From Thermococcus sp. (GTDB taxonomy: Archaea; Methanobacteriota_B; Thermococci; Thermococcales; Thermococcaceae), in contig NZ_JALVAO010000016.1 of NCBI RefSeq assembly GCF_027011145.1, forward strand, positions 1 to 52,349: a DNA stretch of 52,349 nt, in the 5' to 3' direction. A program made the translations under genes and the position numbers. The notes beneath the pieces were generated by a model. It saw nothing but the letters and a program-made list of their open reading frames with translations. It did not search any database and was not told the origin of the DNA. Position 1 is the stretch's first letter, and each line of letters opens with the position of its first letter. This document shows, one piece after another, positions 1 through 52,349 of the stretch.

Positions 1-1999
1 TCTCAGGACGACCCATTCTGGCCCCAATCCAGCTTATTCCCCTATCGCGGAGCTTTATCCTGTTGTTCTCGTTGATAATGTCGATGACCGTGAAGAAAGG
101 TTTGGCCTTGAACTCCCACTCGAGGTTGCCGAGGGGCGTTAAGAGCGCGGCACTCCATGGGTAATCGATTACGATTACCTTCCTCCTGTCTTCCGTCCGT
201 TCAAGCCGGTGCGGAAGTCCGAGGAGCTCAAGGTAGCGCTTTATGGTTTTGTCGTTGTCGAGTATTACCCTTCTCGCGAACTTTAGCTTCCTGAACTCGT
301 CCCACTCGATTTGAGCGTTCACCAAAGCCCTCTGGAGTTCCTCAACTTCCCCCGGGGTGAGGGTGTTCCAGTAGAGGGTGTAGTATGGATGGAGTGGAAT
401 GTCCAGAACCTTTGAGAGGTGAATTGCCATTTCAACGCTCGGCTTCACCCGAAGCGGGTCGCGGAGGAGGTTTTCAAGGAAGTCCGGGTCAATCTCAAGG
501 TAATCAGCGGCCTCCTCAACGGCCTCACGGGGATTGTCTGAGAAAGGCTTCAGCTCGACCTCGTACAGTTCTTCAATTGCTTTAACAAGCTCCTGAACCC
601 ACCACTCCTCAACGTAGTTCGCCGGAAGAAGCGTCTGGTTGTTCTCCACGAAGTCGCCAAAGTTAACCAGAGCGTCCCCAACGTAAAGAATCTCCTCGAC
701 CTCGTTCCTGACCTTTAAAGCCGTCTCGTAGTCGTCGACCCTAATCACCGAGCCGTCCTTGAGCTTGACTATCGGCCCCTCGACGGTGGTCGCTGGAGTC
801 ACGATACAGCCCTTTCCGGGCCTCTCCGTCTTCATCTGGGTTCCAATCGCTATGAACTCGTCGAGGATTATCATCGTGGCAGGGTTGACGCTCCACGTGG
901 CGAAACCGCTAACGCGGGAACGGCCGTACCTCAGCCTGAAACCGCCGTTTGTGGAAGGCTCGGCAAAGAGGGGCCTGCCGCCGATTATCTCCTTGGTGTA
1001 CTTCTTGTTCGGGGCGATGTTGGCCCTAAACCTCTCGTAGAGCTCGTAGTAGAAGCCCTTCTCGACCTTCTCGGTCACTTCCTCAGTAATTCCCGAATCT
1101 TCAGCCTTGGATTCACTCGATTTGGAATCTTCCGTGCCCTTGCCTTTCTCCTTGGCCTCGACGAACTCCTTTATCCAGTCCCAGCCCTCTATCCCCATTT
1201 TGTCTATGTATTTAACCAGCTTCTTGGCCTTCTGAAGAACACCTTCCGCAAGAACGAGGATGGCTCCACCGCGAAGGTGGTTGGTCTCAACGCCGGGAAC
1301 GTTCCTGTGGCTCACCTCAACCTTATCAGTCTCTTCACCAGTTATCTCGATGGGGATGTTCTTCATGGCCAGCCTTACTTCATCGGGTTCAGGATGATAC
1401 TGCAATCTCGTGACGGCCCTGTGGTAGAGGTCAACCTCCTCAACCATTCTCTCTATGTGCTCCTCGCTCGGCTTGAAGCGGTCGAGACCGAGCTTCTTCC
1501 TCACGTAGTCGCCAACGAGGACGCTCAACGCTTGGGCCGTTCCGCCCGAGCTCCTTATCGGACCGGCGTAGTAGAGCGCGAGGTACTCGCTGTTGTCGGC
1601 CCAGGTGTTGCGCTTGATTTTAACGTCGGCTATTCCTTCCAGAGGAGCTGAGACTATTCCCTCGGTGAGTATCGCGAGGGCTGTTCTCACGGCCTGTTCC
1701 GCGTACTTCTCCTTGCTCCCCAGGTCACCGAACTTGCCCTCAATGATTTCATCAACGACCTTGAGGGCCGCGAGCTCTTTACCGTATTCCTTAACCAGAG
1801 CCCTAATCCTCTCGGCAACGCCCTTGGGCCCAACAAGGCTCTCAACACGCCCGGCCATGTCGGTAGCTTGGGGGACCTCAACGTCCAGACTCGGGTCCTT
1901 ACCCTGCTCACGGGCCTTTCTCGCTATCTCATAGGCCCTGTCAATCTCGCGCTGGAGGGATTCGAAGTAGGCCTTCATCTCGGAGGAGTAGAGTTCCAT
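1..1999 (-). CDS. polC: DNA polymerase D large subunit DP2 (N-terminal part, cut by window edge)
   Basis: This is the catalytic large subunit of the archaeal replicative family D polymerase, which works as a heterodimer with DP1. About 666 N-terminal residues are present and the rest lies beyond the left edge. The start MELYSSEMKAYFESLQREID and the following DVEVPQATDMAGRVESLVGP match the conserved beginning of Thermococcales DP2. The ATG at 1999 follows a strong ribosome binding site, GGAGGGTGA, which overlaps the last codons and stop of the upstream endonuclease gene. In related genomes, from family knowledge, DP2 directly follows DP1; here two restriction-modification genes separate them. 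No intein is seen in the visible part; known DP2 inteins lie further towards the C terminus. Confidence 0.96.
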   Translation of the reverse strand, partial: MELYSSEMKAYFESLQREIDRAYEIARKAREQGKDPSLDVEVPQATDMAGRVESLVGPKGVAERIRALVKEYGKELAALKVVDEIIEGKFGDLGSKEKYAEQAVRTALAILTEGIVSAPLEGIADVKIKRNTWADNSEYLALYYAGPIRSSGGTAQALSVLVGDYVRKKLGLDRFKPSEEHIERMVEEVDLYHRAVTRLQYHPEPDEVRLAMKNIPIEITGEETDKVEVSHRNVPGVETNHLRGGAILVLAEGVLQKAKKLVKYIDKMGIEGWDWIKEFVEAKEKGKGTEDSKSSESKAEDSGITEEVTEKVEKGFYYELYERFRANIAPNKKYTKEIIGGRPLFAEPSTNGGFRLRYGRSRVSGFATWSVNPATMIILDEFIAIGTQMKTERPGKGCIVTPATTVEGPIVKLKDGSVIRVDDYETALKVRNEVEEILYVGDALVNFGDFVENNQTLLPANYVEEWWVQELVKAIEELYEVELKPFSDNPREAVEEAADYLEIDPDFLENLLRDPLRVKPSVEMAIHLSKVLDIPLHPYYTLYWNTLTPGEVEELQRALVNAQIEWDEFRKLKFARRVILDNDKTIKRYLELLGLPHRLERTEDRRKVIVIDYPWSAALLTPLGNLEWEFKAKPFFTVIDIINENNRIKLRDRGISWIGARMGRPE

Positions 2000-2005
2000 G
2001 TTTGC

Positions 2006-2800
2006 TCACCCTCCGGAATGAGCCCGGATAAGCCTCCCGGTTATCTCTTTTCCTTTCTCCTCGCCAAATTCCTTAAACAATTCAAGAAGTTCATTGTATG
2101 TCCCATATCCACCGATAAAATCCCAAAATTCAGAACCGATTAAAACCTCGTTCTGAATGTCGAAATACATGCTTGTGAAACTCCAACGATATCGGGATTT
2201 CTCTTCTCCAAATGGGTTATATGGCATTCCGTAATAGGTTTTTGAACTGGGATACGTTGCGAGAAGATACAAAAACTTCTCCTTGGTTCGTCTTGTTTGA
2301 TCTTTGTTGGGCTTTGGTGACTTAATTTCAATGAAATAATGGGTTTTTCCATCGTAGAGATAAAGATCAACAACGATTTTCTTAGTGGATGAATCCTGAG
2401 GCTTTGGGATATCTACCGGGTACGGCTTCACCCGCCCGGTAACAACGTCTTCAAGGAACCTGTCAACGAAACTTTCCACGTTCAGGGAAGCTGTTGCTTC
2501 AAAAGCTGAATTTCTCTTTACAACTTCCCACTTACCACTATCTTCTGCGATAATCTTGGCTATATACTCAAAAACACCCTGCCCGAGTGAAGTTGAAAAT
2601 GATCTGAAAAAACTTTGAATGCGGAGAAGTTCCTTGGGGATCAAAGCCATATGGAACGGCTTATAATTTCCTTTCTCGGGGTCGAAGAGCGCTTTTTCAA
2701 GAACTTCGTCCTTGATAACTTGGGGGTCATATTTGTTGATAAGTCCCTGCATAAACCCTTCAAGGTAAGTCCAGATTTTTTCTTTAGTGACTTCCTTCAT
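2006..2800 (-). CDS. Type II restriction endonuclease, TdeIII-like
   Basis: The 264-residue protein is likely the nuclease partner of the adjacent methyltransferase. It shows a PD-(D/E)XK type catalytic signature: D145 in KIVVDLYLYD, then E158 and K160 in YFIEIKSPKPN. The stretch FFRSFSTSLGQGVFEYIAKI (about residues 64-83) resembles the conserved part of the TdeIII family, whose characterised members cut GGNCC; that assignment is from memory and not proven. The ATG at 2800 lies 4 bases after the methyltransferase stop and has the binding site GGAAGTGAT, so translation is probably coupled. Its last codons (GGAGGGTGA) serve as ribosome binding site for DP2, so damage at this gene end would affect an essential gene. 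Composition is more AT-rich than the polymerase genes on either side, fitting acquisition by transfer. Confidence 0.72.
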   Translation of the reverse strand: MKEVTKEKIWTYLEGFMQGLINKYDPQVIKDEVLEKALFDPEKGNYKPFHMALIPKELLRIQSFFRSFSTSLGQGVFEYIAKIIAEDSGKWEVVKRNSAFEATASLNVESFVDRFLEDVVTGRVKPYPVDIPKPQDSSTKKIVVDLYLYDGKTHYFIEIKSPKPNKDQTRRTKEKFLYLLATYPSSKTYYGMPYNPFGEEKSRYRWSFTSMYFDIQNEVLIGSEFWDFIGGYGTYNELLELFKEFGEEKGKEITGRLIRAHSGG

Positions 2801-2804
2801 GATA

Positions 2805-4103
2805 TCACTTCCTTAGGAATATCAAATACTCAAACCTAAGCCTTGCAAATCCTCCTAGGATTGCCCTTTCAAGGGCAAAGACTTCAGAACAACCGAGTTC
2901 AATACCCCAGTTAAGTATCTTGTCTTTAAAGTTCGTGCGTATTCCGTTAATGCTTATATCACCCAAGACTATGACTGCCCATCCGCCGGGTTTCAGAACC
3001 CGGATCATCTCCCCAACACTGCGCTTTAAATCCCTCTCATACAACACAAGTTTTTCTTTCCCCTTGCCCCTTAAACCTATCATCTGGTCCCTCAGAGCAC
3101 TGATATCTATTCCAAAGTACTTCAAAAGGTGTTCATCATTCTTAATATAGTCCAATGCAATGCTATAGGGAGGTGAAGTCACTATTGCTTTAACACTTTC
3201 ATCCGGATAGGGAAGATTGAGTGTCGAACCGATTGTGATATCATAATCACCAAGCTCTATATCGAGCTTCTGTCTCACATTATAAGTACCCTCAATTGTT
3301 TTAAGATATTCCTGAAGATTCTCATGGAAGAACTCCTGAAGGGACTTTTCTTTTCGGGTCCCTTTTAGATAAGTATAGTCAGAAAGTGCGTGAAGGTATA
3401 CTAGCATTAGAAAGTTACGCCACTCAAAGGGGAGTTCGTGAAGTGAGGATCTGGGAAAATACGAATCCCATAGCAGTTCAAGGAGTTCCCTTGCATTAAG
3501 ATGCTCTTCAACCGTTGGTTTTATTGAATTAGGTTGAACTTTGAGGTTCTTAAAATATTTAAAGGCCTCGTTCACTAAAGTGGGGGTTAACACATTGGAG
3601 AGCTCTGGGTACAAAATGCCCAAAGAGTCAAGTTTTATCTGGGAGATTATAGCAAGGGCCGGGTTTATTTCGACGCCTTTACCCGGGAGACCCAAGAGGG
3701 AGCTTTCTATAAGGGTAGTTCCAGAGCCGAGGTATGGATCAAGAACCACATCCGAATTCCTAGCGTTTGCAAAGTTTATGAGTGCCTTAACCATCTGCCC
3801 ATGAAACTTGCCTTTATACGGATAAAACCAATGAGTCATGTATTGATTCGTATGCCCAATTTGGCCCTTTCCCTTCACAGAACTTATGTAATAGTGCCAA
3901 CTTTTCTTACCGAAAACTTCTTCAAAGTATGCTGTCCTCTTAATGAACTCGTCAAGATCGCTAGAGAAGTTCAAAAATTCCATCTTAGCAAGTTGAAGTT
4001 CATATAATTGTTTTGCATCCTCAAATAGTTTCATCTCATTTGAAGTATATTCTCCTTCGGTTATCCACACCAAGATGTCTACCAAAGCTTGTGTATTTTT
4101 CAT
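2805..4103 (-). CDS. DNA methyltransferase of the restriction-modification pair (amino-methyltransferase, probably N4-cytosine)
   Basis: This 432-residue SAM-dependent DNA methyltransferase would protect host sites from the neighbouring endonuclease. Motif I, DPYLGSGTT, lies at about residues 122-130 and binds SAM; the catalytic motif IV, TSPPY, lies at about 309-313, a form typical of N4-cytosine enzymes, although N6-adenine enzymes can share it. About 180 residues lie between the motifs, room for target recognition. A longer frame runs back to 4187 inside DP1, but the ATG at 4103 is preferred because AGGGGGGT lies 7 bases before it and a TATA box sits further upstream. The gene starts 58 bases after the DP1 stop. 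It most likely comes with the endonuclease as one horizontally acquired cassette. Confidence 0.85.
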   Translation of the reverse strand: MKNTQALVDILVWITEGEYTSNEMKLFEDAKQLYELQLAKMEFLNFSSDLDEFIKRTAYFEEVFGKKSWHYYISSVKGKGQIGHTNQYMTHWFYPYKGKFHGQMVKALINFANARNSDVVLDPYLGSGTTLIESSLLGLPGKGVEINPALAIISQIKLDSLGILYPELSNVLTPTLVNEAFKYFKNLKVQPNSIKPTVEEHLNARELLELLWDSYFPRSSLHELPFEWRNFLMLVYLHALSDYTYLKGTRKEKSLQEFFHENLQEYLKTIEGTYNVRQKLDIELGDYDITIGSTLNLPYPDESVKAIVTSPPYSIALDYIKNDEHLLKYFGIDISALRDQMIGLRGKGKEKLVLYERDLKRSVGEMIRVLKPGGWAVIVLGDISINGIRTNFKDKILNWGIELGCSEVFALERAILGGFARLRFEYLIFLRK

Positions 4104-4135
4104 CCGCATAACCCCCCTAAGGTCTTTCCAAAGGA

Positions 4136-4144
4136 GTTTAAATC
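4136..4144 (-). promoter_or_regulatory. Candidate promoter of the restriction-modification genes
   Basis: On the minus strand the sequence AAAAGATTTAAACTCC lies just after the DP1 stop. The TTTAAA centre is about 38 bases before the preferred methyltransferase start, so transcription would begin near 4117 and give a short leader holding the AGGGGGGT binding site. This suggests that the cassette has its own promoter within the polymerase operon and can also supply transcripts for DP2. Confidence 0.5.
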
Positions 4145-4161
4145 TTTTAGCTCTTTTAGCA

Positions 4162-6321
4162 TTAAACACCCTCGCAGAACTGCTCAAAGCTTACAACCGC
4201 CCTCAAACGGGCCGTTTCAACGTCTATTATGGGAACCCGCGCAGGGGTAGGAACGATGTTCACCATCTTCTGGAACTCGGTCTGGGCCTGCCAGGTTCCG
4301 CTGTTTATGACGAAGACGCCGTTGTAAATCTTGTACTGCATAACGTGGACGTGACCGGCCTGGAAGAGGTCGGGAACGGACTCTATGACGAGGGTATCCT
4401 CCGGGTCGGGAGCTATGGGAACCTTGTTGCCGAAGGTCGGCGCGAGGTGCCTAAGCCTGAGGAGGTCGACCATTGCCTCGGCCGGCCTGTGGTGACTCCT
4501 CTTGGGTATGAAGTCAACCACGTCCTCGATTCCCCTTCCGTGGGCAATGAGAAACTCCCTGCCGTGGAGGTTTATCACAGCTGGATTGCTTATTATGACG
4601 GCGTTCTTGAGCTTGTATATCGGCCTTGCGTACTCCTCGTAAAAGCCCGGCTGTGGAAGGGCCGTCCTCGCGGCATCGTGGTTGCCTGGACCGATGAACA
4701 TTGTTATATGCTCGGGAACGTTGCGGAGGAGGTTGGCTAAGGCCTCATACTGGTCGAAGATGTCCGGGATTTCCAGCTCGTTGTACTGGCCGGGGTAAAT
4801 GCCTACACCATCAACCACGTCACCGCCGAGTATCATGTACTTAATCCTGCTCACGAGCTCTTCCTCGGCCCTGCTGTTGACCTCGCCGTTGAGCCACTCA
4901 AGGAACTTCTCAAAGGCCTTCTCGCAGAACTTGTTTGAACCGACGTGGATGTCGCTCAGCAGAACGGCGTAGACCTTCTCCTCGAGGGGCGGTTTTTCAC
5001 GCCTGAACTTGGGAACGTCCGGGAGGAAAACGCGGTTGGCGAAGAAAATACCCCTGCCGGGCTGACCGCGGAATGCAACGACCGAATCGGGCATTATCGC
5101 GTTGTAAGCGTCTAAAGAGCCCTCCTTGTCCTTTCCGAGGAAGACCTTGATTCTGCCAGTGGAGTCTTCGACCTCGAACATAAAGCCCTTGGCCGTTTCC
5201 CTCTTGCTGTTAACAAGGCCGATTATCGTAACCTCGTCGTCCCTGACGTAGCTCAGCTTCGCGATGTCTATGACCGTCCCGATTTCGGGGTTCTCGCGAA
5301 AGATTCTGCGCATCTTCTTGAGCCTCGATTTGAAATAGCTCGAGTAGGCCTGGATTATTATCTCGCCCTCCTTGCTCGCGGCGTTCTTCACCCTGGGAGC
5401 CTCGAACTTCACGTTCTTGACGTCAAAGGTTACCTCCCACTCGTCGGGGATTTCCTTTGCACGGTAGTGGAAGCCCTCCCTGGGTTTTATCACGACGTTC
5501 TCGTAGGTCGAATAGCTCTTCTCGCCCTCAACGTCCTCTCCAACGTAAGCTATCGGAACACCGTAGTCGCCGTAAACTATTTTCGGCTTCACACCGTTCC
5601 CATTTTCGTAGTACTCCTCGCTATCAAGATAGCCGTTTCCGTAGCCATTCTCACCTTCCAGTGGAAGGCATTCCCCAGAGGGGTTTTCTAATACCGACCC
5701 CGATAGCTCCATGACATCGTTTTCGGGACTCTCGGGTTCAGAGGTTCCAGTGGAAATAAAACTCTCCTCCCCTGAAACATCCTCACTGGAAGCTTCTTTA
5801 TCAACAAAAAGGCCATCAGACTGCTCCAAATCCACGCCAGTTCCAGTGGAAATAGAGGTCTCGTCGGAAGATTCGGAAAGCTCATCGCTATTTTCCGTAG
5901 AAACAGGAACTGGGGACTCGAACTCAGACACATCTCCAGTGGAAATAGAACTCGATTCTTCACCGGATTCTACTGTCTCAAAAGGCTCCGGTTCAGATGG
6001 CTTTTCTGTAAAAACGGGCTCAGAAACGGATGTTTCAGGAGTTTCACCGATTTCTCTAGAGATTTCACTGAGAGAGCCTTCCAAAGGCCCTTCCGTTTCG
6101 AGCCCATCGGAGACCTGCCCAACTGGTTCTCCAGTGGAAACAATGCCCTTCTCCACGAGAAACTCCTCAGCGAGTGAGGAGTCAACAACGAAGGTTCCCC
6201 TGGCCTTGGCAAACTTAATCAGCTCGGCAAGGGTGAAGTCCTTCTTGTAGTGGGGTTCGAGGAGGTAGTAGGCCGATGGCGTTATCAGATACTTGTTCTT
6301 GATTAAATCCTCGATTAACAT
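4162..6321 (-). CDS. polB: DNA polymerase D small subunit DP1 with proofreading exonuclease domain
   Basis: This 719-residue subunit carries the 3'-5' exonuclease of PolD and binds DP2. An N-terminal helical domain (about 1-60) is followed by a long acidic Ser/Thr/Glu-rich linker (about 60-260), an OB-fold (around DDEVTIIGLVNSKRETAKG) and a C-terminal calcineurin-like phosphoesterase. The metal-binding motifs are SDIHVG (about residue 458), GGDVVDG, GPGNHDAA, AHGRG and QAGHVHV. The linker makes the protein longer than the roughly 610 residues recalled for Pyrococcus. It contains repeated (I/V)STG peptides encoded by copies of the origin-box word TTCCACTGGAA. The ATG at 6321 overlaps the cdc6 stop by one base (TGATG), so the two genes form an operon. 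Confidence 0.95.
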   Translation of the reverse strand: MLIEDLIKNKYLITPSAYYLLEPHYKKDFTLAELIKFAKARGTFVVDSSLAEEFLVEKGIVSTGEPVGQVSDGLETEGPLEGSLSEISREIGETPETSVSEPVFTEKPSEPEPFETVESGEESSSISTGDVSEFESPVPVSTENSDELSESSDETSISTGTGVDLEQSDGLFVDKEASSEDVSGEESFISTGTSEPESPENDVMELSGSVLENPSGECLPLEGENGYGNGYLDSEEYYENGNGVKPKIVYGDYGVPIAYVGEDVEGEKSYSTYENVVIKPREGFHYRAKEIPDEWEVTFDVKNVKFEAPRVKNAASKEGEIIIQAYSSYFKSRLKKMRRIFRENPEIGTVIDIAKLSYVRDDEVTIIGLVNSKRETAKGFMFEVEDSTGRIKVFLGKDKEGSLDAYNAIMPDSVVAFRGQPGRGIFFANRVFLPDVPKFRREKPPLEEKVYAVLLSDIHVGSNKFCEKAFEKFLEWLNGEVNSRAEEELVSRIKYMILGGDVVDGVGIYPGQYNELEIPDIFDQYEALANLLRNVPEHITMFIGPGNHDAARTALPQPGFYEEYARPIYKLKNAVIISNPAVINLHGREFLIAHGRGIEDVVDFIPKRSHHRPAEAMVDLLRLRHLAPTFGNKVPIAPDPEDTLVIESVPDLFQAGHVHVMQYKIYNGVFVINSGTWQAQTEFQKMVNIVPTPARVPIIDVETARLRAVVSFEQFCEGV
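5656..6139. repeat. Five ORB-like palindromes inside the DP1 linker
   Basis: The 11-base word TTCCAGTGGAA or its one-mismatch form CTCCAGTGGAA occurs at 5656-5666, 5745-5755, 5841-5851, 5934-5944 and 6129-6139. Centres are 89, 96, 93 and 195 bases apart. Four copies are read in the frame that gives I/V-S-T-G, but the copy at 5656 is read in another frame and gives L-P-L-E-G. After the core, the copies at 5745, 5841 and 5934 continue as AAATARA followed by a CTC or GTC, as in the oriC box at 8967. Weaker relatives are at 5781-5791 and about 5892-5904. Confidence 0.75.
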
Positions 6322-7571
6322 CAGAACAACCTCCTCTGCCGGGAGAGGGTCAGCGTGAGGAGGCTCCTAACCTGTTCATCGTGGCGGTATATGTTCTTCA
6401 CCATGTAGGGGGTAACGTTCAGCCGTATCTCCTTTGTCCTCCCGTAACGTCCCTTGCTGACGACCTTAGCGTTGATGATTCCAAGCATGTCGAGTTCGTT
6501 AATCAAATCGCTCACGCGCCTCTGAGTGAGGGGCTCCACGTCGAGGTGGTCGCAGAGGGATTTGTAAACGGAATAAACATCGCCCGTGTTCGCCGGCAAC
6601 TCGCCGTTCTCGTCGAGCATAACTATTGCATAGAGGAGGACCTTCGAGTGGAGCGGAAGGGTCTTTATGACCTCCTCCATCGTGTCCTGCTCTATCTTTT
6701 CCTGCGCCTTCCAGACGTGTCTTTCAGTTACCTTGCTTGCCCCCTCGCGCTCCGCTATTTCACCGGCAACGCGGAGCAAATCCAAAGCGCGCCTCGCGTC
6801 ACCGTGTTCCCTGGCCGCTAAGGCCGCACAGAGCGGGACGACGGCGTCATCGAGGACACCCTCATAGAAGGCCTCCTTGGCACGTTGCATTAGAATGTCC
6901 CTGAGCTGGTTGGCATCGTAGGGCGGAAAAACAACCTCCTCCTCGCTCAAACTCGAGAGAACACGGGCGTCTAGATATTCCTTGAACTTGAGGTCGTTTG
7001 AGATACCGACTATGCTCACCTTCGCCCTCGACAGCTCCGTGTTTATCCTCGTCAGGGAGTAGAGGATGTCGTCGCCACTCTTCTTAATGAGCTTGTCAAT
7101 CTCGTCCAGAACGATTATAACAAAGCGCTCCTTCGCATCTATGACCTCTTTCAGCTTGGCGTAGACTTCATCGGTGGGCCAGCCGACGAGGGGAACCTCC
7201 ACACCGCTTTCCGCCTTGAAGTGGTTCACTATTCTTGCAAGAACGCGGTAGTGGGTGTCGACTATCTCACAGTTGATGTAGATAACCTCAACTGGAATGT
7301 TGTACTTCTTCGATATCTTCTTGAGCTCCTCGGTAACGAATTTTACAGTCACGGTTTTACCCGTGCCGGTTTTACCGTAAACAAAAACGTTGGAGGGCGT
7401 TTCCCCCCTGAGAACTGGAACGAGGATATGAGCGAGTTCGTCAATCTGCTCGTGCCTGTGAGGGAGTTCCTTTGGAGTATAGCTGTGCCTGAGCACTTCC
7501 TTGTTCTTGAATATCTTCTTGGCGTGAAGGTACTTCTCGAATATCGAGGTCAGGTAGTCGTCACTGCCCAT
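6321..7571 (-). CDS. cdc6: Origin recognition/helicase loader protein Orc1/Cdc6
   Basis: This AAA+ initiator (416 residues from the preferred start) binds origin recognition boxes and helps load the MCM helicase. Visible motifs are Walker A GKTGTGKT, Walker B VIIVLDEIDK, sensor 1 GISND, a sensor 2/lid region around GDARRALDLLRVAGE, and a C-terminal winged-helix domain that ends near MLGIINAKVVSKGRYGRTKE. Starts are possible at GTG 7586, ATG 7580 or ATG 7571; GGAGAT lies 7 bases before the ATG at 7571, so that one is preferred. An ORB-like sequence covers the start region (7581-7605), which suggests that the protein may repress its own gene. The next gene, DP1, overlaps by one base. Confidence 0.95.
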   Translation of the reverse strand: MGSDDYLTSIFEKYLHAKKIFKNKEVLRHSYTPKELPHRHEQIDELAHILVPVLRGETPSNVFVYGKTGTGKTVTVKFVTEELKKISKKYNIPVEVIYINCEIVDTHYRVLARIVNHFKAESGVEVPLVGWPTDEVYAKLKEVIDAKERFVIIVLDEIDKLIKKSGDDILYSLTRINTELSRAKVSIVGISNDLKFKEYLDARVLSSLSEEEVVFPPYDANQLRDILMQRAKEAFYEGVLDDAVVPLCAALAAREHGDARRALDLLRVAGEIAEREGASKVTERHVWKAQEKIEQDTMEEVIKTLPLHSKVLLYAIVMLDENGELPANTGDVYSVYKSLCDHLDVEPLTQRRVSDLINELDMLGIINAKVVSKGRYGRTKEIRLNVTPYMVKNIYRHDEQVRSLLTLTLSRQRRLF

Positions 7572-7580
7572 GGCTCCCAT

Positions 7581-7605
7581 CTCCACAGGAAATCATACAC
7601 CCCTC
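7581..7605. promoter_or_regulatory. ORB-like element at the cdc6 start
   Basis: CTCCACAGGAAAT followed a few bases later by CACCCCTC resembles the origin recognition box variant with CTCCACAGGAAA reported for Pyrococcus, as recalled. It lies exactly over the candidate cdc6 start codons, so binding could both add to the origin and control cdc6 expression. Confidence 0.5.
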
Positions 7606-7714
7606 AGGGATTACCGCCGAGAGAGACGCTATAGGCGTAATGAAATGACATTCAATATGAGGATAATTTGAATATTTTTCAACATTTGCCCGGATTTTGG
7701 GAGCTTCTCCCAGA

Positions 7715-7747
7715 TTTCCACCGGAAGCACAGGATACAGTGGAAAGC
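7715..7747. promoter_or_regulatory. Two tandem mini-ORB-like sites upstream of cdc6
   Basis: TTTCCACCGGAAG (7715-7727) and ATACAGTGGAAAG (7735-7747) each differ by one or two bases from the mini-ORB core and are 20 bases apart, about two helical turns. They sit in the roughly 260-base gap between cdc6 and the next upstream gene, in the likely promoter region of cdc6. No gene is seen in this gap. Confidence 0.5.
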
Positions 7748-7829
7748 ATAGCAACTGCGGAGTTCGGGTTTATATGCCTTGTTGAACAGGAAGATGTAAA
7801 AAGACAGCCAACGCATCGGAGGGTTGGTC

Positions 7830-8429
7830 TCAGAAATAACCCCTCTCGTCTTCCTCTGGAAGGACTTCTGACAACAGAGCCAGGGCCTCCTTTCTCGGCA
7901 TTCCCACCTTGGAGACGAGAAACTCCAGGAGTTCCTCCCTGCTGGCGCCTTTTCTGAGCCTCTCGTAGACCATGGCAAGCACGCGCTCCCTGAGGAGGTT
8001 CTCAAACTCACTCTCAAGCCCCAGGGCAGAGACGGCCGAAAGAAGGCCGAACAGAAGGGCTGAGAGGGCGTCGTTAAACTCCTTCTTCCCCAGCGTCGAG
8101 GAATCAAGGTCCACTGCTAGGTAAACGTCGTCGTTCATACCCATGAGGATGAATTTCATCAGGTTTATCTCAGCGTTCAGCTTCAGGAGGGCATGGTAGA
8201 CCTTGAGCTTCTCGTCCTTCGTCATCGAGAAGGTCTCAAGCCCCATGGGAGCGAGCAAACGGATGAAACCGTCACCAAAGGAAACCAGCAGGGTGAATGG
8301 CATCCTCGGATGTTCGGCCATGTAAAGGTTGGGCTCGAGTTGCTTGACGGTCCAGGGCAGGTCAACGATGTCGTTCGCATCGTCGTTGCCGGAGCGCAAC
8401 CACTCGAGAACCTTCTCCAGGACTTCCAT
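7830..8429 (-). CDS. Conserved protein of unknown function beside oriC
   Basis: A 199-residue soluble protein starting MEVLEKVLEWLRSGNDDAND. I do not recognise its function. The predicted pattern of a short N-terminal helix, strands around LYMAEHPRMPFTLLVSFGDG and a helical C-terminal half would suit a YbjN- or secretion-chaperone-like fold, which is only an impression. The ATG at 8429 is preferred over the GTG at 8438 because GGTGG lies just before it. It is transcribed away from oriC and towards cdc6, with a gap of about 260 bases before cdc6. A degenerate mini-ORB (TTCCATTGGAA) lies over its start codon. The position between origin and initiator gene makes a replication-linked role possible but unproven. 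Confidence 0.72.
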   Translation of the reverse strand: MEVLEKVLEWLRSGNDDANDIVDLPWTVKQLEPNLYMAEHPRMPFTLLVSFGDGFIRLLAPMGLETFSMTKDEKLKVYHALLKLNAEINLMKFILMGMNDDVYLAVDLDSSTLGKKEFNDALSALLFGLLSAVSALGLESEFENLLRERVLAMVYERLRKGASREELLEFLVSKVGMPRKEALALLSEVLPEEDERGYF

Positions 8430-8473
8430 TGGAACCACCAGCTGAAATAGGGCGGTGACAAATTAAGGGTTTG

Positions 8474-8492
8474 CCCCTCCATAGGAAACGAG
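8474..8492. promoter_or_regulatory. Outer ORB-like element of oriC
   Basis: CCCCTCCATAGGAAACGAG carries a diverged core (CTCCATAGGAAACGA) with a C4 stretch directly beside it. It resembles the CTCCACAGGAAA form at the cdc6 start more than the symmetric TTCCAGTGGAA form and marks the left edge of the origin. Confidence 0.45.
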
Positions 8493-8560
8493 AAAGTTAA
8501 ATGCACACGAATGTACACAAGATTTTGTATTTGGAAACTAGAAAGAAATTAGGTCTACCT

Positions 8561-8573
8561 ATTTCCACTGAAA
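8561..8573. promoter_or_regulatory. Mini-ORB of oriC (left)
   Basis: ATTTCCACTGAAA matches the mini-ORB core with one base changed and has no G-string beside it. It lies in an AT-rich run between the outer element and the first long box. Confidence 0.5.
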
Positions 8574-8681
8574 GGGAAATGAACATAAATGGACAGCCAA
8601 CAAAGGACACTAGTGCGCTTTAAAGTGCAGAATAGTTAAACAATACCAGTTGCAATTTAATAAAAGTTAAACAGAGCATAT

Positions 8682-8710
8682 CCCCCCCAGAGTTTTGTTT
8701 CCAGTGGAAC
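8682..8710 (-). promoter_or_regulatory. Long ORB, left copy, G-string pointing left
   Basis: Read on the minus strand it is a GTTCCACTGGAAAC core followed by AAAACTCT and seven Gs. The same order of core, AAACTCT and G-string occurs on the plus strand at 8967-8995, so the two form an inverted pair. In studied archaea, Orc1/Cdc6 contacts both the core and the G-string, which gives the bound protein a direction. Confidence 0.85.
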
Positions 8711-8711
8711 A

Positions 8712-8966
8712 GGGTTCTGATGGCTTCCCATCATAAGACCGACTCAAAGTTGATAAAAGGCTCCCATTCTTTATATCAGCGCCGGTTTTTATATCTTTTG
8801 ATGAACAAACGATTAAAATGAGAAGATAAAACAGGATAATTCTGAACGACTTAATAAGAACTAGCCAAATACAATGAACAATTCAACAGCTACGTACTTA
8901 AACAACTCACCTGAATTCTCATTACCTTTATCTACTCTCTCAAAACCGTCCATTTTCCGAAAGTGG
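8712..8966. other. AT-rich probable duplex-unwinding element of oriC
   Basis: The 255 bases between the inverted long ORBs are strongly AT-rich, with runs such as TTTTTATATCTTTTGATG and ACTTAATAAGAACTAG. The placement between two inward-lying ORB cores is the one expected for the first melted region. Two TATA-like stretches (near 8770 and 8788) could also be promoters of short origin transcripts. Confidence 0.65.
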
Positions 8967-8995
8967 GTTCCAGTGGAAATGAAACTCTGGGGGGT
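8967..8995 (+). promoter_or_regulatory. Long ORB, right copy, G-string pointing right
   Basis: GTTCCAGTGGAAATG is followed by AAACTCTGGGGGGT. It is the inverted partner of the box at 8682-8710; the AAACTCT plus G-string block is identical in both, while the two bases after the core differ. Confidence 0.85.
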
Positions 8996-9024
8996 CTTTT
9001 CGATGCTCATCGAAAAAGACCTTT

Positions 9025-9039
9025 GTTTCCACTGGAAAA
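9025..9039. promoter_or_regulatory. Mini-ORB of oriC (right)
   Basis: GTTTCCACTGGAAAA is an almost perfect palindrome carrying the exact 11-base core without a G-string. It lies 30 bases right of the right long ORB and upstream of the channel gene. Confidence 0.75.
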
Positions 9040-9116
9040 ACTGTCGCCTGTAGTATCTTTAAGAACACCAATGGATGGTTCCGTCTTGGGAGCATCTTTT
9101 TAAGGTTCGAGTGGAA

Positions 9117-10145
9117 ATGAAACCCATGCTCCCGGTGCCAGTGGTGAGACGGCTTTTGCGCATGAAGGTTAAGGTGAGCCGTAACCGGCTGATGCAGATA
9201 GCCGTTTCAGTGCTTGGACTCGCTTTGGTGTTCGCGGTGGCGTTTTCCTATTTTGAGAACGTGGATTTCTTCACGGCCTTCTACTGGGCGGTAATAACGA
9301 TGGCGACGATTGGCTACGGCGACGTTACTCCCAGGACTGAAGCCGGAAGGATAGTTGCGATGATTGCCGCCGTTGCTGGAATATCAACGTTTACCGCCCT
9401 TGTTTCCCTCCTCGCTGAGAACTTCATCTCTTCTTCTCTCAGGAGGATGATGGGTATGCACCGTGTTAAGTACTCCAACCATTACCTCGTAATCGGACGG
9501 GGGAGTAGCGTTTCAACGTGCGTAAACGAGCTCTTCGGTGCAATCGAGCGCGGTGAACTGAAGCTTGCCCCAATAGTCGTGGTCTTTCCAGATGAAGAGG
9601 AACGCAAGCGGGTAGAGCTTCCAGAGGAAGTGGAAGTTTTAATCGGCGACCCCACGAGCAGGGAAACCCTTGAGAGGGCCCGGGTTGATAGGGCCTCCCA
9701 CGTAATCCTGGCCCTTGAGGACGACTCCAAGGCCGTTTTCGTCACCTTGATGGTTAAGAGAATGTCAAAGGCCAAGGTTTTCGTTGAGGTTCTGAGTGAG
9801 GACAGCGTCGAGCTCCTGAGGGGAGCGGGGGCCGATAGGGTTGTGGTGAGCAGGAGCCTCGCCGGAAGGCTCTTGGCCAGTTCGATTTTTGAGCCTGAAG
9901 TTGTTGACGTCATCGACGACATAACCAGCTCGGTAAGGGGCTACGATGTTGCGGTTATGGACGGAAACGCCTTCTGGGGCAGACCTTATATAGAGGCCCT
10001 CCGTGAGCTCAAGGAAAGGGAGAACGTTTTCCTCCTTGGTTACTACCACAACCGGCCAGTCCTCAACCCTCCCCTTGAGGAGCCGATCCCTCGCGGGGCG
10101 AAACTGATAGTTCTGAGAGGCTCTGTTTCCACTGGAAAACTTTGA
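9117..10145 (+). CDS. Potassium channel with RCK (TrkA-N) domain
   Basis: This 342-residue membrane protein resembles the MthK class of ligand-gated K+ channels. Two membrane segments (about residues 23-42 and 80-100) enclose a pore helix and the selectivity filter TIGYGDVTP. The C-terminal half is a Rossmann-type RCK domain, with a nucleotide-binding pattern near YLVIGRGSSVSTC, followed by a TrkA-C-like end. Possible starts are ATG 9075, 9117, 9126 and 9162; 9117 is chosen because the TATA-like run at 9053-9062 would give a leader before it, but no start has a strong ribosome binding site. The start codon lies in a degenerate mini-ORB, and the last codons (GSVSTGKL) contain an exact one. Confidence 0.88.
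   Translation: MKPMLPVPVVRRLLRMKVKVSRNRLMQIAVSVLGLALVFAVAFSYFENVDFFTAFYWAVITMATIGYGDVTPRTEAGRIVAMIAAVAGISTFTALVSLLAENFISSSLRRMMGMHRVKYSNHYLVIGRGSSVSTCVNELFGAIERGELKLAPIVVVFPDEEERKRVELPEEVEVLIGDPTSRETLERARVDRASHVILALEDDSKAVFVTLMVKRMSKAKVFVEVLSEDSVELLRGAGADRVVVSRSLAGRLLASSIFEPEVVDVIDDITSSVRGYDVAVMDGNAFWGRPYIEALRELKERENVFLLGYYHNRPVLNPPLEEPIPRGAKLIVLRGSVSTGKL
10125..10140. promoter_or_regulatory. Exact mini-ORB in the last codons of the channel gene
   Basis: GTTTCCACTGGAAAAC is nearly a perfect palindrome and differs from the oriC copy at 9025 only at the edge. It lies in a variable C-terminal tail, where protein constraint should be weak, about 1.1 kb from the right long ORB. Confidence 0.55.
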
Positions 10146-10273
10146 TAAAAACGCCCATTGCAGGTAGTTTTCTTTTTTCTGGGCTTTTCAGTAAAATTGG
10201 GGCCATTATAAAGTTTGTTTTTCGAAACGGGCGAAAGCCTTAAAAGATTGGTCGTTGAGATGGGGTGGGCAAA

Positions 10274-10284
10274 AAGTATATTAA
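10274..10284 (+). promoter_or_regulatory. radA promoter (TATA region)
   Basis: AAGTATATTAA in the 180-base gap before radA is preceded by a purine-rich run of As that could be the BRE. Transcription would begin near 10305, leaving a short leader with the GGTGAG ribosome binding site. A T-rich stretch at 10169-10179 behind the channel gene is a likely terminator. Confidence 0.6.
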
Positions 10285-10326
10285 CCCCACAGTTTTACTC
10301 CCGACAAAGGTATTTAGGTGAGTCTT

Positions 10327-11379
10327 ATGGCCAAGAAGAAGGTTGAAGAGGTTAAGGAGCTTGAGGAGTTCGAGGAGCTTGAAATAGCCGGAAGCTCACA
10401 TTCATCACCAAAGAAGAAGGAGAAAGAAATCAGAACCCTTGAGGATTTGCCCGGCGTCGGCCCTGCCACCGCTGAAAAGCTCCGCGAGGCCGGTTACGAC
10501 ACCATCGAGGCCATAGCAGTTGCTTCCCCCCTCGAGCTCAAGGAGATAGCGGGGATAAGTGAAGGCGCCGCGCTCAAGATAATACAAGCTGCTAGGGAAG
10601 CGGCCAACATCGGAACCTTCATGCGCGCAGATGAGTACATGGAGAAGAGAAGGACAATAGGCAGGATTTCCACTGGAAGCAAAAGCCTCGACAAGCTCCT
10701 CGGCGGTGGAATCGAAACGCAGGCCATAACCGAGGTCTTCGGTGAGTTCGGCAGTGGAAAGACGCAGCTGGCCCATACCCTCGCAGTTATGGTCCAAAAG
10801 CCCCCCGAGGAGGGCGGTCTTGGCGGTTCCGTCATATGGATCGACACCGAGAACACCTTCAGGCCCGAGAGAATAAAGCAGATAGCCGAGGCTCGCGGTG
10901 TAGACCCCGATGAAGCCCTCAAGAACATCTACGTTGCCCGGGCATTTAACAGCAACCATCAGATGCTCCTCGTCGAGAAGGCGGAGGAAATAATTAAGGA
11001 GAAGGCCTCAACGGACAGGCCCGTTAAGTTGCTCGTCGTTGATTCCCTCATGGCCCACTTCAGGAGCGAGTACGTCGGAAGGGGTAGCCTTGCGGAGAGA
11101 CAGCAGAAGCTGGCCAAGCACCTCTCAGATTTACACCGCCTCGCCGACCTCTACGACATAGCGGTCTTCGTCACCAATCAGGTTCAGGCGAAGCCAGATG
11201 CCTTCTTCGGCGACCCGACGAGGCCCGTTGGAGGTCACATTTTGGCACACAGTGCGACGCTCAGGATTTACCTCAGGAAGGGCAAGGCAGGAAAGAGGGT
11301 TGCTAGGCTGATAGACAGCCCGCACCTTCCCGAGGGAGAGGCCGTCTTCAGGATAACCGAGAGGGGCGTTGAGGACTGA
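10327..11379 (+). CDS. radA: DNA repair and recombination protein RadA
   Basis: RadA is the archaeal RecA/Rad51 recombinase that forms filaments on single-stranded DNA and exchanges strands. The 350-residue protein has an acidic N-terminal tail, a helix-hairpin-helix domain (about 38-100, [20 protein letters not shown]), the oligomerisation motif [11 protein letters not shown], Walker [10 protein letters not shown] and Walker [10 protein letters not shown], with the L2 loop near [14 protein letters not shown]. The ATG at 10327 has GGTGAG four bases before it, so the frame extension to 10318 is not used. No intein is present, unlike some Pyrococcus RadA genes. The mini-ORB-like word at 10666-10679 encodes the family-conserved ISTGS and is probably protein-driven. 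Confidence 0.97.
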
Positions 11380-11419
11380 AGTTTTCCTCTGATTTTCAGC
11401 CTTTCTTTTTAGGAGTTTT

Positions 11420-11611
11420 ATGTGGCCCGGGCTTTCGCTATCGGGTAAGCTTTTTGATTCTATCAATCTTAAACACTCTCTTCGGCTTTCTGGGGTTTAT
11501 CTCTCGCGTAGGATTGGGAGGAAAATTCTCGCTGTTGTTTTGCTTTCACTTGCGGTGGCCATGCTCTTTGTCATCTGGAGCATTTTTAAGGTCAAATTTC
11601 TGAGTCTCTAA
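11420..11611 (+). CDS. Small single-pass membrane protein, uncertain
   Basis: A 63-residue frame with one hydrophobic C-terminal segment (KILAVVLLSLAVAMLFVIWS). The ATG at 11420 is preceded by AGGAG at 11411-11415, and the frame ends 10 bases before the next start, as in an operon with the following membrane protein. There is no recognisable family, so it may be spurious. Confidence 0.4.
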   Translation: MWPGLSLSGKLFDSINLKHSLRLSGVYLSRRIGRKILAVVLLSLAVAMLFVIWSIFKVKFLSL

Positions 11612-11621
11612 GGGGGAAGGG

Positions 11622-12406
11622 ATGAAATCTGGAAAAAGGCTTGTGCTGGAAGCTGTAACGGCTCCCTTGATAATGTGGGTTTTTATGTGGGTTCTGTTCT
11701 ACATTCGTCCTCCTCACGATATTAGTCGGGAGAATTTCAATACCTCTTGGCTGATGATTACTGCGGTTTCTATTTGATAACTCTGTTTATTGTTGCCCTC
11801 TTTGTTGGAAGACTTCTGAGAAAAGCGGGATACAGGTTTAGGTTCAGAGAGCTACCGAGGGTTTTGGAGGAAGCCGACCCAAAAATCATCGGTGACTCAA
11901 CGAGGGATATCTTTAACATTGTGGCAATGTGGGGTGTTTTCAGCACCGCGGTCCTTGGATTTGGAATTGAAAAGGGAGTGGTTTATTTCCTCAACCTGGC
12001 TGTGCAATGCGTGATGATTTGCATCCCCGTGTTTTTATCGGTGGCCGTTCTGTTTATCGACTTTCCCCTTTTCCTCTACGCCCGTTTTGTCGGGAAGGAA
12101 TCCTCGCCGGGTTCCAGGGTGATACTCCTCGGTTCGCTGGTTTCCCTGTCTTCCTTGCTCGCACTGGGCTTGGTTGCAAATTATTTTGATGTTCGTGTCG
12201 AGGTAATACGTCCCCTTCTGAACTTCTACGGCCAGCGAACAGCGTATAGGTGCTTCCTGTTGCTCTCAGGGCTGAATGTCATTTACAGTCTCGTTGGAAT
12301 GTTTCTCTACCCCAAGAACAGGAAACTGGGTTTTCTGCTCCTCCTGCCGATTATTGTGTTCATCGCCCGCACCCTGCTCGTGGTATTCCTCCGGATTCTC
12401 CGTTGA
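11622..12406 (+). pseudogene. Polytopic membrane protein broken by a frameshift (or two coupled genes)
   Basis: The frame from ATG 11622 (binding site AGGGGGAAGGG) encodes 51 residues with one membrane segment and stops at TGA 11775-11777, in the middle of a second hydrophobic stretch ending SWLMITAVSI. The next frame continues that stretch without a break as LITLFIVALFVGRLL and runs to 12406 with about five more membrane segments. One extra T in the TTT run at 11773-11775 would join both into a single protein of about 261 residues, so a one-base loss is the simplest reading. The alternative is two coupled proteins, because a TTG start (11774) overlaps the TGA as TTGA. The family is not recognised. 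It lies in the gap between radA and nucS. Confidence 0.6.
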
Positions 12407-12408
12407 CT

Positions 12409-12418
12409 TTTTATATCT
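12409..12418 (+). promoter_or_regulatory. nucS promoter giving a leaderless mRNA
   Basis: TTTTTATATC is centred about 26 bases before the nucS ATG at 12439, which is the usual TATA-to-start-site distance in archaea. There is no ribosome binding site before the ATG, so the transcript is probably leaderless. Confidence 0.65.
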
Positions 12419-12438
12419 CTCCCGACAATCCACACCCC

Positions 12439-13188
12439 ATGCCCAAAGTCGAGTTTAAAACCAACCCCTCTCCAGAGGAAATAAAGCTCCTCCTCGACTC
12501 GGCCATCTCCTCCGAGGGCATGCTCACAATCTTTGCCCGCTGTAAAGTTCACTACGAGGGCCGGGCGAAGAGTGAGCTCGGTTCGGGTGACAGAGTAATA
12601 ATTGTCAAGCCAGACGGTTCATTCCTGATTCACCAGAGCAGGAAGAGGGAGCCGGTAAACTGGCAACCGCCCGGAAGTGTTGTCCGCCTCGAGCTGAAGG
12701 AAAAGCCCGTTCTGGTCTCGGTCAGGAGAAAGCCGAGGGAAACCCTTGAGGTCGAGCTTGAGGAGGTCTACCTAATCACGGTCTTCCACGCCGAGGACTA
12801 CGAGGAGCTGGCTTTGACTGGAAGCGAGGCGGAGATGGCGGAGTTAATCTTTGAAAACCCGGAGGCTATCGAGCCCGGTTTTAGGCCACTCTACCGGGAG
12901 AAACCCATAAAGCACGGCATCGTCGATGTCCTCGGCGTTGATAAGGAAGGAAACATCGTAGTTCTGGAGCTTAAGCGCAGGAGGGCAGATTTACACGCGG
13001 TGAGTCAGCTCAAGCGCTACGTTGAGACACTTAAGGAGGAGCATGAAAACGTCCGGGGAATCCTCGTCGCACCTTCTCTAACATCTGGAGCCAAAAAGCT
13101 CCTGGAAAAAGAGGGGCTGGAGTTCAGAAAGCTGGAACCCCCGAAAAGGGACAAAAGGTCCAGGGGAAAACAGCTCAGACTCTTTTAG
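12439..13188 (+). CDS. nucS: Mismatch endonuclease NucS/EndoMS
   Basis: The protein cuts both strands at mismatched bases (EndoMS activity) and single-stranded flaps, and works with PCNA. It has 249 residues, starting MPKVEFKTNPSPEE, with an N-terminal beta domain and a C-terminal RecB-like nuclease domain. Catalytic residues are visible in KHGIVDVLGVDKEGN and VVLELKRRRAD (D-x(n)-ExK), with GILVAPSLTSGAKK near the end. The tail GKQLRLF fits a PCNA-interacting motif. A longer frame opens at 12250, but TATA spacing and homology favour 12439. The gene end overlaps the stop codon of the convergent gene by 4 bases. Its position near radA and PolD suits a repair role. Confidence 0.94.
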   Translation: MPKVEFKTNPSPEEIKLLLDSAISSEGMLTIFARCKVHYEGRAKSELGSGDRVIIVKPDGSFLIHQSRKREPVNWQPPGSVVRLELKEKPVLVSVRRKPRETLEVELEEVYLITVFHAEDYEELALTGSEAEMAELIFENPEAIEPGFRPLYREKPIKHGIVDVLGVDKEGNIVVLELKRRRADLHAVSQLKRYVETLKEEHENVRGILVAPSLTSGAKKLLEKEGLEFRKLEPPKRDKRSRGKQLRLF

Positions 13189-13568
13189 CCCATGCTCATC
13201 TCGTGGGGGAAGAGCTCCCTTACTCTGGCAACAAGGATTCCGTCCCTTCTCTCGACCTCGACAACCCTGCCGAGACCTATGAGCTTTACCCTTGCCCTGC
13301 AGACTGTCATTTCCCTCTCATCGCTTTCCTCCCAGGGAATTCTCGTGTCTATCTCCTTGGCCTCAAGCAGTTCAGCGAGCAGACCTTCGGTTCCGGCTGA
13401 AACGTCCTCGAATGGGTCGTATGTCAGGAAGACCTTGAGGGCCTCGTTGAGGGCCTCTTCAATGGCCAGAACGTTCCTCGCGCTTCTAAGTTCTATCGTT
13501 CTGTAGGGGTTCCTGAGAAGTTCATCCAGAACGCGTCTCGCTATTCCCGAGAGGATTACTGCCTCCAT
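13185..13568 (-). CDS. Conserved archaeal protein of unknown function (DUF473-like)
   Basis: A 127-residue soluble protein starting MEAVILSGIARRVLDELLRN. The sequence IELRSARNVLAIEEAL and the mixed alpha/beta pattern recall the uncharacterised DUF473 family, but the name is from memory. The ATG at 13568 follows GAGGTGAGAG and lies 9 bases after the stop of the PAC2-family gene, so both form an operon. The stop codon overlaps that of nucS by 4 bases. Confidence 0.75.
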   Translation of the reverse strand: MEAVILSGIARRVLDELLRNPYRTIELRSARNVLAIEEALNEALKVFLTYDPFEDVSAGTEGLLAELLEAKEIDTRIPWEESDEREMTVCRARVKLIGLGRVVEVERRDGILVARVRELFPHEMSMG

Positions 13569-13577
13569 GCTCTCACC

Positions 13578-14300
13578 TCACAGGTAGATGCTCTCGTACT
13601 GCTTCATCTCCTTCTTTCTCGCCTGTTCCATCTGCTCGTGCATCTTCCTGAGCTGTTCCTCTATCATCTCTGCCTCCTTGATGAGCGGTTCCGTTGAAAC
13701 GTCTATGGGCGTTAGCTTCTTCAGGACCTCTATGACGTTGGCGGCCGCCCTTGGGTCCGGTCTGTCGCCGAAGGTCTCCCCGAGCAGAACGTATGCGTTA
13801 AGGCCCTTCTTTCCGGCCTCCCAGAGGAGCTTCCCGCTCATTCCCATAATCGAGCCGTACTGGAGTATCTTCGCTCCCGCCTCCTCAAGTTCCTTGTTGA
13901 GCTCTTCCCTCGCTCCAACACCCCAGACTTCCATCTTCTCCTTGAAGAACCCTATGCCTATGCCCCCTATGGAGATGACCTTCTGGGCGTTCATGTCGCT
14001 GAGATAACCCGCGAGTTCCTTCGCTATCTCGTTGACGAGCGTCGGGGGAACGTAGATGTCAGCGACAGCGACTATTATGTTGTCCTTACCGTAGAAGCGG
14101 AGCGGTGGATTGGGCTTTCCTTCGAGGACTATGCTCATCGGCGGTAGGAAGGGGCTTTCAACGTAGCCTATCATCTCCATTCCGAGCTCTTTGGCCAGGA
14201 AGTTACCGACTATGTGGCCGACCAGTCCTATTCCGGGGTAACCTTCGATGAGTATAGGGTTCTTTATCTCCGGCAGGATGAGCTTTACCGGCTTTTCCAT
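13578..14300 (-). CDS. Proteasome assembly chaperone family protein (PAC2/PbaB-like)
   Basis: This 240-residue protein belongs to the PAC2 family, whose archaeal members PbaA and PbaB help assemble the 20S proteasome. The conserved start LPEIKNPILIEGYPGIGLVG and the middle VISIGGIGIGFF are typical. The C terminus is a charged coiled coil (about 200-235) that ends in IYL, which fits the hydrophobic-Tyr-X tail used to dock into proteasome pockets. The ATG at 14300 has GGAGGTGAGGG directly before it; the longer frame to 14435 would run across the divergent promoter and is rejected. A relative of unknown function follows 9 bases downstream. It is transcribed divergently from the MTA phosphorylase gene. 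Confidence 0.86.
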   Translation of the reverse strand: MEKPVKLILPEIKNPILIEGYPGIGLVGHIVGNFLAKELGMEMIGYVESPFLPPMSIVLEGKPNPPLRFYGKDNIIVAVADIYVPPTLVNEIAKELAGYLSDMNAQKVISIGGIGIGFFKEKMEVWGVGAREELNKELEEAGAKILQYGSIMGMSGKLLWEAGKKGLNAYVLLGETFGDRPDPRAAANVIEVLKKLTPIDVSTEPLIKEAEMIEEQLRKMHEQMEQARKKEMKQYESIYL

Positions 14301-14346
14301 GCCCTCACCTCCGGGAGTATTTAGTTCCCGAAGGTTATTAAAGTTT

Positions 14347-14369
14347 CCGCCCTTTATTTCCACTGGAAC
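14347..14369 (-). promoter_or_regulatory. Full-length ORB-like site between two divergent promoters
   Basis: On the minus strand it reads GTTCCAGTGGAAATAAAGGG followed by CGG: the exact core, an A-rich spacer and a G-rich tail. It lies between the minus-strand promoter (AACTTTAATAACC, near 14330-14343) and the plus-strand TATA (CCCTTATATGAG, 14376-14387), so a bound initiator could block either. Confidence 0.6.
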
Positions 14370-14375
14370 GGCAAC

Positions 14376-14387
14376 CCTTATATGAGT
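14376..14387 (+). promoter_or_regulatory. Promoter of the MTA phosphorylase gene
   Basis: CCCTTATATGAG lies 35 bases before the ATG at 14416. Transcription would start close to 14405-14410, so the GGTGAT ribosome binding site at 14405 would be at the very end of the transcript. Confidence 0.55.
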
Positions 14388-14415
14388 GGAGCAAGCAGTT
14401 AACATGGTGATGACC

Positions 14416-15189
14416 ATGCCAAGGATAGGCATCATAGGCGGTTCCGGGGTTTATGGCGTCTTCGAGCCGAAGGAGACCGTTAAGGTTCACACACCGTACG
14501 GCAGGCCGTCCGCTCCAGTGGAAATAGGCGAAATTGGCGGTGTAGAGGTGGCCTTTATACCGAGACACGGCAAGCACCACGAGTTTCCACCGCATGAGGT
14601 CCCCTACAGGGCGAACATCTGGGCGTTGAAGGAGCTCGGTGTCGAGAGGGTTATAGGGGTTACCGCCGTCGGCTCACTCCGCGAGGAATACAAGCCGGGC
14701 GACATCGTCATAACTGACCAGTTCATAGACTTCACCAAGAAGAGGGAATACACCTTCTACAACGGTCCTAAGGTGGCCCACGTCTCGATGGCCGACCCGT
14801 TCTGCCCGGAGATGAGGAAAATCTTCTACGAGACCGCCAAGGAGCTCGGCTTTCCGGTTCACGAAAAGGGCACCTACGTCTGCATTGAAGGCCCGCGCTT
14901 TTCTACAAGGGCGGAGAGCTTCATGTTCAGGCAGTACGCCCACATAATAGGCATGACGCTCGTTCCAGAGGTTAACCTCGCTCGCGAGCTTGGAATGTGC
15001 TACGTTAACATCGCAACGGTTACAGACTACGACGTCTGGGCCGAGAAGCCTGTTGATGCTCAGGAAGTGCTCAGGGTCATGGCCGAGAACAACTACAAGG
15101 TTCAGGAGCTCCTCAAAAAGGCAATCCCGAGAATTCCGGAGGAGCGGAAGTGTGGCTGTGCTGATGTACTTAAGACTATGTTCGTGTGA
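14416..15189 (+). CDS. mtnP: S-methyl-5'-thioadenosine phosphorylase
   Basis: The enzyme splits methylthioadenosine with phosphate to adenine and methylthioribose-1-phosphate in methionine salvage and polyamine by-product recycling; Pyrococcus enzymes of this type also accept adenosine. At 257 residues from [14 protein letters not shown] it has the length recalled for the Pyrococcus furiosus enzyme. Conserved motifs are [53 protein letters not shown] and a C-terminal CGC that in the hyperthermophilic enzymes is involved in disulfide bonding. The start follows GGTGAT. An ORB-like word (14513-14523) encodes the peptide PVEIG. The downstream deaminase acts on the same substrate. Confidence 0.95.
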
Positions 15190-15279
15190 GCTTTTCTGGC
15201 TTCTCCCTTCTTGGTTTTAATCGGTGAAACCTTTTTAACCCTTCCAGTAAACACACCCCTTTAAAAGGGGGTGGCTGGA

Positions 15280-16554
15280 GTGAGCATTCTCATAAGGAAC
15301 GGTTACGTCATCTACGGCGAGAACCTGGAGGTCGTTAAGGCCGACGTTCTAATTGAGGGAAACAGAATCGTCGAGGTCAAGAAGGGCATCAACGAGTCCG
15401 CCGAGACTGTCATAGATGCAACGGGTAAGGTCGTTTCCCCGGGCTTCGTGAACCTTCACACGCATTCCCCAATGGGCCTCTTCCGCGGTTTGGCCGACGA
15501 TTTGCCCCTCATGGAGTGGCTGGAAAAGCACATCTGGCCGAGGGAGGCCAAGCTAACAAGGGAGCACATAAAGGCCGGCGCTTACCTTGGTGCGCTTGAA
15601 ATGATTAAGACTGGGACGACGACTTTCCTCGACATGTACTTCCAGATGGATGCCGTCGCTGAGGCCGTCCTCGATTCTGGCCTAAGGGGCTACCTAAGCT
15701 ACGGCATGATAGACCTTGGCGACCCCGATAGAACGGAGAAAGAACTGAAGGAAGCGCTCAGGGAGATGGAGGCAATAGAAGGCCTCAACTCGGAAAGAAT
15801 TCACTTCGTTTTCGGACCCCATGCCCCGTACACCTGCTCGATAGCCCTTCTGAAGGAGGTCAGAAAGCTCGCGGATGAGCACAGTAAACTGATAACCATA
15901 CACGTGAGCGAGACGATGGCCGAGCTCGGCAAGATTCAGGAGCGCTACGGCAAAAGTCCGGTCGTTCTGCTCGACGAGATAGGCTTCTTTGGAAGCGACG
16001 TGATAATAGCCCACGGCGTCTGGCTGGACAGCAGGGACGTGCAGATACTCGCGAGGAACGGCGTTACAGTTGCTCACAACCCGGGAAGCAACATGAAGTT
16101 AGCGAGCGGTGTCATGCCCCTTCAAAAGCTCCTTAATGCTGGAGTTAACGTCGGTCTGGGAACCGACGGGAGCGCCAGCAACAACAACCTCGACATGGTT
16201 GAGGAGATGAAGCTCGCCGCTTTACTCCACAAGGTTCACAACCTTGATCCCACGGTGGCGGATTCTAGGACAGTCTTCAGAATGGCCACTCTCAACGGTG
16301 CCAGAGCGCTCCGCCTCAACGCCGGCGTTATAAAGCCCGGCTATCTGGCCGATGTGGTCGTCTTCGACTTCAACAAACCCCACCTGAGGCCCATTAACGA
16401 CATCGTGAGTCACATCGTTTACTCGGCCAACGGCAACGACGTAGAGACGACGATAGTTGACGGAAAGGTTTTAATGCTCGACCGCGAAGTTCTTACGCTG
16501 GACGAGGAGAAAATACTAAGCAAGGCGGAGGAGGTGGCGCGTGAACTATCTTGA
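15280..16554 (+). CDS. mtaD: 5-methylthioadenosine/S-adenosylhomocysteine deaminase
   Basis: This amidohydrolase (424 residues) converts methylthioadenosine or S-adenosylhomocysteine to the inosyl compounds, clearing inhibitors of SAM-dependent methylation. The metal ligands are visible: NLHTHSPMGL, the later His in TIHVSETMAE, then the Asp in GTDGSASNNNLDMVEE; the family sequence NPGSNMKLASG is intact. The GTG at 15280 is preferred over 15271 because GGGGGTGG lies shortly before it, whereas the TATA-like CCTTTAAAAGG overlaps the region before 15271. The downstream DUF835 gene overlaps by 14 bases, so they are translationally linked. Confidence 0.92.
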   Translation: MSILIRNGYVIYGENLEVVKADVLIEGNRIVEVKKGINESAETVIDATGKVVSPGFVNLHTHSPMGLFRGLADDLPLMEWLEKHIWPREAKLTREHIKAGAYLGALEMIKTGTTTFLDMYFQMDAVAEAVLDSGLRGYLSYGMIDLGDPDRTEKELKEALREMEAIEGLNSERIHFVFGPHAPYTCSIALLKEVRKLADEHSKLITIHVSETMAELGKIQERYGKSPVVLLDEIGFFGSDVIIAHGVWLDSRDVQILARNGVTVAHNPGSNMKLASGVMPLQKLLNAGVNVGLGTDGSASNNNLDMVEEMKLAALLHKVHNLDPTVADSRTVFRMATLNGARALRLNAGVIKPGYLADVVVFDFNKPHLRPINDIVSHIVYSANGNDVETTIVDGKVLMLDREVLTLDEEKILSKAEEVARELS

Positions 16555-17524
16555 CCTTGTATTCGGCGTTGCGCTTCTCATCTCCTACGTTATTCTCTTC
16601 TACAACCACCACCTTACGGGCCGGAAGGCGCTTCTCTATTATTCACTTGCATGGCTGAGCCTGTCCGTTCCGGTATTCTCATCTGACAGAGCAGTTCATA
16701 TCGTGGGCCTGGCCTTTTTCTCGGCCTTCCTATGGGCGGGTAACATTGAGGCAATCAGGGAGCTCACTCTGGATAACGAAACAGCTCGAAGCTTAGTTTA
16801 TCTCTCAATAGTCCCTGTTCTGTTTGTGTTCTTAACGTATCCTGAGCACGGGACGTACGCTTATCTCCTCATTGGTCTTTGGATTGTGTTGTCAGGGGTT
16901 TTTCTAGGTTTCTATGGGCAGAGAAGATTCTTAGTAATGTCTGTTCTTCAGGGCGTTTTTGGGAGTATTGTTTTTCTTGCTCTGTTCGTTAACTCTCAAA
17001 ATATCAGGTATGTTCATGCTTTTGTTGGTGTTTCTCTAGCCTTTGAGTCAGTTAGGGTCTTTATGAGAAGTTCTTTTGTGGGTGATTTCTCGATAGGTTC
17101 TCTTGAGGATTCAAACCTCGATGAAAAGCCCGGTCTTTTCCTCGTTTCTTCTCTTCCGGAGAACGTCCTCCCATCGGCCCTCGTCTTCTCAAGAACCCCC
17201 CGTGATTCCCCTAACTGGTTCTGGATAACAAACATTCGCGATGAGCGGGCAATTTCGCCGACAAACCTCCCAAAAATCCTTGACATGGCGGTTAAGTTTA
17301 TGAAAGAGGCAAAAAGCGCGGGGAAAAAGCCAATCGTTGTCATTGATGGCCTCGACTACCTCGTCCTTGAGAACGGCCTTCCCAGCGTTTTGAAGTTCCT
17401 CTCTTCTCTGAGGGACTATTCCCTGATGAACGATGCAACGGTTTTTATCGTTGGGAGCGATGAGTTCCTCTCTGAGCGCGAAAGGACGCTCCTGAAGAAC
17501 ATCATCGGTGAGGGCAATGCTTGA
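16541..17524 (+). CDS. DUF835 protein with N-terminal membrane domain
   Basis: A 327-residue protein with about six hydrophobic segments in its first 170 residues, then a soluble domain (about 195-320) that matches the DUF835 pattern: LFLVSSLPENVLPSALVFSR, then NWFWITNIRDERAISPTNLP and KPIVVIDGLDYLVLENG, the last like a Walker B strand. DUF835 is found mainly in Thermococcales and relatives and its function is unknown; the fold appears related to RecA/KaiC-like ATPases but I see no Walker A. The GTG start has GGAGGTGG before it. It overlaps the deaminase in front and the macrodomain gene behind. Confidence 0.82.
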   Translation: MNYLDLVFGVALLISYVILFYNHHLTGRKALLYYSLAWLSLSVPVFSSDRAVHIVGLAFFSAFLWAGNIEAIRELTLDNETARSLVYLSIVPVLFVFLTYPEHGTYAYLLIGLWIVLSGVFLGFYGQRRFLVMSVLQGVFGSIVFLALFVNSQNIRYVHAFVGVSLAFESVRVFMRSSFVGDFSIGSLEDSNLDEKPGLFLVSSLPENVLPSALVFSRTPRDSPNWFWITNIRDERAISPTNLPKILDMAVKFMKEAKSAGKKPIVVIDGLDYLVLENGLPSVLKFLSSLRDYSLMNDATVFIVGSDEFLSERERTLLKNIIGEGNA

Positions 17525-18059
17525 GGTCGTTAGGGGAGACATAACCCGCTTTCCTGCGGAGGCTATAGTGAACGCGGCAAACCGCTATCTTGAGCACGGC
17601 GGCGGCGTTGCCTACGCGATAGCAAAAGCGGCCGCCGGAAACGTTGCCGAGTACATTCGAATAAGCAAGAAAGCCATGAGGGAACAGCTCGGAAAGAACT
17701 TCATCGAGCACGGCGAGGTTGTGGTTACTCCCCCGATGAGGCTCGAAAAGTACGGAATCAAATACGTTATCCACACGGTTGGCCCCTACTGTGGCGGACT
17801 CTGGGACGAAGACAAACGGGAGAAACTGAAAAGGGCAATCCTTGGCGCTCTGAGAAAGGCGGAGGAGCTTGGGGTTAAAAGCATAGCCTTCCCGGCTATA
17901 AGTGCCGGCATCTACGGCTGTCCGCTTGACGAGGTAGTGAGGACGTTTAAAGAGGTCGTTGAGGAGTTTTCAAAGGAAGCAAGGAGCGTCGAGAGAGTTT
18001 ATTTGGTGCTCTACTCTGAGGACTCATACAGGGAGGCCCTTAAAGTTCTCGGGAGATAG
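17517..18059 (+). CDS. Macrodomain protein (probable ADP-ribosyl/O-acetyl-ADP-ribose hydrolase)
   Basis: A 180-residue stand-alone macrodomain, a fold that binds ADP-ribose and often removes it or hydrolyses O-acetyl-ADP-ribose. Characteristic motifs are GDITRFPAEAIVNAANRYLEHGG in two parts (GDIT, then NAANRYLEHGGGVA), VIHTVGPYCGG, and IAFPAISAGIYGCPLDE. The ATG at 17517 has GGTGA five bases before it and overlaps the DUF835 stop by 8 bases. It lies in an operon with the SAH/MTA deaminase and DUF835 genes, and a link to nucleotide or NAD metabolism is plausible given Nnr downstream. Confidence 0.9.
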   Translation: MLEVVRGDITRFPAEAIVNAANRYLEHGGGVAYAIAKAAAGNVAEYIRISKKAMREQLGKNFIEHGEVVVTPPMRLEKYGIKYVIHTVGPYCGGLWDEDKREKLKRAILGALRKAEELGVKSIAFPAISAGIYGCPLDEVVRTFKEVVEEFSKEARSVERVYLVLYSEDSYREALKVLGR

Positions 18060-18063
18060 ACTC

Positions 18064-18462
18064 ATGGAGGAGTTGAGCTATTACCTCCGGCTTATCCTGT
18101 CTGTAAGGCTCTTTCTCAGGCTCTTTTCCTTTTCGTATCCCCTCTATTTGGTTGTTATGTACAACTTTCCCGTCTTTGAGGCTGTGTCCATGAAGCTCTG
18201 GATTGGCTACATTGCTTTTATGGCCCTCTTGGAGCTCGTTCTTGCGGTGTTTGTTGACAGGCCATTTTCGAGGCACCTTTTGAAAATCTACGTTTTTCTT
18301 GCGGTTTTTCTTGAGTTTCCCTACGCCCTGGTGTCACTCTCAAAGGCCTATGCCGAAATGATGTCTTTTCTTCTCTTGGTTTTTCTCTGGTACGGTTCCC
18401 TTTTGTTGCTTCTCCACCTTTTAGTCCGTTCAACTAACAATCGTAAGACTTATATGTCATGA
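18064..18462 (+). CDS. Small integral membrane protein, unknown function
   Basis: A 132-residue protein with four predicted membrane helices (around residues 8-32, 45-63, 72-92 and 97-122) and a short basic tail. It begins 4 bases after the macrodomain stop and uses GGAGAT as ribosome binding site, so it belongs to the same operon. No family recognised. Confidence 0.7.
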   Translation: MEELSYYLRLILSVRLFLRLFSFSYPLYLVVMYNFPVFEAVSMKLWIGYIAFMALLELVLAVFVDRPFSRHLLKIYVFLAVFLEFPYALVSLSKAYAEMMSFLLLVFLWYGSLLLLLHLLVRSTNNRKTYMS

Positions 18463-18486
18463 GATGAGAAATTGGGGTGTAATTGA

Positions 18487-18513
18487 ATGCCTTGGAAGGA
18501 GGCTGAAAAATGA
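18487..18513 (+). CDS. Eight-codon upstream frame coupled to the next gene, speculative
   Basis: ATG CCT TGG ... AAA TGA encodes MPWKEAEK and its stop overlaps the start of the next gene as ATGA. It lies downstream of the TATA-like CTTATATGTC at 18449-18458. The GGAGG of the main gene lies inside it. It may be only a by-product of the ribosome binding site. Confidence 0.25.
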   Translation: MPWKEAEK

Positions 18514-18755
18514 CCTCAAGCAGGGAATATGACCTCCTTCGAAAGCTCTTCGTGGTTATGACTTTCTTTTTCGTCATCGGATTCTGGATACTCTACTACT
18601 CGCTTCGGCCAGTCATATGTGCCACAACGAACTACTGCGAGTTTGACCCCCTTGGCTCCCCGATCGGTAATCTTGACGACATTGTAATTTTCTCCGGCCT
18701 GGCAATGATGCTCATGTCCCTCATGATTTACTACGTTACGGGCGGGGAGAATTAG
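18510..18755 (+). CDS. Small membrane protein with two membrane helices
   Basis: An 81-residue protein, MTSSREYDLLRKLFVVMTFF at its start, with helices at about 13-32 and 57-75 and an outer loop containing two cysteines (VICATTNYCEFD) that could form a disulfide. The start has GGAGG seven bases before it. It is followed 45 bases later by nnr, with a new TATA-like TTTTTATCGG in between. Function unknown. Confidence 0.65.
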   Translation: MTSSREYDLLRKLFVVMTFFFVIGFWILYYSLRPVICATTNYCEFDPLGSPIGNLDDIVIFSGLAMMLMSLMIYYVTGGEN

Positions 18756-18800
18756 CGATGGGTTTTTACCGCATTCACTCTAATTTTTATCGGTGATACC

Positions 18801-20243
18801 ATGCGCATCGAGGACGTTTACGTATGGGATATCAACGCGAAGTGGCTCGGCATTTCACCGTTCCAGCTCATGGAGAACGCCGGTTCTGGCGTTGCCAGGA
18901 CGATAGAGGAGCGCTTTGGGAAGGGCCTTAGAATAGCGGTCTTCTCCGGCACCGGCAACAACGGCGGGGACGGCTTTGTTACGGCGAGACACCTGAGCTT
19001 CGATAATGAGGTAACTCTCTTCCTGGTCGGCGATGAGGTTAAGATAAGGAGTGAGGAAGCGAGACACAACTGGGAAATACTCAAGAGGCTCGATTTCGTG
19101 GAAATCAAAGTCCTCAAGGACTCGGCCTACATAAGGAACCTCGACCTCAGCGGTTACGACGTCATCGTTGATGCCCTCCTCGGGGCTGGCACAAAGGGTG
19201 AGCCGAGGGAGCCGATACGCTCGGCAATAGAGAAGATAAACGAGTACGCTGGAAGAGCGAAAATAGTCAGCATAGACCTCCCGAGCGGTTATCCCTCCCA
19301 AATCCGCGTTAAAGCGGACTTCGCGGTTACCTTCCAGTGGGACAAGGAGGAATATGAGGGCTTTGAGCGCGTTGTGGTTAAGATAGGCTACCCGCGGGAG
19401 CTCTACCATCTCGTTGGGCCCGGTGATGCCAGGTTTGCGCTCAGAAAGAGGGGCCAGCACAAGGGTCAGAACGGTAAACTCCTCGTCATCGGCGGGAGCG
19501 AGAACTACTACGGTGCTCCATACCTGGCCTCCAAAGCCGCTTCCTACCTTCTCGATTTGGTTTATCTGGCCATGCCCTCCCTGCCTGCCGGGAAAATTAC
19601 GGACCCCGATTTGATTCTACGGCCTTTCGATGGTGAGAACTTCTCAATTGAACACCTCAATGGCCTGCTTGAGCTGGCCGAGAAGGTCGATGCCGTTGTG
19701 ATTGGTCCGGGAATGGGCCTTGAAGATGAAACAAAGGAGCTCGTCAGGGAGTTCGTGAGGCGTTGTGAGAGGCCGATGGTGATAGATGCCGACGGCCTCA
19801 AGGCAGTGGCCGGGGGCTTGGACATCCTAAGGGGCAAGACCTTCGTCTTAACACCCCACGCCGGCGAGTTCAAGGTTCTCTTCGGCGTTAAACCACCGGA
19901 AAGCCTTCTTGAGCGGGCTGAACTCGTCAGGGCAAAAAGTGAAGAAATCGGCGGTGTGGTTCTCCTTAAGGGGCCCTACGACGTGATAAGCGATGGAAAA
20001 ACCTGGAAGTATAACAGAACAGGAAACAGGGGCATGACAACCGGCGGAACCGGGGACGTTTTGGCGGGTCTTGTGGGGGCATTGCTGGCCCTTGGAAACA
20101 AACCTCTCCGCTCGGCGTCGGTCGGAGCTTTCCTGAACGGACTCGCTGGTGACCTTACCGCGGAGGAGCTCGGCGAAAACTTCACAGCAATAGAGATTAT
20201 AAAGAGAATCCCAAAGGCGGTAAAATGGGTAGAGGAATTTTAG
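18801..20243 (+). CDS. nnr: Bifunctional NAD(P)H-hydrate repair enzyme Nnr
   Basis: The enzyme repairs heat- or enzyme-damaged NAD(P)H hydrates: the N-terminal epimerase domain interconverts R and S forms and the C-terminal dehydratase uses ADP to restore NAD(P)H. The YjeF-N domain (about 1-210) shows FSGTGNNGGDGFVTARHLS and DVIVDALLGAGTKGEPREP; the kinase-like domain (about 225-480) shows VVIGPGMGLEDETKELV, MVIDADGLKAVAGG and GTGDVLAGLVGALL. The length of 480 residues fits the fused form. ATG 18801 follows GGTGAT. The stop overlaps that of the convergent regulator by 4 bases. Confidence 0.93.
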   Translation: MRIEDVYVWDINAKWLGISPFQLMENAGSGVARTIEERFGKGLRIAVFSGTGNNGGDGFVTARHLSFDNEVTLFLVGDEVKIRSEEARHNWEILKRLDFVEIKVLKDSAYIRNLDLSGYDVIVDALLGAGTKGEPREPIRSAIEKINEYAGRAKIVSIDLPSGYPSQIRVKADFAVTFQWDKEEYEGFERVVVKIGYPRELYHLVGPGDARFALRKRGQHKGQNGKLLVIGGSENYYGAPYLASKAASYLLDLVYLAMPSLPAGKITDPDLILRPFDGENFSIEHLNGLLELAEKVDAVVIGPGMGLEDETKELVREFVRRCERPMVIDADGLKAVAGGLDILRGKTFVLTPHAGEFKVLFGVKPPESLLERAELVRAKSEEIGGVVLLKGPYDVISDGKTWKYNRTGNRGMTTGGTGDVLAGLVGALLALGNKPLRSASVGAFLNGLAGDLTAEELGENFTAIEIIKRIPKAVKWVEEF

Positions 20244-20797
20244 ATTTCTATCAGCTCTTTGACTTTTTCTGCCTTTTCGCAGAGTTCGCAACTCTGAAGG
20301 AAAACGAGCACGTTGAGGAAGTGGAAGAGCTCTATTTCGCTCATCTCGACGTTTGCTTCCGAGATTTGCCTAATGATTGGTTGAGAATTAATCTCTATCT
20401 CGTTTAGAATTTCTTTCACGATATCTTTGAGTCTTTTTTTGTCTCGAATCTTAATCCCCGCCTTTTCTAAGATTTGAACTATCCTCTCTGCTTCGATTGA
20501 AAGATAATCTTGCCGAAAGTCTTCGATGCTCTCGTCTGGTTCTGCTTTTACTAGAAACAGTCTAGCGGTTCTTCCATAGAGCTTCTCGTTGCCCTCACTT
20601 CCAAGTTCCTCCACAAAACCGGCTTTTTCCAGAGCCTTAATATGGCGGTATATAGTTGTCCTGTCCTTTCCAAGCGCCATGCTGAGCTCCCATATTGTCA
20701 TTGGTCTCTGCCTGAGGAGCTGAAGGATTTTAAATCTTGTTTCATCGGACAAAATTCTAACCTTTTCAGCCTGTGTGATTATAATAACTTCTTTCAC
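20240..20797 (-). CDS. ArsR-type winged-helix transcription regulator
   Basis: A 185-residue protein with an N-terminal winged-helix domain (about 8-75): ILSDETRFKILQLLRQRPMT, then IWELSMALGKDRTTIYRHIK as the helix-turn-helix and VEELGSEGNEKLYGRTA as the wing. The C-terminal 100 residues are helical and likely make the dimer. It lies 2 bases behind the DUF211 gene and in the same direction as a second, related regulator, with which it shares the LYGRTA wing motif. The targets are unknown; control of its own operon is plausible. Confidence 0.82.
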   Translation of the reverse strand: MKEVIIITQAEKVRILSDETRFKILQLLRQRPMTIWELSMALGKDRTTIYRHIKALEKAGFVEELGSEGNEKLYGRTARLFLVKAEPDESIEDFRQDYLSIEAERIVQILEKAGIKIRDKKRLKDIVKEILNEIEINSQPIIRQISEANVEMSEIELFHFLNVLVFLQSCELCEKAEKVKELIEI

Positions 20798-20799
20798 CG

Positions 20800-21105
20800 T
20801 TAATATTCCTCCAGTTTGTCTTGGGGTGTCTCCTCTTCATCAACTATCCTTCTTCCTGCGGCAACCATATCAATACTGTGGACAACACCTCCAAATTCTT
20901 CAATAGTTCTAACGATTTCATCGTAGTCAAGGTTGTCCCCGACAATCGTTATTTTGACGTTTTCAGTTTCTTTGTCGATTTCTACCAGGGTTATGTTCAC
21001 TCCTTCCACTCCTTCAAGTTCACTGAGTCCAAGAGCGAGTTCTGTGACTATTGGTTGATGAGGCTTTAAAACATCAAGAACGAGAAGTCTTATTCCACGT
21101 GCCAT
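20800..21105 (-). CDS. DUF211 family protein
   Basis: A 101-residue protein starting MARGIRLLVLDVLKPHQP, typical of DUF211, a small archaeal family with a ferredoxin-like fold that forms ring assemblies; the function is not known. The conserved middle LDYDEIVRTIEEFGGVVHSID and AAGRRIV is present. ATG 21105 is preferred over GTG 21114 because AAGTGAT precedes it. It lies between two winged-helix regulator genes in one operon, which suggests that it acts as sensor or partner for them. Confidence 0.87.
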   Translation of the reverse strand: MARGIRLLVLDVLKPHQPIVTELALGLSELEGVEGVNITLVEIDKETENVKITIVGDNLDYDEIVRTIEEFGGVVHSIDMVAAGRRIVDEEETPQDKLEEY

Positions 21106-21110
21106 GGCAA

Positions 21111-21686
21111 TCACTTCTTAAGCAGTTCACCTAATTTTTTGATAAGTTTAATGCTTTCTTCATCTTGTCCCATTCTTGCAATGGCGAGCCACTCTATAGC
21201 GTGGATTATGTCCTCGTTGGAGAAGTCTTTGAGCTCATTTTCTTTTTCTTCAATTTCTTTCGAGATCTCCGTTTTGTATTCGTGCTCCTTCTTGAGGAGT
21301 TCGTCCATTACATTGAGGAGCTCGCCCTCGTCGAACTCATATCCAAGGGTCCGGAAGATGTCGAGCTTGGTTTTGAGCTTTGAGCGAGCGAAGTATCTTA
21401 ACTCTTCATCGCCGAGGTAGAGGTTGATGTAAAACGCATCAGCGGTTCTTCCGTAGTACTTCTCAACTAAATTTCCCTTCATCTCGGTCCTCTTGACCTC
21501 TACCAGCCCAGCCTCCTTGAGCTTCTCGATGTGGTGGTATATCGTCTGCGGAGTTTTTCCGAGAATCTCGCTGAGTTGTGAAATCGTCATCTCCCTGTTC
21601 CTGAGGAGGGCTAATATTTTTCTCCTTGTGTCCTCTAGCATCAGCTTTATTACCTCTGGGTCGGTTATTACCTTCACCTTAGACAT
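21111..21686 (-). CDS. ArsR-type winged-helix transcription regulator
   Basis: A 191-residue regulator with the DNA-binding domain at about 10-85: MLEDTRRKILALLRNREMT, ISQLSEILGKTPQTIYHHIE and KYYGRTADAFYINLYLG, followed by a long coiled-coil region (HEYKTEISKEIEEKENELKD). ATG 21686 is chosen because GGTGAT lies just before it. It is the first gene of the operon with DUF211 and the second regulator. Upstream on the minus strand, AGCGTTTAAAGG and AGCGTTAAGAC (about 21703-21733) form a direct repeat around the TATA region and could be its operator. Confidence 0.83.
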   Translation of the reverse strand: MSKVKVITDPEVIKLMLEDTRRKILALLRNREMTISQLSEILGKTPQTIYHHIEKLKEAGLVEVKRTEMKGNLVEKYYGRTADAFYINLYLGDEELRYFARSKLKTKLDIFRTLGYEFDEGELLNVMDELLKKEHEYKTEISKEIEEKENELKDFSNEDIIHAIEWLAIARMGQDEESIKLIKKLGELLKK

Positions 21687-21820
21687 CACGATCACCTAGT
21701 CTTAACGCTCCAATGTTCCTTTAAACGCTAAAGTGTTTTAACCTTTTCCGTTCCGGTATCTTTATATATGTAAAGCCATCTGCTTTTAAAGTCTATGGAT
21801 AAAACGTCCAATTTAGGAAG

Positions 21821-21830
21821 TCTTAAATAG
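21821..21830 (+). promoter_or_regulatory. Promoter of the acyl-CoA synthetase gene
   Basis: TCTTAAATAG is centred about 38 bases before the GTG start at 21863. A second TATA-like run, TTTATATATG at 21761-21770, is further upstream, so two start sites are possible. Confidence 0.5.
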
Positions 21831-21862
21831 CCCTGACCGAAAAACCTTCGGAGGTGGTCATC

Positions 21863-23272
21863 GTGGAGGCTCCACAGCTGGACTTTCTGTTTTATCCGAA
21901 GAGCGTGGCTGTTATAGGCGCTTCCCACGTTCCCGGAAAGGTTGGAAACGCCATAATGCGCTCCATGACGCTCCGCTTTAACGGGAAAGTTTACGCAGTG
22001 AACGTTAAGGGCGGGGAAATAGAGGTAAACGGCAAGAAGTTTAAGGTCTACAGGAGCATTAAGGACATACCCGATGAGATTGACGTTGCCGTCATAGCGG
22101 TCCCGGCCAAGTTCGTGCCGGATGTTATAGACGAGTGCGGTGAGAAGGGCGTTAAGGGGGCCATAGTTATTTCGGCCGGTTTTAAGGAGGCCGGAAGGGC
22201 AGACCTTGAGGAGGAACTCGTGAGAAGGGCTAAAAAGTGGGGCATAAGGCTTGTCGGCCCGAACTGTCTCGGTGTTACCAACCTCGAGAACGGCTTTGAC
22301 TGTAACTTCAACCCGCCGGAAAGGCAGGCGAGACCGCCCTTTGGAAAGGTCGCCTTCATGAGCCAGAGCGGTGCCTTTGGAGCGGCAATCCTCGACTGGG
22401 CGGCCAGGGAGAAGATAGGCATGAGCAAGTTCATAAGCCTCGGAAACATGGCCGACCTCGATGAGAGCGACTTCATGGCCTACCTCGGCGACGACCCGAA
22501 GACCGGCGTTATAACCGGCTACATCGAGGGAGTTAAGGACGGAAGGAAGTTCCTTGAGACGGCTAAGAAGGTCACCCTGAAGAAGCCCGTCGTCATACTC
22601 AAGAGCGGAAGGACCGAGGCCGGGGCTAAGGCGGCCGCTTCTCACACTGGTTCCCTCGCGGGTTCCTACGCTATTTACAGGGCCGCTTTCGAGCAGAGCG
22701 GAGTTCTTGAGGCAAAAACCATGAGACAGCTCTTCAACTACGCCAAGGCCTTGGCCATGCAGAAGCCGGCCAGGGGCAACCGCGTTGCGATAGTTACCAA
22801 CGGTGGCGGAGCCGGAGTCATGATGAGTGATGGTTTGCTCGAGCGTGGCCTGAAACTTGCCGAGCTGAGCGAGGAAACCATAGAGAAGTTTAAGAGGGAC
22901 ATCGAGGCCGGAAAGCTTCCCGCCCATATGGCCTACAAGAACCCGATTGACGTCATAGGCGATGCCCCGTCGAGCAGGTATGAGATAGCGATGCGCTACG
23001 CCTTAGAGGATGAGAACGTTGACGTTCTTGTTGTTATAGCGCTCTTCCAGAGCCCGGCTTTGGACGAGGGCATAATCGACGCCATGGAGAGGATGAAGGC
23101 CTACGGCAAGCCGATTGTCTTCGTTGCTCCGGGTGGAGATTACCCGCACAAGATGGCCAGGAACATCGAGCTCAAGGGAATCCCCGTTTATGAAACCACC
23201 GAAGATGCTGTCGACGCTGTCTACGCCCTCGTTAAGTACGGCGAGTGGCTGAGGGAGAACGGAAGGCTTTGA
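21863..23272 (+). CDS. ADP-forming acetyl/acyl-CoA synthetase, alpha subunit
   Basis: The alpha subunit of ADP-forming acyl-CoA synthetase makes ATP from acyl-CoA, ADP and phosphate, the main energy-yielding step of sugar and peptide fermentation in Thermococcales. The 469-residue protein has a CoA-binding domain (FYPKSVAVIGASHVPGKVG), a ligase domain (GPNCLGVTNLENGFDCNFNP and MSQSGAFGAAILDWA), the phospho-histidine region AASHTGSLAGSYA and the third domain with TNGGGAGVMMSDGL. The GTG at 21863 is preferred because GGAGGTGG precedes it. No beta subunit gene is seen nearby, which is normal for this family. Which of the several paralogues it is, and so the substrate, cannot be told from sequence alone. 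Confidence 0.9.
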   Translation: MEAPQLDFLFYPKSVAVIGASHVPGKVGNAIMRSMTLRFNGKVYAVNVKGGEIEVNGKKFKVYRSIKDIPDEIDVAVIAVPAKFVPDVIDECGEKGVKGAIVISAGFKEAGRADLEEELVRRAKKWGIRLVGPNCLGVTNLENGFDCNFNPPERQARPPFGKVAFMSQSGAFGAAILDWAAREKIGMSKFISLGNMADLDESDFMAYLGDDPKTGVITGYIEGVKDGRKFLETAKKVTLKKPVVILKSGRTEAGAKAAASHTGSLAGSYAIYRAAFEQSGVLEAKTMRQLFNYAKALAMQKPARGNRVAIVTNGGGAGVMMSDGLLERGLKLAELSEETIEKFKRDIEAGKLPAHMAYKNPIDVIGDAPSSRYEIAMRYALEDENVDVLVVIALFQSPALDEGIIDAMERMKAYGKPIVFVAPGGDYPHKMARNIELKGIPVYETTEDAVDAVYALVKYGEWLRENGRL

Positions 23273-23285
23273 ATTCCTTTCTTCT

Positions 23286-23399
23286 TCACTTTCTCAATAT
23301 CTGGAATCCAATTACCATTTTGAAGTCATCATCGAACGTGGCGATTTTTCTACGCCGTAGAACTCGCGGGTCAAAGAAAACGTTGTCCTTACTATTCAT
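23286..23399 (-). pseudogene. Internally deleted VapC-type PIN toxin
   Basis: A 37-residue frame whose start, MNSKDNVFFD, looks like the first strand of a PIN-domain toxin with its catalytic Asp, and whose end, KIATFDDDFKMVIGFQIL, looks like the last acidic motif of the same family. The roughly 90 residues between are missing, so the toxin is certainly inactive. The ATG overlaps the stop of the antitoxin gene by 8 bases, as in intact vapBC pairs. Confidence 0.7.
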
Positions 23400-23577
23400 C
23401 TTCAATCTCCTCAATAATCACCTCAATTTCCTCTTTGCTGAGCTTTACAACTCCGAATGTCCTCTCGGAAATTTTCCTTGGGATTGTATTCACCTTGACT
23501 TCGCTCTTCTCAGGAATATTGAGCTTTTTCTTGGGCTTCAGCACGCCGTTTTCGTAAACTGCTTCGATGGTCTCCAT
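23392..23577 (-). CDS. VapB-type antitoxin (DUF104-like)
   Basis: A 61-residue protein starting METIEAVYENGVLKPKKKLN, which matches the short DUF104 antitoxin family found beside PIN toxins in archaea. It has the typical small beta domain (EKSEVKVNTIPRK) and an acidic helical C-terminal tail that would bind the toxin. The ATG at 23577 has GTGAG before it; the longer frame to 23640 is rejected. Its toxin partner directly downstream is internally deleted, so the antitoxin has no partner here. Confidence 0.75.
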   Translation of the reverse strand: METIEAVYENGVLKPKKKLNIPEKSEVKVNTIPRKISERTFGVVKLSKEEIEVIIEEIEDE

Positions 23578-23696
23578 TTTCTCACTGTTTTGAGTTTGGT
23601 TTTGATGTTTGATGATGTCGGCCCACCCTCTTATTTGCACTAGATATATTACCCTTCGGGAGAAGGGAAATCTATAAATACCCGGAGGGAGAAGGG

Positions 23697-24326
23697 ATGG
23701 GCATAAACCTTTTTATCCGGGGTGGCAAGGGCCTCCTTGAGAGGGAGGCATTAAAACAGTTACATTCTGAGTACATGGAAGCACTTGCAAACATTATGAA
23801 AGAGGATGAAGATGCGCCTTTTAACATGGGGCCTGTTGGATCTTGGCCTGAGATAAGAACTATTCCTGTTGGCTTTTATATTAAATTTGGCACGTTTTCA
23901 GGTGTTCGTTATCCCCCTCCGGAGTGGAAAATGGAAACGGCCGATGCAGAGGTCTTATTAGCGGATAAGAGGCTCTACATCTTCACCATGTGGACGAGTA
24001 GGGGGATACGTGGCAAGAAAATATACGTCATTTTTGCGGGACTGCCCCACTATGCGATAAAAAGGGTCTCTGTCAAGGAAGGCTTAATTTCAGGATCAAG
24101 CCTTCGGGTGGATTACGACGGCTTTTATCTTGAAGGCTGGGACAATCCCAAAGAGGCACGTTTCTGGATGACCTTTAAAAGCAAAAAGAAGGACATCGAC
24201 TATCTTGGTCAGAAAGTCAGTGCGGCCCAATTAATGGCGAGCTGGTTCGAACTCCTCTCTAACAGAGCAAAGAAAGAAAAATGGGATGTTGAGGGAATTC
24301 TCTCCAAGGAGGATATCCCCCTTTGA
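23697..24326 (+). CDS. Protein of unknown function
   Basis: A 209-residue soluble protein beginning MGINLFIRGGKGLLERE, with a beta-rich middle (WKMETADAEVLLADKRLYIF, GKKIYVIFAGLPHYAIKRVS) that recalls a PH-like or GRAM-like domain, an impression only. It has its own promoter, TCTATAAATACCC at 23671-23683, and GGAGGGAGAAGGG before the ATG. A hairpin-plus-T-run at 24340-24365 could end the transcript. It lies alone next to decayed genes, in an accessory region. Confidence 0.65.
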   Translation: MGINLFIRGGKGLLEREALKQLHSEYMEALANIMKEDEDAPFNMGPVGSWPEIRTIPVGFYIKFGTFSGVRYPPPEWKMETADAEVLLADKRLYIFTMWTSRGIRGKKIYVIFAGLPHYAIKRVSVKEGLISGSSLRVDYDGFYLEGWDNPKEARFWMTFKSKKKDIDYLGQKVSAAQLMASWFELLSNRAKKEKWDVEGILSKEDIPL

Positions 24327-24339
24327 TGTTTGCTACTTT

Positions 24340-24357
24340 TTCACATTTTTGTGTGAA
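24340..24357 (+). terminator. Candidate hairpin terminator
   Basis: TTCACA and TGTGAA form 6-base arms around a loop TTTTTG, followed by CACCTTTTTC. It lies 14 bases behind the stop of the preceding gene. Archaeal termination mostly needs only T-runs, so the hairpin may be incidental. Confidence 0.35.
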
Positions 24358-24414
24358 CACCTTTTTCAAAATTTCAAAATTCTTTAAATCGAAGACCAGC
24401 CTAAGGTTTTTTCT

Positions 24415-25640
24415 TACATTTTATCCTCTTCGCGACTATTCCAAAGTGTTCTTCGTAGTCACTAAACCCCACAAGGTTAGCCTTTTTCCTGAGACAGCTT
24501 AGAATCCTTTCTGCCTCCCTTTTGCTCAACTTCTTTCCACTTCACCTAAACGAGAAGGGCTTTCTTTTCCCCTTTCCTTCAAAGCAACAATGTCAATCTT
24601 CTCACCCTTGTGTCACACTTTCCAATCTTCGTGAAGCGGAAGGGCAAAGGTTCTTTTGATTGACCTCCATTAGGAACTCCCTCGCGATGCCCCGAAGGGT
24701 CTTCCAAGGAACGTGTTGAAGTTCATCTCGAAGTCCTCGATGGTGGCGTCCATGAAGTTTCCTCTATTTCCTCGTAATAGGGGTTCACAAATCTTGACCA
24801 GAATTAGGAAGTAGTTGTCAGTTATCTCATAGCTTCCCCTCTTCCCTGAAAGGGAAGTGACTTTTCTGACTATGCCTAGCTCGCTCAAAAACCCTCAGGT
24901 ATGGTAACAGAAGTTAGCTATCTGGGTTACTCTCGTGTTTCCTCTCTCGCTATCGCTTCTAGAATTGCCAAGTAAGTGGAAAGCTCCCTCAGTTTCTCGC
25001 TCAGCAGGGCCGTAGCTTCCCTGAATATGAATGTGGAAGAGTTGAAGAAGTTGGCCTTAATTTCTTCCTCGACGTTTTTCCCCTGAAAAACTCAATGTAT
25101 TTCGGTGTACCATTCGTTACCGCGTAGATTTTTACCAGATCCTCAATCTTCTTTGTGAGTTAGACCACTCCATCATGTGCCTGAACTGAAGGAGGTAACC
25201 TTGATGTTCGCGTTGCTTCTCCCGTAGATGGAATTCGAATAGCTGAAGAACTCTCTTTCAAGGAGGGAAACGTACGAACCTGACACAACTATGAGTGTGT
25301 TCAAATCTTTGTTCTCCCCAATTGCTATTGGAAAGTTCTCTCAGAATCCTGGCTTCTTTTTTGATGAAATACGAAAACTTGTCCAGAATCAGAAGACCCT
25401 TTCCCTGGTCTTCTTCCTTAAAAGGGCAAAAAGAGACTGAACGCCCTTTTATCTTGACGTTAAGGCTTACGAACTCTGAAACTTTCCTCGAGAGGAGTTT
25501 GAAGTTGTACTCCCTTGGTTTGTTTTCGGTTTGTTTTCAAATATGACAAATATTTGCTCTTTTCCTCGCGAGAACTCCTCTAAAAGTCTCGTTTTTCAAC
25601 TCTCCTTCGTCTGTACACAAGAATTAGTATTAACTAGTAT
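24415..25640 (-). pseudogene. Decayed archaeal AAA ATPase with DUF234 domain
   Basis: No long frame is open here, but on the minus strand pieces in changing frames line up with the archaeal ATPase (ATPase_2 plus DUF234) family. In order they include LLEEFSRGKEQIFVIF near 25570, GLLILDKFSYFIKKEARILR (a Walker B-like strand) near 25370, SGSYVSLLEREFFSYSNSIY near 25270, a helical piece around 25030 and, intact, the winged-helix and DUF234 piece at 24670-24888 with LSELGIVRKVTSLSGKRG and YEITDNYFLILVKI. The tail HFGIVAKRIKCK ends near 24415. At least five frameshifts or stops are needed, and the Walker A part at the N terminus is gone. This fills the 1.3-kb gap between genes. Confidence 0.75.
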
Positions 25641-25642
25641 TC

Positions 25643-26410
25643 TCAAACCTCAACCCACGTGAAGTCCCTCGCGACTTCCCCCTCTACTTTTGCCTCCCTC
25701 AACCTCTTTTCCAGCACCTCGTGGGGGTAGTTGCTGTGGCTTATGTGGGCGAAGACAGTGTAATCGGCCCCGACCCTCTTTGCGAGCTCTATTGCCTCCT
25801 CAACGCCAAGGTGGGAGCCGGGAATGGCTTTTCTGTGGGTCATCTCTGCCACTAGCAAATCCGCCCCTTCCATAAGCTTTAGGGCCCTTTCATCCCCCAG
25901 GATTTCGGGTCCTGTATCTCCAGTTATCGCTATCTTCTTTCCCCCAATCCATATGACGAAGCCCCCGGCCTTTACGGTGTGAACAACCGGAAAGTGAACG
26001 AGCCTCATCCTTCCCACTTTGGTATTTTCCCAGAATTTCAGTTCGTTGTAGTTCCATTCATGCCCCTCCAGGCTTTCGCTCCCAAAGGCCAGCCTTGAGA
26101 GGCTTTTTGCAACTTCGAGGGTCTCACCGTTCGAGTGGAACTCAACCTTCCTGAAAACCTGAAGCTCCGGTAGTCCAAAGACGTGGTCAAAGTGGCCGTG
26201 GGTTATCAGAACCCGCTCAATTTTCCTGTTTAAGCGCTCTAGGTGGTAGTGTAAGTCGGGACTCGGGTCAACCAGCGTCTTTTCAAAATATAGCGAGAAC
26301 CTCGTTCTCCTCAAGGCCGGGTTAATCCGGGCCCTCGAGCAGTTCTCGCAGTTGCAGAGGGGCTTTGGAGTTCCACTGTAGGAACCTGAGCCGAGGATTA
26401 CCACCTTCAT
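25643..26410 (-). CDS. MBL-fold metallohydrolase, PhnP-like
   Basis: A 255-residue enzyme of the metallo-beta-lactamase fold. The di-metal motif THGHFDHVFG, later histidines in HFPVVHTVKAGG, the Asp in AITGDTGPE and the final His in FAHISHSN are in place. An N-terminal CNCENC pattern gives an extra structural zinc site as in PhnP-type phosphodiesterases. The substrate is probably a cyclic phosphate or similar ester, which is inference. Its ATG overlaps the stop of the broken transporter gene as ATGA, so it was part of that operon. Confidence 0.85.
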   Translation of the reverse strand: MKVVILGSGSYSGTPKPLCNCENCSRARINPALRRTRFSLYFEKTLVDPSPDLHYHLERLNRKIERVLITHGHFDHVFGLPELQVFRKVEFHSNGETLEVAKSLSRLAFGSESLEGHEWNYNELKFWENTKVGRMRLVHFPVVHTVKAGGFVIWIGGKKIAITGDTGPEILGDERALKLMEGADLLVAEMTHRKAIPGSHLGVEEAIELAKRVGADYTVFAHISHSNYPHEVLEKRLREAKVEGEVARDFTWVEV

Positions 26411-27251
26411 TCCCTCACCCCGCTCTTTTCACCGCTCAAAATGAGCGTCCCGGCGGTTATTAAGGTTAGGCCAGCCAGATGGTAGAGAGTGAAGCCCTCG
26501 CCGAGGAACAGCGTGGAGATAAGAACGGTCAAAGCCGGGGCCGGGGTCAGTATGGCGGTGGCCTTGGAGAGGTTGATTCTCGCTATCGCCGAATACTAGA
26601 GGCTCTGGGTCAGGGCTATTATAACGCCCTCCGCGAGGGCCAGTTTTGTGAATGCGAAGCCAATCCAAAGGGCGGGAACGAGGAAGACAAGTCCCCCGAA
26701 GGTGTTTCTCAGAGTGGCTATCGTCAGTGGTGAATAGGCGGTTCTTTTCGCTATGGAATGTCCGAGTTGCCAGAAGAGGGGAGTCAGGAGAAGCAAGACG
26801 TCTCCCTTTAGGAGTTCCGGCCTTTTTCCCTGTGCAACGACGAGAAAAACGCCCGCGATTAGGCCCCTGCAGAGATAACGGCCTTTCCAGTTATCCTTTC
26901 CCTCAGGAGGAACCACGAGATTAGGAAGGAGTAGAAGACCTCAAAACGCGTTAGTATTGCGGAGTTTATCGCCGTGCTCATCCGGGTTCCGTAGGAAAAG
27001 AGTGAATAAGCTATAGCAGTAGCGAAGAGGCCGGTGAGGAAAGCCTTCTTCAGCTCCCCGGGGCTTTTCCGGATTTCTTCCACATGCCCGCGGACCAGCA
27101 GGAGGGGCCAGAGGATTAGCGAGGCGAAGATGGCCGAAAGGGAGGCAAAGGCAAGTGGATTGACCGGATTGGATTTTATAATGACGGGTTCAACTCCGAG
27201 GAGCACGAGAACCAGGAACGCCAGCAACGTTCCCTCGGTTTCTCCCTTCAT
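26407..27251 (-). pseudogene. EamA/DMT-family transporter broken by a frameshift and a nonsense codon
   Basis: The ancestral gene would encode about 280 residues with ten membrane helices (two EamA repeats). From ATG 27251 the frame is open to RITGKAVISAGA and then stops at 26859; loss of one base in the run at about 26859-26866 shifts the frame, and the next frame continues with LIAGVFLVVAQGKRPELL. This runs to a TAG at 26596-26598 after ALTQSL, and the same frame then continues with YSAIARINLSKATAILTPAP to the TGA at 26407. Two independent lesions make a true pseudogene likelier than one sequencing error. The end overlaps the MBL gene start as ATGA. Confidence 0.85.
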
Positions 27252-27270
27252 ATCATCGGCTCTTCCAAAA

Positions 27271-27280
27271 ACTTTAAATT
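27271..27280 (+). promoter_or_regulatory. trpS promoter
   Basis: ACTTTAAATT is centred near 27275. The expected start of transcription, 26-28 bases downstream, falls at about 27301-27303, leaving a leader of about 90 bases before trpS, which is long for this organism group. Confidence 0.55.
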
Positions 27281-27302
27281 CCTTCCCGTCATTTTACTCC
27301 CC

Positions 27303-27329
27303 ATGCGCGGTGGTCGTTTTTGGCTCTAG
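27303..27329 (+). CDS. Candidate leader peptide MRGGRFWL upstream of trpS
   Basis: An eight-codon frame with ATG placed at the predicted start of transcription, so it could be read from a leaderless 5' end. The seventh codon is TGG (Trp) and a short inverted repeat (CTCCG 27341-27345, CGGAG 27355-27359) follows before the trpS ribosome binding site. This is compatible with control by tryptophan supply, but a chance frame of this length is easily possible. Confidence 0.3.
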   Translation: MRGGRFWL

Positions 27330-27363
27330 TAAACTCTTCTGCTCCGCCTTAGTTCGGAGTTTC

Positions 27364-27384
27364 ATTTCCACTGGAAACGGAGGT
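27364..27384 (+). promoter_or_regulatory. ORB-like site overlapping the trpS ribosome binding region
   Basis: ATTTCCACTGGAAACGGAGG followed by T carries the exact core and a G-rich tail. The GGAGGTG end also serves as the trpS ribosome binding site, so the tail may be a coincidence of the binding site, whereas the palindromic core is not explained by it. It is about 18 kb from oriC. Confidence 0.5.
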
Positions 27385-27391
27385 GTTGGAA

Positions 27392-28537
27392 TTGGAGTTT
27401 AAGGTTACCCCTTGGGACGTTGAGGGCATGGTGGACTACGACAAGCTCATAGAGCAGTTTGGAACGAGTCCTTTGACGGACGAACTGCTGGAAAAAACCG
27501 CGAAGCTAACAGGTAGCGAGCTCCCAATCTACTTCAGGAGGCGCTTCTTCTTCTCCCACAGGGATTACGACAAAATCCTTGAGGATTACGAGAACGGGAG
27601 GGGCTTCTTCCTATACACCGGCCGGGGACCGAGCGGGCCGATGCACATAGGCCACATCATTCCCTTTTACGCGACCAAATGGCTCCAGGAGAAGTTTAAC
27701 GTTAACCTCTACATCCAGATAACCGACGACGAGAAGTTCCTCTTCAAGAACCTAACCCTCGAGGAAACCAAGCGCTGGGCCTACGAAAACATTCTGGATA
27801 TTATAGCGGTTGGCTTCGACCCTGATAAAACCTTCATCTTCCAGGACAGCGAGTTCACGAAGATATACGAGATGGCCCTTCCCATAGCGAAGAAGATAAA
27901 CTTCTCGATGGCGAGAGCCGTTTTTGGCTTCAACGAGCAGAGCAAGATTGGCATGATTTTCTATCCAGCTATACAGGCCGCTCCAACGTTCTTCGAGAAG
28001 AAGCGCTGTCTGATTCCGGCGGCCATAGACCAGGACCCCTATTGGAGACTTCAGAGGGACTTCGCGGAAAGTTTGGGCTACTACAAGACAGCTGCTCTCC
28101 ACAGCAAGTTCGTCCCACCCCTTACGGGTCTTGAGGGGAAGATGAGCGCGAGCAAGCCGGAAACAGCCGTTTACCTCACCGACGATCCGGGGGAGGCCGG
28201 CAAAAAAATATGGAAGTTCGCCTTAACCGGTGGCCAGCCAACGCTTAAGGAGCAACGCGAGAAGGGTGGAAACCCGGAGAAGTGCGTCGTCTTCAAGTGG
28301 CTGGAGATTTTCTTTGAACCCGATGACAAGAAGCTCATGGAGCGCTATAGAGCCTGTAAGGCCGGCGAGCTGACCTGTGGTGAGTGCAAGCGCTACCTCA
28401 TCAAGAAGGTTCAGGAGTTCCTCAAGGAGCACCAGAAGAAGAGGAAAGAGGCAGAAAAGAAGGTCGAGAAGTTCAAGTACACCGGAGAGCTGGCCAGGGA
28501 GCAGTGGGATAAAGCCATTCCCGAACCGCTCCGCTAA
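27392..28537 (+). CDS. trpS: Tryptophan-tRNA ligase
   Basis: A class I aminoacyl-tRNA synthetase (381 residues) charging tRNA-Trp. It has the HIGH-type motif in GPSGPMHIGHIIPFY and the KMSKS-type motif GKMSASKPETAV, with the archaeal/eukaryotic style C-terminal helical end. Starts at GTG 27383, TTG 27386 and TTG 27392 are possible; TTG 27392, giving MEFKVTPWDVEG, is preferred because GGAGGTG lies six bases before it. The upstream leader is unusually long and contains a mini frame and an ORB-like word. The stop overlaps that of the convergent gene by 4 bases. Confidence 0.94.
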   Translation: MEFKVTPWDVEGMVDYDKLIEQFGTSPLTDELLEKTAKLTGSELPIYFRRRFFFSHRDYDKILEDYENGRGFFLYTGRGPSGPMHIGHIIPFYATKWLQEKFNVNLYIQITDDEKFLFKNLTLEETKRWAYENILDIIAVGFDPDKTFIFQDSEFTKIYEMALPIAKKINFSMARAVFGFNEQSKIGMIFYPAIQAAPTFFEKKRCLIPAAIDQDPYWRLQRDFAESLGYYKTAALHSKFVPPLTGLEGKMSASKPETAVYLTDDPGEAGKKIWKFALTGGQPTLKEQREKGGNPEKCVVFKWLEIFFEPDDKKLMERYRACKAGELTCGECKRYLIKKVQEFLKEHQKKRKEAEKKVEKFKYTGELAREQWDKAIPEPLR

Positions 28538-29550
28538 TCCCAGGGGCCCCAGTCCTCCTCGAACTCTTTTTCCTCCTTCCCTAGCTCGACCGTAAAATCG
28601 GCCGTTTCAACGACGTCCCTCGCTAGCGGAATGTCCAGAACAGCCTTCAGCTCAAAGGTTCCGTGGCCGAGAACGGCCGAGTCCCTCCAGAGTCCCCTGA
28701 CGAGTGAGAGCGGGCTTACCATCCTATAGCTGGCGAAGATAACGGTCTTCTCCTCCGAGAGGGGCGAAAACGTGAAATCAAAGTTCTGCCCTTCCGCTAT
28801 CTTCTTCCAGACCTTTCCTGAGCCGACTTCAATCCTCACCTTCCTCGCCTTTGAGAGCTCGGACTGAACTGTGCCGGCTATTTGCTTTCCCTCTCCCCTG
28901 AAGACAACTGTCGCCACGTCTTCCCCTTCACTCAGGTTTATTGTGGCCTTTCCTTTGATTTCGCCTTCGTTCGTTAGAAAAATCAGCAGAACGTCCCTGT
29001 AGGGCTCGCTGAGGATTCTAACGGCCGGGGCTTCTACCGTTCCGGTTCCGTCCTTGAGGACAAGGGTCCTGAACTTCTCGTTGAGGAACTCCAGGGAGAG
29101 TCCTTTTCCCCGTTCCTTGGCCTCGAACTTCCTCTTCACGTGGTAGCTCCTGCTCCGCCCCGTGCTTACCCAGTAGCCCTCAAGAAAAACCCTGCCGGTC
29201 TCGTATTCGAGCTCTTCGGGAAACGTGATTACTCTCTCAGAGACCTCGGAGCCCTCGAAGAGCGCCGAGGCCTTCTTGTTGCCTGTGAAGATGCTCGTTC
29301 CCCTTGCAAGGGCGATGAGGATGAACAGAACGGGCATTGCCAGAAAGAGAAGGGCGAACCAGCTTGGGACGAAGCTCACCATTCCGATGGCGACCCAGAT
29401 GAAGATGATGGCAAATATTACAATCGCAAGGACCGCGAAAGTTCCGCTCTCCTTAACGAGAACCTTCCGCAATACAACCACCTTTTGTCCTTTGGCGTCC
29501 TTCCTTATTACCTTTGCCCATTGTAGGGGAAGGTTTAATTTCTTTCTCAT
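28534..29550 (-). CDS. Conserved membrane protein of unknown function
   Basis: A 338-residue protein: a basic N-terminal part (about 1-35), two adjacent membrane helices (about 38-60 and 64-84), and a beta-rich domain of about 230 residues with arrestin-like or immunoglobulin-like character (FEGSEVSERVITFPEELEYE at its start). It ends in an acidic tail (EEKEFEEDWGPWD). The ATG at 29550 leaves only 20 bases to the divergent start at 29571, so the promoters of the two genes overlap. Function unknown. Confidence 0.72.
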   Translation of the reverse strand: MRKKLNLPLQWAKVIRKDAKGQKVVVLRKVLVKESGTFAVLAIVIFAIIFIWVAIGMVSFVPSWFALLFLAMPVLFILIALARGTSIFTGNKKASALFEGSEVSERVITFPEELEYETGRVFLEGYWVSTGRSRSYHVKRKFEAKERGKGLSLEFLNEKFRTLVLKDGTGTVEAPAVRILSEPYRDVLLIFLTNEGEIKGKATINLSEGEDVATVVFRGEGKQIAGTVQSELSKARKVRIEVGSGKVWKKIAEGQNFDFTFSPLSEEKTVIFASYRMVSPLSLVRGLWRDSAVLGHGTFELKAVLDIPLARDVVETADFTVELGKEEKEFEEDWGPWD

Positions 29551-29570
29551 CAATCCAGAACGGTGGTTAC

Positions 29571-30248
29571 ATGGTCAGGCTACCGTTTCGCGACACCTAT
29601 TACGAGCTCCGTCCGAGCAAGATAGTTGCCCTGGCTAAAAACTACGCCGAGCACGCGAGGGAGATGGGAAGCGATGTTCCTGAGAGGCCGGTCTTCTTTC
29701 TCAAACCTCCTTCGGCCTTAATCGGCCCCGGAGAGCCCATAATCCTCCCGAGAATGAGCAAAAGGGTGGACCATGAGGTCGAGCTGGCAGTTATAATAGG
29801 GAGGCGCGCAAGGCGCGTTCCGGCCGGGAAGGCCATGGATTACGTTCTCGGCTATACCATACTCCTCGACATCACCGCGAGGGATTTGCAGGCCGAGGCC
29901 AGGGAAAAGGGCCTCCCATGGACGATAGCGAAGGGCTTCGACACCTTCGCACCCGTTGGGCCGAGAATCGTTGATAGGAGGGAGCTCAGAATAGACGACC
30001 TTGAAATCGGCCTGAAGGTAAACGGCCAGCTCAGACAGCTCGGAAGGACGAGCGAAATGATATTCAAGGTTCCGGAGCTGATTGAATACATAAGCTCGAT
30101 AATGACGCTCGAACCCGGGGATATAATAGCTACCGGCACGCCGGCCGGAATAGGCCCGCTCAGGCACGGCGATAGAGTTGAGGCGTGGATAGAAGGCATT
30201 GGAAGGGTCGAGTTCGATGTTCTGAGCGAGGGCTCGATACTCTGCTAG
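29571..30248 (+). CDS. Fumarylacetoacetate hydrolase family protein
   Basis: A 225-residue protein of the FAH fold, which includes acylpyruvases, oxaloacetate decarboxylases and ring-cleavage hydrolases. The metal-binding and catalytic parts are visible: KIVALAKNYAEHAREMG, FFLKPPSALIGPGEPI, HEVELAVIIGRRARRVP, GYTILLDITARDLQ, and the end DIIATGTPAGIGPLRHGD. It most resembles the short acylpyruvate hydrolase/oxaloacetate tautomerase type; the substrate cannot be fixed from sequence. ATG 29571 follows GGTGG. Its stop codon overlaps that of the convergent gene as CTAG. Confidence 0.9.
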   Translation: MVRLPFRDTYYELRPSKIVALAKNYAEHAREMGSDVPERPVFFLKPPSALIGPGEPIILPRMSKRVDHEVELAVIIGRRARRVPAGKAMDYVLGYTILLDITARDLQAEAREKGLPWTIAKGFDTFAPVGPRIVDRRELRIDDLEIGLKVNGQLRQLGRTSEMIFKVPELIEYISSIMTLEPGDIIATGTPAGIGPLRHGDRVEAWIEGIGRVEFDVLSEGSILC

Positions 30249-30637
30249 TTTTCTCTTTTATCCACTAGCTTGACCGAAATCCACTGCATGCCCTTTTCTT
30301 CGTTTTTGACGACGAGGAGGTAATCCCCCTCCGGGATTTTCACGTTATTAAACTCGACCGCCTTTACGTGCTCCCAGGCTTTGTAATACTTGAAGGGCTC
30401 ACCTTTTTTGAGCCTCCCGAAGTCTTCCTTAGTCAGGATATACACGCTTATCTCGCCGTTAGCCTTTACGTAGCCGTTGAGCGTCGAGTTTCCGAGGAGA
30501 CGGTATTCCCTGTAGTTGATGAGATTGGCCTTCCACTGGTAGGTTATGCTCCCGTAGTGGGAAACGAAGTAGTTCACGCCCAAGCCGATAAAAGCCACCA
30601 ACCCGAGGATTAAAACGACCATTGTGAGCTTCCTCAT
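30245..30637 (-). CDS. Membrane-anchored protein of unknown function
   Basis: A 130-residue protein with one N-terminal membrane anchor (LTMVVLILGLVAFIGLGVNY) and a beta-rich outer domain of about 100 residues (NGYVKANGEISVYILTKEDF, EGDYLLVVKNEEKGMQWISV). A GGGGGGTATC ribosome binding site precedes the ATG. No family recognised; the domain could be a small carbohydrate- or lipid-binding sandwich, which is only a guess. Confidence 0.7.
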   Translation of the reverse strand: MRKLTMVVLILGLVAFIGLGVNYFVSHYGSITYQWKANLINYREYRLLGNSTLNGYVKANGEISVYILTKEDFGRLKKGEPFKYYKAWEHVKAVEFNNVKIPEGDYLLVVKNEEKGMQWISVKLVDKREN

Positions 30638-30686
30638 GATACCCCCCTAAAAATATGTGAAATACAACTTGAAAAAGTTTTTGGAT

Positions 30687-31829
<1,143 letters not shown>

Positions 31830-31858
31830 TTAAGTATTTTGATGAATAATTTTTCATC

Positions 31859-33022
31859 ATGAGAAACTCCTGGCGCTTCAGGAGGCTAGTCTTTTTGGTT
31901 TTCTCAACGATTCCCGTTATCTCTGCGCTAGTCCACTATCCCCCAATAACGGGCACGGTAGGGAGATTTCTTAGCCTTACTGGTTTGGTCATTATGCTCG
32001 TCTCCGGAGGGATAGCTATCTACGTCCACTCACTCTTTCCAAAAAAGCACGACAGACCTGAAGACTTTGGGAAGCTCCTCAAGGACGGTCCCTACCGCTT
32101 TGTGAGACATCCGTTTTATTCGGCCTTCATGTTCCTCGGCTTTGGGATTGCCCTCTTCTTTGCCAGCGTTCCCGGAATAGCTGTCTCGCTCCTCATGGTT
32201 CCCCTCTGGGGAAGGCTCGCCGAGATGGAGGAGAAGGAACTTCTGGAATACTGGGGCAGGGAATACGGGGAGTTCATGGAAACCAGAGGCAGGTTCCTGC
32301 CAAGAACTTATACGTGCCCGGGCAGGCTTCTTTTCATTCTTGCGATTTTCCTCCTCGGCTACTTCATACTCTACGGTCTCAAGGCGCTTTTCGTTGACAG
32401 CTACACGGTTGAGTTCCTCATCCGCGTTGCCGTTCTCTCGACCCTAACCCCTGCCTTCGTCCTTTTCATCTCAAAATCCCTGGGAATAAAGGCCGACTTC
32501 GGCTTCAGAAGGGAGGAAATCTGGAGGAGCTTCCTACTTGCATCAGCCCTCTCTCTGCCGAGTCCGCTCATCCAGCTTCAGGCGGGGAGCTTTCATGGCT
32601 TTCACGTTCAAACATCCGTTGCCTTGGTATTCCTCTCCTACCTGCTCTTCGCCATTTACACTTTCTCCTTTTTCATGGCCTTCCCAATCGAGGTTTTAGC
32701 TCCGTGCGGAAGGCTCTGGCTGATCGTTCCGCCGCTCTTTCTCTTCGTTTACGACAGCTACTACTTCAACGCGGGGAAGATGCCTCCACTCGGTGATATA
32801 ATCCTGTTCGTTCTCCTTTACCCATTCGTTTACATGAAGACAAGAAACGTTGCTGGGATTGTCTTGGCTTATCTTCTTATAGCGGAATGGGACCCTTGGT
32901 GGGCTTTCGGAATCGTTTACGGGTGGGATGCCTTTAGGATCGCCGGGCTGATTAGGGTTGGCCTTTCTCTGCTCTCGGCGTTCGTTTTCCTGAAAATCGC
33001 ACGAACTCGTGACAAACTTTAA
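31859..33022 (+). CDS. Membrane protein with N-terminal isoprenylcysteine-methyltransferase-like domain
   Basis: A 387-residue polytopic protein. The first 150 residues hold two or three membrane helices and the ICMT/PEMT-type motif LKDGPYRFVRHPFYSAFMFL, followed by WGREYGEFMETRGRFLP, which in that family bind SAM and the lipid-like substrate. The remaining 230 residues form about seven further helices without a clear family; RREEIWRSFLLASALSLP recalls the start of CPBP-type proteases but the catalytic Glu-Glu and His motifs are not convincing. The ATG has no ribosome binding site and lies about 23 bases after AAGTATTTTG, so it may be leaderless. The ABC transporter genes follow 40 bases later. 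Confidence 0.75.
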   Translation: MRNSWRFRRLVFLVFSTIPVISALVHYPPITGTVGRFLSLTGLVIMLVSGGIAIYVHSLFPKKHDRPEDFGKLLKDGPYRFVRHPFYSAFMFLGFGIALFFASVPGIAVSLLMVPLWGRLAEMEEKELLEYWGREYGEFMETRGRFLPRTYTCPGRLLFILAIFLLGYFILYGLKALFVDSYTVEFLIRVAVLSTLTPAFVLFISKSLGIKADFGFRREEIWRSFLLASALSLPSPLIQLQAGSFHGFHVQTSVALVFLSYLLFAIYTFSFFMAFPIEVLAPCGRLWLIVPPLFLFVYDSYYFNAGKMPPLGDIILFVLLYPFVYMKTRNVAGIVLAYLLIAEWDPWWAFGIVYGWDAFRIAGLIRVGLSLLSAFVFLKIARTRDKL

Positions 33023-33061
33023 ATTCAGTTCATCTAACTCCAGTTTGTAAGGTGATGACGC

Positions 33062-33742
33062 GTGATTGAGGTTCGCAACCTGACCAAGCACTACGAGTTC
33101 GGCAACGTTACGGCCCTTAAGGGGATAAACCTGACCTTCGAGGACAGGCGGTTCTACGTTATCGCCGGACCCTCTGGAAGCGGTAAGACGACGCTCCTCA
33201 ACATCCTGAGCGGAATCGACGGGCCAACTTCTGGCGAGGTTCTCGTTGACGGCGTCAGGATTCATTCGCTGAAGGAGAAGGAGCTGAGGCGTTACCGCCT
33301 CGAAAACTTTGGAATCGTTTTTCAGTTCTTCTACCTCGTGCCTTATCTTACGGGCCTTGAGAACGTTTTGCTTCCGATGAAGTACTCAAAGAAGGTTGAG
33401 AACCCCGAGAAGAGGGCGAGGGAGCTTTTGAAGTTGGTGAACGCGGAGCACCTAGCCAATAAACTTCCCGAGCACATGAGTGGCGGCGAGATGCAGAGAG
33501 TAGCGATAGCCAGAGCTTTAGCGAACAGGCCAAGATACCTCTTTGCCGACGAGCCGACGGCCAACCTCGACTGGGAGAACAAAATTAGAATCTGGGAGCT
33601 TCTGAGGAAGGTGAACCGCGAGGAGGGCGTTACGGTCATAGCGGCGACTCACGAGAGAGACTTTTTCCGCTTTGCTGACGTCGTGATAACCCTCAGGGAC
33701 GGTGAGGTTCATGAGGTTAAAAACAACCCTCAGAAAGCTTAA
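33062..33742 (+). CDS. ABC transporter ATP-binding protein (MacB/LolD type)
   Basis: A 226-residue ATPase for the FtsX-type permease that follows. Motifs in order: Walker A GPSGSGKTT (about 40-48), the Q-loop in IVFQFFYLVPYLTG, signature MSGGEMQRVAIARAL, Walker B YLFADEPTANLDW and the switch His in AATHERDF. The GTG start has GGTGATGA before it. The class exports lipoproteins, peptides or drives envelope work without a classical transport path; the substrate is unknown. It overlaps the permease gene by 32 bases. Confidence 0.93.
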   Translation: MIEVRNLTKHYEFGNVTALKGINLTFEDRRFYVIAGPSGSGKTTLLNILSGIDGPTSGEVLVDGVRIHSLKEKELRRYRLENFGIVFQFFYLVPYLTGLENVLLPMKYSKKVENPEKRARELLKLVNAEHLANKLPEHMSGGEMQRVAIARALANRPRYLFADEPTANLDWENKIRIWELLRKVNREEGVTVIAATHERDFFRFADVVITLRDGEVHEVKNNPQKA

Positions 33743-35654
33743 ACATGAGAAGAAAGCGGCTGTCGTCGTTTTCATAACGTTCCTCTTTGTGAGCCTCGGG
33801 GTCAACTTCACTCTAGCCGGTGTTGGGAGCGTCACCAAGGCAGTCAGCGACTTCACCCGGATTGGAAACGTTGAGTTCATTGTTCAAGGCGTGAACGTTG
33901 AGAACCTCACCCGCTTTGGCGAGGTCGTCAACTACCTTTACTTCAACGAGAGTAGGGTCGAGTTTAACGGGAAGGAATACACCGCTTTAATCGGCTACGG
34001 ACGCTTTGATGTTCCCAAGGTTCAGAGTTCACCTGAAGGCGTTTACGTTCTGGCCTTTCCTGAAGCTAAGCGGGGCGATAAAATCCAGATCAACGGAAAA
34101 ACATACACCGTGTTGGGGTCGTACTACTATCTCATGGGTGAACCCATAGTCCTGACGAGGGAGAAAGGAAGCTCCCTCTACGTTTTCATGCGCTGCAATG
34201 ATACGGAAGCCCTCTCGAACTTCCTGATGAAGCATGCCAAAGTTGTTTACTTTACAGTTTACAGGAAAGGCCAAGCGCCCTACATGGACACGATGAGGAG
34301 CGTCGAGAACTTCGCCATGAGCTTCTTTTACCTCCTTCTCGGGGCTTCGCTGCTCATTATCGTCTTGATATCATTAACTCACGTGAGGGGAAACACGAGG
34401 GAAGTTGGGATCCTGAAAGCCCTTGGACTGCCCGATTCGTTCGTGTCGTTTCTATTCATCGGAGACTACCTGTTCATTGCACTTCTAGCCTATTTAATTG
34501 GGATTCCCCTTGGCATCTGGCTCGGCTACGCCTACATGAATTCACATTTCATGCCCCTGAAACCTAACTACACCTATCCGCTGGGGTGGGATGTCCTTAT
34601 AGTTCTCATAATAGCTCTGATTCTCTCTTTACCTTACGTCTACGTCTCTCGCCTCAAGCCAATCGAGGCCCTGCGCTTCACCCCGAAGAAAAGCTCATCC
34701 CTGAGGTTCTTCCTCGTCTTCTTTATGGTCTTCCTCGCGTCTTCCTCGGCCTACTTCGGAATCAGGGGAATCGAGAACTACCTCAGCTTTAACTACCCCT
34801 TCAACCTGTGGGCCTGGGGCAGTCCCTCGAAAATCACCGGATTGCCCGGCGAAAAAGCCGGTTACCTTTCCGGGCAGGAAGTGAATGGAATAACGACCGA
34901 GATTTACTTCCTCAACTACACGAGCAGCTTCGAGAAAACGCTTATAGCAGGTAGATGGTTCAAAAAGCCCGACGAAGCAGTTATCGAGTTCGGCGTTGCC
35001 AAAAAGCTTGGCCTTAAGGTTGGGGACACCGTCAGGGTCAGACTCCTCGGGGAGGTGAGAACGTACAGGGTCGCGGGAATAAGCTACATGAACTTCTACG
35101 ATGGCAGGGCTATTTTCCTACCGAAGGTTTCCTTTGTGCCAGATGAGGAGGTCTTTCTGAAGGTTAGTAATCCTGAGGAGTGGAAGGAGAGGCTGACGGC
35201 TCAGGGACTCAAAGCAATTACCGTGGAAGACCTCAAGAGACAGACCGAGAACAATCTAAAGCTCTTCAAAACAGCGGTTTACAGCGTTATGGTTGTGATA
35301 TTTCTCATCAGCCTCTTTGCGCTCTTCGCGTTGGTTTACCTTGATATTGAGGGCAGCGAGAAGGTCTACGCAACGCTCAAAGCCATAGGGATTCCTAATT
35401 CCCATGTTTGGAGAGGGTTACTCAAAAAGGCCGTTCCATCGCTCGTCACCGGTTCACTGCTCGCGCTTCCCATAAGCCTGAAACTTGGAGAGTACATCGG
35501 CGACATGGTCGTTCCGGCCAAGCTCGGCCCCAGTGATATCGTAAAGGTCCTTCCGCCCTTGACTGGCTTTTACGCCCTCTACGCGGTCTTCCTGGTCGTA
35601 ATAACGAACAGGGTTTTCAACCGCCTCGACGTCATTAAAGCGCTGAGAAGTTAG
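33711..35654 (+). CDS. ABC transporter permease with two FtsX domains
   Basis: A 647-residue permease with two FtsX modules: one helix at about 17-36, an outer domain, three helices (about 205-320), then a second copy beginning at about 330 with its outer domain and three final helices. The cytoplasmic coupling sequences GNTREVGILKALGLPDSFVS and GSEKVYATLKAIGIPNSHVW are the two repeats. ATG 33711 is preferred because GGTGAG lies just before it; the GTG at 33702 is less likely. The stop overlaps the convergent GTPase gene by 4 bases. It forms one transport operon with the ATPase and probably the ICMT-like protein. Confidence 0.9.
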   Translation: MRLKTTLRKLKHEKKAAVVVFITFLFVSLGVNFTLAGVGSVTKAVSDFTRIGNVEFIVQGVNVENLTRFGEVVNYLYFNESRVEFNGKEYTALIGYGRFDVPKVQSSPEGVYVLAFPEAKRGDKIQINGKTYTVLGSYYYLMGEPIVLTREKGSSLYVFMRCNDTEALSNFLMKHAKVVYFTVYRKGQAPYMDTMRSVENFAMSFFYLLLGASLLIIVLISLTHVRGNTREVGILKALGLPDSFVSFLFIGDYLFIALLAYLIGIPLGIWLGYAYMNSHFMPLKPNYTYPLGWDVLIVLIIALILSLPYVYVSRLKPIEALRFTPKKSSSLRFFLVFFMVFLASSSAYFGIRGIENYLSFNYPFNLWAWGSPSKITGLPGEKAGYLSGQEVNGITTEIYFLNYTSSFEKTLIAGRWFKKPDEAVIEFGVAKKLGLKVGDTVRVRLLGEVRTYRVAGISYMNFYDGRAIFLPKVSFVPDEEVFLKVSNPEEWKERLTAQGLKAITVEDLKRQTENNLKLFKTAVYSVMVVIFLISLFALFALVYLDIEGSEKVYATLKAIGIPNSHVWRGLLKKAVPSLVTGSLLALPISLKLGEYIGDMVVPAKLGPSDIVKVLPPLTGFYALYAVFLVVITNRVFNRLDVIKALRS

Positions 35655-36724
35655 TCCATAACAGCTATCGCTCCCTTCCACTTCTTCCCAAAGCACTCGC
35701 CCGCTAAAACGCTCCTTCCTGTAAGCTCTTCGAGGAACTTCAGGGCGGAGTCGCACTTCTTGAAGCCCGTCGCTATTCCAACCGTTACCCCTTCGATTTC
35801 CCTGACTCCAACGCGCTTCTGGTTGTCAAGTTTCTCCCTCAGCTCGTCCCCGTACTTCCACAGGATTCTCCTCGGGTCGAGGAGGAGTTCTCTCTCAACT
35901 TCATCAAGGATTTCCCCGAAGTCCCAAACGAAGTCCCTCTCCCTTTCTTCCTCGCTCGCGAAGAGTGTAAACCTTCCGGTCTGCCACTCGCGGAGGAGCC
36001 AGCGGGCCGTTTCCTCCAAATCAACCTCTCCGCCCGACTTTATCAGTCCCCTCCTTTCACCGATCTTTCTCAGTATCTCCTCCTCGCTCTCGAACTCTTT
36101 TATGCCGAACTTTTCGGTTATCGCCTCCCTCCTCGTTTCGAGAATTCTCCCAATGAGCTTTAGGGCTGGCTTTACGGGTTCCTCTATCTTATCCGCTGGA
36201 AAGCCACCCTTTATAACCAGTTCGTCGAAATCATCTATCGGAACGACGCCAGGACTGTCGAGGAGCCATATCCTCTTGCTGAGCCTTATGAGCTGTTTTC
36301 CCTTCGTGTAGCCGGGTATTGGGGCCGTTCCGACTGCCCTTTTCCCTTTGAGGGTGTTTATTATCGTGCTTTTACCCACGTTGGGATAACCGATTAGGGC
36401 GACTTTGACTTTTCCCTGCTCCTCGAGGATAGGTTTCGCGAGCTTTTTGATTTCCTTCCGCAGGATTCCAGTTCCCTTCCTCTCTCGAGCACTTATGAAG
36501 ACAAGGGGTATATCGCTCCTCCTCTTGTACTCCTCTGCCCATTCCTTTGGAACCAGGTCTGCCTTGTTCATGACTATGAGGAGTGGCTTCCCGCTCTCTT
36601 GGACGAGCTTTTCGAGCTTTCTGTTTCGAGTTCCTATGGGGTCCCTGGCGTCGACTACCTCAACTATAAGGTCGGCCTCATCTATTACCTCCTTTACCAC
36701 TCGCCACGCTTTCTTCTGCTTCAT
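35651..36724 (-). CDS. Circularly permuted GTPase (YlqF/YawG family)
   Basis: A 357-residue GTPase with the motifs in permuted order G4-G5-G1-G2-G3: NKADLVP, SARERKGTG, GYPNVGKSTIINTLKG, then GTAPIPGYTKG and LLDSPGVVP. Members of this family act in ribosome subunit maturation. The C-terminal 130 residues form an additional domain, probably for RNA binding. ATG 36724 has GGTGGTTAGGG directly upstream; it overlaps the gene in front by 47 bases, so the two are co-translated. Confidence 0.92.
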   Translation of the reverse strand: MKQKKAWRVVKEVIDEADLIVEVVDARDPIGTRNRKLEKLVQESGKPLLIVMNKADLVPKEWAEEYKRRSDIPLVFISARERKGTGILRKEIKKLAKPILEEQGKVKVALIGYPNVGKSTIINTLKGKRAVGTAPIPGYTKGKQLIRLSKRIWLLDSPGVVPIDDFDELVIKGGFPADKIEEPVKPALKLIGRILETRREAITEKFGIKEFESEEEILRKIGERRGLIKSGGEVDLEETARWLLREWQTGRFTLFASEEERERDFVWDFGEILDEVERELLLDPRRILWKYGDELREKLDNQKRVGVREIEGVTVGIATGFKKCDSALKFLEELTGRSVLAGECFGKKWKGAIAVMD

Positions 36725-37013
36725 CCCTAACCACCGTTATCTCGAAGATTACGGTTCCACCGTCTGTGTACGGCGGCCCAGGGTCGAGGCACTGGACGTA
36801 GGCTTTATCTCCCCTGCCAAGGCCTAGCTCGCTCGGTTTAATACCCTTTCTCAGTGCCACTATGTATGGCAACAGGGATGCAAAGGCGTGGGTGCATATC
36901 GCATCGGTTTCCTCAAGTCTTACCATTGGGCCTTCTACAACGATTTTGTCGCCTACTTTGAAGACTGGGCATCTTCCTCTTATTTCTTTGGCTGTTATTT
37001 CCAACCGTTCCAT
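36678..37013 (-). CDS. TIGR04076 family protein
   Basis: A 111-residue protein starting MERLEITAKEIRGRCPVFKV, typical of the TIGR04076 family of small proteins of unknown function, with conserved cysteines in RGRCPVF, DAICTHAF and YVQCLDPG. The ATG at 37013 has GGTGAG shortly before it; the longer frame to 37049 is rejected. It lies upstream of and overlaps the GTPase gene. The promoter is the TTATTTAAG run at 37025-37034 (minus strand), giving a short leader. Confidence 0.82.
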   Translation of the reverse strand: MERLEITAKEIRGRCPVFKVGDKIVVEGPMVRLEETDAICTHAFASLLPYIVALRKGIKPSELGLGRGDKAYVQCLDPGPPYTDGGTVIFEITVVRDEAEESVASGKGGNR

Positions 37014-37102
37014 GTTCTCACCGAAACTTAAATAAGGATTGAAGCTCAAAAACTATTCGAGACCTTAATGGCTTAGCGATAACTATAACGGTGGTGCTTA
37101 AA

Positions 37103-38551
37103 GTGGCAGAGGATATAGAGGCGAAAATACGTCGTTTGAGGGAGCTCGGGAAGGTAACGGCTGAACCCGAGAGCCCTCCGGTTAAACCACCGACGGCTTC
37201 ACCGAAGAAGCCACCGCGCAGACCGCGCTCAATCAGTAGTATACGCGAGAGGGAGAGGCGTAAGAGAATTCTAATTGGCGCGTCTATTCTGATCATTATC
37301 ATTTTGATTATATCTGTTGGTGCTTACTCTTATCTCCAGAGCAGAAGTGCGAATGAGCTAAAGAACCTCCGCAACAAAAAGATTAACGAAGTCAACTATT
37401 ACTTCTCCCATTATAATTTCTCCAATAAGGAATGTGCCCAAAAGGTAATTCAGATTAGAAGCCTGCTCCTCCAGAAAATTCAGAATGCCAATAGTGTTAG
37501 TGAACTCAATTCAATAAACGTTAAGACATACTTTGATAAGGCAGTTCAGGTTTATCAGGAGTGTGTAAAAGAACAGGAAAAATTAGCATATGAAAAGAAG
37601 CTGAATCAGACTAAACAGGCCAAGATTCAGGCAATCAAGATGGCATTCCAGCCACTTCTTTCAATGCCCCTTCCTGATAGCCTCCGGGCGAAAGTAATCT
37701 CAGCTATGAAGACCTTGGAGGAGAAAGTGCAAAACGCCAAAACCATCGAAGAGGTAAACTCCATAAATCCCGACCCATATCTGCTGTCCCTCTGGAGGGA
37801 CTACTACCTCTGGAAGATTGACAATCTCCCTGGCAACGATGTCATACTTGAGAAAGATGGAAACAAACAGCTCGTATCTAAGGCCGAAGCCAAGTCAATT
37901 CTGAGTACTATAACGAGCTATACAGAGTTGCTACAGTACAAGGTCTACAAGGTTCAGTACGTTGAGATTGCCCTCGTCCTTCCAAGGGACAGAATTGCTG
38001 GAGGATTCCTTAAGCCGGGAGATGCTGTTATGTTCTTTGCAAAAAACAATACCAAAGGATCTTATCGTGAAATAGTTAATCAGGGCTATGTAGAACTCGT
38101 CCTTCTTCCGACCAATGCGGGCCAGATATCTGTGAGTGAGTCCCAAACACAAACGAGTTCAAGCACATCTTCAGCGTCAACAACTTACAATGAAAACCAT
38201 GCGTCGACTTACAATCCGGGAGATTTCCAGTACTCCAACGGAACTACAGTTTCAGATACTTACTCTAACTCCCAGACTTCTACACAAAGTTCCTCAGCAA
38301 GTTATTCCTACAATGTTAACCTAGCAGAGATTCTTAAAGCGATAGCCGCAGGAAAAATACAAGCTAGTGATGAAGTTAAGCAGGCTCTTCAAAGCTACGG
38401 TTGGAAAGTTATGAGCTTAGAACAGTCATCGGATATGTTGGTTCTTCCCCCAAACACTGAGCTCCTTATAATAGTTAAGGTTCCATCAATTTTCGTCCCA
38501 GATATACTCCAAAATCAGCAGTATCTCTATGTAGCGAAGATTTCGACGTGA
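37103..38551 (+). CDS. DUF515 protein, CpaB-like candidate of a Tad-type locus
   Basis: A 482-residue protein: a Pro/Arg-rich inner segment (about 1-55), one membrane helix (RILIGASILIIIILIISVGA), then an outer part with coiled coils (about 80-225), a conserved domain and a Ser/Thr/Gln/Asn-rich stretch (about 345-405). It belongs to the Thermococcales family DUF515. The outer domain contains VEIALVLPRDRIAGGFLKPG followed by DAV, which resembles the SAF domain of the Flp-pilus protein CpaB/RcpC; both have one N-terminal helix before it. This likeness is my inference. GTG 37103 is preferred over 37091 because GGTGGT lies seven bases before it. It is the first of five genes in the locus. Confidence 0.8.
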   Translation: MAEDIEAKIRRLRELGKVTAEPESPPVKPPTASPKKPPRRPRSISSIRERERRKRILIGASILIIIILIISVGAYSYLQSRSANELKNLRNKKINEVNYYFSHYNFSNKECAQKVIQIRSLLLQKIQNANSVSELNSINVKTYFDKAVQVYQECVKEQEKLAYEKKLNQTKQAKIQAIKMAFQPLLSMPLPDSLRAKVISAMKTLEEKVQNAKTIEEVNSINPDPYLLSLWRDYYLWKIDNLPGNDVILEKDGNKQLVSKAEAKSILSTITSYTELLQYKVYKVQYVEIALVLPRDRIAGGFLKPGDAVMFFAKNNTKGSYREIVNQGYVELVLLPTNAGQISVSESQTQTSSSTSSASTTYNENHASTYNPGDFQYSNGTTVSDTYSNSQTSTQSSSASYSYNVNLAEILKAIAAGKIQASDEVKQALQSYGWKVMSLEQSSDMLVLPPNTELLIIVKVPSIFVPDILQNQQYLYVAKIST

Positions 38552-38561
38552 GGTGGTGAAG

Positions 38562-39590
38562 ATGAAAAAAGTCCTTTCCATTCTTTTAATGTTAATTTTA
38601 TTGGTTTCATTTTCAGCATTCACACTAGCTCAGCAGTATACCCTCCCGGGATCTCTTCCAGGAGGGATTGTCTATAACAACATTGGGCTTAGCGGTGAAA
38701 TAATGTTGAACATTAATGTTACGCTTGTTAACACTGCCCCTTATCCAAAATATGTTCTAGTCAATCCCCGGTATGATTTTAGGGTTCTTCGAGGAAATGG
38801 AAGCGAATACTTCTACAACTACAGGACATCTACCGGGGCTCTTGAGAGAGTCGTATCTAGAGAGCTCCTTTCAAAATCTGTAAACTACTTTGTTGGTTTC
38901 TGGCTAGCTCCTTATGAAACCGTTGTTGTAAACTTCAAGATCACTAAGAATTCATCGTATTATGTTCCTCTGCTAGATTTTAAATCAGCATGTGGTGATA
39001 TAGGCAAACTTACAAGCCTTACCTATGAAAACGGCACTTTGGTAAGTGCTGTTGTTAACAACAACGGTGGGCTTGATAAATTGATATGTGGTTCAATTTA
39101 TCCGCAACTCATAAACAAACCAATATTCCTCAGCATTCATTCGATGTTTCCCATCTTGGACAAGAATATCCGTGTGATAAAGTATGATGGATTTGTAGAC
39201 TTTAGAATTACAAATATTCCTAACATGAACAGCACGGATAAGATGTTTCATGTGTTCTTTGCTGTGGTTCAACCAGTTATCTTTCTAAATGGGAAGACCT
39301 ATGATTACAGGCCAAACTTCACAATGACATATCAGGATTACCTCAAGAAATTCGTGTGGGAATATTCGGGAGTTGGTAGCCCTCAAGTAAAGCCTGTTAA
39401 TTCAACAACTCCCAAGACAAATCTCTTTAAACTTACCGATAGACTTCTCTCGGGCATCAAAGTTAGTTCTCCACATAGGATTAGTCCGAAATCTTATCAT
39501 AGTCCCAATTTCCCAGTATGGGTTGTGTTTATGGGAGAGAAGATTGATATAACCTATAGAATTAGCTGGAATAATGACTCTGGGCGGTGA
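38562..39590 (+). CDS. Secreted protein of the Tad-type locus, unknown function
   Basis: A 342-residue protein with a clear Sec signal peptide (MKKVLSILLMLILLVSFSAF, cut probably after LAQ) and no further membrane helix. It has at least eight N-glycosylation sequons (for example NVT, NGS, NSS, NMNS, NSTT), so it is probably glycosylated outside the cell. The fold seems beta-rich. It starts 10 bases after the DUF515 gene with GGTGGT as binding site and ends 6 bases before the secretion ATPase, so a structural role in the same machine is likely. Confidence 0.78.
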   Translation: MKKVLSILLMLILLVSFSAFTLAQQYTLPGSLPGGIVYNNIGLSGEIMLNINVTLVNTAPYPKYVLVNPRYDFRVLRGNGSEYFYNYRTSTGALERVVSRELLSKSVNYFVGFWLAPYETVVVNFKITKNSSYYVPLLDFKSACGDIGKLTSLTYENGTLVSAVVNNNGGLDKLICGSIYPQLINKPIFLSIHSMFPILDKNIRVIKYDGFVDFRITNIPNMNSTDKMFHVFFAVVQPVIFLNGKTYDYRPNFTMTYQDYLKKFVWEYSGVGSPQVKPVNSTTPKTNLFKLTDRLLSGIKVSSPHRISPKSYHSPNFPVWVVFMGEKIDITYRISWNNDSGR

Positions 39591-39596
39591 GAGTTC

Positions 39597-41663
39597 GTGT
39601 TTGGAGAGAAAAAGAAAAAAGATGAGGGATTTTCCTGGATAGATGAAATACTTTCGGGAAATGAAGATCCCCTTGAGAAGGTTCTCAAAAAGAAAGAGGA
39701 AGAGCCACCGCTTCCCCTATCAACCTCGGGGGGTAGTTTAGAGGAGATACTGGGTAGTGTTTCAAAAGAAGATAATGACCAAAAAACTCAGGAGAGTAGT
39801 GTGGACGTCCTAAGTTCAATACTCAGTGAAAAGAATGATATATCTGAGAAAAAGATATCCAAAAAAACTCCAGAGCCTATGCCCTCCGAAACTGGAGCAG
39901 ATTTGTTAAGCTCTCTACTTGGAAGTGCTTCAAACTCATCTATCTCAAAACCCAAGTCAGACTCTATGCCATCAAAATCTTCCTCAAGCTTGACAGCACT
40001 CCCTTCTTCTGAAGCCAAGGAAACTGGTGTTGATTTTCTTAGTGAGATCCTTTCAAAACCTGAGCCCTCGTCATCTACACAATCTCGTTCGTCACTAGGT
40101 TTCTCTCCGAATTTGCAGGATATTCTCGGAACGTCTTCACCCGATGAACCTTCTTTCGTTGCTAGAGGCAAAGTTCTTGATGCCTATGGGAATGTTCGTA
40201 TACTTAAGGTCAAAGGTGAACCTGTCCCAATTTATGAAGTTCGTTTTCCAAAGCTCAGTAAGGAAGAACAACAGCTCTTTAAGCGCATAAAAGAAAGGGC
40301 TATAACAGAAATTCAGATAGATCCAACTACAATACCTAACCCTGAGGAGCGCAGGAGAATATTCCTCAATGCTGTAAAAAAGATGATCAAAGAAGAAGCT
40401 CCCCATTATTCTGAGGGAAGGATAGAAGTTCTTGCAGACATGATAGTTCAGCAAATGATAGGTTATGGCAAGCTAGACCCACTTGTGAGAGATGACAATT
40501 TGGAAGAAATTATGGTTATTGGAACAAACAGACCAGTTTATGTGTGGCATAGACGCTTCAACATGTGTAAAACTAACATTGTTTTCCCTGAGGAAAAAGA
40601 AATACTCAATATTATCGAGAGAATAGCTAGAGAGGTTGGAAGGAGAATAGACCAGCAAAGTCCACTCCTTGATGCACGTCTACCTGATGGAAGCCGTGTT
40701 AATGCTACAATACCTCCCATTAGTCTTGATGGACCAACAATAACGATACGTAAATTTAAAAAGGATCCATTAACCGTAATTGATCTAATCAAATATGGAA
40801 CCATAAACTCTGAGATAGCAGCTTTATTTTGGGTGTTTGTTGATGGATTGGGTGTTAAACCCGCCAATGTTTTAGTTGCGGGAGGTACTGGCTCGGGCAA
40901 AACAACTACTCTAAACTCTCTAGCAATGTTTATACCGCCGAGTGAGCGTGTTATAAGCATTGAAGATACTGCGGAACTTCAGTTGCCTGTTGAACACTGG
41001 ATAAGACTCGAAACTAGACCACCAAACCTTGAAGGCAAGGGCGAGGTTACAATGGATGACCTCGTCAAGAACACACTCCGTATGCGTCCCGACAGGATTA
41101 TCGTCGGTGAGGTTCGTGGACCGGAGGCTAGAACGATGTTTACTGCAATGAACACGGGCCACGATGGATGTATGGGAACAATCCACGCCAACAGTGCTCG
41201 TGAGACAATAGTCCGATTAGAAAGTCCTCCTATGAACGTACCTAGAATTATGATACCAGCCTTAGATATAATTATCATGCAGGTTCGTTTCCACAGTAGA
41301 AAGAAAGGCACTATAAGACGAGTCACCGAAATAGCAGAGGTATCTGGGATAGAAGGAGAAAGCATACAGCTAAACAAGCTCTATAAGTATGATCCTGCCA
41401 AGGACGAGCTCGTTCCAACAGGTGTCCCTAGTAGAACTCTTAACACTCTGGCTCATCATACTGGAATGAGCATGAGAGAAATAGAACTCGAAATTGAAAA
41501 GAGGAAATTGATACTCGAATGGATGATTGAAAATGGGATCAGAAGCATAGACAAAGTTGGCTATTACATCAGACAGTTCTATATCGATGAGGAGGGTCTT
41601 ATGAAAAGAATAGCTGCTGAAAGCAGTATTGAGACCAGTAAACAAATTCAACAACTAATGTGA
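39597..41663 (+). CDS. Type II/IV secretion system ATPase (TadA/GspE/CpaF family)
   Basis: A 688-residue hexameric secretion ATPase that would power pilus assembly or secretion. The first 195 residues are a low-complexity Ser/Glu/Lys linker with repeats like ETGVDFLSEILS and ETGADLLSSLLG, suggesting short docking motifs. The catalytic part has the N-terminal domain (IGYGKLDPLVRDDNLEEIMV), Walker A AGGTGSGKTTTL (about 428-439), the Asp box, Walker B RPDRIIVGEVRGPEA (about 499-513) and the His box GCMGTIHANSARE. The start is GTG with GGTGA six bases before it. Two platform genes follow. Confidence 0.92.
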   Translation: MFGEKKKKDEGFSWIDEILSGNEDPLEKVLKKKEEEPPLPLSTSGGSLEEILGSVSKEDNDQKTQESSVDVLSSILSEKNDISEKKISKKTPEPMPSETGADLLSSLLGSASNSSISKPKSDSMPSKSSSSLTALPSSEAKETGVDFLSEILSKPEPSSSTQSRSSLGFSPNLQDILGTSSPDEPSFVARGKVLDAYGNVRILKVKGEPVPIYEVRFPKLSKEEQQLFKRIKERAITEIQIDPTTIPNPEERRRIFLNAVKKMIKEEAPHYSEGRIEVLADMIVQQMIGYGKLDPLVRDDNLEEIMVIGTNRPVYVWHRRFNMCKTNIVFPEEKEILNIIERIAREVGRRIDQQSPLLDARLPDGSRVNATIPPISLDGPTITIRKFKKDPLTVIDLIKYGTINSEIAALFWVFVDGLGVKPANVLVAGGTGSGKTTTLNSLAMFIPPSERVISIEDTAELQLPVEHWIRLETRPPNLEGKGEVTMDDLVKNTLRMRPDRIIVGEVRGPEARTMFTAMNTGHDGCMGTIHANSARETIVRLESPPMNVPRIMIPALDIIIMQVRFHSRKKGTIRRVTEIAEVSGIEGESIQLNKLYKYDPAKDELVPTGVPSRTLNTLAHHTGMSMREIELEIEKRKLILEWMIENGIRSIDKVGYYIRQFYIDEEGLMKRIAAESSIETSKQIQQLM

Positions 41664-41672
41664 GGTGTTGCT

Positions 41673-42725
41673 ATGGGTCTTATTGAATTCCTTGAAAAAC
41701 TCGGTGGCAAAACAATTGAGGTCACAGAAAAGCCCATCAGGCGTGTTCCTAGAGGTAAGTCTATCCAAGAAAGACTTCGAGCCCTTAAGGAACTTCAAAA
41801 GGAGGTTGAAGAAGAGAGAATTCAGAGCGAAAGAGAAAAGCTCGTTGAGGAAGTATTAGAGTGGAGAAAAGAGGAGATAAGTAAGCCATTTTCAGATAGA
41901 CTTGCTGAGGCTATATTGAAATATTTTAGAGGGCCCGTTGAGGCATTAACTAATTCAATTAAAGGTCTTGATCAGGATCTTTACCGGGCGAGTATATTCA
42001 TGCCCAAGGAAAAATACGTTGCCTACATGCTTGGTGTTGCCATGATATCTGGCTTTTTTGGTTTTGTTTTTGCATACCTGCTTTACATTCCCATAGACAC
42101 TTCATTGCTCATTGGACTTCTTGCGTTTATTGGAGGATTTTTCTATATGCGTCAGTATCCTAAGATGGTGTGGAAGAGAAGGGTTACCGAAGTAGAGAGA
42201 ACTCTTCCATATGCACTTCGTCACATGGCATCACTTCTTAGCGCGGGCGTTGGTATAGCAGAAGCCATACTTTCTGTCGCAAAAGCTGATTATGGTGTTC
42301 TTTCAGAAGAATTTGAGTTGATCCTTAGAGACATGAGAACAGGTTCATCATTTGAAGACGCACTAACAAAATTTGAAGAAAAAATGGCTTCTGAAAACGT
42401 TAGTAGAGTTGTTAAACAAATTTTAAGAGCAGTTAAGTTTGGTGGAAATCTTGCAGAGATACTCTACAAGCTTGCGGAGGATTTCTCCTTTGAATACCGG
42501 ATGAAACTTGTTGAATATGTTCAAAAGATAAATGGTATATCCTTTATCTACATGTTTATGACCATCGTTATGCCTACTATGTTTGTTGTTGGCGTCCTTG
42601 CCGGATCAATAATGGCTCGCCAATTAATATTCAACGTCCAAACCTTGGCTGTCATACTAATCTTTGCTTTCCCCGCACTGTCCCTTATAATAATCAATAT
42701 GATAAAGAAGGCTGAGCCGAGGTGA
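41673..42725 (+). CDS. Type II secretion/Tad platform membrane protein (GspF/TadB-like)
   Basis: A 350-residue protein with a cytoplasmic charged N terminus (to about 100), paired membrane helices at about 115-160, a GspF domain (MASLLSAGVGIAEAILSVAK, then ILRAVKFGGNLAEILYKLAE) and two helices near the C terminus. It would sit at the base of the machine and couple ATP hydrolysis to movement of subunits. ATG 41673 follows GGTGTTG. The next gene overlaps or abuts it (GTGA), typical of TadB-TadC pairs. Confidence 0.9.
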   Translation: MGLIEFLEKLGGKTIEVTEKPIRRVPRGKSIQERLRALKELQKEVEEERIQSEREKLVEEVLEWRKEEISKPFSDRLAEAILKYFRGPVEALTNSIKGLDQDLYRASIFMPKEKYVAYMLGVAMISGFFGFVFAYLLYIPIDTSLLIGLLAFIGGFFYMRQYPKMVWKRRVTEVERTLPYALRHMASLLSAGVGIAEAILSVAKADYGVLSEEFELILRDMRTGSSFEDALTKFEEKMASENVSRVVKQILRAVKFGGNLAEILYKLAEDFSFEYRMKLVEYVQKINGISFIYMFMTIVMPTMFVVGVLAGSIMARQLIFNVQTLAVILIFAFPALSLIIINMIKKAEPR

Positions 42726-42730
42726 GACTA

Positions 42731-43642
42731 TTGGCCCGGAGAGGCGTATCCACAATATTAATTGCAGTGGTTGAGAAGCTTGTTCCTGAAAAATATCTGA
42801 AGAGATATGAACTTTATATCTATTCGGCCGGGATAAACTTTCTAGCTGCTGAATATATAGTGATATCTCTCTTGGTTGGAATTATATTAAGTCTTATTGT
42901 TTCATTGATAGTAAATGGTTTTTATGGCTTTGTTGCTTTCCTTGTCAGCTTTATAGGAATGGCTTTTGTTTATCCTTACTGGAGAACAATTAGAAAGATT
43001 GAAGACATGGAACGAAACTTGCCAGATGCCTTCTTCTACTTAGCCAGCTCTTTAAGAGCGGGTATCTCTTTTTCAGAGGCACTGGAAGAACTCACCACTG
43101 CTAAATTTGGTGCCCTTACTGAAGAGTTCAAGAAAACAGTTGCAGAGATAAAAAAAGGCCGTTCAACAGTTGATGCTCTTAGAGCCTTTGCGATACGAAA
43201 CAGAAAATCACAGGTAATCTACCGCTCAATGATGATTATCATCGAGGCCCTTGAAAGAGGTGCGCCAATGAGTGATGTCTTGGTCTTTGTTGGTAATGAC
43301 GTTCGTGAAATCCTGAGAATAAAGCAGGAAAGGAAAGCTTCTACAGGAATGCAGGCTATGTTCTTTATAGTGACAAGTGGCTTTGTTGGTCCCCTTATTC
43401 TTGGGATTGTATCCAAGGTAATGACGTCAATGGCAGGTGCTGGGACGGGAGTGAATATCCCTGTCCAGTCAATAATGAACATACTATTTCTTTTTGTTAT
43501 AGTTCAAGCCTTCGTGTCGGGACTTGGAATAGGTGTAATAAGAGAAGGAAGCTACAGCTCCGGTCTGAAGTATGCTGCTCTACTTATTGCTATGGGCTCA
43601 GTTATCTTCAAGGGTGCTACCCTCATCAACATCGGCTTCTGA
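42731..43642 (+). CDS. Type II secretion/Tad platform membrane protein (GspF/TadC-like)
   Basis: A 303-residue relative of the preceding gene with the same layout: helices at about 35-75, a GspF domain (LASSLRAGISFSEALEELTT, then MIIIEALERGAPMSDVLVFV) and helices near the end. The TTG at 42731 is preferred because GGTGA lies five bases before it; the GTG at 42722 inside the stop of the previous gene is the alternative. Its 3' end overlaps the convergent FKBP gene by 45 bases. No prepilin peptidase or pilin gene follows in the window. Confidence 0.88.
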   Translation: MARRGVSTILIAVVEKLVPEKYLKRYELYIYSAGINFLAAEYIVISLLVGIILSLIVSLIVNGFYGFVAFLVSFIGMAFVYPYWRTIRKIEDMERNLPDAFFYLASSLRAGISFSEALEELTTAKFGALTEEFKKTVAEIKKGRSTVDALRAFAIRNRKSQVIYRSMMIIIEALERGAPMSDVLVFVGNDVREILRIKQERKASTGMQAMFFIVTSGFVGPLILGIVSKVMTSMAGAGTGVNIPVQSIMNILFLFVIVQAFVSGLGIGVIREGSYSSGLKYAALLIAMGSVIFKGATLINIGF

Positions 43643-44098
43643 CTTCTTTACCTCTATTACCTCGACTTCAAAAATCAGCGTTTTTCCTGCCAGCGGGTGG
43701 TTGAAATCGAGAGACACCAGGTTTTCTTTAACTTCAAGAATCTTCGCTATTCCCGAGTCAGTCATGACGTAGAGCCCCTCCTGCGGTTCGAGGCCGGCCT
43801 TGGTGAACTCCTCGACGGGAACCTTTATGACGAGTTCCGGGTTCGGCATGCCGTAGGCCTTCTCCGGAGGAACCGTGACGGTTTTCCTTTCACCGGGTTC
43901 CATTCCTATTAGGGCCTCGTCCAGGCCCGGAATTATCTCGCCGACGCCAATTCTGGCCCACATAGGGCCGTACTCCCTCTCTTCGACGTAAATACCGTGT
44001 TCCTTGGCGAGCTCTTCAATGCTCGTGTCAAAAACCTCGCCGTTCTCGAACCTTCCGATGTAGTTGAAAAGAACGTAATCTCCAGCTTCAACCTTCAT
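43598..44098 (-). CDS. FKBP-type peptidyl-prolyl isomerase (SlyD-like)
   Basis: A 166-residue enzyme that speeds proline isomerisation and acts as a chaperone. The FKBP part (NYIGRFENGEVFDTSIEELA, IGVGEIIPGLDEALIGMEPG) is interrupted by an IF/flap insert (MPNPELVIKVPVEEFTKAGL to FNHPLAGKTLIF) as in SlyD and archaeal short FKBPs. The tail is acidic. ATG 44098 is preferred over TTG 44113 by homology to MKVEAGDYV-type starts. A TATA-like GTTATAAAGGG (about 44139-44149, minus strand) is its promoter. The gene end overlaps the platform gene. Confidence 0.92.
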   Translation of the reverse strand: MKVEAGDYVLFNYIGRFENGEVFDTSIEELAKEHGIYVEEREYGPMWARIGVGEIIPGLDEALIGMEPGERKTVTVPPEKAYGMPNPELVIKVPVEEFTKAGLEPQEGLYVMTDSGIAKILEVKENLVSLDFNHPLAGKTLIFEVEVIEVKKSEADVDEGSTLEDN

Positions 44099-44233
44099 TT
44101 CCTTCAACTCCAAAATTGCTTCACTGGAGACTTACTCCGTCCCTTTATAACTCTTTGGTCTGCGTGTTCCGTGTCCTGTCCAGTCTTTGAATCCTCCCGA
44201 AGGAGACAAAAAGGAACGATAAGTTTCACGAGT

Positions 44234-44725
44234 TCATTCCTCTGGGAGGATGTAATAGACGTAGTGGGGCCTGTTGGTCACATCGTCAATGAAAATTACT
44301 GTTCCGTTCCTTGGGGGCTTCAGATAGTGGACTTCTCCCTTCCTTGTTGTTACCGCCGCGAAGGCGTCTCCGGTTCTAACTCGGTTTCCAACGTTCGCTA
44401 TCAGGGTTTTTGTAAAGCCCTCCACTGGGAGGAGCATCAGCTCATCGTCTCTTTTGAGGTAAATCCTCGTCCTTCCATCAGGGAGAACCAGTATCGCATC
44501 GGCGTTCATTCTATTGGTTGTCCTGTCAACGTAAAGGTAAAAGCGGTCGTAAATCTCTTTTATCAGGAACCTTGCGTTTTCACTGATGAAACCCGGCAGT
44601 TTATCGCCTTTTCTGAGCCAAACTTCTACGTTGCCATCTATTATTACACAGTCCCTCGTTATTTTTCCGTTTTCAACGCATTCCTCCTTTCTTCCCTCCA
44701 CGTAGAGCCTGGGAAGTTTTTCCAT
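44234..44725 (-). CDS. DUF2118 family protein
   Basis: A 163-residue protein starting MEKLPRLYVEGRKEECVENG, of the archaeal family DUF2118, which has a biotinyl/lipoyl-like C-terminal domain (IANVGNRVRTGDAFAAVTTR, KGEVHYLKPPRNGTVIFIDD) but lacks the lysine-carrying MKM-type motif. Function unknown. The ATG has GGTGAGAAC before it. It is a single gene. Confidence 0.82.
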   Translation of the reverse strand: MEKLPRLYVEGRKEECVENGKITRDCVIIDGNVEVWLRKGDKLPGFISENARFLIKEIYDRFYLYVDRTTNRMNADAILVLPDGRTRIYLKRDDELMLLPVEGFTKTLIANVGNRVRTGDAFAAVTTRKGEVHYLKPPRNGTVIFIDDVTNRPHYVYYILPEE

Positions 44726-44796
44726 GTTCTCACCTGTGTTTTTCCTTGTCCGTAAACCTTTTAAACTTCTCCTATTACTAAGCCCCGTGGCTTAAA

Positions 44797-45720
44797 ATGT
44801 CCCTTAGAGCCAAGTTTATTGTGTTGCTGATAATAACGGTAATTTTGATGTCTTTTCTAATGAACAGTTATTCCTTCTCAGCTCCGCACAAGAAGAACCC
44901 TATAGCTCTCGATTTTTTGACAATCATAGTATTTGTTGGTGTTTTTGTTGGCCTGTTAATTTTTATAGTTCTAGCTCTCTATGTAAAGGATATACCTGGA
45001 GCAGAAAGTAGAGTTAATCTTAAACTTGGAGATGCAGTGTCAATTAGAGATATTGCTCTATTTTTGTTTTACAACTCCCTCCTAAGTACGTCCTGGGTTA
45101 TTATGATGATGAGGATAACAGCAAGTATTAGAAACAATAACAATGTTACCAATGTCTCAATTTACAGAGGTAACAACACAACGCTTTTAAATAATTCAAA
45201 TAATTCCTCTGTTGTTCCCCCTGTGAGACCTCTTATTGAAGGGGGAGGAAATGGTAATTATACGACAAAATTTTTAAACAATCCAATTGCAACGCACCTG
45301 TGGCTAGTTTTTCTTTTACCGATTTTCCTTGGACTGGTTTATCTTGGCTATTATTACTATCGTCTTGGTCAAGAAGAACTTAAAAGAAAGAGAAAAATTG
45401 AGAAGGCAATTGAATTCGATAGGAAGCTGAACGAGTTCGGCCTTGAAAGGTTCTCAAACCCAAGGGAGGCTATAGTTGAGATATACAAGAACGCCGTCCT
45501 ATGGTTAGAAGGCCTTGGAATTCCTTATAGGGAGAGCTGGACTCACTGGGAGCATGCAGAGCACGTTAAATACATGCACGAGGCCTTTGTTGAATTGGCG
45601 AAGCTCTTCGAGAAGGCAAAATACGCCCCCGAAAGAATTGAGTGGAGAGATGCTGAGAAAGCTCTTGAGATTTATAACAGACTGAGGGGGAAAGCCCGTG
45701 AGATTGCCAAAATGGATTGA
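44797..45720 (+). CDS. Membrane protein with DUF4129 domain
   Basis: A 307-residue protein with helices at about 8-28, 42-63, 83-106 and 170-192, an outer loop (about 108-165) very rich in Asn with several N-glycosylation sequons, and a cytoplasmic C-terminal DUF4129 domain (NPREAIVEIYKNAVLWLEGL, YAPERIEWRDAEKALEIYNR). DUF4129 proteins typically accompany MoxR and DUF58 genes, as here. There is no ribosome binding site; the TATA-like CTTTTAAAC lies about 35 bases upstream. It overlaps the next gene by 23 bases. Confidence 0.82.
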   Translation: MSLRAKFIVLLIITVILMSFLMNSYSFSAPHKKNPIALDFLTIIVFVGVFVGLLIFIVLALYVKDIPGAESRVNLKLGDAVSIRDIALFLFYNSLLSTSWVIMMMRITASIRNNNNVTNVSIYRGNNTTLLNNSNNSSVVPPVRPLIEGGGNGNYTTKFLNNPIATHLWLVFLLPIFLGLVYLGYYYYRLGQEELKRKRKIEKAIEFDRKLNEFGLERFSNPREAIVEIYKNAVLWLEGLGIPYRESWTHWEHAEHVKYMHEAFVELAKLFEKAKYAPERIEWRDAEKALEIYNRLRGKAREIAKMD

Positions 45721-46141
45721 AACGTTCAAGGGCAGGCTAATGGTTGCTGGGTTCTTAATTTTTCTCTCAGTCGTTCCTGGAGAGTACTACATCAGGTGGA
45801 TTGCAGTATTCAGTTTGGCAGTGTTCCTTGGAATTGTACTATTAAACGAGGATGTTCACATTCAACAAGCTAGAATGAGGAATAATCCTGCTACTAATCC
45901 TCTTAAACCTGATTTTGAGAGAGCTTTAGTAATTGTTAAACGAGCTCAAAAGGGCACGAGAAAGCTTGCCGAGGAAGAGCTCCTCGAGATACTCTATACT
46001 CTCTACGATGGAAAATACAGCTATCAAGAGTTACGTTCAAATCCTCCCCCTGCTTTGAAGGCTTTTTACTCTTCCCCCGATCCCTACGAGGGCCTAAAGC
46101 AGGCCCTAAAAATTTTGGAGGCTGAGCTAAATGAAGATTGA
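45698..46141 (+). CDS. Small membrane protein of the MoxR operon
   Basis: A 147-residue protein with two close N-terminal helices (about 14-50) and a helical cytoplasmic domain of about 90 residues (FERALVIVKRAQKGTRKLAE, DPYEGLKQALKILEAELNED). No known family. The GTG start lies 11 bases after a G-rich run, overlaps the DUF4129 gene, and its end overlaps the MoxR gene by 11 bases, so it is an obligate part of this operon. Confidence 0.75.
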   Translation: MRLPKWIETFKGRLMVAGFLIFLSVVPGEYYIRWIAVFSLAVFLGIVLLNEDVHIQQARMRNNPATNPLKPDFERALVIVKRAQKGTRKLAEEELLEILYTLYDGKYSYQELRSNPPPALKAFYSSPDPYEGLKQALKILEAELNED

Positions 46142-47084
46142 AGATGTCCACGAAAAGTCAAACCTCGTTCTCAACGAAGTCGGTAAGGCTATAGTGGGAA
46201 AGAGAAACGTACTGAGAATGATACTCACAACGATTCTAGCCGATGGCCACATCCTTATTGAAGACTTGCCGGGACTCGCCAAGACCTTGATGGCCAAGAG
46301 CTTTGCCAAAGCCCTTGGTCTCGAGTTCAAGCGTGTCCAGTTCACCTCCGACTTGCTTCCCAGTGACATACTTGGCGTCTCAGTCTTCAACCAGAAAACG
46401 CTGGAGTTCGAGTTCAGAAAGGGGCCCGTCTTCACCAATATCCTTCTCGCGGATGAGATAAACCGCTCTCCGCCGAAGACCCAGTCGGCTTTACTGGAAG
46501 CGATGCAGGAACGGCAGGTTACCGTTGAGGGAAAAACCTACGAACTTCCCAAGCCCTTTGTGGTCATAGCGACCCAGAACCCCATAGAGCAGGAGGGAAC
46601 CTATCCCCTGCCAGAGGCCCAGCTGGACAGGTTCCTCGTCAGGTTGCGCGTTGGCTATCCGACGTTTGAGGAGGAAAAGGAAATCCTCAGGAGGAGAATC
46701 GAGCGCAGAAAGGACGAGGCCGACGTGAGGCCCGTCGTCACTCCTGAGGAACTCATAGAGATGCAAAAAGCAATTGAGGACGTCTACATAAGCGAGCCCA
46801 TACTCGATTACATCGTCAGCATCGTGGACATTACAAGAAAAGACAAGAGGAGCGTTGAGATAGGAGCCTCTCCAAGGGGTAGCCTCGCCTTGCTGAAGCT
46901 GTCCAGGGCCTACGCGGCTATAGAGGGCAGGGACTACGTGATTCCCGACGATGTGAAGGCCGTAGCCGTTCCGGCGCTGAGCCACAGGCTAATCCTCAAG
47001 CGCGAGCTCTGGTACACGAGGGTTTCCCAGGAGAGCGTCATGGAAAAGCTACTCGAGAAGGTTCCCGTTCCCAAGTTCGAGTGA
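46131..47084 (+). CDS. MoxR-family AAA+ ATPase
   Basis: A 317-residue AAA+ ATPase, a chaperone class that matures or activates partner complexes, often together with DUF58 proteins that act through a von Willebrand-like domain. Motifs: the P-loop variant EDLPGLAKTLMAKSFAKALG, Walker B ILLADEINRSPPKTQSALLE, sensor ATQNPIEQEGTYPLPEAQLD and the arginine finger region. ATG 46131 has GGAGG upstream. Spacing and overlaps place it in one operon with the flanking genes. Confidence 0.94.
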   Translation: MKIEDVHEKSNLVLNEVGKAIVGKRNVLRMILTTILADGHILIEDLPGLAKTLMAKSFAKALGLEFKRVQFTSDLLPSDILGVSVFNQKTLEFEFRKGPVFTNILLADEINRSPPKTQSALLEAMQERQVTVEGKTYELPKPFVVIATQNPIEQEGTYPLPEAQLDRFLVRLRVGYPTFEEEKEILRRRIERRKDEADVRPVVTPEELIEMQKAIEDVYISEPILDYIVSIVDITRKDKRSVEIGASPRGSLALLKLSRAYAAIEGRDYVIPDDVKAVAVPALSHRLILKRELWYTRVSQESVMEKLLEKVPVPKFE

Positions 47085-47093
47085 GGGGTGAGT

Positions 47094-48389
47094 ATGAGAA
47101 TTTTCGGCTTTGGAGGATTTCAGTACCAGCCTTCGATCGTTCTGCTAGAAAAGCACGTGGAACAGGAGGTTTCCCCGACATCAAAGCTGGCCCTCTATTT
47201 AGTGGCCCTCTGGGTTATTCCGACCTTTTCGTTTCTCCTTCTCCGGTGGAATCTGGTCTACCTTGTCCTACCCTATCTGACGCTCCTGTCAGTCTCGTAT
47301 CTCTTCTTCAAACCAAAGGGAAAAGTTGAAATCTGGCGTGTCGTTAGTCACAACCGCTTCCTTGAGGGGCAGGAGGTTGAAGTAGAGGTCCACGTGAAAA
47401 CGGACTTTCGTGTCGATTACCTCCACGTTCACGATCTTGTGCCGGGACTTGAGGTGATTGGAAGTCCAGAGAAGGTCTTTTCCTTAAGACCTTGTGAAGA
47501 GGGCGTTTTTAAATACAAGGTTAAAGTTAAACGTGGAATCCATAAGTTTGAGGGTTTTAATGTTTCCTATCGCGATCCCCTTGGCTTCTTCTCGTCAGAT
47601 AGATTTGTTGACCACTTTACCGAAATAGTAGGCGTTCCAGTTCTGTATGAAGTTCAAACACCGTACTCAACCAAGGGAACCAAGATAACGATAGGCCCAC
47701 TTCCTTCCCCTCTCACCGGCGGTGGCATCGAGTTTCATGCTATCAGGGAGTATCAGCCTGGCGATCCTCTTAAAGTCATAAACTGGAAGGCCACCGCGAG
47801 AACGGGGAAGATAATGGCCAACGAATTCGAAAGTGAGAGGAAAGTTGACGTAGTTTTTGTCGTCGATGCCTCGAGAATGAACGAACCCGTTTTTGACCAC
47901 CTAATCAGGGCCACAGCTTCGCTTATGCTTAATGCCCTGAACGATGGAACGAGCTTTGGACTCCTCTTAGCTGAGAGAGTTCCGCTGTGGGTTCGCGTTG
48001 ACTATGGCAAGAGGCACTTCTTCAAATGCATTGATTTCCTGAGCACCGCGAGGCCCGACAACAACAACTTCATCGCCTACCAGGTGGAACATCTTGTTAA
48101 GACTTCCCTTCCCCCGAGGGCCCAGATTGTTTACCTATCTCCTCTCCTGACAGAGGAGAGCAGAAACGCTCTAAAAACCCTTGCCCGCTATGGCTACAGC
48201 GTTGTTGTCATAAGTCCGAACCCAAACAGCGTCTATGAGCCTAAAACCGAGGAGGAAAGAATAGCTATGGAACTCGTTCAGCTAAAGAGAAAGGTCATGC
48301 TCAGGAACCTTGCAGGCTACGGGATTATAATAGACTGGGACGTTAAGAAGCCCCTGAAGGTGGCAATAGCGGAGGTGCTCCGTAAATGA
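47094..48389 (+). CDS. DUF58 family protein
   Basis: A 431-residue protein with two N-terminal membrane helices (about 33-70), an immunoglobulin-like middle domain (EGQEVEVEVHVKTDFRVDYL) and the DUF58 motif FHAIREYQPGDPLKVINWKA followed by a von Willebrand A-like domain with VVFVVDASRMNEP, whose D-x-S-x-N-like site may bind metal. DUF58 proteins work with MoxR ATPases in cell-envelope or protein-maturation tasks. ATG 47094 is used; GTG 47088 is an alternative. Its stop overlaps the next start as ATGA. Confidence 0.9.
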   Translation: MRIFGFGGFQYQPSIVLLEKHVEQEVSPTSKLALYLVALWVIPTFSFLLLRWNLVYLVLPYLTLLSVSYLFFKPKGKVEIWRVVSHNRFLEGQEVEVEVHVKTDFRVDYLHVHDLVPGLEVIGSPEKVFSLRPCEEGVFKYKVKVKRGIHKFEGFNVSYRDPLGFFSSDRFVDHFTEIVGVPVLYEVQTPYSTKGTKITIGPLPSPLTGGGIEFHAIREYQPGDPLKVINWKATARTGKIMANEFESERKVDVVFVVDASRMNEPVFDHLIRATASLMLNALNDGTSFGLLLAERVPLWVRVDYGKRHFFKCIDFLSTARPDNNNFIAYQVEHLVKTSLPPRAQIVYLSPLLTEESRNALKTLARYGYSVVVISPNPNSVYEPKTEEERIAMELVQLKRKVMLRNLAGYGIIIDWDVKKPLKVAIAEVLRK

Positions 48390-48826
48390 TAGGGAAGTTT
48401 TTTAGGAATGTTTTTACTACTGGACTTTTTGTTCTCTTTGTTCTTTTCACTTATCTCGACTTTGGGATTAGTCCAGAAACTATGATTGTGTTAATTTTTA
48501 GCCTATTAACGCCTCTGTGGGAACTGGCGGGTTATTTTGCCCTAATGGCTCTCGGATTCTTTTTGGTCTACCGTTCAATAGGTGGGTTCGTTGGGCTCTT
48601 CACTTTGATCTTTGGTATACAGTACGTGGAATCAGTCTATCTAACCTTAAGGAACGCTCCTCCTGAGCATTACTACGTCCTCTTCGCCGGAACGCTCCTG
48701 GCCATCCCGGTTTACTACTTCGCCTACCTGCTGTCCCTCTACGTGCCAAGCCTTGTCAACACCGCAGTTGCCTCGGTGTTTATAGTCCTTCTCTACGTTC
48801 TGTTCTACATAATAGTTAGACGCTGA
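48386..48826 (+). CDS. Integral membrane protein at the end of the MoxR operon
   Basis: A 146-residue protein with four or five helices (about 12-27, 34-58, 60-78, 93-115 and 120-143) and hardly any soluble part. It begins within the ATGA overlap with the DUF58 gene, so it is translated together with it. Its end overlaps the convergent kinase gene by 11 bases. No family recognised. Confidence 0.75.
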   Translation: MIGKFFRNVFTTGLFVLFVLFTYLDFGISPETMIVLIFSLLTPLWELAGYFALMALGFFLVYRSIGGFVGLFTLIFGIQYVESVYLTLRNAPPEHYYVLFAGTLLAIPVYYFAYLLSLYVPSLVNTAVASVFIVLLYVLFYIIVRR

Positions 48827-49646
48827 TGCTCCAGCTCCCCTTCTTTTTCAAAACCTCCCTGGCCCGGGTAAGGCCGAGCTTGACGCAGTCATCGAGCCTT
48901 TTTCCCTTAACGAGCCCCGCCAAAAAACCGCCGGCAAAGGCGTCCCCGGCACCGGTTGGGTCTATTTCGCCCTCAACGGGCAGTGCTGGAAACTCATGGA
49001 AGTCACCGTCGTAAACCAGAATCCCCTTCTCGCCCCGCGTTATAACAACAAGGTCGGCTCCCCAGGAGTACAGCTTCTCGGCCGATTTCTTGACCTCGTT
49101 AAGGCCCGTTATCAGCTTTGCCTCCCTCTCGTTCGGAAAGATTATCTCGCTCCTTGAAACCAGCTCCCGCATCAGCGCGGGTTTTCTTCTGTAGTCGTCG
49201 TAATATGTCGGGTTAAAATCGAGACTTACCCGTTTTCCTTCCAGCCTTTTCATGGCCTTCAACTGCTCTTCCGGTGGAATCGGCGCTATATGAAAGAGCT
49301 CTGCCCCCATGTACTCCTCAGGAATCGGTGTTTCGCCCATATTCTCGGCGACACCAATCTCGACCGGCGACTCAACGCTTCCATCTTCCCTGTAAATCAC
49401 CCAGATGTGGATGGTCTTTCCCGGGAGAACCTGAACGCCCCTGATGTCAACGTATTGGGAGAGTTTTTCCAGCCATTCCCTCGGGAAATCCTCACCGATT
49501 TTAGTTACCAGGCCAACCTTCGCCCCTGCCAGGGAGGCCGAGGTGGCGACTGCCGCGGCCGCTCCGCCGGGCATGTCTACCCTTCTTCCGTCTGGAAACA
49601 CTATCGTGTCTATGGAGACGTGACCGAGGACAACAAGCTCGACCAT
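48816..49646 (-). CDS. PfkB-family carbohydrate or nucleoside kinase
   Basis: A 276-residue kinase of the ribokinase fold. Visible are the substrate region MPGGAAAAVATSASLAGAKV, the sequence SEIIFPNEREAKLITG and the ATP/anion-hole motif DPTGAGDAFAGGFLAGLVKG with the catalytic Asp. The family acts on sugars, nucleosides or fructose phosphates; the substrate cannot be set from sequence. The ATG has GGGAGGGG upstream. It is a single gene convergent to the MoxR operon. Confidence 0.9.
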   Translation of the reverse strand: MVELVVLGHVSIDTIVFPDGRRVDMPGGAAAAVATSASLAGAKVGLVTKIGEDFPREWLEKLSQYVDIRGVQVLPGKTIHIWVIYREDGSVESPVEIGVAENMGETPIPEEYMGAELFHIAPIPPEEQLKAMKRLEGKRVSLDFNPTYYDDYRRKPALMRELVSRSEIIFPNEREAKLITGLNEVKKSAEKLYSWGADLVVITRGEKGILVYDGDFHEFPALPVEGEIDPTGAGDAFAGGFLAGLVKGKRLDDCVKLGLTRAREVLKKKGSWSISV

Positions 49647-49720
49647 TCTACAACCCCTCCCTTAACTGGGGCCTTATGTTCTTTTGAGTTTTAAGTTAAG
49701 TGGTCGTGGTTTAAGCAGTT

Positions 49721-49732
49721 GTAACCGGTTAC
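49721..49732. promoter_or_regulatory. Perfect 12-base palindrome GTAACCGGTTAC
   Basis: It lies in the 218-base gap between the divergent kinase gene and the surface protein gene, about 75 bases before the kinase start. A perfect dyad of this length in a promoter region fits a dimeric regulator binding site. The rest of the gap is AT-rich, with TATA-like runs near 49786 and 49803 for the surface protein gene. Confidence 0.4.
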
Positions 49733-49864
49733 CTCTCCTCAAATTCGATTGTTTTGGAACTTTTTGTCCAGTTTATGTGTTGTATATTGACGAAAGGTTT
49801 TTGTATACGTAGTAATTGTTTGCATATGGCAACAGATAGATTTCCCTAACTGAAGGTGGTGAGA

Positions 49865-51496
49865 ATGCCAAAGCCTGTGGGCTACGTTTTTGTATTCCTC
49901 CTATTTGTTTCCTTGGTTTCAGCAGTTTACTCCGTCAACGCCCCGGGTGTGGTGTATGAGGTTAAATACTCGGTCATCTCAAACGGAACCGTCGCGTTGA
50001 TTCCCCTGTCCGTTTATCAGTACGACTTCCTCTACTATCCAAACGATTCACTGGCAAAGTTCGGAAAGTGGCACTATCTTCTATACTACAACGGTTCTCG
50101 CCTCTACCTCCTGAACTTTACCTATCTCCTGGCCCGCTCTCCCGGAGTTGCCTTCGTAAACGGAAGCTGGTATCTCAACGTCACAACTTACACATACTCG
50201 GGCACGGATAGCGCTGTCTACCGGCTGGACCCGGAGAATTTCTCCGTTGTTCCCGTAAAAACGAGTTGGTTCAAACTCTTGGAAGAAAACCATGTTGTTA
50301 GCGAGCTCAACGGCTGGAGGATAGTCGTTCCAAAGGACTTTGGCCCGCTAAACTCAAGCATCCCAACAGTTGACGTTGCAATTGCCAATACAGAGGAAAA
50401 CGCTCGGCTCTACCATGGCAGGGTTGTCTTGGCAAATTCTTCGGAGTTTCCCCTTTACTTCCTCCTCATGCGGGAAAACGAAATCCGGAACGTCACGCTC
50501 CTCTACGTTAACACAACCCCCACCTCGTGGACTGAATACGGCTCAAGGCTGGTGACGGGGCTGGCGGGCTTCTGGTTCCCGGATAATGTCAGAATAGTTA
50601 ACGTTGGCCCGGTCGCTAACGCATCCTCAGTTCCGCCGTGGGAGGTAGAGGTTATCAATGCCCGCTACTCCGTTGTTTCGAGCGGTAGGGATGCCATAAT
50701 CCACCTTTTTTTGGCTACGTTCGTCCCCTACTGCCCCCCGCTCCTCGTTGCCGGTGGTTTCGACTGCAGTAATCAGACCATGCTGACGTTGCTCGAGGGG
50801 TACGAGTATCTCTTTTACTACAACGGCTCCCACCTCTACCTTCTCAACCTAACGGGGGCCATCCCCACTCAGGAGGTGTCCCTCGAGGACTACAACGGTG
50901 CGGTCTTTGTCAACGGAAGCTGGTATCTTAACGTCACGGTTTTCAACTGGAGCACGCATGAATACGAGGACAAAATCTATCTGTTCGACCCGAGGGAGTT
51001 CTGCATTGAACCCGTCAACGTCAGCTGGTCCGGGCTCATGAAGAAAGCGAAGAACGCCGATTCGATAAACGGGTGGCGGATTGTAACGCATTACGAGAGG
51101 CAATCTGAGAAGTGGGAGCCGGCAGACGTTTACGGGGTCTGCGCATCCCCCTTTGAGGATGCCAAGCGGTTGGATTACCCCTGTGCAAGCCTGATAATCA
51201 AAAAATCTGGGGTCATTCCGGTTCAAATCACGCTTAAATGAGGTTCATACGCAAAGAACATAACTCTGCCCTACCTTGAGATGAACTCGACGGGCACATA
51301 CTACAGGCTCTCAAAAAGCGCCGTGCCCGTTAACGTGACCCTCTGTGAGAAGAAGGGTGCCTCCAAAACGCCGGCTCGTCTCGAAGAAAACAAGAACGGT
51401 GGGGAGAAAAAGACCCGCGGAATTTGCGGACCTGGGTTCGTGGCTCTGCTCGCGGTTCTTGCGTCGCTTATGAAAGGGCGCTCATCCGATGACTGA
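49865..51496 (+). pseudogene. CGP-CTERM surface protein with duplicated domain, interrupted by one in-frame TGA
   Basis: The frame encodes a signal peptide (VGYVFVFLLFVSLVSAVYSV), two homologous domains (about 25-250 and 260-505) and a CGP-CTERM anchor (GICGPGFVALLAVLASLMKG). The repeats align well, for example YNGSRLYLLNFTYL with YNGSHLYLLNLTGA, FVNGSWYLNVT in both, and LNGWRIV with INGWRIV. The single break is a TGA at 51239-51241; the same frame continues to 51496 through GSYAKNITLPYLEMNSTGTY and the sorting signal. In repeat 1 the residue aligned with the TGA is Arg, so a CGA-to-TGA change explains it. Without readthrough, a secreted protein without anchor is made. ATG 49865 follows GGTGGTGAG. 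Many N-glycosylation sequons fit an S-layer-associated protein. Confidence 0.82.
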
Positions 51497-51544
51497 ATTC
51501 TTTCCAATTAAGAACGTAGTAAAAAGTTTCCGAACCCTCGTTCA

Positions 51545-51570
51545 GATGCTCATCGAAAAGGTTTAAAAGT
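51545..51570 (+). promoter_or_regulatory. Carboxypeptidase promoter with an imperfect dyad
   Basis: GTTTAAAAGT (51561-51570) is the TATA region, 30-40 bases before the ATG. Just before it lies GATGCTCATCGAAAA (51545-51559), a word that also occurs exactly at 9002-9016 in oriC. Confidence 0.5.
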
Positions 51571-51600
51571 TAGGCTCCCAGAATTCAGGTGGTGATTAGC

Positions 51601-52349
51601 ATGGAGCAGGTTTTCCAGAACGAGACCGTAAAGCAGATTCTTGAAAAGTATAAGAGGATATGGGCCATCGGTCACGCCCAGAGCGTTCTCGGCTGGGACA
51701 TGGAAGTTAACATGCCCAAGGAGGGAATCCTTGAGAGGAGTGTGGCCCAGGGCGAGTTAAGCGTTCTGAGCCAGGAGTTCCTCCTCAAGCCGGAGTTTGT
51801 GGAGCTCGTTGAGAAGGCTAAGGGCATGGAGCTCAACGAGTACGAGCGTGGCGTTGTGAGGGTTCTCGACAGGCAAATAAGGATAAGCAGGGCCTTCCCG
51901 CCCGAGTTCCTCAGGGAGATGAGCGAGGTAACGAGCCAGGCAACAAAGGCATGGGAGGAGGCAAAGAAGAGCAACGACTACTCCAAGTTTGAGCCGTGGC
52001 TCGACAGAATCATAGACCTTGCGAAGCGCGCCGCCGAGTACCTCGGCTATGAGGACGAGCCCTACGATGCCCTGCTCGACCTATTCGAGGAGGGACTAAC
52101 CACCAAAGAAGTCGAGAGGATGTTCGACAAGCTGGAGAAGGAGCTCAAGCCCCTCCTTGAGAAGATAATGGAGGAGGGCAAAGTTCCAAGGGAGCACCCT
52201 CTTGAGAAGGAGAAGTATGAGAAGGAGCAGATGGAGCGCGTTAACATCTGGATTCTCAAGAAGTTCGGCTTCCCGCTTGGCGTTCGCTCAAGGCTCGACG
52301 TCTCGGCTCACCCGTTCACGACCGAGTTCGGCATAAGGGACGTCAGGAT
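51601..52349 (+). CDS. M32-family metallocarboxypeptidase (N-terminal part, cut by window edge)
   Basis: The first 249 residues of a thermostable carboxypeptidase of family M32, an intracellular zinc or cobalt enzyme of about 500 residues that removes C-terminal amino acids. The start MEQVFQNETVKQILEKYKRI and HAQSVLGWDMEVNMPKEGIL match the Pyrococcus/Thermus enzymes, and the family motif SAHPFTTEFG is at the end of the visible part. The HEXXH zinc motif lies beyond the window. ATG 51601 has GGTGATT before it. Confidence 0.92.
   Translation, partial: MEQVFQNETVKQILEKYKRIWAIGHAQSVLGWDMEVNMPKEGILERSVAQGELSVLSQEFLLKPEFVELVEKAKGMELNEYERGVVRVLDRQIRISRAFPPEFLREMSEVTSQATKAWEEAKKSNDYSKFEPWLDRIIDLAKRAAEYLGYEDEPYDALLDLFEEGLTTKEVERMFDKLEKELKPLLEKIMEEGKVPREHPLEKEKYEKEQMERVNIWILKKFGFPLGVRSRLDVSAHPFTTEFGIRDVR

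Follow-up and report, generated by a model that had tools for sequence, protein, structure and literature searches.

Which machine do the five genes at positions 37091-43642 of a 52,349-nucleotide stretch of Thermococcus DNA (the whole of which is called the window) serve, and what does the DUF515 protein encoded by the first of them do in it? ORF calling in the window placed five co-directional open reading frames there, all on the + strand and almost gapless. The first encodes the DUF515 protein (37091..38551, 486 aa; PF04415, 511 bits), for which 37103, the start given in the original prediction, is a possible alternative to 37091. Next come a secreted beta-rich protein with a Sec-type N-terminal signal and no Pfam family, here called gene 2 (38553..39590, 345 aa), a TadA-like secretion/assembly ATPase of the clade-1 or EpdL type (39597..41663, 688 aa; T2SSE, 172.6 bits), and two inner-membrane platform proteins (41673..42725, of the EpdJ/K or TadB/C type, and 42722..43642), each with a single T2SSF domain (86.7 and 60.3 bits in Pfam, respectively). 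The predicted order of DUF515, secreted protein, ATPase and two platform proteins was thus borne out by the ORFs and their Pfam matches. A bacterial promoter scan found promoters only at the level of shuffled sequences, the method being unsuited to archaea and its terminators not interpretable. Downstream lie genes for a DUF4129 protein and a 147-aa protein (44797-46141); they begin where the DNA is AT-rich and appear to be an operon of their own.

Within the stretches fetched, all 20 Thermococcaceae loci showed the same order (gene 2 was unrecognised in one, and the stretch stops before the last gene in three), which is therefore not due to chance. The co-conservation of DUF515 with the ATPase and platform genes, on which the original prediction had staked itself, is therefore kept in Thermococcaceae. 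Methanococci also have the two genes DUF515 and gene 2 next to each other, in 19 of 20 loci, but there the pair goes with eppA and pilins, and the ATPase is encoded elsewhere in the genome. Gene 2 is a near-constant neighbour of DUF515. By genome search, DUF515 is present in 92 of the 115 genomes of the phylum; only two of the listed genomes from the window's family lack it, and no listed genome from another family has it. In the Methanococci group, 34 of 36 genomes have it. In several Thermococcaceae loci (L135, L136, L138 and L143) DUF515 is split over two frames, although L138 possibly just has an alternative start, and stops or frameshifts were seen in three genomes (G028, G033 and G090). 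Such two-frame copies may represent occasional loss, phase-variable inactivation or sequencing errors.

As predicted, the locus is more AT-rich than its neighbours (GC 0.413, against 0.505 in the rest of the window), and is near the minimum among all 6.5-kb windows. However, the GC of the same locus in relatives is only about 0-5 points under that of its flanks; low GC is not a general property of this locus and carries little meaning. Horizontal acquisition, considered because of the AT-richness, was rejected on this ground, and also because the minor-pilin cluster of the same genome is about equally AT-rich.

The ATPase and platform genes belong to a pilus class already known from thermophilic and methanogenic archaea. 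Over its core, the ATPase shares 57-60% identity with methanococcal clade-1 ATPases and 54% with a bacterial TadA (a pSymA copy), as compared with 42% for the archaellum ATPase of the same genome, and a tree separated clade-1 from archaellum-type ATPases with a support of 100/99 at a split where long branches meet. The archaellum platform of this genome has two domains in one gene, whereas here each platform gene has one. Two single-domain platform genes are a hallmark of Epd and Tad systems, and Denise et al. derived Tad from an Epd-like system (PMC6668835). Makarova et al. described the archaeal clade-1 system (PMC4858521), of which EpdL, EpdJ and EpdK of M. maripaludis are experimentally studied members (PMC4371748). 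Thus, the locus is Tad-like as predicted, with a TadA-type ATPase and a split platform of the TadB/TadC type. The proposal of an undescribed archaeal Tad-type machine does not hold: the ATPase and the platform pair correspond to the EpdLJK set of clade 1 (PMC4858521, PMC6668835, PMC4371748), and other loci of the same genome encode EppA and the pilins in trans. The five genes are the motor cluster, or base, of an archaeal type IV pilus of the EppA-dependent (Epd) clade 1, which is the nearest relative of Tad.

Many of the clade-1 ATPase ORFs in Thermococcaceae (L125-L144) are 800-1210 aa long, and many methanococcal clade-1 ATPase matches break at one common place, which is consistent with inteins in the ATP-binding core; inteins in these ATPases have been noted (PMC4390880), and the window copy has none. 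One Methanococci genome (G132:C1:1057416-1074776) has four copies of the clade-1 ATPase at a spacing of exactly 5405 bases, either a tandem amplification of the motor genes or an assembly artefact.

The absence of pilin and prepilin peptidase genes from the locus agrees with the original prediction; no match to a class III prepilin or an A24 peptidase was found on this contig. Elsewhere in the genome, EppA is encoded at L047:10170-11387(-) (L047 being G000:C68:22000-38000; Arc_PepC, 107.7 bits; cut-off, 23.4), and directly upstream of it is a 54-aa pilin ORF starting MRRAQTAIEYLFMLAAVLVLVLIAARTIF; EppA and this abutting short ORF are a major-pilin/EppA pair. The pair lies a few kb from the archaellum operon. 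In total, the genome has four major-pilin-like genes of 54-63 aa for short QxAIEY pilins, the other three being on contig 50 (two) and contig 39 (one). Furthermore, contig 63 carries a minor-pilin cluster with CetZ and a cyclase-like gene (L046:4050-15639), and such a cluster with FtsZ-like and cyclase genes has been described for Thermococci (PMC4858521). A DUF2341 tip-adhesin-like protein, reported for clade 1 in general (PMC4858521), was not matched in this genome (96% complete, 70 contigs), with M. jannaschii as a positive control. DUF2341 is not a core motor component, and we do not treat its absence as decisive for clade-1 membership. The minor-pilin cluster also encodes a 918-aa prepilin-like protein, part of which resembles a beta-solenoid of the bactofilin type (L046, G000:C63, 7288-10044(-); Pfam Bactofilin, 27.5 bits, slightly below the cut-off), which is possibly a pilus-tip protein in place of DUF2341.

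What, then, is DUF515? The protein has a cytoplasmic N-terminus (about residues 1-55), one transmembrane helix (56-85), a helical stalk (about 86-245) and an outer domain like that of RcpC/CpaB (about 280-352 plus 453-486), which is split by a low-confidence loop rich in Ser and Thr and by an insert of two helices. The one-helix topology claimed originally was found, and gene 2 has a single N-terminal signal segment. In the structure model, a helix spans residues 54-107 and the C-terminal outer domain is of mixed confidence, with very low confidence in the long Ser/Thr-rich stretch. The stalk of the window protein contains two related repeats (score 69; maximum among shuffles, 50).

The structure prediction that had been proposed for comparison with CpaB was run, and the template-free model was searched blind with Foldseek against 350,542 PDB chains. 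RcpC was the first hit by E-value (9gzr_B) and again the fourth (9gzr_A), both with a probability of 0.96; the E-values were modest (0.044 and 0.24), and all other listed hits had a probability of 0.35 or less. The Pfam profile of the RcpC domain (PF16976) weakly matches some DUF515 members at the expected place (best E, 0.0027), the best score in Thermococcaceae being 18.1 bits against a curated cut-off of 28.8, and the DUF515 of the window genome itself had no match to it. Nevertheless, in genome-wide searches with this profile the best match was inside DUF515 in all seven of the Thermococcaceae genomes having any match. In a profile comparison with CpaB, the trimmed domain scored 35 with the Thermococcaceae rows and 30.5 with all rows, while the maximum for decoys (60 column-shuffled versions of the full set) was 19 and unrelated profiles used as a control had probabilities of 0.3-0.4. 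The hhalign probability between the whole family and CpaB was 13.7, and the methanococcal rows alone gave no profile signal to CpaB. Without intermediates, the direct signal between DUF515 and CpaB is weak.

Such intermediates were found. Among 297 archaeal genomes searched with RcpC, 21 had a match, nine of them over the curated cut-off, and in 19 of the 20 match stretches that were fetched the protein was also a relative of DUF515 (E from 1e-23 to 4e-40). In several of these bridging loci a relative of gene 2 comes next. Of the bridging proteins scanned, the two from L214 and L220 pass both curated Pfam cut-offs, those of DUF515 and RcpC, and the profile of the bridging group matched DUF515 with a probability of 99.9 and CpaB with a probability of 91.3. 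In the three-way alignment, the common motif series is a beta strand, 'aGGf-PGD-VdvY' and a second strand. Through these intermediates, DUF515 is very probably a distant homologue of CpaB/RcpC. The original prediction had seen a possible archaeal counterpart of CpaB in DUF515 because of a stretch like the SAF domain. The relationship to CpaB/RcpC stands, but the shared part is the RcpC (D2) domain: Pfam profiles found no SAF-like stretch in the outer domain, as SAF (PF08666) was not one of the listed Pfam matches of DUF515 proteins and was over the cut-off in two control CpaBs. The outer end of DUF515 is probably an RcpC domain, not SAF. A search confined largely to open-access literature turned up no archaeal paper that names DUF515.

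The position of DUF515 in Methanococci, together with gene 2 inside the eppA-pilin operon, connects it to genetic data. Of 20 Methanococci DUF515 loci, 15 contain EppA, and a class III pilin was found just upstream in 15 and downstream in 18. All seven published transposon sites (in eppA, epdA, epdF and MMJJ_08260) fit the corresponding genes of one such locus (L121) with a single offset, so that by position DUF515 is the counterpart of M. maripaludis EpdF and gene 2 that of MMJJ_08260. Nair et al. (2014, in Arch Microbiol) reportedly found that the operon genes except mmp0235 and mmp0238 are all needed for pili. In M. maripaludis, a screen for mutants defective in natural transformation, a pilus-dependent trait, yielded insertions in epdF and in the gene after it, and transformation is impaired when epdF is disrupted (PMC10133366). 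As for gene 2 itself, the model (pLDDT 84) is beta-rich, and no PDB relative was found by fold search. Its identification as CpaB, the N-domain of RcpA or a protein of known fold was rejected, because neither profiles nor the PDB gave a match; no relation to the RcpA N-domain was seen.

RcpC is a ring-forming alignment protein, and its solved structure shows a 12-fold ring made by D2 (PMC12307814). DUF515/EpdF is a probable alignment-complex protein of archaea. We propose that the five genes supply an Epd-like pilus with its motor and base, including an RcpC-type ring of DUF515 on a helical stalk and no secretin, a reading to which we give a rough probability of 0.62. The ATPase and split platform would act with the short major pilins, minor pilins and EppA encoded elsewhere in the genome. 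DUF515 would be anchored in the membrane by its single helix and raised on the stalk, so that its RcpC-type domain could form an oligomeric ring above the platform, through which the thin pilus would pass as it crosses the space below the S-layer. The ring would thus have the same role as that of RcpC in bacteria, but with a helical stalk for SAF and without a secretin, and the secreted gene 2 protein might cap or anchor it on the S-layer side. The ring function on its own is somewhat more likely than not.

To our knowledge, archaea of this group have no outer membrane and no secretin, the known partner of RcpC, which counts against the ring model. The DUF515 protein might instead be an RcpC homologue that regulates the platform and ATPase or anchors them, for example as an S-layer tether, and passes no pilus. 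Besides the lack of a known secretin partner, the N-terminus ahead of the transmembrane helix, which is basic and conserved, would suit such a role, as would the Ser/Thr-rich loop and long stalk, both unlike RcpC. However, the part that is conserved with RcpC is precisely the former of the 12-fold ring (PMC12307814), and DUF515 is placed genetically among assembly genes; we therefore consider a regulator or anchor rather unlikely. That the locus encodes a type II-like protein secretion system and not a pilus machine is improbable: its ATPase and platform families are common to secretion systems and it lacks a pilin, but piliation of M. maripaludis depends on the orthologous EpdL, EpdJ and EpdK (PMC4371748), the genome of the window also encodes EppA together with major and minor pilins, and the archaellum is the only other ATPase-platform set found there. 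Finally, convergence or chance, with DUF515 an unrelated stalked surface protein, is equally improbable and already disfavoured, since, in spite of the weak direct profile similarity for most members and the weak Pfam matches to many families that occur in the DUF515 protein, the intermediates exceed both curated cut-offs, the three-way alignment is in register, the RcpC match is specific genome-wide and the structural first hit is independent.

The link of DUF515/EpdF to RcpC points to a likely function for a family that so far has only an 'unknown' label and occurs in almost every Thermococcaceae and Methanococci genome searched, and it adds one more shared component for the proposed archaeal origin of Tad. 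It also suggests an archaeal origin for the collar through which the pilus is guided on leaving the cell. We give even odds to the further idea that the Tad alignment ring is an archaeal invention predating the secretin, in which a CpaB-type ring of DUF515/EpdF on its helical stalk would lead the pilus across the S-layer space; Tad would have received the ring from an Epd-like ancestor and gained SAF and the secretin later. The link to RcpC also makes it possible to test, in genetically tractable archaea, in what order Tad gained its envelope parts.

Among known systems, the bridging loci, which match both DUF515 and RcpC, can be compared with the Methanobacteriales 'Flp pilus assembly protein RcpC/CpaB' (OG0001177; PMC11915815). 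In these loci a secreted gene related to, or in place of, gene 2 follows, but, unlike in the window, the stalk is shorter, a class E sortase comes next and no motor gene is nearby. Some of the loci L214-L232 are assigned to Methanobacteriales by the neighbouring genes that they have in common with cluster C of that study (PMC11915815). In the Methanobacteriales-like loci L214-L224, the genes after DUF515/RcpC and the secreted protein encode the class E sortase (PF04203, 64.5 bits) and a dihydroneopterin aldolase (DHNA); the sortase link hints that the pilus apparatus is covalently attached to the cell wall. The M. maripaludis Epd pilus (PMC4858521, PMC4371748) shares with the present system an orthologous ATPase, two single-domain platform proteins, EppA, short major pilins and minor pilins, and the DUF515 and secreted genes match the position of epdF and MMJJ_08260; however, these two genes are joined to the motor genes in Thermococcaceae and to eppA and minor pilins in Methanococci. 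As compared with RcpC/CpaB (PDB 9gzr; PMC12307814), the helical stalk of DUF515 replaces SAF/D1, a long Ser/Thr-rich loop and a two-helix insert lie inside the RcpC domain, and the C-terminal beta-hairpin that RcpC needs with the secretin was not identified, but the single N-terminal transmembrane helix and, probably, the ring-forming RcpC (D2) domain are common to both. Unlike in the bacterial Tad (type IVc) pilus, EppA here replaces TadV, the CpaB-like protein is without SAF, and there is no outer membrane, so that a secretin is not expected; the two systems nevertheless have in common a TadA-type ATPase, a split TadB/TadC platform, short Flp-like pilins and, very probably, a CpaB/RcpC homologue.
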